From Bacteroidota bacterium (GTDB lineage: Bacteria > Bacteroidota > Bacteroidia > Chitinophagales > Chitinophagaceae), in contig JAFDYG010000413.1 in assembly GCA_018267545.1 (NCBI GenBank), forward strand, positions 1 through 39,559: a stretch of DNA of 39,559 nt, written 5' to 3'. Below are positions 1 to 39,559 of the stretch, in pieces. The first letter of the stretch is position 1; each line of letters begins with the position of its first letter. The translations under genes were made by a program, and so were the position numbers. The notes beneath the pieces are model-generated. The model did no database searches and had not been told where the DNA came from. It saw only the letters and a list, made by a program, of their open reading frames with translations.

Positions 1-1896
1 GTCTGCGGTTATTCTCAGGAAGTGGTTGTCGCCAGCCCGGACAGGCTTCTCAGGGTGAGTATAAGTGTTGTAAACGACCGGGCCTGGTATTCGGTAACCT
101 ATAGGGATAAAACCATGCTGGAAAGATCGCCGCTCGGCTTTGTATCGAACGAGGGTGATTTCTCCGCGGGGGTCCGATTGGTGGGTAAGCAGGAGGATGC
201 CGTGGACAAGAGCTATACGCAGGATAAGATAAAGCGGTCGCAGGTGCATTATGCCGCGGCTAAGCTCACCTGTACGTTCGAGAATGCGCAGAAGAGAAGA
301 TTCGATGTCGTTTTTCAGGTCAGCAATCACGATATAGCTTTCCGGTATGAGCTGCCGGAGTGGGGGCCGCGTTTATCCTGTGTGGTAGAAAAGGAGGCCA
401 CGGGGTTTACCTTCCCGGCGGGTACGACGACATTTCTGTCGCCGATGATGAATCCAATGACGGGTTTTGCGCGGACGGCTCCAAGCTATGAGAATATGTA
501 TAAGGCGGATGAGCCGATGGATACGGCCAATTTCAGGTCCGGGGGATTTGTATTTCCGGGTTTGTTCAAGGTGGGGAAGGACGGATGGGTGCTGCTGTCG
601 GAGACAGGGGTCAACAGTGGGTACTGTGCCTCGCACCTGGGCGATTGTTCCAAAGAAAGGACGTATACGGTCGACTACCCGGATGTGCGGCAGAATAATG
701 GTTTCGGCAGCTCAGGGGCTTCTATTGCGCTGCCGGGGGTGACGCCGTGGCGGACCGTTACGGTGGGGGAGACGTTGAAGCCGATTGTAGAGACGACTGT
801 TCCGTTCGATGTGGTCGAGCCGCTTTACGAGGCTTCTCAGCCGTATCGGTATGGGCGGTCCACGTGGAGCTGGATTGTGTGGCAGGACCAGAGCATGAAT
901 TATGAGGACCAGGTAAAGTATATCGACCTGGCTTCGGCGATGGGGTATGAATATATTTTGATGGATGCCTTGTGGGACAAGAATTTGGGGAAGGAGCGGG
1001 TAGTGGAGCTGATCAAATATGCGGAGTCGAAGAAGGTCGGGGTGTTTTTATGGTATAACTCGAACGGACCGGAGAATGACGCTCCGCAGGGGCCGCGGAA
1101 CAAGATGTATACGGCTATCGAACGGAAAAAAGAGATGAAATGGCTTCGAAGCGTGGGGGTGAAGGGGCTCAAGGTGGATTTTTTCGGAGGGGACAAGCAG
1201 GAGACGATGCGGTTATATGAGGATATACTATCCGATGCGAATGATTATGGCTTGATGATCGATTTTCACGGGGCGACCTTGCCGAGGGGCTGGGAGCGGA
1301 TGTATCCGAATTATGTGGGCAGTGAAGCGGTGGTTGCTTCGGAAATGCTGATTTTTTCGCAGGGGGTAAGGGAGCAGGAAGCTTATAATGCTTCGCTGCA
1401 CCCCTTCATCCGGAATGCCGTCGGAAGCATGGAGTTTGGCGGGGTATTGCTGAATAAGTATCTGGTGAAGAGCAATGAGGGACGCAATAAGCGTCTGACT
1501 ACGGATGCGTTCCAGCTGGCGACGGCGGTGCTGTTTCAGAATCCGGTGCAGATGTTTGGGTTGACGCCGAATAATCTGAAGGATGTGCCGGGGTTCGAGA
1601 TCGATTTTATGAAGGGGGTTCCGACGACCTGGGACGAAACGGTTTTTATCGACGGGTATCCGGGTAAGTATAGCGTCATTGCGCGCCGGCATGGGGATCG
1701 CTGGTATGTGGCGGGGGTGAATGCGATGAAAGAGGGGTTGAAGCTAAAGCTAAGTTTGCCTATGCTTGCGGGGAAGAAGGTGCAGGTGTATGGGGACGAT
1801 GCGGACGGGGCTGCCTATCGCAAGGAGATGGAGATAGGGCGGTCCGGGGATGTCGGGATAGAGATGCATACGGGAGGAGGGTTTATTGTTTTTTAG
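1..1896 (+). CDS. GH97 family glycoside hydrolase, probable retaining alpha-galactosidase (5' end missing)
   Basis: Family 97 glycoside hydrolase, expected to be exported to the periplasm and to release terminal alpha-linked galactose or glucose. The reading frame is open from the first base of the window and begins VCGYSQEVVVASPD, which looks like the end of a signal peptide and the start of the mature protein, so the true start lies to the left. 631 residues are visible, close to full family length. The order is an N-terminal beta-sandwich, a TIM barrel from about base 840 (RSTWSWIVWQDQS), and a C-terminal beta domain ending GGGFIVF. KVDFF carries an Asp (codon 1177-1179) at the place of the nucleophile in retaining GH97 enzymes, where inverting SusB-type members lack it. 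VGSEAV has a Glu at 1324-1326 that could be the acid/base. The family is certain; the sugar specificity is inferred. It converges with the esterase gene 38 bases away. Confidence 0.88.
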   Translation, partial: VCGYSQEVVVASPDRLLRVSISVVNDRAWYSVTYRDKTMLERSPLGFVSNEGDFSAGVRLVGKQEDAVDKSYTQDKIKRSQVHYAAAKLTCTFENAQKRRFDVVFQVSNHDIAFRYELPEWGPRLSCVVEKEATGFTFPAGTTTFLSPMMNPMTGFARTAPSYENMYKADEPMDTANFRSGGFVFPGLFKVGKDGWVLLSETGVNSGYCASHLGDCSKERTYTVDYPDVRQNNGFGSSGASIALPGVTPWRTVTVGETLKPIVETTVPFDVVEPLYEASQPYRYGRSTWSWIVWQDQSMNYEDQVKYIDLASAMGYEYILMDALWDKNLGKERVVELIKYAESKKVGVFLWYNSNGPENDAPQGPRNKMYTAIERKKEMKWLRSVGVKGLKVDFFGGDKQETMRLYEDILSDANDYGLMIDFHGATLPRGWERMYPNYVGSEAVVASEMLIFSQGVREQEAYNASLHPFIRNAVGSMEFGGVLLNKYLVKSNEGRNKRLTTDAFQLATAVLFQNPVQMFGLTPNNLKDVPGFEIDFMKGVPTTWDETVFIDGYPGKYSVIARRHGDRWYVAGVNAMKEGLKLKLSLPMLAGKKVQVYGDDADGAAYRKEMEIGRSGDVGIEMHTGGGFIVF

Positions 1897-1934
1897 CGGC
1901 GGCCTGATTGTGGCGGGAAGTTTTTTCATTTATT

Positions 1935-4563
<2,629 letters not shown>

Positions 4564-4573
4564 GGTATATTTT

Positions 4574-5461
4574 TTAGCTGTCACCGGTATTTTTTTTTCT
4601 GAATTCACGCGGCGTATGGCCGGTAAGCTTTTTAAAAGTGGTCGAGAAGTGCTGGGATGAACAAAACCCAGTGTCGAGGGCGATGTCGGTCAGGTTCAAG
4701 TCCGGCTTTCTCAAAAGCTTGATCGATTCTGCAATTCGTAAATTGATAAGATAGTTGATAGGGCTGAATCCGGTGTAGGATTTTACCCTGACGTTGAAAA
4801 GGGTAGTGCCCATGCCTACGGTCGCGGCCATTTCTTCCACGGACCATTGCCGGGCCAGGTTATCGCGCAGCTTCTGTTCGAGCTGTAGAAAAATCTTTGA
4901 AAAATCCCTGCCGGGGTTTCCTTCCTTTGCGAGCTGGCGCGACAGGGTGGCCAAAAATTCATCCAGCAGCTGGTTCACCCTTGTATAAAAAGCTATTTCC
5001 TGGTTCAGCAGCTCGTTTTGCAGGGAGGCTAAAACCCGGCCGGCGTCGCAGGTTTTTGACGGAACCAGGGGTCTGTTCAACAGAAGTATATTTCCGATGG
5101 TGCCGCACTCGCTTTCGGAGAGGCTGCTCCATTTACCGGGTATGAACTTATTATGTTCGAGGACCTCTATTTTAAAATGAATCCAGGCTAGTGTGCCGAT
5201 CTCGAGAAATCCCTTCTCGCTGCTGAGCTTCCGTCCCGGGAGGATGAGTACTGTGTCACCGGGGTATAGATGAAAGTTTTCATCGTCTATGCGCCATTCG
5301 TGCTTGCCGTCGATAATATAGTAGATACGAATAAATTCGCTCATCGATTCCCTAAAGGATTCGAGCTGAATGGCCTGGTTCTTTTTACACCCGGTACTTA
5401 CAATGTGCGGAAACATTTGCAATTCCCGGGAACTTCCCTGCTGAAGTTCGAATAGATTCAT
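4574..5461 (-). CDS. AraC-family transcriptional regulator with cupin sensor domain
   Basis: 295-residue one-component regulator. Residues about 30-160 look like an AraC-type cupin ligand-binding domain (YYIIDGKHEWRIDDE, LYPGDTVLILPG). Residues about 190-290 hold the two helix-turn-helix motifs: RQWSVEEMAATVGMGTTLF and NLTDIALDTGFCSSQHFST, then FKKLTGHTPREFRKK. It heads a leftward operon with the gluconokinase-like kinase and the CE1 esterase and diverges from the sugar-acid dehydratase. An autoregulator of sugar-acid catabolism is therefore the natural reading, with a pentose, sugar acid or oligosaccharide as possible ligand. Its ATG (5461-5459) overlaps the stop of an eight-codon upstream frame that has its own AGGAGG, and no good ribosome-binding site lies at the usual distance from this ATG, so translation may depend on coupling. 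Confidence 0.9.
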   Translation of the reverse strand: MNLFELQQGSSRELQMFPHIVSTGCKKNQAIQLESFRESMSEFIRIYYIIDGKHEWRIDDENFHLYPGDTVLILPGRKLSSEKGFLEIGTLAWIHFKIEVLEHNKFIPGKWSSLSESECGTIGNILLLNRPLVPSKTCDAGRVLASLQNELLNQEIAFYTRVNQLLDEFLATLSRQLAKEGNPGRDFSKIFLQLEQKLRDNLARQWSVEEMAATVGMGTTLFNVRVKSYTGFSPINYLINLRIAESIKLLRKPDLNLTDIALDTGFCSSQHFSTTFKKLTGHTPREFRKKNTGDS

Positions 5462-5484
5462 ATGGCGCCCCCGGCGTTTTTCAT
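5458..5484 (-). CDS. Candidate eight-codon leader peptide (MKNAGGAI)
   Basis: ATG at 5484-5482 followed by seven codons and a TGA at 5460-5458. The stop overlaps the AraC regulator's ATG in an ATGA arrangement. AGGAGG lies at 5493-5488, only three bases from this ATG but 26 bases from the regulator ATG. In the regulator's own frame a stop codon (TAG) sits at 5494-5492 with no other start in between. The short spacing is suboptimal, so this is a candidate only. Confidence 0.4.
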   Translation of the reverse strand: MKNAGGAI

Positions 5485-5487
5485 CGT

Positions 5488-5493
5488 CCTCCT
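5488..5493 (-). promoter_or_regulatory. Strong Shine-Dalgarno AGGAGG upstream of the AraC regulator
   Basis: Perfect AGGAGG reading leftward, unusual in this window where most starts lack one. It is placed to serve the eight-codon leader frame rather than the regulator start itself. Confidence 0.5.
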
Positions 5494-5530
5494 AAAGGAA
5501 TATATTTTATTTGAATAATTCGTATAAAAA

Positions 5531-5580
5531 TCAACAATGTTATATAATGGAAGTTTTCCGTATAGTATATCCCTACATTG
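5531..5580 (+). promoter_or_regulatory. Promoter/operator shared with susC, ilvD copy
   Basis: Contains a 27-base block (5531-5557; core TATAATGGAAGTTTT) identical at 24 of 27 positions to 9704-9730 before susC. It is followed at the same distance (17 bases from block end) by TACATTG at 5574-5580, matching TACTTTG before susC. TACwTTG resembles a short-spaced Bacteroidota -7 box and GTTTT falls near the -33 region. The block holds AACAATGTT, an imperfect inverted repeat. It lies in the 137-base divergent region between the AraC regulator and ilvD, so that regulator is the first candidate to bind it. Confidence 0.6.
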
Positions 5581-5598
5581 CCGATTGATTTGCGCTAT

Positions 5599-7323
5599 AT
5601 GGATACAAATGAAAAGAAATTGAGGAGCCAGGAATGGTTCGGAGGTAAGGACAAAATGGGTTTTGTCCATCGGTCCTGGTTTCGGACCCAGGGTTATCCC
5701 GACGATTATTTCAGGGGAAGGCCGGTAATCGGTATATGCAATACCTGGAGCGAGCTGACGCCTTGCAACGGCCATCTGAGGGAATTTGCGGACGTCGTAA
5801 AGCGGGGGGTGCTGGATGCGGGGGGATTTCCCCTGGAGTTTCCTGTTTCGTCGCTGGGAGAGACCGTGATGCGGCCGACGACTATGCTGTTCAGGAATCT
5901 GGCGAGTATGGACGTGGAGGAGAATATCCGGGCTAATCCATTGGATGGGATAGTTTTGCTGACGGGCTGCGATAAGACCACGCCTTCGACCGTCATGGGG
6001 GCGTGCAGCGTGGACCTTCCGACCATTGTCGTGCCGGGTGGTCCGATGCTGAACGGGCGTTTCAGGGGAGAATGCCTGGGCAGCGGGTCGTTCAACTGGA
6101 TGGTGAAGGAGAAGATGCTGGTTGAGCAATACACCGAAGAAGACATCCTGGAGGCGGAAATAGGGGTGGCGAGGAGTGCGGGGCATTGTATGACCATGGG
6201 AACCGCGTCTACGATGGCCTGTATGGTGGAGGCGTTGGGGCTGACGCTGCCGGGCGCCGCGGCGATTCCGGCGGTGGATGCCAGGAAAAAGGTAATGGCG
6301 CAGCTGAGCGGGAGGAGGATTGTCGAGATGGTGAAGGAAAACCAGAAGCTGTCGACCATACTTACGCGGCAGGCGTTCGAGAACGCCATCGTGGTAAATG
6401 CGGCGGTAGGCGGATCGACCAATTTCATCCTTCATCTGCTTGCTATTGCGGGCAGGATTGGGGTTCCGCTGCAGCTGGAAGATTTCGATGCTATCGGGTC
6501 CAGGATACCGTTGCTGGTGAACCTGAAGCCATCGGGTAAATACCTGATGGAAGATTTTTACTATGCAGGCGGTCTGCCCGTCGTCATTAAAGAGCTAAAC
6601 AAGTATTTACATAATGATGTCATTACGGTAAATGGAAAGACGCTTGGAGAGAACAATAAGAATCCGGTGTGCTACAATAAGGACGTTATTGCATCGATAG
6701 GGGAGCCTTTGCAGGAGGAGGCGGGGATTGTGGTGTTGAAAGGAAACCTGTGTGAAAATGGAGCTATTATAAAGCCATCTGCGGCGACTAAGGGGCTGAT
6801 GAAACACCGGGGAAAGGCGGTGGTGTTCGAAACCATCGAGGACTATCATGCGCGGATCGACGATGAAAATCTGGAGATCGATGAAAATTCCGTCATCGTG
6901 CTGAAGGGCGCGGGGCCGGTGGGTTATCCGGGGATGCCGGAGGTGGGAAATGTCGATCTGCCGGAGAAATTATTGCGCAAAGGCGTTAAGGATATGGTGC
7001 GTATTTCCGACGGCCGGATGAGCGGGACTGCTGCGGGGACTGTCATTCTGCATGTGTCGCCGGAGTCTGCGATCGGGGGTATGCTGGCGCTGGTGGAAAA
7101 TGGCGACATGATAGAATTGGATGTCGAGAACAGGAGACTGCATTTGGATATCAGCGATGAGGAAGCGGCGCGTAGAAAAGCGGCGTGGGTAAGACCCGAG
7201 CCGATGGCGGACAGGGGGTATGTCCGGTTTTATATCGAGCACGTGCAGCAGGCGAACCTCGGGGCTGACCTGGACCTGCTGCGCGGCGGTTCGGGCAGCG
7301 TGATAAAGCGGAATTTACATTGA
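5599..7323 (+). CDS. IlvD/EDD-family sugar-acid dehydratase, L-arabonate/D-xylonate dehydratase type
   Basis: 574-residue cytoplasmic iron-sulfur dehydratase that would convert a pentonate (L-arabonate, D-xylonate or similar) to the 2-keto-3-deoxy acid. Cys56 (TPCNGH), Cys124 (GCDKTT) and Cys197 (GHCMTMG) have the same spacing as the three cluster ligands of Rhizobium L-arabonate dehydratase (Cys59, Cys127, Cys200, from memory). RMSGTAAG supplies the conserved active-site Ser475. The start KLRSQEWFGG and the motif GYPDDYFRGRP also fit that clade and not the amino-acid enzyme IlvD. I place the start at ATG 5599; an in-frame TTG at 5578 lies inside the promoter box. It diverges from the AraC-kinase-esterase operon and shares a promoter block with susC. 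Its stop codon abuts the stop of the convergent dehydratase. No sugar dehydrogenase lies in the window to make its substrate. Confidence 0.92.
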   Translation: MDTNEKKLRSQEWFGGKDKMGFVHRSWFRTQGYPDDYFRGRPVIGICNTWSELTPCNGHLREFADVVKRGVLDAGGFPLEFPVSSLGETVMRPTTMLFRNLASMDVEENIRANPLDGIVLLTGCDKTTPSTVMGACSVDLPTIVVPGGPMLNGRFRGECLGSGSFNWMVKEKMLVEQYTEEDILEAEIGVARSAGHCMTMGTASTMACMVEALGLTLPGAAAIPAVDARKKVMAQLSGRRIVEMVKENQKLSTILTRQAFENAIVVNAAVGGSTNFILHLLAIAGRIGVPLQLEDFDAIGSRIPLLVNLKPSGKYLMEDFYYAGGLPVVIKELNKYLHNDVITVNGKTLGENNKNPVCYNKDVIASIGEPLQEEAGIVVLKGNLCENGAIIKPSAATKGLMKHRGKAVVFETIEDYHARIDDENLEIDENSVIVLKGAGPVGYPGMPEVGNVDLPEKLLRKGVKDMVRISDGRMSGTAAGTVILHVSPESAIGGMLALVENGDMIELDVENRRLHLDISDEEAARRKAAWVRPEPMADRGYVRFYIEHVQQANLGADLDLLRGGSGSVIKRNLH

Positions 7324-8601
7324 TCATTCGAAGAAGGGGATATTGGGTGTCGCGTATTTTTTCAATCCTTCCATATTCAGTTCGACGCCGATGCCGGGTT
7401 TATCGGACAGGACGAGGAATCCCTTTTCGATAAAGGGTTTGTCGTAGGTAATGATCTCCTTCCATTTCGGTTCGGTGTCGCTCAGGGTCTGCCATTCGAG
7501 GATATGGAAATTGGGGACGGTGGCGCAGACGTGGGCGGAGGCCATGGCGCCGAGGAAGGACCCTACCATATGCGGTGAAAAGGGTGTATAGTATAAATTG
7601 GCGAGGTTGGCGATTCTCTGTCCTTCGCCGAGCCCTCCGCATTTCTGGAGGTCGGGCATGATGATATCGATGGCGGCTTGTTCGAGCAGGCGGGTGTAGC
7701 CGTAGGCGAGGTAGAAGTTTTCTCCGCCGCAGATGGGGGTGCTGGTTTCCTGCGTGATCGTTTTATAGACGTCGATATTGTCGGCGGGGACGGGTTCTTC
7801 CAGCCACATGAGGTTGAGGGGTTCCATCATCTTTGCGACCTTCCTGCCGGTCGGGGCGTCGTAGCGGCCGTGCATGTCGACGCAGATGTCGATGTGCGGG
7901 CCGACGGCTTTGCGGACGGCGGCGATGGACTCGTACATGCGTTCGAGCTCGGCGTTGCTGGCGGTCCAGTTGTAGCGGTCGAATTTATTGGGGTCGGTGG
8001 CGGAGTCGATATCGAATTTGACCGCGGTATATCCGTTGGCGACGGCCTGGAGGGCGGCCTTTGCATAGTCTTCCGGTTTGGGGTTGCGGACGGCGTATAG
8101 TTCGGTGTCGCAGTAGACCCGGACCTTGTCGCGAAATTTTCCTCCTAGTAATTGGTGGACGGGCAGGCCCAGGGCTTTTCCGCAGAGGTCCCATAGAGCG
8201 GCGTCGAAGGCGCTGAGGACGGCTACGTACATACCGGATTGTCCGCCGCCGAAGAAGGCGCCTTTGCGGAACTCTTCGAAAATGCGGTTGGGGGTCAGGG
8301 GACTTCGGCCTTTGAGGAGCCGGCCGAGCCGTTGAACGAGGTAGTAGGTGCCTCCGACGGCGTCGACCGCTTCACCGCTGCCCCAGATATCCTGGTTGGT
8401 GAAGATCTTTACGAATAATCCTCCGCCGGAGTATCCGCATTTTACGTCGGTGATTTTCAGGTCGGAGGGACTGGAATGGCGGGGTGTTTTGTCGAGGGCG
8501 TTGGTAAGGCCCTGGCCGAAGGTATTGGTTACTGCGGCAAATGGGGTCATGGCGGCGGCCAGGGCCGCTTTCGACAGGAAAGATCTTCTTGTGGCTGGCA
8601 T
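7324..8601 (-). CDS. Exported enolase-superfamily dehydratase, D-galactonate dehydratase (DgoD)-like
   Basis: 425-residue mandelate racemase / muconate lactonising enzyme superfamily protein, with a twin-arginine-type leader (TRRSFLSKAAL then a hydrophobic stretch), so probably folded and exported to the periplasm. Metal ligands Asp242 (VDMHGR), Glu268 (WLEEP) and Glu294 (GGENF) are each 26 residues apart, and His244 and His344 (SPHMVG) complete the acid-base pair. Recalled E. coli galactonate dehydratase residues Asp183, His185, Glu209, Glu235 and His285 all fit a constant offset of 59. That supports dehydration of a sugar acid to a 2-keto-3-deoxy acid; galactonate itself, arabinonate or fuconate cannot be told apart here. 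It lies 59 bases after the RraA-like gene, presumably one operon. The export signal is odd for an enzyme class normally cytoplasmic. Confidence 0.88.
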   Translation of the reverse strand: MPATRRSFLSKAALAAAMTPFAAVTNTFGQGLTNALDKTPRHSSPSDLKITDVKCGYSGGGLFVKIFTNQDIWGSGEAVDAVGGTYYLVQRLGRLLKGRSPLTPNRIFEEFRKGAFFGGGQSGMYVAVLSAFDAALWDLCGKALGLPVHQLLGGKFRDKVRVYCDTELYAVRNPKPEDYAKAALQAVANGYTAVKFDIDSATDPNKFDRYNWTASNAELERMYESIAAVRKAVGPHIDICVDMHGRYDAPTGRKVAKMMEPLNLMWLEEPVPADNIDVYKTITQETSTPICGGENFYLAYGYTRLLEQAAIDIIMPDLQKCGGLGEGQRIANLANLYYTPFSPHMVGSFLGAMASAHVCATVPNFHILEWQTLSDTEPKWKEIITYDKPFIEKGFLVLSDKPGIGVELNMEGLKKYATPNIPFFE

Positions 8602-8660
8602 CGTTGTTTATTTTTTTGTGTTAGGATAATCGATTCGTTGAACCTGGAGCCCGGGGGCGA

Positions 8661-9611
8661 TTACCAGGTTCGGTCTTTTAGAAATTCTTGTATTTGCTGC
8701 TTGCCGACGGGTAATTCGTTGATGTGGTCGTTTAGCCATTTTGAGAAATCCTTTTCAATATCGTCCGTCCAGCGGGCGTCGATCTGGCCGGCTGTGTACT
8801 TGCCTTCTCTTAGGCGGAGGTGACCGAACTGGTCGCGCAGGCGGACGATCTCCGATGTTTTGACGACGAGCTCCGCCATTTGGGGAGGGATGAAAATGAC
8901 GACGCCGGTTTTGCCGAGGACGACGTCGCCGGGCATGACGGTTACGGTTCGTATGCGTGTGGGGTGGTTGATCCCTGCGATCATGGTTGTCAGGTCTTGA
9001 TTTTTGCCTGCTCCGGGGTTGTGATAGGAGGGGTCGTAGCTGGTATAAAAAGACGTGAAGCTTCCGATTTCCTTCAAGCCTTCGAGGTCTCTTATGGCGC
9101 CGTCGTAGACGATTCCATTTCCGGTTTTTGCGTAGATCGCGTTACCGACGTTGTCTCCGATGGTGGGTCCGTTTCTTTTGGCCCCGAACTGGTCTGCGAC
9201 GTAGACGTCGCCTTTGACCAGGAGCTCTACGGCCCAGACGTTCTGGGCTCTTCGTCCCTGCTTTTTGCCGAGTGAATCGATGGCTTTCCAGACGTCGGGG
9301 CGGCCGGGCATGAAGGTGGCGGTTACGGCGCGGCCGACCAGCACGCTGTCGGGATTTATGATCTGCCAGTCTTCGGCCACCTGGTAACTGTAGCCGGCGT
9401 TTTTCAGGGTGGCCCAGGCTTCTTCGATGCTGACTGATTTCATTCTGCGGATAATGTCGTCGCTGACCCGGGGTCTTCCGTCGGGGAATCGCTCTCCTTT
9501 CCACTCCGGTGTGAGGGCGATGAGTTCTTCTTTACTGATTTGTACCTGCTGTCCTTTGGAGGAAATACAGGTCAAAAAGACAATTATAAGAGGCAAGGCA
9601 TATTTGGCCAT
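8661..9611 (-). CDS. Exported RraA-family protein, possible 2-keto-acid aldolase
   Basis: 316 residues from ATG 9611; a signal peptide of about 20 residues follows directly (MAKYALPLIIVFLTCISSKG), which is why the longer frame opening at 9710 is not used. Residues about 60-250 match the RraA / class II 4-hydroxy-4-methyl-2-oxoglutarate aldolase fold: GDNVGNAIYAKTG, then GIVYDGAIRDLEGL with the Arg-Asp pair that in the aldolases binds substrate and metal. The ~65-residue C-terminal tail (WTDDIEKDFSKW) is not in short RraA proteins. Family aldolases release pyruvate from oxo acids, so it could cleave the product of the neighbouring dehydratase, but RraA homologues also include proteins without aldolase activity. 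First gene of a leftward pair and divergent from susC. Export makes a role in RNase E inhibition unlikely. Confidence 0.8.
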   Translation of the reverse strand: MAKYALPLIIVFLTCISSKGQQVQISKEELIALTPEWKGERFPDGRPRVSDDIIRRMKSVSIEEAWATLKNAGYSYQVAEDWQIINPDSVLVGRAVTATFMPGRPDVWKAIDSLGKKQGRRAQNVWAVELLVKGDVYVADQFGAKRNGPTIGDNVGNAIYAKTGNGIVYDGAIRDLEGLKEIGSFTSFYTSYDPSYHNPGAGKNQDLTTMIAGINHPTRIRTVTVMPGDVVLGKTGVVIFIPPQMAELVVKTSEIVRLRDQFGHLRLREGKYTAGQIDARWTDDIEKDFSKWLNDHINELPVGKQQIQEFLKDRTW

Positions 9612-9703
9612 GGTATTGATATTAATGTCGTTATCAGGATTTGTCGTTGAAGTGACGGACGTGTATAAAGGAAGGAAATTTATTTTAGAAATATTTACAC
9701 TAT

Positions 9704-9754
9704 TCAACAAAGTTCTATAGTGGAAGTTTTTTTAAAAAAGTGCGGCTACTTTGC
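9704..9754 (+). promoter_or_regulatory. Promoter/operator shared with ilvD, susC copy
   Basis: A 27-base block at 9704-9730 (core TATAGTGGAAGTTTT) matches 5531-5557 at 24 of 27 positions, and TACTTTG at 9747-9753 sits at the same distance as TACATTG before ilvD; the flanking C on both sides is also conserved. A weaker segment at 9688-9702 resembles the 26356/33365 element (GAA, ATTT, CTA conserved) at almost the same distance from the TTTG, so susC may answer to both regulators; that second point is weak. The region also drives the divergent RraA-like gene. Confidence 0.6.
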
Positions 9755-9761
9755 ATTACTC

Positions 9762-9777
9762 AAACGACTTGCATATG
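9762..9777 (+). promoter_or_regulatory. Start-codon element AAACGACTTGCATATG at susC
   Basis: Close variant (one insertion, one substitution) of AAACGATTGCTTATG found at the GH115 and FAS1 starts and of AAACAATTGCTATG at the GH51 start. It ends with the initiation codon in a predicted leader of about 15 bases. Function unknown; possibly a translation-initiation element. Confidence 0.4.
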
Positions 9778-12700
9778 AAAAAAGATTGCCACGCTATCTC
9801 CAAGCGTTATCTAATCAGCTATCTATTGTCCTTTCTTCTTATCGCCCTCGTTGGCAGGGCGCAGGGGCAGACGGTTACGGGAACGGTACTGGATGATGAA
9901 AAGAAGCCGGTTGCGGGTGCGACGGTGACGGTAAAAGGTACGTCCAGGTCAGCAGTTACCAATAATGCAGGTCGTTTCAGCATCGCAGGTACTGCGAACG
10001 ATGTACTGGTCGTCAGCCATATCGGGTTTATGACGTTGGAATCGGCGCTTGGAGGGAAAACCGATATCGTGATTGGTCTTGTAAAGGGTAGTCGTAAGGA
10101 CCTCGATGTGATCATCGTAACGGCGCTTGGTATCAAGAAGGAGGAGAGGAAATTGGGTTATGCGGCGACCTCGGTGAAAACGGATGAGCTGGTCACCAAC
10201 CGGACGACCAATATCGGGGAGTCTCTGGAAGGCAGGGTTGCGGGTTTGAATATCACGCCTCCTGCTGCCGGAGCCGGCGCCAGCACGCAGATTCGTTTGC
10301 GCGGACAGGTCGGGTTCTCAGGTTCGACCAACTCGCCGCTGATCGTCGTCAACGGTCTTCCGATGGACCAGGGTGCGAGGGGTGTCGAGGGAGGCGGAAA
10401 CCTGCGTGACCAGGGTGATAACCTGCAGGTCGTCAATCCCGATGATATTGAAAGCATGACCGTATTGAAAGGATCCACTGCGTCGGCATTGTATGGTTCG
10501 AGGGCGGCTGCGGGCGCGATCATCATCACCACCAAGTCCGGTTCGAAAAATTCGGGGATAGGCGTCGAGTACACGTCGAGCTATACGGCGTTGAGGGCAT
10601 TGAATTATATGGATCAGTTTCAGACCGTTTATGGGTCAGGGATAGGGGGAAAGAAACCGACGTCGCAGGCAGATGCGGCGGGGAACGGTCAGTTCGGCTG
10701 GGGGGCTAAGCTGGATGGGGCGCCGACACCGATCTTCGATGGTTCGCTTCAGCCTTACTCCGCGTATCAAAACAGGCTTTTCGATTATTTGCAGACCGGG
10801 GCCAACTTCACCAACACGGTGGCGCTGTCGGGAGGCGGGCCGAAAGGCAGCTTCCGGGCCTCCTTTTCCAATACGGATGCGAAGGGTATCGAGCCGAGGG
10901 ACGAATACAAAAGAAAAGTATTCAATTTAGGATTCAATCAAAACATCACGGAAAAACTCAAGCTGGCGGTCAATATCAACTGGGCGAACGAGATCCAAAG
11001 CAATCCGCCGCAGGTGGGCGTACAGGGCGCGGGTTCGGTCAACTTCTTTACAAGGCTGGCGCTTTCGTTTCCTACGTCGGCTCTTAAAAATAGTGCGGTG
11101 AATCCTTCTAATGGAACGGAAATGCAGACTTCGGGATTTCAGGGGACTGTGCTCAATCCTTACTACGCCAATCAGGCCGGTCAGAACTGGGTGAACAACA
11201 GGGACAGGATACTGGGTACGGCTACGCTGCGGTATGACTTCACCGACTGGCTGTTTCTCCAGGGAAGGTATAATTACAATTATTCGATCAACAAAAATGA
11301 AAATCATGTGCCTTACGGTATCGGCACCAGCGTACCGACGAATGCGGATGGGACCTATAAGGGTTCTTACAGCATTGCGCAGGGAAAAAGCACGGAGGTC
11401 AATGCGGATTTTTTGCTGGGTGCCAGTAAAACATTCGGGAAGTTCTCGTTCGATGTGAGCGCGGGCGGCAACACCTACACGTCGGAAGGCGATAACCTGA
11501 ACGGCACCTCGGGCAACTTTGTGGTTAAGGATCTGTATTCGATAGCCAACGGGAATGTCAAGACCCAGACATATACCTATGGCAAGAGCCGGGTCAATTC
11601 GCTGTATGGATTGGCCGAAATAGGCTTCAACCGCTTCCTGTACATAAACGTTACGGGCAGGGAAGACTGGTTCTCGGTTTATAATCCGCGTAACAATCAC
11701 GTCTTTTATCCATCGATCTCCGGTAGTTTTATCTTCTCTCAGCTGCTGCCCAATGTGTCGTGGCTGAATTTCGGTAAGTTGAGACTTGCGGGTTCGAAGA
11801 CGGGCAGCGCGAATGGCGTCAGCACGTATGAGGGTTTGCTGGGCTATACGATCTCGCCGAACCCTTTCAATGGGCAGGTTACGGCGACGATCAACGGGGG
11901 GAATGCGCCGAATGCGTCGCTGACTCCGTTCAAGGCCGATGAAAAAGAAATCGGTTTGGATGTGCGGATGTTCAATAACCGGCTGCACGTCGATGTGTCG
12001 GCCTTTAGAAAGGTGACGACCGACCAGGTGCTTCCGGTCACGCTTTCGAATACGTCGGGTTATACGAACTCCAAGGCCAATCTGGCCTCGTTGAGGAATA
12101 GTGGTTTCGAGTCTTTGATCGAGTATACGCCGATAAGGACGACTCGTTTTAGCTGGACGACATCGTGGAACAACTCTTATCTCTCTACAAAGGTGCTGGC
12201 TATTTCACCGGGTGTCAATGACTTCCTTCTGCTTTATTTCAATGGCACGGGCAATGAGTTCCTGGGACAGATTCACTATACGGTGGGGCTGCCGATGAAT
12301 CAGTTGTATACGAGGACCTATTTGAGAGACGACAAGGGTAATATCCTGGTTAGCTCCACCGGCCGTTTGCTGGCGACACCCGATTATAAGCCGGTTGGCA
12401 GCTCTATTCCTAAATTCACCGGGGGATGGACGAACTATTTTACGTATAGAAATCTTTCTTTGGGGGTTTTCATCGACTACAAATTCGGCGGAAAGGTGAT
12501 GTCTTCCACTGCTTTGAATACGTTGAGGCAGGGGCTCTCCAAGGCTTCGCTGGTCGGCCGCCGGGATGGGGAAAATGGAATCGTATTCCCGGGCATCAAC
12601 CAGGGTACGGGGCAGGCGAATACAGTTGCGGTTACGGACCTGCAGGGGTTCTATGCGGACTATCGGAACCTTCAGATCGGGGACCCGTTTGTATTCAAAT

Positions 12701-12954
12701 CGGATTTTGTCAAGTTGAGAAGTATTTCGTTGTCTTATAATTTTACCGATCTGATGAAGAGGGCGGGGTACTTTAAGTTTTTCAAGGGACTTAGTCTGTC
12801 GGGTGCGGTTCGTAACGTGGCGATACTGCATAAAGATCTGCCGGGGCTCGATCCTGAAGCCATTCAGTCTTCGGGGGATATACGGACGGGTTATGAGAAT
12901 TCTTCCCTGCCGACAGCACGCAGCTTCAATCTTAGCTTAAACGTAAAGTTTTAA
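9775..12954 (+). CDS. SusC/RagA-family TonB-linked outer-membrane transporter
   Basis: 1059-residue outer-membrane barrel that, with the SusD partner, would import oligosaccharides using TonB energy. Signal peptide about residues 1-29 (ends GRAQGQ). A carboxypeptidase-regulatory-like beta domain follows (TVTGTVLDDEKKPVAGATV, about 31-110), then the plug with the SusC signature region (LRGQVGFSGSTNSPLIVVNG, DDIESMTVLKGSTASALYGS), then a large barrel ending in NLSLNVKF with a terminal Phe as expected for an outer-membrane protein. There is no N-terminal STN signalling domain, so it is not a sigma/anti-sigma type. I use ATG 9775 rather than the in-frame TTG 9751, which overlaps the promoter box. 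The SusD gene follows after four bases. The imported glycan is inferred from the neighbouring enzymes. Confidence 0.96.
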   Translation: MKKDCHAISKRYLISYLLSFLLIALVGRAQGQTVTGTVLDDEKKPVAGATVTVKGTSRSAVTNNAGRFSIAGTANDVLVVSHIGFMTLESALGGKTDIVIGLVKGSRKDLDVIIVTALGIKKEERKLGYAATSVKTDELVTNRTTNIGESLEGRVAGLNITPPAAGAGASTQIRLRGQVGFSGSTNSPLIVVNGLPMDQGARGVEGGGNLRDQGDNLQVVNPDDIESMTVLKGSTASALYGSRAAAGAIIITTKSGSKNSGIGVEYTSSYTALRALNYMDQFQTVYGSGIGGKKPTSQADAAGNGQFGWGAKLDGAPTPIFDGSLQPYSAYQNRLFDYLQTGANFTNTVALSGGGPKGSFRASFSNTDAKGIEPRDEYKRKVFNLGFNQNITEKLKLAVNINWANEIQSNPPQVGVQGAGSVNFFTRLALSFPTSALKNSAVNPSNGTEMQTSGFQGTVLNPYYANQAGQNWVNNRDRILGTATLRYDFTDWLFLQGRYNYNYSINKNENHVPYGIGTSVPTNADGTYKGSYSIAQGKSTEVNADFLLGASKTFGKFSFDVSAGGNTYTSEGDNLNGTSGNFVVKDLYSIANGNVKTQTYTYGKSRVNSLYGLAEIGFNRFLYINVTGREDWFSVYNPRNNHVFYPSISGSFIFSQLLPNVSWLNFGKLRLAGSKTGSANGVSTYEGLLGYTISPNPFNGQVTATINGGNAPNASLTPFKADEKEIGLDVRMFNNRLHVDVSAFRKVTTDQVLPVTLSNTSGYTNSKANLASLRNSGFESLIEYTPIRTTRFSWTTSWNNSYLSTKVLAISPGVNDFLLLYFNGTGNEFLGQIHYTVGLPMNQLYTRTYLRDDKGNILVSSTGRLLATPDYKPVGSSIPKFTGGWTNYFTYRNLSLGVFIDYKFGGKVMSSTALNTLRQGLSKASLVGRRDGENGIVFPGINQGTGQANTVAVTDLQGFYADYRNLQIGDPFVFKSDFVKLRSISLSYNFTDLMKRAGYFKFFKGLSLSGAVRNVAILHKDLPGLDPEAIQSSGDIRTGYENSSLPTARSFNLSLNVKF

Positions 12955-12958
12955 TTCT

Positions 12959-14551
12959 ATGACAAAGATATTCAACCTACTTATACTGACTTGTTTTGTT
13001 ATCGTTTTCTCCGGATGTTCCAAGAATTTTGTGAAGATAAATACGGACCCTTATGGGGTGTATACGATCGATCCGGCTCTGTTGTTTGCCGGAGCGGAAC
13101 GCACTTTTACGAGTGTGGGCTGGGAAACGGAAAATACGATCGTCCAGCAATTCGTCAATCCGTTCAACTCGGGCGCGACGCAGGGACCGAACTTCAATGC
13201 GGACATCGACAATTTCAATAATGGCAGGTGGGATGCTTCCTATCCTGGTTCTGCGCCGCTGAACAATCCGGTGACGGGGGGGATCAAAAGTCTCATTCAG
13301 GCCATGTCGTTATTGAAGGGGACTACCGGTTCGACTAACTTGCTGAGCATGATCCGGATTTGGAAGGCGCAGGCATTTATGGGGCTGGTCGACACCTATG
13401 GGAATGTGCCCTACTTCGATGCGGGGAAGGCGTATACCGATGGGATTTTCTATCCGAAGTATGATGATGCCGCGGCTATTTATGCCGATCTGGAGAAGGA
13501 GATCCGGGAGGCTACAGCTGCATTGAATGCTTCGGGGGATTATGTCTCGGCCGACTTGTTTTTTGGGAAAAATGCTGCAGTGCCTATTACGACGGCTTCG
13601 GCTCAGGTCGCGAAATGGAAGAAGGTGGGCTTTTCTTTGTTGCTGAGGCTGGGAATGCGGTATTCGAAGATCAATGCGGCAAAGGCGCAGGCGCTGGCGG
13701 CGGAAGCTTTTAATGGAGGGGTTATGACGTCGAATGCGGATAACGTGTATGTGAAGTATGATGGTACGATCGCGACCAATGTGTTGAACGTTAATTTGGT
13801 CAATAACAATCCGCGGTTTTATTATGCCGCCGAGCCTTTCGTCAATCAGATCAAGGCGACTAGTGATCCGCGGAGTCCTTTTATGATTGCGAAGTTTGCT
13901 GATCCTAATAATCCGTTGAACGACCCTAATCCGGATTATACGATTGCGAATCAATACGGGGTACCTGTTGGGGTGCTCAGCGATGCGCTTGGGAGTGCGC
14001 CGTACCGGGGCACGAGGGGTGGGGGGTATAATTATTCACAGATCAACGTAAAGTGTGTCGGGTCTCAGACGGCTCCGACGTTTTGGGTTACTTATGCGCA
14101 GACTTCGCTGTTGTTGGCGGAGGCGGCTAAAAGGGGATGGATTGCGGGAGGGGATGCTGCGGCGCAGAGTTATTATGAAAATGGGATTACGGCGGATATG
14201 GATACGTATGCGATCTATCCGGGGGGCGGGACGGTTTCTGCGTCTGCCAAGACTGCGTATCTTACTGGTCCCGGGGTGGCTTATAATGCTACGGATGCGT
14301 TGAAGCTGATTGGAATCCAGTATTGGATAGCTAATTTGACGAATGGTACGGAGGCGTGGTGTAATTTCAGGAGGACGGGGTTTCCGGCGCTGAGTCCGAA
14401 TCTTTATAATAATAATCTTAATGGCGGGTTTATCAGGAGGTTGTCGTACCCGGATTATGAGTTGGCGAATAATAAGGCGAATTATGTTGCGGCGGTGCAG
14501 GCGATGGGGGGGAAGGATGATTTGGTTACGAGGGTGTTTTGGGATAAATAG
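12959..14551 (+). CDS. SusD/RagB-family glycan-binding lipoprotein
   Basis: 530 residues. A lipoprotein signal ends in the lipobox FSGC with Cys20 as the lipidated residue, so it is tethered to the outer membrane as the lid of the SusC transporter. Features of the SusD-like_2 branch are visible: IQQFVNPFNSGATQGP, a TPR-type helical region (AQAFMGLVDTYGNVPYFD and LLLRLGMRYSKINAAKAQ), TSLLLAEAAKRGW, and the C-terminal RRLSYPDYELANNKANY. It starts four bases after susC and is certainly co-transcribed with it. It binds the polysaccharide or oligosaccharide for import; the sequence alone does not show which one. The gene ends seven bases before the stop of a convergent small gene. Confidence 0.95.
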   Translation: MTKIFNLLILTCFVIVFSGCSKNFVKINTDPYGVYTIDPALLFAGAERTFTSVGWETENTIVQQFVNPFNSGATQGPNFNADIDNFNNGRWDASYPGSAPLNNPVTGGIKSLIQAMSLLKGTTGSTNLLSMIRIWKAQAFMGLVDTYGNVPYFDAGKAYTDGIFYPKYDDAAAIYADLEKEIREATAALNASGDYVSADLFFGKNAAVPITTASAQVAKWKKVGFSLLLRLGMRYSKINAAKAQALAAEAFNGGVMTSNADNVYVKYDGTIATNVLNVNLVNNNPRFYYAAEPFVNQIKATSDPRSPFMIAKFADPNNPLNDPNPDYTIANQYGVPVGVLSDALGSAPYRGTRGGGYNYSQINVKCVGSQTAPTFWVTYAQTSLLLAEAAKRGWIAGGDAAAQSYYENGITADMDTYAIYPGGGTVSASAKTAYLTGPGVAYNATDALKLIGIQYWIANLTNGTEAWCNFRRTGFPALSPNLYNNNLNGGFIRRLSYPDYELANNKANYVAAVQAMGGKDDLVTRVFWDK

Positions 14552-14558
14552 TGTTATT

Positions 14559-14783
14559 CTATTTGGTGATTCTTTTTTTGCTTTCGGCTGCTGAAAGCAT
14601 TTTGCTCTTACCTGATTTGTGAGAATTGTAACGATCATCGAGTTCCTTCTTCAGGTCATGGGTATATTCAATACCTGATTCTTCGATATCTGATTTCATC
14701 AGAGTATAAAATGCTTTTATTTTTTTATCGTCTGCTACTTCCAGGTAACTATGAAGTTGCTGGCGGATGGCGGTTGTGTTCAT
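14559..14783 (-). CDS. Small antitoxin-like protein without a toxin partner
   Basis: 74-residue charged protein starting MNTTAIRQQLHSYLEVADD and containing FYTLMKSDIEES and ELDDRYNSHKSGKSKMLSA. This pattern is that of the short addiction-module antitoxin-like proteins common in Bacteroidota, which normally overlap a RelE/ParE-type toxin gene downstream. Here the next minus-strand sequence is the antisense of susD, with no toxin frame, so it appears orphaned. An upstream TATCTTTA on the minus strand about 20 bases ahead is one base off the TAnnTTTG box. It may be a relic, or may act in trans on a toxin elsewhere. Family assignment is by pattern only. Confidence 0.6.
   Translation of the reverse strand: MNTTAIRQQLHSYLEVADDKKIKAFYTLMKSDIEESGIEYTHDLKKELDDRYNSHKSGKSKMLSAAESKKRITK
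14579..14603 (+). terminator. Candidate hairpin terminator after susD
   Basis: TGCTTTC and GAAAGCA form a seven-base-pair stem around a seven-base loop (GGCTGCT), followed by TTTT, 28 bases after the susD stop. It lies inside the 3' end of the convergent antitoxin-like gene. The stem is modest and the T-run short, so this is tentative. Confidence 0.35.
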
Positions 14784-14860
14784 ATAATCCGATATTATCG
14801 TAAAGATACAATTTTCAGGAAGACAAGGTTATTAAATATTGAATTATAGTAGTTTGGTTA

Positions 14861-15838
14861 TCAGATGTTTAATGGCCGGTCGGCGGCGATGTCTTTTGTG
14901 TTTGGGAACGGGTAGCTGGGTGTGTGGTTTGGGTTAGTTGGCGTTTTTGTATTCTGGGGGGACATTCCGGTTTGGGCTTTGAAGATTCGGGCAAAGTAGT
15001 GGGGGTAGTTGAATCCGAGTTTGTAGGCGATGCCGCTGATGGAGTCTTCTTCGCTCAGGAGGAGGGTCTTGGCGAGGTCGATGATGAAGTTGTTGATGTG
15101 TTCTTTTGCGGTGTAGCCGGTTTCTTTTTTCAGGAGGTCGCTGAGGTATCCGGGGGACAGGAAGAGGCGTTTGGCGAAGTATTCGATGGGGGGAATTCCT
15201 GTTTCGGTGAGTTTTCCTTCTTTATAGTATTCTTTTAACAGGGCGTCGAATCGGGACAAGACGTCTTTGTTTTGGGCGCTGCGGGTATTGAATTGCCGCT
15301 CGTAGTAGCGGAGGCTGTAGTTGAGCAGGAGCTCGAGGAGGGATACGACTACGCGCTGGCTGTGATTGTCGATGCGCTGGCGGATTTCGGACTGGATGGA
15401 AGATACGCATTCGGTTATGGAGGATTGTTCGGCGTCGGACAGGTGCAGGGCTTCGTAAACGTCATAGGAGAAGAAGCGGTAGTCGTCGATGTGGCTGCCG
15501 AGGGAAGTGCTGCGGATGAGGTCGGGGTGGAAGAAGAGCATCCAGCCGGTGACTTCGCCGATCGATTGGCCGCGGGTCGTCTGCATGACTTGTCCCGGGG
15601 CGGTGAACATCATTACGCCTTCGTCGAAATCATAGGTGTTTCTTCCATATTCGAGGCCGCAGCTTTTATCCTTTAATGCGATTACGTAGAGGTCAAGTGT
15701 GGATTTGACGCCTACCCATTGTTCTCCGATTTCCCATTTAGAAAGGTCTATTATACTGATGAGGGGGTGGGTTGGTTTTTCGAAGCCCAGCAGGTTGTGT
15801 AATTGCGCGATCGATTTTATCCTTATGACGTCTTCCAT
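14861..15838 (-). CDS. AraC-family regulator, first paralogue (SDR-linked)
   Basis: 325 residues from ATG 15838; the longer frame would need a TTG start at 15865. Sensor part about residues 1-200 with KPTHPLISIIDLSKWE, NTYDFDEGVMMFTAPGQV, GWMLFFHPDLI and YEALHLSDAE. The C-terminal AraC DNA-binding part has YFAKRLFLSPGYLSDLLKK and SISGIAYKLGFNYPHYFARIF. The same landmarks occur in the regulator at 18394-19308, so the two are paralogues. It lies 36 bases after an SDR gene and was probably transcribed with it. Regulators of this type in Bacteroidota are typically adjacent to oxidoreductases of the SDR, aldo-keto or NmrA families; the inducer is unknown, and a reactive carbonyl or quinone is my guess. 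Not linked to the glycan locus by any visible operator. Confidence 0.9.
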   Translation of the reverse strand: MEDVIRIKSIAQLHNLLGFEKPTHPLISIIDLSKWEIGEQWVGVKSTLDLYVIALKDKSCGLEYGRNTYDFDEGVMMFTAPGQVMQTTRGQSIGEVTGWMLFFHPDLIRSTSLGSHIDDYRFFSYDVYEALHLSDAEQSSITECVSSIQSEIRQRIDNHSQRVVVSLLELLLNYSLRYYERQFNTRSAQNKDVLSRFDALLKEYYKEGKLTETGIPPIEYFAKRLFLSPGYLSDLLKKETGYTAKEHINNFIIDLAKTLLLSEEDSISGIAYKLGFNYPHYFARIFKAQTGMSPQNTKTPTNPNHTPSYPFPNTKDIAADRPLNI

Positions 15839-15874
15839 GGGAGGGTGATTTTCCTGGTGCGACAAAGGTAAAGC

Positions 15875-16696
15875 TTATTTTATCTGGCTTAGGATTACCC
15901 GGTCGAACAGGCGGTCGCCGAAATATAGCCTGAGCCAGACGAGCATTTTTGCAAATTTGCCGACCCTGTAACGGGTTTTTGGTTTTTTGCTTTTGATGAT
16001 TTTCAGGATGGTGCTGGTGATGACGGCGGTTGTCGAGTATTGAGAGGGGTTTTGATAGGTTTTTTTTGTGGCTTCTGCGATCTGGTTAGCTATGTTTTTG
16101 TAGAAGCCTTTTCCGGAATGTTTTAGCATGGGATCGGTTAGTATTGTTCCGAATTCGGTTTTGATAATGCCGGGTTCGAGGATGACTACGTGGATGTTTG
16201 CGTCTTTAAGTTCCAGGCGGAGGCAGTCGCTCCAGCCTTCGAGTGCGTGCTTGGATGCGTGGTACCAGGCGCCGAGGGGGGTATAGATCTTGCCGCCCAT
16301 CGAGGAGGTGTTGATGATGAGGCCGCTGTCGGCGTTTCTCATGTAGGGGATGACGAGCTGGGTAAGCCGGGCGAGACCAAACAGGTTCACTTCGAATTGT
16401 CTTTTGGCTTCTTCGATGGGGATGTCTTCTACGGCTCCGTAGAGGCCGTAGCCGGCGTTGTTCCATAATATGTCGATTCGACCTTCGCGCCGCATGATGG
16501 CTTGGATTACATTTTGGAGATCGGCTTCTTTGGTGATGTCGGCGGCCAGGGGGATGCCGCCGGCCTCAAGGATGTCATTCATTTCTTCGATGCGTCTGGC
16601 GGCGGCGTAAACTTTGTATCCACTTTTCGCGAGGGTGATTGCGGTATCTTTTCCCATACCGGAGCTTGCGCCGGTTATCAGTATTACTTTATTCAT
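15875..16696 (-). CDS. SDR-family NAD(P)-dependent oxidoreductase, first cassette
   Basis: 273-residue classical short-chain dehydrogenase. Cofactor loop ITGASSGMGKD near residue 6, LWNNAGYGLYG (the NNAG motif), an INTSS strand end with the active-site Ser region, and the catalytic WYHASKHALEG with the YxxxK pair. The C-terminal tail (KTRYRVGKFAKMLVWLRLYFGDRLF) is hydrophobic and resembles retinol-dehydrogenase-like or ketoreductase-like members. Substrate unknown. It is the first gene of a leftward pair with an AraC regulator and diverges from the NmrA-like gene. A perfect TAATTTTG promoter box ends only four bases before its ATG, so the transcript may be leaderless. Confidence 0.9.
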   Translation of the reverse strand: MNKVILITGASSGMGKDTAITLAKSGYKVYAAARRIEEMNDILEAGGIPLAADITKEADLQNVIQAIMRREGRIDILWNNAGYGLYGAVEDIPIEEAKRQFEVNLFGLARLTQLVIPYMRNADSGLIINTSSMGGKIYTPLGAWYHASKHALEGWSDCLRLELKDANIHVVILEPGIIKTEFGTILTDPMLKHSGKGFYKNIANQIAEATKKTYQNPSQYSTTAVITSTILKIIKSKKPKTRYRVGKFAKMLVWLRLYFGDRLFDRVILSQIK

Positions 16697-16700
16697 AGAA

Positions 16701-16708
16701 CAAAATTA
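16701..16708 (-). promoter_or_regulatory. TAATTTTG -7 box at the first SDR start
   Basis: Exact TAnnTTTG on the minus strand with four bases between its end and the ATG at 16696. Transcription from this box would start at or next to the initiation codon. Confidence 0.45.
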
Positions 16709-16799
16709 GTCCGGGGGGGTGGGCGGGGGGAGCATAAATTCAGGAAAAGGGAACACTTTTTCGGGATTGGGGGGATTGGGCGTTTTTGCTGGGGTCTCG

Positions 16800-16861
16800 T
16801 TTTTGGCTACAACAACCCTGCTTTTGGCTAGAGTTCGGCCGGGAATTTGTCGAAAATTTGC
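16800..16861 (+). promoter_or_regulatory. 21-base-period direct-repeat operator and -7 box before the NmrA-like gene
   Basis: TTTTGGCTA occurs at 16801-16809 and again at 16822-16830, exactly 21 bases apart, as expected for two AraC-type half-sites on one face of the DNA. CTACAACA at 16807-16814 is 50 bases before TTTGC (16857-16861; box AAAATTTG) and 74 bases before the ATG. The region before the second SDR gene has the same CTACAACA, the same 21-base period and the same 50-base offset. The 184-base intergenic region also serves the divergent first SDR gene and contains a G-rich stretch at 16713-16731. Confidence 0.6.
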
Positions 16862-16880
16862 TCCATCAAATTTATGATTT

Positions 16881-17786
16881 ATGAATATTGTACTTACGGG
16901 TTCTTTAGGGAATATTGGAAAGCCGCTTGCACAGAAGCTGGTGCAAAGAGGGCATATGGTGACGGTTATCAGCAGCAATCCTGAGAGGGTAGCGGAGATC
17001 AAAGCGTTGGGTGCGCGGCCGGCTGTCGGGAAGATGCAGGATGTCGATTTTTTGACGGATGTTTTTGCCGGAGCGGATATCGTCTATTTGATGGAGACGC
17101 TGGATGCGGTTGGCGATATGTTCGATGAAAGCGTGGATTTTATGGGTTCGATCAGCGAGGTTGGGAAGAACTATAAAATGGCGATCGGGCGGAACGGCGT
17201 GAAAAGAGTGGTGCATCTGAGCAGTGTAGGAGCCGATATGGAGAAGGATAACGGCATTTTGCTATTTCATCATAATGTAGAGGGGATCCTCAAACAGCTG
17301 CCTGAGGATGTGGCGATCAAGTTTATCCGGCCGGTGGGTTTTTACACCAACTTATTTTCTTATATCCGCGAGATCAAATCCAGGGGGGTGATTACTTGTA
17401 ATTATGGCGGCGGCCGGAAGCACCCCTGGGTAGCTCCTTCCGATATTGCGGATGTGGTGGGCGAGGAGATGGAAAAGCCGTTTGACGGGCGAATGGTGCG
17501 GTATGTGGCTAGTGATGAAGCTTCGGCAAATGAGGTTGCTGCTGCGTTGGGTAAGGCTATCGGCAAGCCGGATTTGAAATGGATGGTTGTTTCGGATGAG
17601 GAGCTGCTCAGTGGCTGGCTGGGTATTGGGTTTAATTCTAGGCTTGCCCGTGGTTTTGTGGAAATGCAGGCTAGTCAGGGGAATGGGATACTTTATGAGG
17701 ACTATTACCGGAATAAGCCTTTATTGGGGAAGGTAAAGCTGGCGGATTTCGCCAGGGAATTTGCCGCTGCTTATAATCAGGAGTAG
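16881..17786 (+). CDS. NmrA-like NAD(P)-binding protein (atypical SDR)
   Basis: 301-residue Rossmann-fold protein of the NmrA / NAD(P)H-binding atypical SDR group. It begins NIVLTGSLGNIGKPLAQKL with the TGxxGxxG cofactor loop near residues 5-12, then VKRVVHLSSVGADME and an IKFIRPVGFYTNLFSY segment typical of NmrA-like proteins. They lack the classical YxxxK pair and act either as redox sensors or as NAD(P)H-dependent reductases of quinones and similar compounds. It diverges from an SDR-AraC cassette, precedes a TMEM175-like gene by two bases, and carries an operator-like repeat also found before the second SDR-AraC cassette. It is therefore probably one target of these paralogous regulators. 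Confidence 0.88.
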   Translation: MNIVLTGSLGNIGKPLAQKLVQRGHMVTVISSNPERVAEIKALGARPAVGKMQDVDFLTDVFAGADIVYLMETLDAVGDMFDESVDFMGSISEVGKNYKMAIGRNGVKRVVHLSSVGADMEKDNGILLFHHNVEGILKQLPEDVAIKFIRPVGFYTNLFSYIREIKSRGVITCNYGGGRKHPWVAPSDIADVVGEEMEKPFDGRMVRYVASDEASANEVAAALGKAIGKPDLKWMVVSDEELLSGWLGIGFNSRLARGFVEMQASQGNGILYEDYYRNKPLLGKVKLADFAREFAAAYNQE

Positions 17787-17788
17787 AT

Positions 17789-18391
17789 ATGAAGCATCCA
17801 CAGCAAAGAAGTCTCGAGCTCGACCGGATGTTGTTTTTTAGCGATGCGGTTGTCGCCATTGCCATTACATTGTTGGCGCTGGGTTTGAGATTGGACGTTC
17901 CGGAAGGGCATCGTATCAGGTTTGGCGATTTGGTGAGCCCCTGGAGGAAGTATCTGGCTTTTATTCTTTCGTTTGTCAATATTGCGGGATTCTGGCAGAC
18001 TCACCATACTATTTTTTCCTACGTGAATAAGATGGACCGGCGGATGCTGGTGTTGAATCTGTGCTGGCTCTTTTTTATAATAATAGTACCGTTTAGTACG
18101 TCGATTATCAGCGATCATTTTGCCGATGGGCCGGCCATTTTTTTATATTGTATGAATGTGTTGTTCATTTCGCTGTTGCAGAAGTTTATCTGGGATTATG
18201 GCGACGAGGAGATTGCAGCAACTGCGAGTCGGGAGACGGTGAAGTATATAGACGTTATGTTTACGGTACACCTGGCGAATGGGGTTATTGCGGTGGTCTT
18301 TTCGTTTTTTATGCCGCTGGTTGGGTTTGTGCTGCTCTACTTAAAGATACCTATATTCATTTTTGGATGGCTGTATTCTAAGCGTAAGTAG
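17789..18391 (+). CDS. TMEM175-family (DUF1211) potassium-channel-like membrane protein
   Basis: 200-residue inner-membrane protein. The family signature is at residues about 13-30: RMLFFSDAVVAIAITLLAL, with the FSD motif of bacterial TMEM175 channels on the first helix. Further matching blocks are FWQTHHTIFSYV, LNLCWLFFIIIVPFSTSII and LFISLLQKFIWDYG. About six transmembrane helices are visible, one TMEM175 repeat as in other bacterial members, which assemble as tetramers conducting K+. It starts two bases after the NmrA-like gene, so is co-transcribed with it and likely shares its control. Its stop is two bases from the stop of the convergent AraC gene. Channel activity is not shown by sequence; the family call is firm. 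Confidence 0.88.
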   Translation: MKHPQQRSLELDRMLFFSDAVVAIAITLLALGLRLDVPEGHRIRFGDLVSPWRKYLAFILSFVNIAGFWQTHHTIFSYVNKMDRRMLVLNLCWLFFIIIVPFSTSIISDHFADGPAIFLYCMNVLFISLLQKFIWDYGDEEIAATASRETVKYIDVMFTVHLANGVIAVVFSFFMPLVGFVLLYLKIPIFIFGWLYSKRK

Positions 18392-18393
18392 TG

Positions 18394-19308
18394 TTACTGG
18401 TTGAAGCTTGACCGGAATTCCAAGGGAGACTGGTTGGTTTTAGCCTTGAAGAGTTTGTTGAAGGATTGGGAGTGCTCAAAACCCAGCTCGTAGGCGATTT
18501 CGCTTACCGAGAGATTGGTCAGGGTCAGCTTTTCCTTGGCTTTGGCGATGAGTTTCTCGTGGATGTGCTGTTGGGTGTTGAGGCCGGTGGTTATTTTCAG
18601 AAGGGAGCTCAGGTAGTCGGGAGACAGGTTGAGCTGTTCGGCCAGGCTGTTTACTGTCGGTAAACCCTTTTGGCTTGTTTCGTGATTGAAATAGTTTTCC
18701 AGCAGAGCGTCCAGTTTTTCGAGGACCTGGTGGTTGGAGATTTTGCGGGTTATGAACTGGCGGTTATAGAAGCGGTCTGCGTAGTTCAGTAGTACCTCCA
18801 TTTGGGAGAGGATAATCTGCTGGCTGAATTTGTCGATATTGGTTTGATATTCCCTTTTTATGTTCTGAACTATTTCCTGGATGATGGCTTCTTCCTGTTC
18901 GGATAAGAAGAGTGCTTCGCGGGCCGAGTAACCAAAGAATTCGTAGTTTTTTATGTTTTTGGCAAGGGGGGAGCCCCAAATAAAATCGGGGTGGACGAGG
19001 AGCATCCATCCTGATCTGTCAGGGGAATCCTGGTTGACCTCGATTCTGAAGACCTGGCCGGGCGCGATGAAGAACATGGTGCCTTCGTCGAAGTCGTAGG
19101 TTTGCTGGCCGTATTTCATTAAGCCGTCGATATTTTTCTTTATGGCTATCAGGTAGAAGTCATAAACCCAGGTGATGGCGTTGGTTTCGGGGGAATGAGT
19201 GATCGTGCGGTAGTCGATCAGGCTGATCAGGGGGTGAGCGGGTTTGAGGAGGCCACGTACCGAGTGGTACTGGCTGATGGTTTTTATGCGTTGAGGCTGG
19301 GTATTCAT
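18394..19308 (-). CDS. AraC-family regulator, second paralogue (SDR-linked)
   Basis: 304 residues from ATG 19308, the start that aligns with its paralogue at 14861-15838. A longer frame from ATG 19368 overlaps the SDR stop by seven bases and cannot be excluded. Shared landmarks are KPAHPLISLIDYR, QTYDFDEGTMFFIAPGQV, GWMLLVHPDFIWGS and YSAREALFLSEQEEA. The DNA-binding domain has NSLAEQLNLSPDYLSSLLK and SVSEIAYELGFEHSQSFNKLFK. It follows its SDR gene by 53 bases. Two tandem 21-base repeats upstream of that SDR are good candidates for its own operator, with the same element before the NmrA-like gene, so the two paralogues may cross-regulate. Inducer unknown. Confidence 0.9.
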   Translation of the reverse strand: MNTQPQRIKTISQYHSVRGLLKPAHPLISLIDYRTITHSPETNAITWVYDFYLIAIKKNIDGLMKYGQQTYDFDEGTMFFIAPGQVFRIEVNQDSPDRSGWMLLVHPDFIWGSPLAKNIKNYEFFGYSAREALFLSEQEEAIIQEIVQNIKREYQTNIDKFSQQIILSQMEVLLNYADRFYNRQFITRKISNHQVLEKLDALLENYFNHETSQKGLPTVNSLAEQLNLSPDYLSSLLKITTGLNTQQHIHEKLIAKAKEKLTLTNLSVSEIAYELGFEHSQSFNKLFKAKTNQSPLEFRSSFNQ

Positions 19309-19361
19309 GAATGCCTTTTGGGTATGATTTTTTCCTGAAAATTTACGTTTCTTTTGGGGTT

Positions 19362-20084
19362 CTACCATTCGACCTCACCGCCTTCTTTAAAGAATTTTCC
19401 CGTGATGGTTCTGTCTTCGAGCGTAGCTAGCGCTACGATGGCTTTTGCGCCTTGCTCGGCTGTTTTCAGGCCCTGGAATTGGTTCAGGTCTGTGGCGGTG
19501 TAGCCGGGGGTTACGCTGTTGACACAGATGTGGTCGTCGCGGAGCTCGTTGGCCAGCATGACGGTAAAGGCGTTTAGGGCTGTTTTGGATGCTCCGTAGA
19601 GATGGAATCTGCTTCGGTTTGGGTTTCGGTTGGTTGGTGAGTGCATGGTTAGGGAGCCTACTTCGCTGGAGACGTTGATGATGGATGCTGCGGGGGATTG
19701 TCTGAGGAGGGGGAGGAAGTGCTGGGTTGTTTGGATGGCGCCGAAAAAGTTGGTTTCGAAGGTATCACGGAGGTCCTTGGGGTTGCTGTTTGCGAAGCTT
19801 TGGGGCTGGGGGCCGGCGATGGCTGCGTTGTTGATGAGGATGTCGAGTGTGTTGGTCTTGGCTGCGAGTTCGGCTGCGGCCTTTTGGATGGAGGCAGGGT
19901 TTGTGACGTCTATTTCGAGGGCGGCGGTGTTGGGGAGGTTTTGGTCGTGTAATTGTTGGACTGCGGCGAGGCCGTTGTTTAGATTGCGGCTGCCGATGTA
20001 GATGAAGTGGCCGAGTGCGGCGAGCTGTTTTGCGGTTTCGAAGCCGATGCCTTTGTTGGCGCCGGTGATCAGGATAGTTTTCAT
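19362..20084 (-). CDS. SDR-family NAD(P)-dependent oxidoreductase, second cassette
   Basis: 240 residues from ATG 20084; the family starts MKTILITGANKGIGFETA and the seven codons upstream (from 20105) are not needed. Motifs: TGANKGIG cofactor loop, LINNAAIAGP, INVSSEVGS, and the catalytic LYGASKTALNAF, then the PGYTATDLN segment after the active site. Carbonyl-reductase-like members of this subfamily reduce small aldehydes, ketones or quinones; the substrate here is unknown. It is the first gene of the second SDR-AraC pair. It is not especially close to the first SDR, so the two cassettes may share the regulator ancestry more than the enzyme ancestry. It carries the 21-base tandem-repeat operator upstream. 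Confidence 0.9.
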   Translation of the reverse strand: MKTILITGANKGIGFETAKQLAALGHFIYIGSRNLNNGLAAVQQLHDQNLPNTAALEIDVTNPASIQKAAAELAAKTNTLDILINNAAIAGPQPQSFANSNPKDLRDTFETNFFGAIQTTQHFLPLLRQSPAASIINVSSEVGSLTMHSPTNRNPNRSRFHLYGASKTALNAFTVMLANELRDDHICVNSVTPGYTATDLNQFQGLKTAEQGAKAIVALATLEDRTITGKFFKEGGEVEW

Positions 20085-20101
20085 TTTTTGATGTTGTATA
20101 T

Positions 20102-20170
20102 GCAAATGTCGGGCGCGCGAGGGAAAAGGTTGTAGGCGGAACCGGGGATGTTGTAGGCGATTCCGGGGAG
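20102..20170 (-). promoter_or_regulatory. 21-base tandem-repeat operator and -7 box before the second SDR gene
   Basis: Two adjacent 21-base units, 20129-20149 and 20150-20170, agree at 17 of 21 positions (GTTGTAGGCG and CCGGGGA conserved on the plus strand). Read in the sense of the SDR gene, CTACAACA starts at 20156, is repeated as CTACAACC 21 bases on, and TTTGC (box GACATTTG) begins exactly 50 bases after the first CTACAACA; the ATG is 72 bases on. The NmrA-like promoter has the same layout. Period, geometry and neighbours fit an AraC-family operator. Confidence 0.65.
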
Positions 20171-20186
20171 GGTAGCTGTGCTCGCG

Positions 20187-21134
20187 TTAGTTTGCGGGGG
20201 AGACGCCTTGTTTGGTTTGGATGATTTTTTGGATGGAGCCGTCGGGGTTGTAGTGGAGGTAGTCGATGCAGACGGAGCGGCGGTAGGAGGAGCCGGTGGG
20301 GAGGGCGCCGTTGTGGTAGAAGAAATAGGATTTATTGTGGTAGTCGATGATGCCCGGGTGGGTGGTGGTGCTGTTGGGGACGGTGTCCTGGATGGTGCCT
20401 CGGTAGGTCCAGGGGCCGGTTGGGGAGGAGGCGGTGCAGTAGTCGATGGTTTCGGGGAAGTTAGCGGCGTAGATTAGGTAGTAGAGGTTGTTGCGTTTGT
20501 AGATCCAGGGGGCTTCGGTGTAGTGGGGCGGGGTGAAGGCGGTGATGGGGCCGTCGAGTTCGGTCATGTTTGGTTTGAGCCGGACGTATTTGCAGCTGCC
20601 GTTGCCCCAGAAGAGCCAGGCCTGGTTGTCGTCGTCGATAAAGACGGTTGGGTCGAGGTCGTCCCAGGAGTGGGGTTTGTCGGTGGTCATGTCGTTTGTG
20701 ACGAGGGCTTTGCCGAGGGCGTCGACGAAGGGGCCGGTGGGAGAGGAGGAGACGGCTACGCCGATGGCGATGCCGCCTTTACTGTTTTGATCTTTTTTGT
20801 GGGTGATGGCGACGTAGTAATAGAATTTGCCGTTGCGCTCGATGCATTGGGCGGCGCAGGCGTCGCCGGAGGCCCAGGAGAATGTTTTTGTGGAGAGGCA
20901 GGCGCCGCGGGGTGTCCAGTGGGTCATGTCGGTGGAGGAGAAGACGAGCCAGTCGGGCATTTTATAGTTTTTCGCGTCGGTGGCGGCGGTATCGTGGCCG
21001 GTGTAGAGGAAGACGGTGTCTTTGTAGATCATGGGCGCGGGGTCGGCGGTGAAGACATTGGTGATAATGGGGTTTTGGGCCTGGATGCTTACAGTTATGG
21101 ATAGTGTCAGGTAGATGGACAGAAGTTTTTTCAT
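20187..21134 (-). CDS. GH43-family secreted arabinofuranosidase/xylosidase
   Basis: 315-residue five-bladed beta-propeller enzyme with a signal peptide (about 1-20, ends SIQAQ). The three catalytic carboxylates are visible: general base Asp31 (TADPAP), pKa-modulating Asp161 (DDLDPTVF) and general acid Glu207 (YTEAPWIY). Family 43 enzymes remove arabinofuranose or xylose from arabinoxylan and related glycans by inversion. No C-terminal carbohydrate-binding module follows; the protein ends right after the propeller. Its ATG overlaps the GH29 stop by four bases (ATGA), so it is the second gene of a leftward operon and translationally coupled. Exact substrate not determined by sequence. Confidence 0.92.
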   Translation of the reverse strand: MKKLLSIYLTLSITVSIQAQNPIITNVFTADPAPMIYKDTVFLYTGHDTAATDAKNYKMPDWLVFSSTDMTHWTPRGACLSTKTFSWASGDACAAQCIERNGKFYYYVAITHKKDQNSKGGIAIGVAVSSSPTGPFVDALGKALVTNDMTTDKPHSWDDLDPTVFIDDDNQAWLFWGNGSCKYVRLKPNMTELDGPITAFTPPHYTEAPWIYKRNNLYYLIYAANFPETIDYCTASSPTGPWTYRGTIQDTVPNSTTTHPGIIDYHNKSYFFYHNGALPTGSSYRRSVCIDYLHYNPDGSIQKIIQTKQGVSPAN

Positions 21135-22798
21135 TTTTCGATTTTTAGTACGTATGCGTGCTGGCAGGGTGGTTCGTTGGGAAGGGTTATATGCAGTCCT
21201 TCGTTGGATTGATTAAATGTGAGCGGGGACGGTGCGCCGAGCAGAGTGATGCGGGTGGGCCGGCCGGTATTTTCGGGTAATGATTTTATATGGGCGATCT
21301 TGTCTTCGGGCCAGCCGAGGAGCGTGGCGTAGAGGATATCGCCTTTGGCGGTGAAGCGGATGTCGCGGGCGGTGAAGGGGGCGCCTTTGCCTTCGTTGAA
21401 GCCTTGCGCGCGGAGGGGTGCTGCGTTTTCGGCGGCGGGACCTTCGCCGAAGGTTTTCCAGGGGCGGGTGTCGTAGATGGCTTCGCTGTTGAAGCGCATC
21501 CAGGCGGTGATGCCTTCGAGGACGGCTGCTTCTTTTTCGTCGAAGGTTCCGTCGCCTCTCAGGGGTATGTTGAGCAGGAGGTTTCCGTTTTTGCTGACGA
21601 CGTCGATGAGGGTATGGATGACCGTGGCGGGGGACTTGTAGCGGTTGTTGTCGTAGACGCGGCGGTCGTAGTGCCACTGGCCGATGCAGGTGTCTGTCTG
21701 CCAGGGGAGGGGTTCTATCTGATTGCTTTGTCCGCGCTCGATGTCCCAGACCATGCATTTGCGCTGCTGTTCGTCGAGGATTTTGCCGAAGATCGCGGCT
21801 TGGAGGGTTCCGTGTTTTTTTATGCTCCGGTTATAGAGGTGGGCCGCGATGCGGAGGCCGGCGTCGCTGACAGGCCAGAGGGGCAGGGCGGTGTCGTCGA
21901 AGTAGAGCATATCGGGGTCGTATTGGTCGATGAGGTCGATGACGCGGTTGTAGAAATTTTCACAATATTCTTTCGAGGGCGGGTATACGCCGTTTCCCCA
22001 GTTCCACTGGCGGTGGATGGCGTTGTTGTCATCGCTGTGCTCGCTGAGGGGGTGGTTTTGGGCGTAGAGTTCCTGGGGGTCGAGGCCTTGCCACCATGCG
22101 GAGGCTGGGTTGGGGGAGGTCTGCGCGCCGGCGGGGTTGGCGGCTATGCGGTGGGCGTCGGCGGCGGTGAGCTTGCCGTCGTAGGGGATGCCGGCTTTGG
22201 AGCCGGATTTGTCGGAGCGCTGGGATGTTTCGTACCAGCTCCAGGCGTGAGAGGCGTGGACGCTGGCGCCGAAGGGGAGGCCGTGTTTTTTTGCGGCTTT
22301 GGCCCAGCCGCCGATGAGGTCTTTGCGGGGGCCGATGGCGGTGGAGTTCCAGCGGTGGTGTCGGCTCTTATAGAGGTCGAAGTTATCGTGATGGTTGGCG
22401 AGGGCCATGAAATAGCGGGCGCCTGCTTGTTTGTAAAGGGATACGATGGATTCGGGGTCCCATCGTTCGGCTTTCCATTCGTTGATGACGTCTTTGAAGC
22501 CGAAGGTGGAGGGGTGACCGTATTTTTTGCAGTGGTAGTTGTATTGGTCGCTGCCTTCCTGGTACATGCCGCGGGCGTACCAGTCGCCGCGTTCGGGCTG
22601 GCATTGCGGGCCCCAGTGGGCCCATATGCCGAATTTGGCGTTGCGGAACCAGTCGGGTACTTTGTATTGTGCGAGGGAGGGCCAGGTTGGAAGGAAAGGT
22701 TCGGAGGCTACGGGGTGTATGGTCCGGCCGAAGGCGGAGCGGAGCATGACCGAAGCAATTGTTGTAATACCTGTTTGGATGACAGTTCTTCTTTTCAT
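21131..22798 (-). CDS. GH29-family alpha-L-fucosidase-like enzyme
   Basis: 555-residue retaining enzyme of family 29. The N-terminus MKRRTVIQTGITTIASVML is twin-arginine-like and probably directs export. The TIM barrel begins WFRNAKFGIWAHWGPQ, followed by YFMALANHHDNFDLY, and DPDMLYFDD carries Asp301 at the nucleophile position. A C-terminal beta-sandwich follows (SKNGNLLLNIPLRGDG, then TARDIRFTAKGDILYATLLGWP). Known GH29 members hydrolyse alpha-L-fucosides, and some accept L-galactose, which differs only by a hydroxyl. In this neighbourhood either sugar from a decorated xylan or xyloglucan is plausible. First gene of the leftward pair with GH43; only 40 bases separate it from the divergent GH43-GH95 gene. 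Confidence 0.93.
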   Translation of the reverse strand: MKRRTVIQTGITTIASVMLRSAFGRTIHPVASEPFLPTWPSLAQYKVPDWFRNAKFGIWAHWGPQCQPERGDWYARGMYQEGSDQYNYHCKKYGHPSTFGFKDVINEWKAERWDPESIVSLYKQAGARYFMALANHHDNFDLYKSRHHRWNSTAIGPRKDLIGGWAKAAKKHGLPFGASVHASHAWSWYETSQRSDKSGSKAGIPYDGKLTAADAHRIAANPAGAQTSPNPASAWWQGLDPQELYAQNHPLSEHSDDNNAIHRQWNWGNGVYPPSKEYCENFYNRVIDLIDQYDPDMLYFDDTALPLWPVSDAGLRIAAHLYNRSIKKHGTLQAAIFGKILDEQQRKCMVWDIERGQSNQIEPLPWQTDTCIGQWHYDRRVYDNNRYKSPATVIHTLIDVVSKNGNLLLNIPLRGDGTFDEKEAAVLEGITAWMRFNSEAIYDTRPWKTFGEGPAAENAAPLRAQGFNEGKGAPFTARDIRFTAKGDILYATLLGWPEDKIAHIKSLPENTGRPTRITLLGAPSPLTFNQSNEGLHITLPNEPPCQHAYVLKIEK

Positions 22799-22838
22799 AT
22801 TTTTACAATCGGTTGCTTACGTATAAAAATAGGGTAAA
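22799..22838. promoter_or_regulatory. Very short divergent intergenic region between GH29 and GH43-GH95
   Basis: Only 40 bases lie between two divergent start codons. The minus strand has TATTTTTA at 22831-22824, one base off the TAnnTTTG box. No clear box is seen for the rightward gene; CGGTTGCTTACG at 22810-22821 resembles the start-codon element seen elsewhere but is not at the ATG. Any operator must overlap coding sequence. Confidence 0.3.
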
Positions 22839-26355
<3,517 letters not shown>

Positions 26356-26360
<5 letters not shown>

Positions 26361-26422
26361 ACATTTGTGCTAGTATTATTATCAAATGTGCGGCTGGGGG
26401 ATGGGGTGGGCGGATAGATTTG
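26356..26422 (+). promoter_or_regulatory. Candidate HTCS operator and promoter of the GH51 operon
   Basis: TTTGAACATTTGTGCTAG at 26356-26373 is identical to 33365-33382. TAGATTTG, an exact TAnnTTTG box, starts 59 bases after the element start (26415-26422), as in the other copy. ACATTTG (26361-26367) and CAAATGT (26383-26389) form a perfect inverted repeat with centres 22 bases apart; the second half is degenerate in the other copy. No -33 box is seen, which fits activator dependence. The element overlaps the GH43-GH95 stop codon. Confidence 0.7.
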
Positions 26423-26456
26423 TCTTTTCGTATGAACTGTCGGTTAGACATTTTTA

Positions 26457-26470
26457 AAACAATTGCTATG
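26457..26470 (+). promoter_or_regulatory. Start-codon element AAACAATTGCTATG at GH51
   Basis: Variant of AAACGATTGCTTATG (one substitution, one base shorter) ending in the chosen initiation codon. Because of the missing base the surrounding codons differ from the GH115 and FAS1 copies, so the similarity is at the nucleotide level and not from a shared peptide. Confidence 0.35.
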
Positions 26471-28483
26471 CCTGGACTTCTTTTTGGCCGACGGTGGCCT
26501 GCCGCTTTCTCTTTTTTTATTTTATTGTCTTTTATGGGTAAGGCTCAGCCGGTTGTCACGTTGAGAATGGATGGGACGGGGCATGCTGTTGCGCCGAAGC
26601 TGTATGGTTTGATGACGGAGGAGATCAATTATTCGTATGATGGGGGGCTGTATGGGGAGCTGATTCGGAATCGGGCGTTTAGGAATAATGCTATGACGGC
26701 GGATAACTGGTCGTTGATCGAGGACGGGGGCGCGAGGGGTAAGATGTCGTTGGACCGGCAGGAGCCGGTTGGGGAGGCGTTGCCTGTAAGCTTGAAGATG
26801 GAGGTGGCTGAGCCGGGGATGCGGACGGGGGTGGCTAATGAGGGATATTGGGGAATTCCGGTGAGGCCAAGGACAACTTATAGCGTTTCATTTTATGCGA
26901 AGGCGAGCAAGGCTGCTGCTTTGACGGTTTCGATAGAGAGTAGGGATGGGAAGAAGGTTTATGCGAAGGCGGAGAGTCCGGCAATCGGGGAGGGGTGGCA
27001 GCGGTACCGGATGACGCTGACTACGGCGGATGCAGGGGCAGTGAGTGCAGGAGGGATTGTGCCGACGGCGGATGCGAGGTTTGTGATTTCGGCGAAGGAG
27101 GCGGGGACGTATTGGTTTAGCCTGGTTTCATTGTTTCCTCCTACCTATAACAATACAAAGAATGGCAACCGGCAGGATATCATGCAGATGCTGGCGGAGA
27201 TGAAGCCGGCGTTTCTGCGGTTTCCGGGCGGGAATTACCTGGAGGGGGATTATTTCAGCACACGGTTCGACTGGAAGGCGACGGTCGGAGGATTGGAAAA
27301 AAGGCCGGGTCATCCGAGTCCATGGGGTTACCGGTCGACGGATGGGATGGGGCTGCTGGAGTTTTTGCTTTGGTGCGAGGATTTAAAGATGGAGCCGTTG
27401 CTGGCTGTTTTTGCGGGATACACCTTAAAGGGGGACTATTTCGAGGACCCCCGGTTTTTACAACCTTTTATCGATGAGGCGCTGGACGAGATCGAGTATG
27501 TCATGGGGGATGCTTCGACGAAGTGGGGGGCGGTGCGTGCGCGGGATGGTCATCCGGCGCCTTTTCCGCTGACGTATGTGGAGATAGGGAACGAGGATGG
27601 ATTCGACCGGTCGGGGAGCTATGAGAAGCGATATAATCTTTTCGCCGCGGCTATCCGCGCGAAGTATCCGAATCTGAAGCTTATATCGACGACGGGAGGA
27701 AAGAATGACTGGCTTTCGGCGCGTCATCCGCTGCCGAAGGCGGGGGCGGACGTGATAGACGAGCACTTCTACCGCAGTGCGATCGAGATGGAGGAGATGG
27801 CGACCTTGTATGACAATTATGACCGAAGTGGTCCGAAGATATTTGTGGGCGAATGGGCGAGCAGGGAGGGTTTTCCGACGACCAATCTGAACGCAGCGCT
27901 TGGGGATGCGGCTTTTTTGACGGGGTTGGAGCGTAATTCGGATTTGGTGATCATGTCTTGCTATGCTCCACTTTTTGTGAATGTGAGTCCTGGCGGTATG
28001 CAGTGGAAGTCCGATTTGATCGGGTATGATGCTTTGAATAGTTATGGTTCTCCTTCCTATCATGTGCAAAAGATGTTCAGCAATTATCTGGGTGATCAGA
28101 CGGTGTCTGTGGAGGGTAGAGATCTTCCGACGCAGGTCAAGAAGCCCAATTCAAAAGATTCTGCGGCTGGCGTAAAGCCGAAGACGATTCCGGCTATGTT
28201 TTTTTCTGCGACGAAGGATACGAAGAAAGGACTCGTTTATCTGAAGGTGGTGAATGCGACTTCTGTGGAGCAGGATGTAAAGTTTGTAGTGGAAGGTGTG
28301 AAGAGTGTCGTTTCGCAGGGTACGGAGGTTGTGCTTCGGTCGGGAAATCCAGAGGATACGAATACGATTGCCGAGCCGGGCAAGGTGGTTCCTGTGACGA
28401 GTGTGGTGAAGGGGCTCGGGAAGGATTTTAAAAGAAAGGTTGCGGCGTGGTCCGTGACGGTTCTTCAACTGCAAATAAAATAA
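26468..28483 (+). CDS. GH51-family alpha-L-arabinofuranosidase
   Basis: 671 residues from ATG 26468, where a signal peptide begins (ends SFMGKAQ); the frame is open further upstream to 26357 but that stretch contains the promoter. A jelly-roll/carbohydrate-binding-like region at about 60-210 (TTYSVSFYAKASK) precedes the TIM barrel, which starts PAFLRFPGGNYLEGD. Acid/base Glu376 (EIGNED) and nucleophile Glu462 (VGEWAS) are both present, so it should be an active retaining enzyme releasing L-arabinofuranose from arabinoxylan or arabinan. A C-terminal beta domain closes the protein. First gene of an operon with the GH43-tail protein (two-base gap) and the HTCS regulator, behind the candidate HTCS operator, so it probably responds to that regulator. 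Confidence 0.94.
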   Translation: MPGLLFGRRWPAAFSFFILLSFMGKAQPVVTLRMDGTGHAVAPKLYGLMTEEINYSYDGGLYGELIRNRAFRNNAMTADNWSLIEDGGARGKMSLDRQEPVGEALPVSLKMEVAEPGMRTGVANEGYWGIPVRPRTTYSVSFYAKASKAAALTVSIESRDGKKVYAKAESPAIGEGWQRYRMTLTTADAGAVSAGGIVPTADARFVISAKEAGTYWFSLVSLFPPTYNNTKNGNRQDIMQMLAEMKPAFLRFPGGNYLEGDYFSTRFDWKATVGGLEKRPGHPSPWGYRSTDGMGLLEFLLWCEDLKMEPLLAVFAGYTLKGDYFEDPRFLQPFIDEALDEIEYVMGDASTKWGAVRARDGHPAPFPLTYVEIGNEDGFDRSGSYEKRYNLFAAAIRAKYPNLKLISTTGGKNDWLSARHPLPKAGADVIDEHFYRSAIEMEEMATLYDNYDRSGPKIFVGEWASREGFPTTNLNAALGDAAFLTGLERNSDLVIMSCYAPLFVNVSPGGMQWKSDLIGYDALNSYGSPSYHVQKMFSNYLGDQTVSVEGRDLPTQVKKPNSKDSAAGVKPKTIPAMFFSATKDTKKGLVYLKVVNATSVEQDVKFVVEGVKSVVSQGTEVVLRSGNPEDTNTIAEPGKVVPVTSVVKGLGKDFKRKVAAWSVTVLQLQIK

Positions 28484-28485
28484 CG

Positions 28486-29328
28486 ATGAGAAAGATAAGG
28501 CTGGCTTTTTGGCTGTTGTTGCTGGGTACGGGTGGGGCGATGGGGCAGACGTGGACGGCGGATAATGGGAACGGCATGGAGGATGGGAAGGAGGCGTATG
28601 GGTATTCGCTTCGATTTTATGACCAGTACAGGCATAAGACGGTGATGCAGAAACTGCTATCGCCAAAGGTCAGGCTACGGGTCAGCTGTGATCTTGACAA
28701 GGAGGTTGCCTGGTTTAGCTATAGTGCAGATGGGATTGAGTTTGCCAGTGTTGGCGATACGGTGGGGCTGCCGTATCAGCTGAAGACGTTTCAGGGTGGG
28801 CGCTTTGCGCTGTTTGCGTATAATACGCAGGGTAAAGAAGGGGGAAGTATGGACTTTAATTCTTTTAGTCTGGTCGAGCCGATGGCTGACCGGTCGAAAA
28901 ATATTCCTGCGGGTAAGGTTATTACACTGACCAATCTGGCTACGGGCAATCCTGTGTGGGCGAATCCGCATGGGATGATGCATTCGGCGTGGGTGGGCTC
29001 GAAGGAGCGGAATGGGGTGGGGTGCCAGTTCAGGGTGTATGACCGGGGAAAGGGGAGGGTGGCGTTGGAGGCAATGAATGGGACGGGTTTTCTGACGGTG
29101 GTGGGGAAGGGATTGACTTCCGATGTGCGGTTGAAGAAGGAGGAGTCGGAGGGTAGCTTGTTTCAGTGGCAGGATATGATGAGGGGGGAGTGTATGTTGC
29201 TGTCGCTGCGGACGAATCGATTTGTCGGGCTGAGGCCGGATACGGGAGGACCATATGGGTCGGATTTTCCGGGGACGAGGCCGGATAGGAAGGATGGGAC
29301 GGTGTTTGGCTGGAGGGTTGTGGAGTGA
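28486..29328 (+). CDS. Secreted GH43-type C-terminal modules without a catalytic domain
   Basis: 280 residues from ATG 28486, two bases after the GH51 stop, with a signal peptide ending GGAMGQ. Residues 22-30 read TWTADNGNG, like the first mature residues before a GH43 propeller (compare ADNGDGTFTNPV in the GH10-GH43 protein). The sequence then jumps to MEDGKEAYGYSL, corresponding to MKDGDEAGLAVF in the C2 beta-sandwich near the end of that protein. RLRVSCDLDKEVAWFSYSAD and GRFALFAYNTQGKEGG match the rest of C2. Residues about 135-280 look like a beta-trefoil-type tail (GTGFLTVVGKGL, LRTNRFVGLRPD). The whole catalytic propeller is missing, with the frame intact. It may be a binding protein left after an internal deletion. 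Its stop overlaps the HTCS GTG start. Confidence 0.7.
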   Translation: MRKIRLAFWLLLLGTGGAMGQTWTADNGNGMEDGKEAYGYSLRFYDQYRHKTVMQKLLSPKVRLRVSCDLDKEVAWFSYSADGIEFASVGDTVGLPYQLKTFQGGRFALFAYNTQGKEGGSMDFNSFSLVEPMADRSKNIPAGKVITLTNLATGNPVWANPHGMMHSAWVGSKERNGVGCQFRVYDRGKGRVALEAMNGTGFLTVVGKGLTSDVRLKKEESEGSLFQWQDMMRGECMLLSLRTNRFVGLRPDTGGPYGSDFPGTRPDRKDGTVFGWRVVE

Positions 29329-32300
29329 GCCATAAGATTACGATATTATTTTTTGTTCTGCTTCCCTGGGCGGTCCTGGGACAGCGGGAGAATTACAATT
29401 TCATCAACTTCAGCAGTAGGGATGGGTTGTCTTCGAATACTGTCTATGCCGTTTTGAAGGACAGGTTCGGTTATATGTGGTTTGCGACGGATGAAGGGCT
29501 GGATAAATTCGACGGGATTAATTTTACGGTATATAGTCCTGAACCGGGAGATACGACGAGCATTTCCGGCAGGGCTATCCTGGCGCTGCACGAGGATGCG
29601 GCGGGGAATCTGTGGGTGGGTACGAATAAGGGGCTGTCGCTGTATGACAGAAAGAAGAATGCTTTCCGGAATCTGGATGTTACCTGGGGGGCTTCGGTGA
29701 GGGCGATTTGCAGCGATCATGCGGGGAATATCTGGATAGGGAGCTATGCGGGGCTGACAAGGTTCGAGCCTGTTTCGGGTAAGGTTAAACATTATGGGAC
29801 GGGTGGAAAACCGGGTAAGCTGGTGTCCAATACCGTTATCAGCGTTTTCGAGGATAGCCGGCGGCGGTTATGGGTGGGGACGAATGCGGGGCTTCATCTT
29901 TATCAGCCGGCGACGGATAATTTCTGTGTGTTTTCGGGAGAAGAGCCCGATTCTGCGTTGAGCGACAATATTATCAAATCGATTGCGGAGGATGGGGATG
30001 GGCGGCTTTGGATAGGGACGCAGGATGGGGGCCTGAATATGCTTTCGCCGGGGGCGAGGGGTTTCGTGAATTACAAGGGGAAGAGCAGCAGCAACCGGAT
30101 TTACTGTATCGTTCCGGATAATAGCGGAAGGCTTTGGCTGGGTACGGAGGAGGGATTGAATATTTTCGAACCCTGGTCGGGCAAGATCGAGAAGATATCG
30201 GGTGAGGCCCGGAGCAAGTATAGTCTGAAGGGAAAATCGGTTCGAAGCATCTGTGCGGACAGTAATGGGATTTATTGGCTGGGCACGTATCAGAGCGGGG
30301 TCAGCAAGTATGATAAGAATTTGACCTTTTTCAACCTGGTGGAGAGCGATCCTTTCGACCCGGCGGGTTTGAGCTCGCCCAAGGTGACGTCGTTTGCGGA
30401 GAAGGATGCGGAGAATATTTATGTGGGGACGGATGGCGGGGGGCTCAATCTGTATCATCGTCGTACCGGACTGTTCGATCATGTATCGTTAGGGGACAGG
30501 CGTTTGTCGGTAATGGCGTTGGAGAAGGACGGCAATGAGCTGTGGGTGGGGACCTGGCAGCAGGGGGTGTATGTGCTCGATGTTGTCAGCGGGGCGGTGC
30601 GTCACCTGGTGCAGGGAAATGGTCCGATGGGACTTTCCGGCAACGATGTCTTTTGTATCCGGAAGGACAAGCGTGGGAATGTATGGGTGGGGACTAACGG
30701 GAGGGGGGTGAGTGTTTATATGCGTGAGTCGGGTACTTTTCACCGCCTCGACGAACTTTTGTCGAAGGCGCAGGGATATAGAAATATGAACAATGCATTT
30801 ATCCGGGCGATAGAAGAGGATGATGCAGGCAATATGTGGATTGGTGTGTTGGGTCTTGGGGTGGTGATGATCGACCAGGAGTGGAAGACTTTCCGGGTCT
30901 TCAATCGTCGGAAGACGGGGTTTCAGCTGGAGGATGTGCAAACGGTGCTGCCTGCCGGAAATGGCGAGGTATGGGTAGGGACATCGGGGTATGGAGTCTA
31001 TAAAAGCGATTCGGTACAGGAGCATTGGATAGCTTATGGAACGGCCCAGGGCCTGGCGAACCCGACAACCTATAAAATGCTGGAAGACGATAGCGGCAAG
31101 ATCTGGATAACGACCAACAAGGGGTTGAGCTGTCTGGAGCCTGGAGGTTCAACTTTTAAGAATTACATTACCGATAATGGTTTACAGGGCAGCTCGTTTA
31201 TGCCTGGGTCGGGGTTGAAGACTTCCGGTGGGGAACTGTTTTTTGGCGGGCTTGAAGGATTCAATTATTTTCTGCCGTCGGTTCTGACCTATGACCGGAA
31301 TGTTCCTTCTATCGTATTTACCGGGTTAAAGGTTGCCAACGAGAGCGTAGTGCCGGGAGAGAAGGCGGCCCTTAGTGAGCATATCGGTGTGGCTAAGGAG
31401 ATACGGTTGGACTACAAGCAGAATTTTTCCATCGACTTTGCCGCGCTGGACTTTACGAGTCCCCGTGAATGCCAGTATCTGTATATGCTGGAAGGGTTCG
31501 ATAAAGGTTGGAATACGATAGGTGTGTCGAGGACGGCGGTGTTTACCAATCTTGACCCGGGCAGGTATACGCTCAAGGTAAAGGCGTATAGCCCAAACGA
31601 TTCGTGGACGACGCTGCCTGCTTCGATATCTATTTACGTCCGATTTCCGTGGTGGCGGACACCTTCTGCTTATGTGATTTATTTTTTGGTGATTGCCGCT
31701 GTTTTGTGGGGTGCGCGTTACAGGGCGATCAGGCGGGTACACCGGAAGTTTGCGGTAGAGCAGGAGCGGAAGAAGGTGGAAGACGAACGAAAGGAAGCGG
31801 AGCGGCAAAGGGTGTTCGATCAGGCCAAGATAAAATTTTTGACGAATCTAAGTCATGAGTTCCGCACGCCGATTTCGCTGATCATGGGTCCGGTGGAGAC
31901 GTTGCTGGACAAGGAAACGGATAAGGAGAAGAATGGGCAGCTTTTTATGGTGAAGAGGAATGCCCGCCGGTTGCTGAACCTGGTCAATCAGCTGCTGGAT
32001 TTTCGTAAGCTGGAAGAAGGGGAACATAAGCTAAATGTAACCGGGTGCGATATCGTCGGGTTTGTGAGGGAGGTGTCGGAGTCGTTCAGGGACCTGGCTA
32101 GCAGGCGGCACATCTGGTTTACGTTTCACAGCGAGATCGAGGGGTATTACACTTATTTCGATAAGGATAAGATGGAGCGGGTGTTGTTCAATTTACTGAG
32201 CAATGCTTTCAAGTTTACGGGAAAAGATGGCCAGGTCAGGCTGGATATCGGACAGACGGCTGGGACGAATGAGATTACTATCGGTATTTCGGATACGGGG

Positions 32301-33332
32301 ATAGGGATCTCTGCGGAGGAGCAGCGGAGGATATTCGACCCCTTCTACCAGGCAGAATCGGATGTAAGCGTAATGAATCAGGGGAGTGGGATTGGGCTTT
32401 CCATTTGCCGGGAGTTTGTGCGTTTGCATGGGGGGACGATCGAGGTTAGCAGTGTGTCGGGGAAGGGGAGTATTTTCATCGTGCGGCTTCCTTTGGAAAA
32501 ATTGGAAGAGGACTTAAGGCCGGAGATCATAGAAGAAGAGAAAACGAGTGTTTCGACGGGAGAGGGGCCGGTAACGGTGCTGCTGGTAGAGGACAATGAG
32601 GATTTCAGGACCTATTTAAGGGATTGTTTGGCGCCTTTTTATAAGGTGATCGAAGCGGTGGATGGAAGAGAGGGATGGCAAAAAGCTCTTTCCGGACATC
32701 CGCATGTGATCGTAAGCGACATAAATATGCCTTATATAAATGGTATCGAGCTGAGCAATAAGCTGAAGGCCGATAAGAGGACGGGGCATATCCCCATCAT
32801 ATTGTTGACGGCGTTGACGGGGGATACGCTTCAGCTGAGGGGGCTGGAGTCCGGCGCGGCCGATTATCTTACCAAGCCGTTCAGCTGGGAAATCCTGCAG
32901 GTCAAGATACGGAACCTGGTTATGTTGAATCAGAGCTTCAAGGAAACCTACAGCAAGCGGTTGAGTGTGGCTTCGAAGCCGGTGGATGTGCAGTCGGGGA
33001 GCGAGAATCTGTTGCTGACGATCACCCAATATATAGAGGATAATCTGAATAACGATTCGTTGTCGGTGGAGGAGCTGAGCAGGTATGTTTATGTGAGCAG
33101 GGGGACGCTTTATAATAAGATCGTCGAGCTGACGGGGGAGACGCCGGTGGAATTTATCCGCTCGGTGAGACTGAAGAAGGCGGTGGATCTTTTGGAGAAT
33201 ACCGATATGAAGATTTCAGAGATAGGGTATGCGGTGGGATTTGCCAGTCCGAATTACTTTACGCGGGTGTTTAAAGCAAAGTACAATATGCTGCCTTCGG
33301 AGTATGCGGTTCAGAAGAGGGTGGTGCGGTAA
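29325..33332 (+). CDS. Hybrid two-component system regulator (HTCS)
   Basis: 1335-residue inner-membrane sensor-regulator that activates polysaccharide utilisation genes. Order: signal peptide (about 1-20), two seven-bladed beta-propellers of short repeats (FGYMWFATDEGLDKF, GNLWVGTNKGLSLYD and many more) to about 660, a Y_Y_Y domain to about 760, a membrane helix near 778-797, a histidine kinase with His844 (NLSHEFRTP), N-box NLLSNAFKFTG, DTGIGIS and GSGIGLSI, a receiver domain with Asp1132 (VSDINMP) and Lys in YLTKPF, and an AraC-type DNA-binding domain from about 1235 (KISEIGYAVGFASPNYFTRVF). All catalytic residues are intact. It starts with GTG overlapping the previous stop (GTGA) and follows GH51, so it probably enhances its own expression. 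The periplasmic ligand would be an oligosaccharide from the target glycan. Confidence 0.97.
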   Translation: MSHKITILFFVLLPWAVLGQRENYNFINFSSRDGLSSNTVYAVLKDRFGYMWFATDEGLDKFDGINFTVYSPEPGDTTSISGRAILALHEDAAGNLWVGTNKGLSLYDRKKNAFRNLDVTWGASVRAICSDHAGNIWIGSYAGLTRFEPVSGKVKHYGTGGKPGKLVSNTVISVFEDSRRRLWVGTNAGLHLYQPATDNFCVFSGEEPDSALSDNIIKSIAEDGDGRLWIGTQDGGLNMLSPGARGFVNYKGKSSSNRIYCIVPDNSGRLWLGTEEGLNIFEPWSGKIEKISGEARSKYSLKGKSVRSICADSNGIYWLGTYQSGVSKYDKNLTFFNLVESDPFDPAGLSSPKVTSFAEKDAENIYVGTDGGGLNLYHRRTGLFDHVSLGDRRLSVMALEKDGNELWVGTWQQGVYVLDVVSGAVRHLVQGNGPMGLSGNDVFCIRKDKRGNVWVGTNGRGVSVYMRESGTFHRLDELLSKAQGYRNMNNAFIRAIEEDDAGNMWIGVLGLGVVMIDQEWKTFRVFNRRKTGFQLEDVQTVLPAGNGEVWVGTSGYGVYKSDSVQEHWIAYGTAQGLANPTTYKMLEDDSGKIWITTNKGLSCLEPGGSTFKNYITDNGLQGSSFMPGSGLKTSGGELFFGGLEGFNYFLPSVLTYDRNVPSIVFTGLKVANESVVPGEKAALSEHIGVAKEIRLDYKQNFSIDFAALDFTSPRECQYLYMLEGFDKGWNTIGVSRTAVFTNLDPGRYTLKVKAYSPNDSWTTLPASISIYVRFPWWRTPSAYVIYFLVIAAVLWGARYRAIRRVHRKFAVEQERKKVEDERKEAERQRVFDQAKIKFLTNLSHEFRTPISLIMGPVETLLDKETDKEKNGQLFMVKRNARRLLNLVNQLLDFRKLEEGEHKLNVTGCDIVGFVREVSESFRDLASRRHIWFTFHSEIEGYYTYFDKDKMERVLFNLLSNAFKFTGKDGQVRLDIGQTAGTNEITIGISDTGIGISAEEQRRIFDPFYQAESDVSVMNQGSGIGLSICREFVRLHGGTIEVSSVSGKGSIFIVRLPLEKLEEDLRPEIIEEEKTSVSTGEGPVTVLLVEDNEDFRTYLRDCLAPFYKVIEAVDGREGWQKALSGHPHVIVSDINMPYINGIELSNKLKADKRTGHIPIILLTALTGDTLQLRGLESGAADYLTKPFSWEILQVKIRNLVMLNQSFKETYSKRLSVASKPVDVQSGSENLLLTITQYIEDNLNNDSLSVEELSRYVYVSRGTLYNKIVELTGETPVEFIRSVRLKKAVDLLENTDMKISEIGYAVGFASPNYFTRVFKAKYNMLPSEYAVQKRVVR

Positions 33333-33364
33333 GTTTTGTTGTGAAGGCTTGTGTATCAATGAAA

Positions 33365-33431
33365 TTTGAACATTTGTGCTAGCAATTTAGTCAATCGTGA
33401 AAGGGCCGGAAGTGGTTGGTGAATAGTTTTG
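33365..33431 (+). promoter_or_regulatory. Candidate HTCS operator and promoter of the GH115 operon
   Basis: TTTGAACATTTGTGCTAG at 33365-33382, identical to 26356-26373, with an exact TAnnTTTG box (TAGTTTTG, 33424-33431) starting 59 bases after the element start, the same spacing as the GH51 copy. ACATTTG at 33370-33376 and CAATCGT at 33392-33398 occupy the inverted-repeat positions of the first copy (five of seven bases kept in the second half). Confidence 0.7.
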
Positions 33432-33439
33432 GAGGAGTG

Positions 33440-33454
33440 AAACGATTGCTTATG
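33440..33454 (+). promoter_or_regulatory. Start-codon element AAACGATTGCTTATG at GH115
   Basis: Identical over 15 bases to 38674-38688 in the FAS1 gene, with close variants at the susC and GH51 starts. It lies just downstream of the promoter box and ends in the chosen ATG. GGAGG at 33431-33435 is 16 bases before that ATG, too far for a usual ribosome-binding site. Confidence 0.4.
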
Positions 33455-36007
33455 TCTAAACTCCTTCTCCGGGTTCCCGGAATTTCTTTCCTGCTTTTAT
33501 TGATTGTAACGTTGCGTTTGCCGGCCCAGGACGTCACTGGGCTGCCGGCAACGCTCGTATATGACTCGGCGGTGTCGGCGGGTGATTTTCCGTTGGTGGA
33601 TGCCGGGGGCGCTGCGGTTTTGGAGTATGATGGGGAAGATTATAAGGGAGTTATAAGAGCGGCGGGTGATTTGAAGATGGATATCGAGCGGGTGACGGGG
33701 GTGAGAGAAGGCGGCGGACAGGGGAGGAAGGTTATTATTGGGACGATCGGGAAGAGCAGGCTGGTGGATGGGCTGGTGAAGAAGGGGAAGCTGGATGTGG
33801 GAGAGGTGAAGGGAAAGTGGGAAAGCTTTGTGATTCAGACGATAAAGGATGTGAATGGGGGGCCTGCGCTGGTTATTGCGGGCAGTGATAAGCGGGGAAC
33901 GATCTATGGGATTTATGAGCTGTCGAGGCAGCTGGGGGTGTCGCCCTGGTATTGGTGGGCGGATGTGCCGGTTAGGAAGAGGCCGGCGGCGTGGGTTGCC
34001 GGCGGCAGGTATGTCTGTCCGGGACCGAAGGTTCGTTACAGGGGAATTTTTATAAACGATGAGGCTCCTTGTTTTACGGGTTGGTCGAAGGAGAAATTCG
34101 GCGGGCGGAACAGCAAGATGTACGTGCATCTGTTCGAACTGCTGCTTCGTCTTCGGGCGAATTACTTTTGGCCGGCGATGTGGTCGAGCGCGTTCAACGA
34201 AGACGATCCGGATAATCCCAGGCTGGCGGACGAATATGGGATTGTCATGGGAACCTCCCACCATGAGCCGATGCTGCGCTCGCAGCAGGAGTGGGGGAGG
34301 AACAGGAAGAACTATGGGAATGGAGAGTGGAACTATGTTTCCAACAAGCAGGGGATACAGCAATTCTGGCGCGACGGTCTTCAGCGCAACAAAAATTACG
34401 AAAGCATATTGACGATGGGAATGCGGGGTGACGGCGACAAGCCGATGCCCGATGCGGGCAGCGCTGCGGAGAACTTCAAGGTGCTGGAGGGGATCATGGA
34501 CGACCAGCGGAAGATCGTTTCGGAGGTCACGGGTAAGCCGGCTTCGCAGACTCCGCAGGTGTGGGCATTATATAGCGAGGTGCTGGACTATTATGACCAG
34601 GGGATGAAGATACCGGATGATATGACGGTATTGCTTTGCGATGACAACTGGGGAGATGTAAGACGTCTTCCGGAGCTGGGCAAGCGTAAGCATCCCGGAG
34701 GGTATGGCATTTATTATCACGTCGATCTGCACGGGGCTCCAAGGGCTTACCAGTGGCTGAATATGACGCAGGTGCCTCATATGTGGGAGCAGCTGCAGCT
34801 TACCTATTCTTATGGTGTGGACAGGGTTTGGATACTGAACGTCGGCGATCTCAAGCCGATGGAGTATCCGATGAGCTTCTTTTTGGATATGGCGTGGAAT
34901 CCGGGCGCGTTTACGGCTGGTAATATTTCGGGGTATGGGAGAGGGTGGTGCCGCGAGCAGTTTGGCCCCGGACAGGCGGGTGAGGCGGCGCGGATACTCG
35001 ATGCGTACTGCAAATACAACAGCCGGGTTACGGCGGAGATGTTGAATGATAAGACGTATAACCTTGCTACCGGGGAGTTTCTGGGGGTGAGGAATGAATA
35101 CATGGCGCTGGAAGCAGAGGCGCTGCGGCAGTTTCTGACGCTTCCGGATTCGGCGAGGGATGCGTATAAGGAGCTGGTGCTGCATCCGGTGCAGGCGATG
35201 GCGAATCTCTACGATCTGTATTATTCTTTGGCTATGGATAAGAAGCTGGCGGGGGAGAAGGATACGGCGGCCAATTTTTGGGCGGACCGGGTGGAGTATT
35301 GTTTTAAGCGGGATGCGGAACTGAGCTATGACTATAATCACAAGATTGCGGGCGGGAAATGGAATCATATGATGGACCAGACGCATATCGGGTATGTGAG
35401 CTGGGATGAGCCGAGGGGAGGGAACAAGATGCCGGCGGTGGTGAGGGTGAAGGCGGAAGATGTCAGGAATGGAGGGTATGTATTCGATGAGAAGAATGGG
35501 GTGGCGGTGATGGAGGCGCAGCATTATTTCGAGGCGAAGAGTGGTAGTGGTGTTTCCTGGACGGTCGTGCCGGATCTGGGCAGGACGTTGTCGGGGGTGG
35601 CGCTGATGCCATATGCGGAGAAGACGGATAAGGCGGCGTTGATTTATAAAGTGCGGCTGGACCCGGCGGTTGCTTCGGTGCGGCTGCGGGTGGTATTTAG
35701 CTGTACGCTGCCGTTCAAGAACGGGGGACAGAGTGTTGCGGCGGCGTTCGATGGAGGAGGCGAGAAGAGCTGGAATATCAACGATCAGCTGACCTGGAAG
35801 AATAATTATAATAAAATGTATCCGGCTGCTGCTGCGCGGATCATCGAGACGGAGGTGGAGATGCCGGTTGGGAAGGGAGAGGATGGCGTGCATACGCTGG
35901 TCCTGCGGCCATTGGACCCGGGGGTGGTTTTTGAAAAGGTGATCGTGGATTGCGGAGGGTATGAGTCAACGCATTTGAAAATGCAGGAGAGTCCTTACAA
36001 ACGATAA
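33452..36007 (+). CDS. GH115-family xylan alpha-1,2-glucuronidase
   Basis: 851-residue exported enzyme that removes (4-O-methyl-)D-glucuronic acid from both internal and terminal xylose of glucuronoxylan. A signal peptide follows the ATG at 33452 (MSKLLLRVPGISFLLLLIV, ending RLPAQ). The family-specific core is clear: GRRVIIGTIG-like N-terminal domain region (RKVIIGTIGKS), RYRGIFINDEAPCFTGW, LLLRLRANYFWPAMWSSAF, GTSHHEPMLRSQQEW, TVLLCDDNWGDVRRLPE, YYHVDLHGAPRAYQWLN and DRVWILNVGDLKPMEYPM. Length and domain order (N-terminal alpha/beta, TIM barrel, C-terminal helical and beta modules) are those of complete members. GH10-GH43 follows after one base. It stands behind the second copy of the candidate HTCS operator. 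In-frame GTG and TTG codons upstream exist; the ATG gives the best signal peptide. Confidence 0.96.
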   Translation: MSKLLLRVPGISFLLLLIVTLRLPAQDVTGLPATLVYDSAVSAGDFPLVDAGGAAVLEYDGEDYKGVIRAAGDLKMDIERVTGVREGGGQGRKVIIGTIGKSRLVDGLVKKGKLDVGEVKGKWESFVIQTIKDVNGGPALVIAGSDKRGTIYGIYELSRQLGVSPWYWWADVPVRKRPAAWVAGGRYVCPGPKVRYRGIFINDEAPCFTGWSKEKFGGRNSKMYVHLFELLLRLRANYFWPAMWSSAFNEDDPDNPRLADEYGIVMGTSHHEPMLRSQQEWGRNRKNYGNGEWNYVSNKQGIQQFWRDGLQRNKNYESILTMGMRGDGDKPMPDAGSAAENFKVLEGIMDDQRKIVSEVTGKPASQTPQVWALYSEVLDYYDQGMKIPDDMTVLLCDDNWGDVRRLPELGKRKHPGGYGIYYHVDLHGAPRAYQWLNMTQVPHMWEQLQLTYSYGVDRVWILNVGDLKPMEYPMSFFLDMAWNPGAFTAGNISGYGRGWCREQFGPGQAGEAARILDAYCKYNSRVTAEMLNDKTYNLATGEFLGVRNEYMALEAEALRQFLTLPDSARDAYKELVLHPVQAMANLYDLYYSLAMDKKLAGEKDTAANFWADRVEYCFKRDAELSYDYNHKIAGGKWNHMMDQTHIGYVSWDEPRGGNKMPAVVRVKAEDVRNGGYVFDEKNGVAVMEAQHYFEAKSGSGVSWTVVPDLGRTLSGVALMPYAEKTDKAALIYKVRLDPAVASVRLRVVFSCTLPFKNGGQSVAAAFDGGGEKSWNINDQLTWKNNYNKMYPAAAARIIETEVEMPVGKGEDGVHTLVLRPLDPGVVFEKVIVDCGGYESTHLKMQESPYKR

Positions 36008-36008
36008 A

Positions 36009-38642
36009 ATGAGTATGATGAAAAATATTTTTTGGGTAGTTTTTTTGATGGCCTTTTTGTCGGGATATCGTGGTATTGCACAGGAGGCGCCGTCGCTGAA
36101 GGAGGCGTACAAGGATGATTTTTTGATAGGAACGGCGTTGAATATGTCGCAGGTAGAGGAGCGAAATCCGGCGGCGTCGGCGCTGATCGCGAGGCAGTTC
36201 AGCACGTTTACGCCGGAGAACAATATGAAGGCGGCGCTGATTCATCCGGGGTGGAACCAGTTTAATTTCTCGCAGGCAGATGAGATCGTGCAGTTTGCGG
36301 AGAAGTATCATTTGAAGGTCAACGGGCATACGCTGATCTGGCATAGTCAGCTGCCGATGGGTGTGGCGAGGATCCAGGATGCGGATTCGGTACGGCAGTG
36401 GTTTACGGGGCATATTACGACTGTTGCGGGAAGGTATGATGGGAAGGTTTATTCGTGGGATGTGGTGAATGAGGCGTTGAATGAGGATGGGACGCTGCGG
36501 AAGTCCGTCTTTCAGCAGAAGCTGGGGGACGATTATATCGTGGAGGCGTTTCGTCTGGCGCAGAAGGCTGCTCCGCATACGCAGCTTTATTATAACGATT
36601 ACAATATCGAGCATGGGAAGAAGAGAGAGGGGGCAGTGGAGCTGGTGAAGAAGATACAGGCGGCGGGTGTGCGTATCGATGGCGTGGGTATTCAGGGGCA
36701 TTGGAGTGCGGGAAGGGTTCCGCTGGAAGATATCGAGCAGAGTATTGTTGCTTTTTCGGCGTTGGGGGTGAAGGTCATGTTTACGGAGCTGGATCTATCG
36801 GTTCTGCCGAGTCCGCGGGGGCATAATACGGCGGATGTGAATCAGACGGCGGGATATGCGGATGCGTTGAACCCGTATGTGAATGGTCTGCCGGACTCGG
36901 CGCAGGCGTTGCTGGCGAATAGTTATGCCCAGCTGTTCCGGCTGTTTATGAAATACAAGGATAAGATCGGAAGGGTGACGTTTTGGGGGGTGGACGATGG
37001 GCAGTCGTGGCTGAATGGATTTCCGGTGAGGGGGAGGACGAATTATCCGCTGTTGTTCGACCGGCAGTTGAAGGCAAAGCCTGCTTTTTATAGAGTGATC
37101 GAGGCTGCGAAAGGTGGGGGCAGTGAGTTGGGGAGGGGTGGGGCCTGGGATACGGCCAGGGGTTGGGCGGAGCATGCGGATAATGGGGATGGGACGTTTA
37201 CGAACCCGGTGATTTTTGCCGACTATCCGGATATGGATGTGATACGGGTGGGGGACGATTATTACATGGTATCGACAACGATGTTCATATTTCCAGGGGT
37301 GACTGTTTTGAAATCGAAGGATCTGGTCAACTGGGAATATTGTTCGAATGCGGTGCCGAGGATGGATTGCAGCAAGTGTTACAACCTGGATAGCTGTAAT
37401 CGGTACCATCATGGGCAGTGGGCGACGAGCTTAAAATATCATAATGGACTTTTCTATCTCTTTTTCAATACGCTGGATGATGGGGGCTTTGTTGCTACGG
37501 CGACAAAGCCGGAGGGGCCGTGGAATTTGAGGCATCTGCCGAAGGGGTTTCATGACCCGGGGCTTTTCTTCGATGAGGACGGGAGGATTTACGTCGCGTT
37601 TGGTTATAATACGATTAGTGTTGCGGAGCTGGATGAGAATCTGGCGCCAAAGGGACCGGCCACGGTGGTCTTCAAGGGAGACCTGGCGGGTGGGCTGGAA
37701 GGGTCGCACGTGTACAAGCTGAATGGGTATTACTATTTGTATTCTACTTATGGCGGTGGAAATGGTTTTCAGGTGGCGCTGCGGTCGAAGAGTATCTATG
37801 GTCCATATGAGGAGAAGGTGGTGCTGCGGGACAGGGAGGGCTTGAACAGGGGGATACACCAGGGGGCGCTTATCCAGACGCAGACGGGGGAATGGTGGAC
37901 GATGCTGTTTTTAGACAAGGGGCCGTTCGGGCGTATGCCGAGTTTGCAGCCTGTGCGGTGGGAAGATGGGTGGCCGATTGCGGGTGTGGATGGGAAGGGT
38001 GTGGCTACGTATCGCAAGCCCAATGTGGGGAAGGCGTATGAGGCGGCGACGCTGCCGACTTCGGATGAATTTAACGAGGCCTCGCTGCCGATGCAGTGGG
38101 GCTGGAATCATAATCCTGATAGTTCGAGCTGGTCGCTTAGTAAGCGGCCGGGAAGTTTAAGGCTTACGACGGCGAAGGTCGTTGCCGACCTGCCGCATGC
38201 GCGCAATACGCTTACGCAGCGGATGTTCGGTTATTATTCGGATTCGGTTGCTTCTACTGCTACGACGAAGATTTCATTTTCGGGGATGAAGGATGGAGAT
38301 GAGGCGGGGCTTGCTGTGTTTCAGGACCCTTATGGGTATATCGCTGTAAGGAAGGTGGGGAAGAAGTTCCGGCTGGTGATGGTGAATAATGGGGCGGTGG
38401 TTGAAGAACGGCCCTTGGAGGGGAAGGAAGTGTATTTGAGGGCGGCGGCGGTGTTTGGTACGGGGAAGGCGAGGTTTAGTTTCAGCCCGGATAATATGGT
38501 GTTTACGGGGCTCGGGAATGAGCTGGCGATGCGGTTCAACCTGTCGATTTTCACCGGGAACAAGTGGTGTCTGTTCAACTATGCGACGAAGGGGGCGGGG
38601 GGATATGTGGACTTCGACTGGTTCAGGACGGGGCCAAAGTAA
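36009..38642 (+). CDS. GH10-GH43 fusion: endo-xylanase plus arabinofuranosidase/xylosidase
   Basis: 877-residue exported bifunctional enzyme. Signal peptide to about residue 24 (GIAQ). Residues about 30-370 are a GH10 endo-beta-1,4-xylanase barrel with acid/base Glu155 (WDVVNEALNED) and nucleophile Glu260 (FTELDL), plus TFENNMK-type (TPENNMK) and HTLIWHSQ substrate motifs. After a short linker (GGGSELGRGGAW) a GH43 domain, probably subfamily 12-like, runs from about 395 with Asp408 (ADYPDMD), Asp516 (FHDPGLFFDEDG) and Glu564 (GLEGSHVYK), and closes with a C2 beta-sandwich ending YVDFDWF. The pairing would cut the xylan backbone and trim arabinose or xylose in one polypeptide. It starts one base after the GH115 stop and is its operon partner. 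MSMMK offers two alternative ATGs close by. Confidence 0.95.
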   Translation: MSMMKNIFWVVFLMAFLSGYRGIAQEAPSLKEAYKDDFLIGTALNMSQVEERNPAASALIARQFSTFTPENNMKAALIHPGWNQFNFSQADEIVQFAEKYHLKVNGHTLIWHSQLPMGVARIQDADSVRQWFTGHITTVAGRYDGKVYSWDVVNEALNEDGTLRKSVFQQKLGDDYIVEAFRLAQKAAPHTQLYYNDYNIEHGKKREGAVELVKKIQAAGVRIDGVGIQGHWSAGRVPLEDIEQSIVAFSALGVKVMFTELDLSVLPSPRGHNTADVNQTAGYADALNPYVNGLPDSAQALLANSYAQLFRLFMKYKDKIGRVTFWGVDDGQSWLNGFPVRGRTNYPLLFDRQLKAKPAFYRVIEAAKGGGSELGRGGAWDTARGWAEHADNGDGTFTNPVIFADYPDMDVIRVGDDYYMVSTTMFIFPGVTVLKSKDLVNWEYCSNAVPRMDCSKCYNLDSCNRYHHGQWATSLKYHNGLFYLFFNTLDDGGFVATATKPEGPWNLRHLPKGFHDPGLFFDEDGRIYVAFGYNTISVAELDENLAPKGPATVVFKGDLAGGLEGSHVYKLNGYYYLYSTYGGGNGFQVALRSKSIYGPYEEKVVLRDREGLNRGIHQGALIQTQTGEWWTMLFLDKGPFGRMPSLQPVRWEDGWPIAGVDGKGVATYRKPNVGKAYEAATLPTSDEFNEASLPMQWGWNHNPDSSSWSLSKRPGSLRLTTAKVVADLPHARNTLTQRMFGYYSDSVASTATTKISFSGMKDGDEAGLAVFQDPYGYIAVRKVGKKFRLVMVNNGAVVEERPLEGKEVYLRAAAVFGTGKARFSFSPDNMVFTGLGNELAMRFNLSIFTGNKWCLFNYATKGAGGYVDFDWFRTGPK

Positions 38643-38664
38643 GGTGTGCACAATTAACTGATAT

Positions 38665-39559
38665 ATGAAAATAAAACGATTGCTTATGAGATGGTCTCCG
38701 CCATTATTTGCGGCCGTGCTACTGCTTTGCGCGGGCTGCAAGAAAAACTTCGAGAAATATTACGGTAATACGGGTTCTGCTTCCGTTTACCTGTACGACA
38801 AGCTGAAGCAGGATTCCAACTTTTCAATTTTTGCCCGGGGACTGGAGAGGACGGGCTTGGTACAGTACATCAACAATGGGGGTGTATATACCGTGTTTGC
38901 TCCGGTTAACAATGCTTTCCGGCAATACTTTGCCGCGAAAGGATATGCTTCGGTGGATGCGGTTCCTGTAGATACGCTGTTCAGCGTCTTGAATTTTCAC
39001 GTTATCAATAATCTTTGGTATTACTATACGCTTCAGCAGCGGTATTCGATGTATCAGCAGGTGCTGTATCTGACGAGGGGGAGGAAGTTCGTGTCGATCG
39101 ATGTTACGGCGAGGGATACGTTGAAGATCAACGGCGTTCCGGTGATCAAGGCTTTCAGGGATATCAGCGCGGACAATGCGGTCATCCATGGCATCGGTAC
39201 GGTTTTGCAGCAGCTGCCCAATCTGGAGCAGGCGCTGCAGACGGACCCGCAGCTTTCGAAGAGCACGTTCTACCGGTTGATGCAGGTATTGAAGGACAGC
39301 ACCTTCGACCGGTTCAACAGCTACGACAAGAATGGAGATGGGCGGATCGATTCAACTTTTTACAAGACCTACGCCCTTCTGTTCAATGTTTATACTTCCA
39401 TAGAATTCAGGCAGAACACGACGACGACCGATCAGGGCGGCGACCCGGTGTTTACTACGATCCTGATGCCGGTGGATGATTCGTTGAACCGGGTGATCGC
39501 TCCGGCTTTGGCTAGGGTGCCGGGAGGGGTGAGCGATCCGATTGCGGCGCTTTCGCCGA
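38665..39559 (+). CDS. Fasciclin (FAS1) domain lipoprotein (3' end missing)
   Basis: 298 complete codons to the right edge, frame open throughout. The N-terminus is a lipoprotein signal with lipobox LCAGC and the lipidated Cys at residue 25, so an outer-membrane-anchored surface or periplasmic protein. The first FAS1 domain spans about residues 40-200 (VYTVFAPVNNAFRQYF, LNFHVINN, NAVIHGIGTVL). A second FAS1-like unit seems to begin near 205 (FYRLMQVLKDSTF) and contains the loop DKNGDGRID at 221-229, like an EF-hand calcium site. In Chitinophaga-type loci such proteins often sit before susC/susD genes, so it may belong to a further import system beyond the edge. ATG 38665 gives MKIKRLLM; the ATG at 38686, at the end of the repeated start element, is an alternative. 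It follows GH10-GH43 by 22 bases. Confidence 0.85.
   Translation, partial: MKIKRLLMRWSPPLFAAVLLLCAGCKKNFEKYYGNTGSASVYLYDKLKQDSNFSIFARGLERTGLVQYINNGGVYTVFAPVNNAFRQYFAAKGYASVDAVPVDTLFSVLNFHVINNLWYYYTLQQRYSMYQQVLYLTRGRKFVSIDVTARDTLKINGVPVIKAFRDISADNAVIHGIGTVLQQLPNLEQALQTDPQLSKSTFYRLMQVLKDSTFDRFNSYDKNGDGRIDSTFYKTYALLFNVYTSIEFRQNTTTTDQGGDPVFTTILMPVDDSLNRVIAPALARVPGGVSDPIAALSP
38674..38688 (+). promoter_or_regulatory. Start-codon element AAACGATTGCTTATG at the FAS1 gene
   Basis: Fifteen bases identical to 33440-33454. If the gene starts at ATG 38665 the element lies inside the signal-peptide codons (KRLLM); if it starts at 38686 the element abuts the start as in the other copies. Confidence 0.35.

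Follow-up and report, generated by a model that had tools for sequence, protein, structure and literature searches.

The locus analysed here raises the question of which DNA signal connects a hybrid two-component regulator (HTCS) with the glycoside hydrolase genes on either side of its gene, and whether two identical 18-mers are that signal. We analysed a window of 39,559 nt (positions 1–39,559, forward strand, of contig JAFDYG010000413.1, assembly GCA_018267545.1) from a Bacteroidota bacterium of the Chitinophagaceae, the genome of which (7.3 Mb, 94.7% complete) is referred to below as the own genome. The HTCS gene (29325–33332, + strand) encodes a propeller-type sensor, a HisKA and a HATPase_c domain, a receiver and an AraC-type DNA-binding domain in one chain (Pfam Reg_prop, Y_Y_Y, HisKA, HATPase_c, Response_reg and HTH_18), the composition that defines the class. 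On the same strand, it is preceded by a GH51-type alpha-L-arabinofuranosidase ORF (26357–28483; Pfam ASD1_dom and Alpha-L-AF_C) and by a protein with a partial GH43_C2 (concanavalin-like) domain (28447–29328) whose ORF overlaps both neighbours, and it is followed by a GH115 ORF (33416–36007, with an in-frame ATG at 33452) and a GH10-GH43 fusion (36009–38642; Pfam). Together, GH115, GH10, GH43 and GH51 suggest glucuronoarabinoxylan as the substrate, given the activities that we take these families to have. Further upstream, GH43 and GH95 domains (Pfam) are fused in one protein of 1173 residues (ORF 22839–26360).

The first copy of the 18-mer TTTGAACATTTGTGCTAG (site S1, half-site 1, 26356–26373, + strand) overlaps with its first bases the stop codon of the GH43/GH95 gene, and the second copy (site S2, half-site 1, 33365–33382, + strand) starts 33 bp past the HTCS stop codon. 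Both copies are exact. At 59 bp from either element start we found an exact TAnnTTTG, the −7 box of the Bacteroidota primary-sigma promoter (TAGATTTG at 26415–26422 for S1 and TAGTTTTG at 33424–33431 for S2, + strand), which confirms the two identical copies at fixed promoter spacing described in a sequence-only reading of this DNA. The listed TTG start of the GH51 ORF lies upstream of its promoter box, and the in-frame ATG at 26432 or 26468 is the likelier start. No third place in the window matches TTTGAACATTTGTGCTAG with up to 3 mismatches, and shuffles gave a mean of 0.00 matches (n = 100). The surroundings of S1 and S2 are 20% identical over the 60 bp preceding the element, 54% identical from element to box and again 20% identical past the box. 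The unlike flanks outside element and promoter point to constraint rather than duplication, and a duplicated segment as the source of both sites is ruled out by this low identity on both sides. A known RNA element was likewise rejected, as no Rfam family is found in the window at gathering scores.

Outside the window, the own genome contains just two further places that match TTTGAACATTTGTGCTAG with up to 3 mismatches. The reversed pattern, used as a control at 3 mismatches, also yields 4 places, so that the count by itself is no evidence, and it is the context and the closeness of the matches that count. At 1 mismatch, the 17-mer TTGAACATTTGTGCTAK finds 4 places in the own genome and its reversed control finds 0. 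One of the off-window places (S3, C514:3581-3598) has a divergent HTCS gene on one side and a stand-alone AraC-type gene on the other, with two GH43 genes adjoining, and its box points toward the AraC-type gene and not toward a glycoside hydrolase. The other (C418:27871-27888) leads a GH43 gene followed by an HTCS gene and stands back to back with a fifth, weaker site (C418:27922) that leads genes for GH115, GH10 and a SusC-like protein. In the genome, the paralogues most similar to the window HTCS are the two encoded at C514 and C418 (47% and 45–55% identical). Both off-window matches therefore lie at the closest HTCS paralogues and beside glycan genes, and frequent copies unrelated to such genes, which the earlier reading had named as a possible refutation, are not observed. 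All five own sites have TAnnTT at +59, with TAnnTTTG exact in three and TACCTTCA and TACTTTTA in the others. They lead GH51, GH115, GH43, GH115 and one AraC-type gene.

Each 18-mer is followed at +21 bp by a second, similar element in the same orientation (TATCAAATGTGCGGC at 26380–26394 for S1, and a degenerate AGTCAATCGTGAAAG at 33389–33403 for S2, + strand), so that the sites consist of two similar direct half-sites about 21 bp apart, as in HTCS operators. Scored across the five own sites, the 21-bp direct repeat, a spacing expected beforehand from the literature, comes first with 36 of 75 letters; the next best direct shift scores 28, and the best inverted offsets score 32 and 31. The inverted partner that had been proposed as the architecture is thus beaten, if by a modest margin, and appears to be a secondary reading of the half-site core ACA-WWW-TGT, in which it is also visible because this core is nearly palindromic. 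Among 34 direct shifts, 21 is on top for the five own sites, for the seven training sites defined below and for 12 further sites, a set for which direct shifts only were compared, and of which 9 were picked by half-site 1 and box and 3 by the full score including the second half. The consensus of 29 sites reads tTTnaACATTTGTgCtAt, then TTT, then aCAaatgnncc. Half-site 2 occupies the stretch in which, at the usual spacing of the −33 element to the −7 box, the −33 element is expected, and in S1 it lies roughly at this position. The earlier remark on the lack of a visible −33 box is true of all seven training sites, none of which has TTTG at 18–22 bp before the −7 box; TTTG occurs at 17 bp before the box in own site S4 and at 25 bp in S3. 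Its absence would fit an activator-dependent promoter (−7 and −33 consensus of Bacteroidota promoters: PMC7366714).

We combined these features into a composite model (two half-sites offset by 21 bp, a gap of ~20 bp and the −7 box), trained on the five own sites and two sites of a Chitinophaga MAG (L026). The null comprised four simulated 400-kb sequences, one strand each; its top score was 20.3, and the cut-off was set at 22. S1 and S2 score 55.8 and 51.7, and the rest of the window stays below 12 on both strands. A weaker, gapped match that had been reported before susC (9688–9702) does not stand up to this comparison, with a composite score of at most 4.8 on that strand, and no TAnnTTTG with up to 1 mismatch starts within 9700–9790, before susC. 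In the own genome, the 14-base core GAACATTTGTGCTA matches at 19 places with up to 2 mismatches, among which five composites score at least 44, these being themselves training sites of the model, and the other 14 at most 12.1. A third half-site pattern finds 9 own places, namely the same five and four without a composite. At the 27 loci of other HTCS matches in the own genome (L085-L111; 129,196 bases, with ~1.5 kb to either side; one is a second piece of the C418 HTCS), the top score is below 16.

Conservation was assessed in 98 genomes of the family (own included), 22 of which, the own genome counted, contain an HTCS match at E ≤ 1e-200. These yield 40 HTCS matches, 37 of them in other genomes, and we examined wide regions around the best 19 of the 37, picked by HTCS similarity. 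In the Chitinophaga MAG, whose HTCS is 56% identical, one site lies ~30 bp past the HTCS ORF and leads a GH43 gene, and a second is found before SusC on the opposite side of the HTCS gene. With half-site 1 alone (up to 4 mismatches), the box lies at 57–59 in 9 of 17 matches in the 19 regions (seven at 58, two at 59), all confined to four regions, and 30 shuffled motifs place it there in 3 of 315 matches. The composite exceeds 22 at 19 sites in 12 of the 19 regions, including one site with a poor box (L142 12076). The first downstream ORF, available for 18 of these sites, encodes GH43 (4), GH98 (2), GH115 (1), esterases (3), SusC-like proteins (2), an HTCS (1), AraC-type proteins (4) or a sigma factor (1). 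As for the own five, the sites thus stand before glycan-utilisation genes of an HTCS locus, glycoside hydrolases, esterases or SusC-like proteins making up 12 of the 18 annotated genes. In seven of the 19 regions a clear site is absent (L143, L144, L146, L151, L154, L155 and L158). L144, L146 and L154 are borderline with scores of 21–22, and in L151 the HTCS gene is followed by a half-site at 2 mismatches without a correctly placed box. L143 and L144 are without a clear site despite encoding the DNA-binding domains closest to that of the window HTCS (71% and 70%); L144 comes from the only further genome of this genus among those drawn. Motif drift, or a site outside the fetched stretch, is possible in these regions. 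The predicted conservation at orthologous loci is therefore borne out in part of the draw, above a null of 20.3 in 12 of 19 regions and at the same place in the Chitinophaga orthologue. Divergent back-to-back sites, with GH115 behind one and GH43-HTCS or HTCS behind its counterpart, occur in two genera (L006 9840-9990 and L147 12172-12208).

We further performed a scan that was not seeded on HTCSs. The 17-mer at 1 mismatch finds 16 matches in 11 of the 98 genomes, compared to 7 for the reversed pattern. By composite score, they split into nine at 34.7–55.8 (four of them own) and seven at 10.0–15.7, which look like chance; two of the latter sit in the HTCS-bearing genomes G022 and G084. Full composites account for 5 of the 12 non-own matches (three in G006 and one each in G015 and G002), all in HTCS-bearing genomes. 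In G006, one strong site lies ~180 bp upstream of the HTCS gene itself, in support of autoregulation in this relative. Three strong matches lie outside the 19 regions and lead a LacI-type gene (L161), a SusC-like gene (L166) and a gene with no Pfam match (L172). When direct repeats were sought without a motif before the 230 noncoding TAnnTTTG boxes of 56 HTCS loci, shifts 20–21 showed only a slight excess (means of 0.52 and 0.54 versus 0.18 overall), which stems partly from L026 itself; the highest cells lie at a distance D of 33–36 from the box, unlike the sites described here.

These results make it very probable, as far as sequence comparison can tell, that S1 and S2 are candidate operators, used as activator sites, of the HTCS encoded at 29325–33332. 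The best motif score per locus rises with the resemblance between the DNA-binding domain of the local HTCS and that of the window HTCS (Spearman 0.74, n = 56, from 77 loci of which 59 had a domain match and three training loci were dropped, with relatedness not corrected for). This correlation argues against ownership of the site by another regulator, either the stand-alone AraC-type protein at C514 or an AraC-type protein of the window, with the HTCS as a mere neighbour. Such ownership would agree with the position of S3 at the head of a stand-alone AraC-type gene, an arrangement found alike at five loci (own C514, L142, L149, L150 and L152), and with the presence of three AraC-type genes in the window. 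We nevertheless regard it as unlikely, because the HTCS is the common feature of the three own loci, because the annotated genes beside the sites at C418, L140, L145, L147 and L157 include no stand-alone AraC protein (annotation being partial there), and because the recognition helices of the stand-alone proteins, compared by eye, are unlike those of the window HTCS and closer to other HTCS classes.

A general carbon regulator, CRP-like or similar, could also place one site type before many carbohydrate genes; up to 30 such genes per Bacteroides genome have a predicted CRP-like palindrome upstream (PMC3878776). The own genome contains only five full composites among the places examined, and the CRP-like consensus printed in that paper is a different palindrome, so that control by a general regulator rather than by one sensor appears very improbable. 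Even less credit is due to the view that the identity of S1 and S2 reflects recent duplication or chance. The four own places of the reversed pattern lend it some colour, and against it stand the dissimilar flanks, the fixed box position and the recurrence of the composite in other genera.

For the preferred reading, in which the HTCS acts at S1 and S2, we propose the following sequence of events. A periplasmic xylan-derived oligosaccharide would activate the membrane-bound HTCS dimer, the two AraC-type domains of which would bind the direct repeat with its half-sites offset by 21 bp. As the repeat ends ~20 bp before the −7 box, half-site 2 would substitute for the missing −33 element, and the HTCS would recruit RNA polymerase as an activator. 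S1 would drive GH51, the small GH43_C2 protein and the HTCS itself, a positive feedback, and S2 would drive GH115 and GH10-GH43. A single operon behind S1 is probable, because the GH51, GH43_C2-protein and HTCS ORFs overlap, and on the basis of these overlaps the positive autoregulation that had been suggested for the HTCS is likely. Since sites of this type also stand at the loci of the two closest HTCS paralogues, the three loci may be cross-regulated.

Several parts of this proposal have counterparts in Bacteroides, where HTCSs are a major regulator class for glycan use (PMC11253607). There, the half-sites of HTCS motifs are repeated directly, on average 21 bp apart (PMC3878776). The B. thetaiotaomicron motifs belong to the same AraC-type HTCSs, consist likewise of two direct half-sites averaging 21 bp, stand before glycan genes of the regulator's own locus, and are related where the HTCSs are related (Ravcheev et al. 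2013, PMC3878776). The sites described here differ in that they come from another family and, as judged from the text of that study, apparently have another sequence. A fixed −7 box position is a feature here that the relevant passages of PMC3878776 do not state. A further difference is that three HTCS loci of the own genome share a single site type. In gel shifts, the arabinan HTCS BT0366 retards DNA from upstream of BT0365 and from the stretch separating BT0366 from BT0367, and it is reported to stimulate its own transcription (PMC5061871), a precedent for the positive feedback proposed here; its ligand is different, and its binding is experimental, that of the window HTCS being predicted from sequence.

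By ChIP, an intact HTCS binds DNA, and the fructose HTCS BT1754 gives its strongest signal at the 3′ region of its own gene (PMC3404733), which resembles the placement of S2 after the HTCS gene. BT1754 has a different sensor domain, and its own promoter is described as weak and constitutive (PMC3404733). The influence of HTCS-bound DNA regions on regulation is left open by the same paper, in the parts that concern us here, and HTCSs bind DNA in a manner dependent on phosphorylation and on release from the receiver (PMC11253607). The passages of PMC11501099, PMC10766802 and PMC12125979 that we consulted contain nothing on HTCS sites, and in searches of main texts of the open-licence literature we found neither a fixed repeat-to-box distance nor the motif itself.

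Many related HTCS loci in other genera have this type of tag too, with an almost identical spacing to the promoter box. A wider proposal, which we advance tentatively and rate at slightly less than an even chance, is that a fixed promoter grammar for HTCS activators extends across the Bacteroidota (half-site 1 core ~54 bp before the −7 box, and half-site 2, 21 bp later, in place of the −33 element), and that some xylan loci may contain a relay via a small AraC-type protein with a degenerate or missing receiver. Genes for such proteins stand beside HTCS genes and under an HTCS-type site at L005 2670-3494 (− strand), L149 12381-13190 (+ strand), L142 12110-12907 (− strand), L150 7256-7777 (− strand) and L152 7295-7654 (− strand). 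In the AraC-type proteins of C514, L149 and L142, a receiver-like part is present but lacks the acidic pair found in the HTCS receiver, and at the presumed position of the phosphate-accepting aspartate C514 has D, L149 has S and L142 has L; the proteins of L150 and L152 have little or no receiver. This suggests a relay in which the sensor switches on the gene of a second regulator whose product is mostly not phosphorylated itself. In L153 (12464-13379), a composite site lies ~300 bp before a gene of the sigma-70 family (region 2 and 4), where a relay or a coincidence is possible.

HTCS direct-repeat operators are already known, and what most deserves specialist attention here is the spacing rule, together with the possible relay. 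Defined half-sites at a fixed distance from the −7 box allow prediction of the genes under a given HTCS, including in environmental species without genetics, and they offer direct mutations for testing; if the spacing rule is general, it provides a simple tool for regulon searches.

In more distant clades, eight HTCS loci of Pedobacter and Mucilaginibacter show the same spacing with other letters and scores of 20.5–26.5, some at the edge of the null. Two Bacteroides or Phocaeicola loci score 30.4 and 27.6 with an exact box, and the site at L061 leads genes for a melibiase, a GH127 and a SusC-like protein. L079 and L081, which also exceed 20, may be chance matches. At L036, L038, L039, L041, L042, L043, L051 and L069 (at about 1300–2800), 21-bp repeats of the type ACATTTKTTATAG are accompanied by the box TAACATTG at nearly the same distance, and at L038 repeat and box lie ~220 bp before a SusC-like gene.
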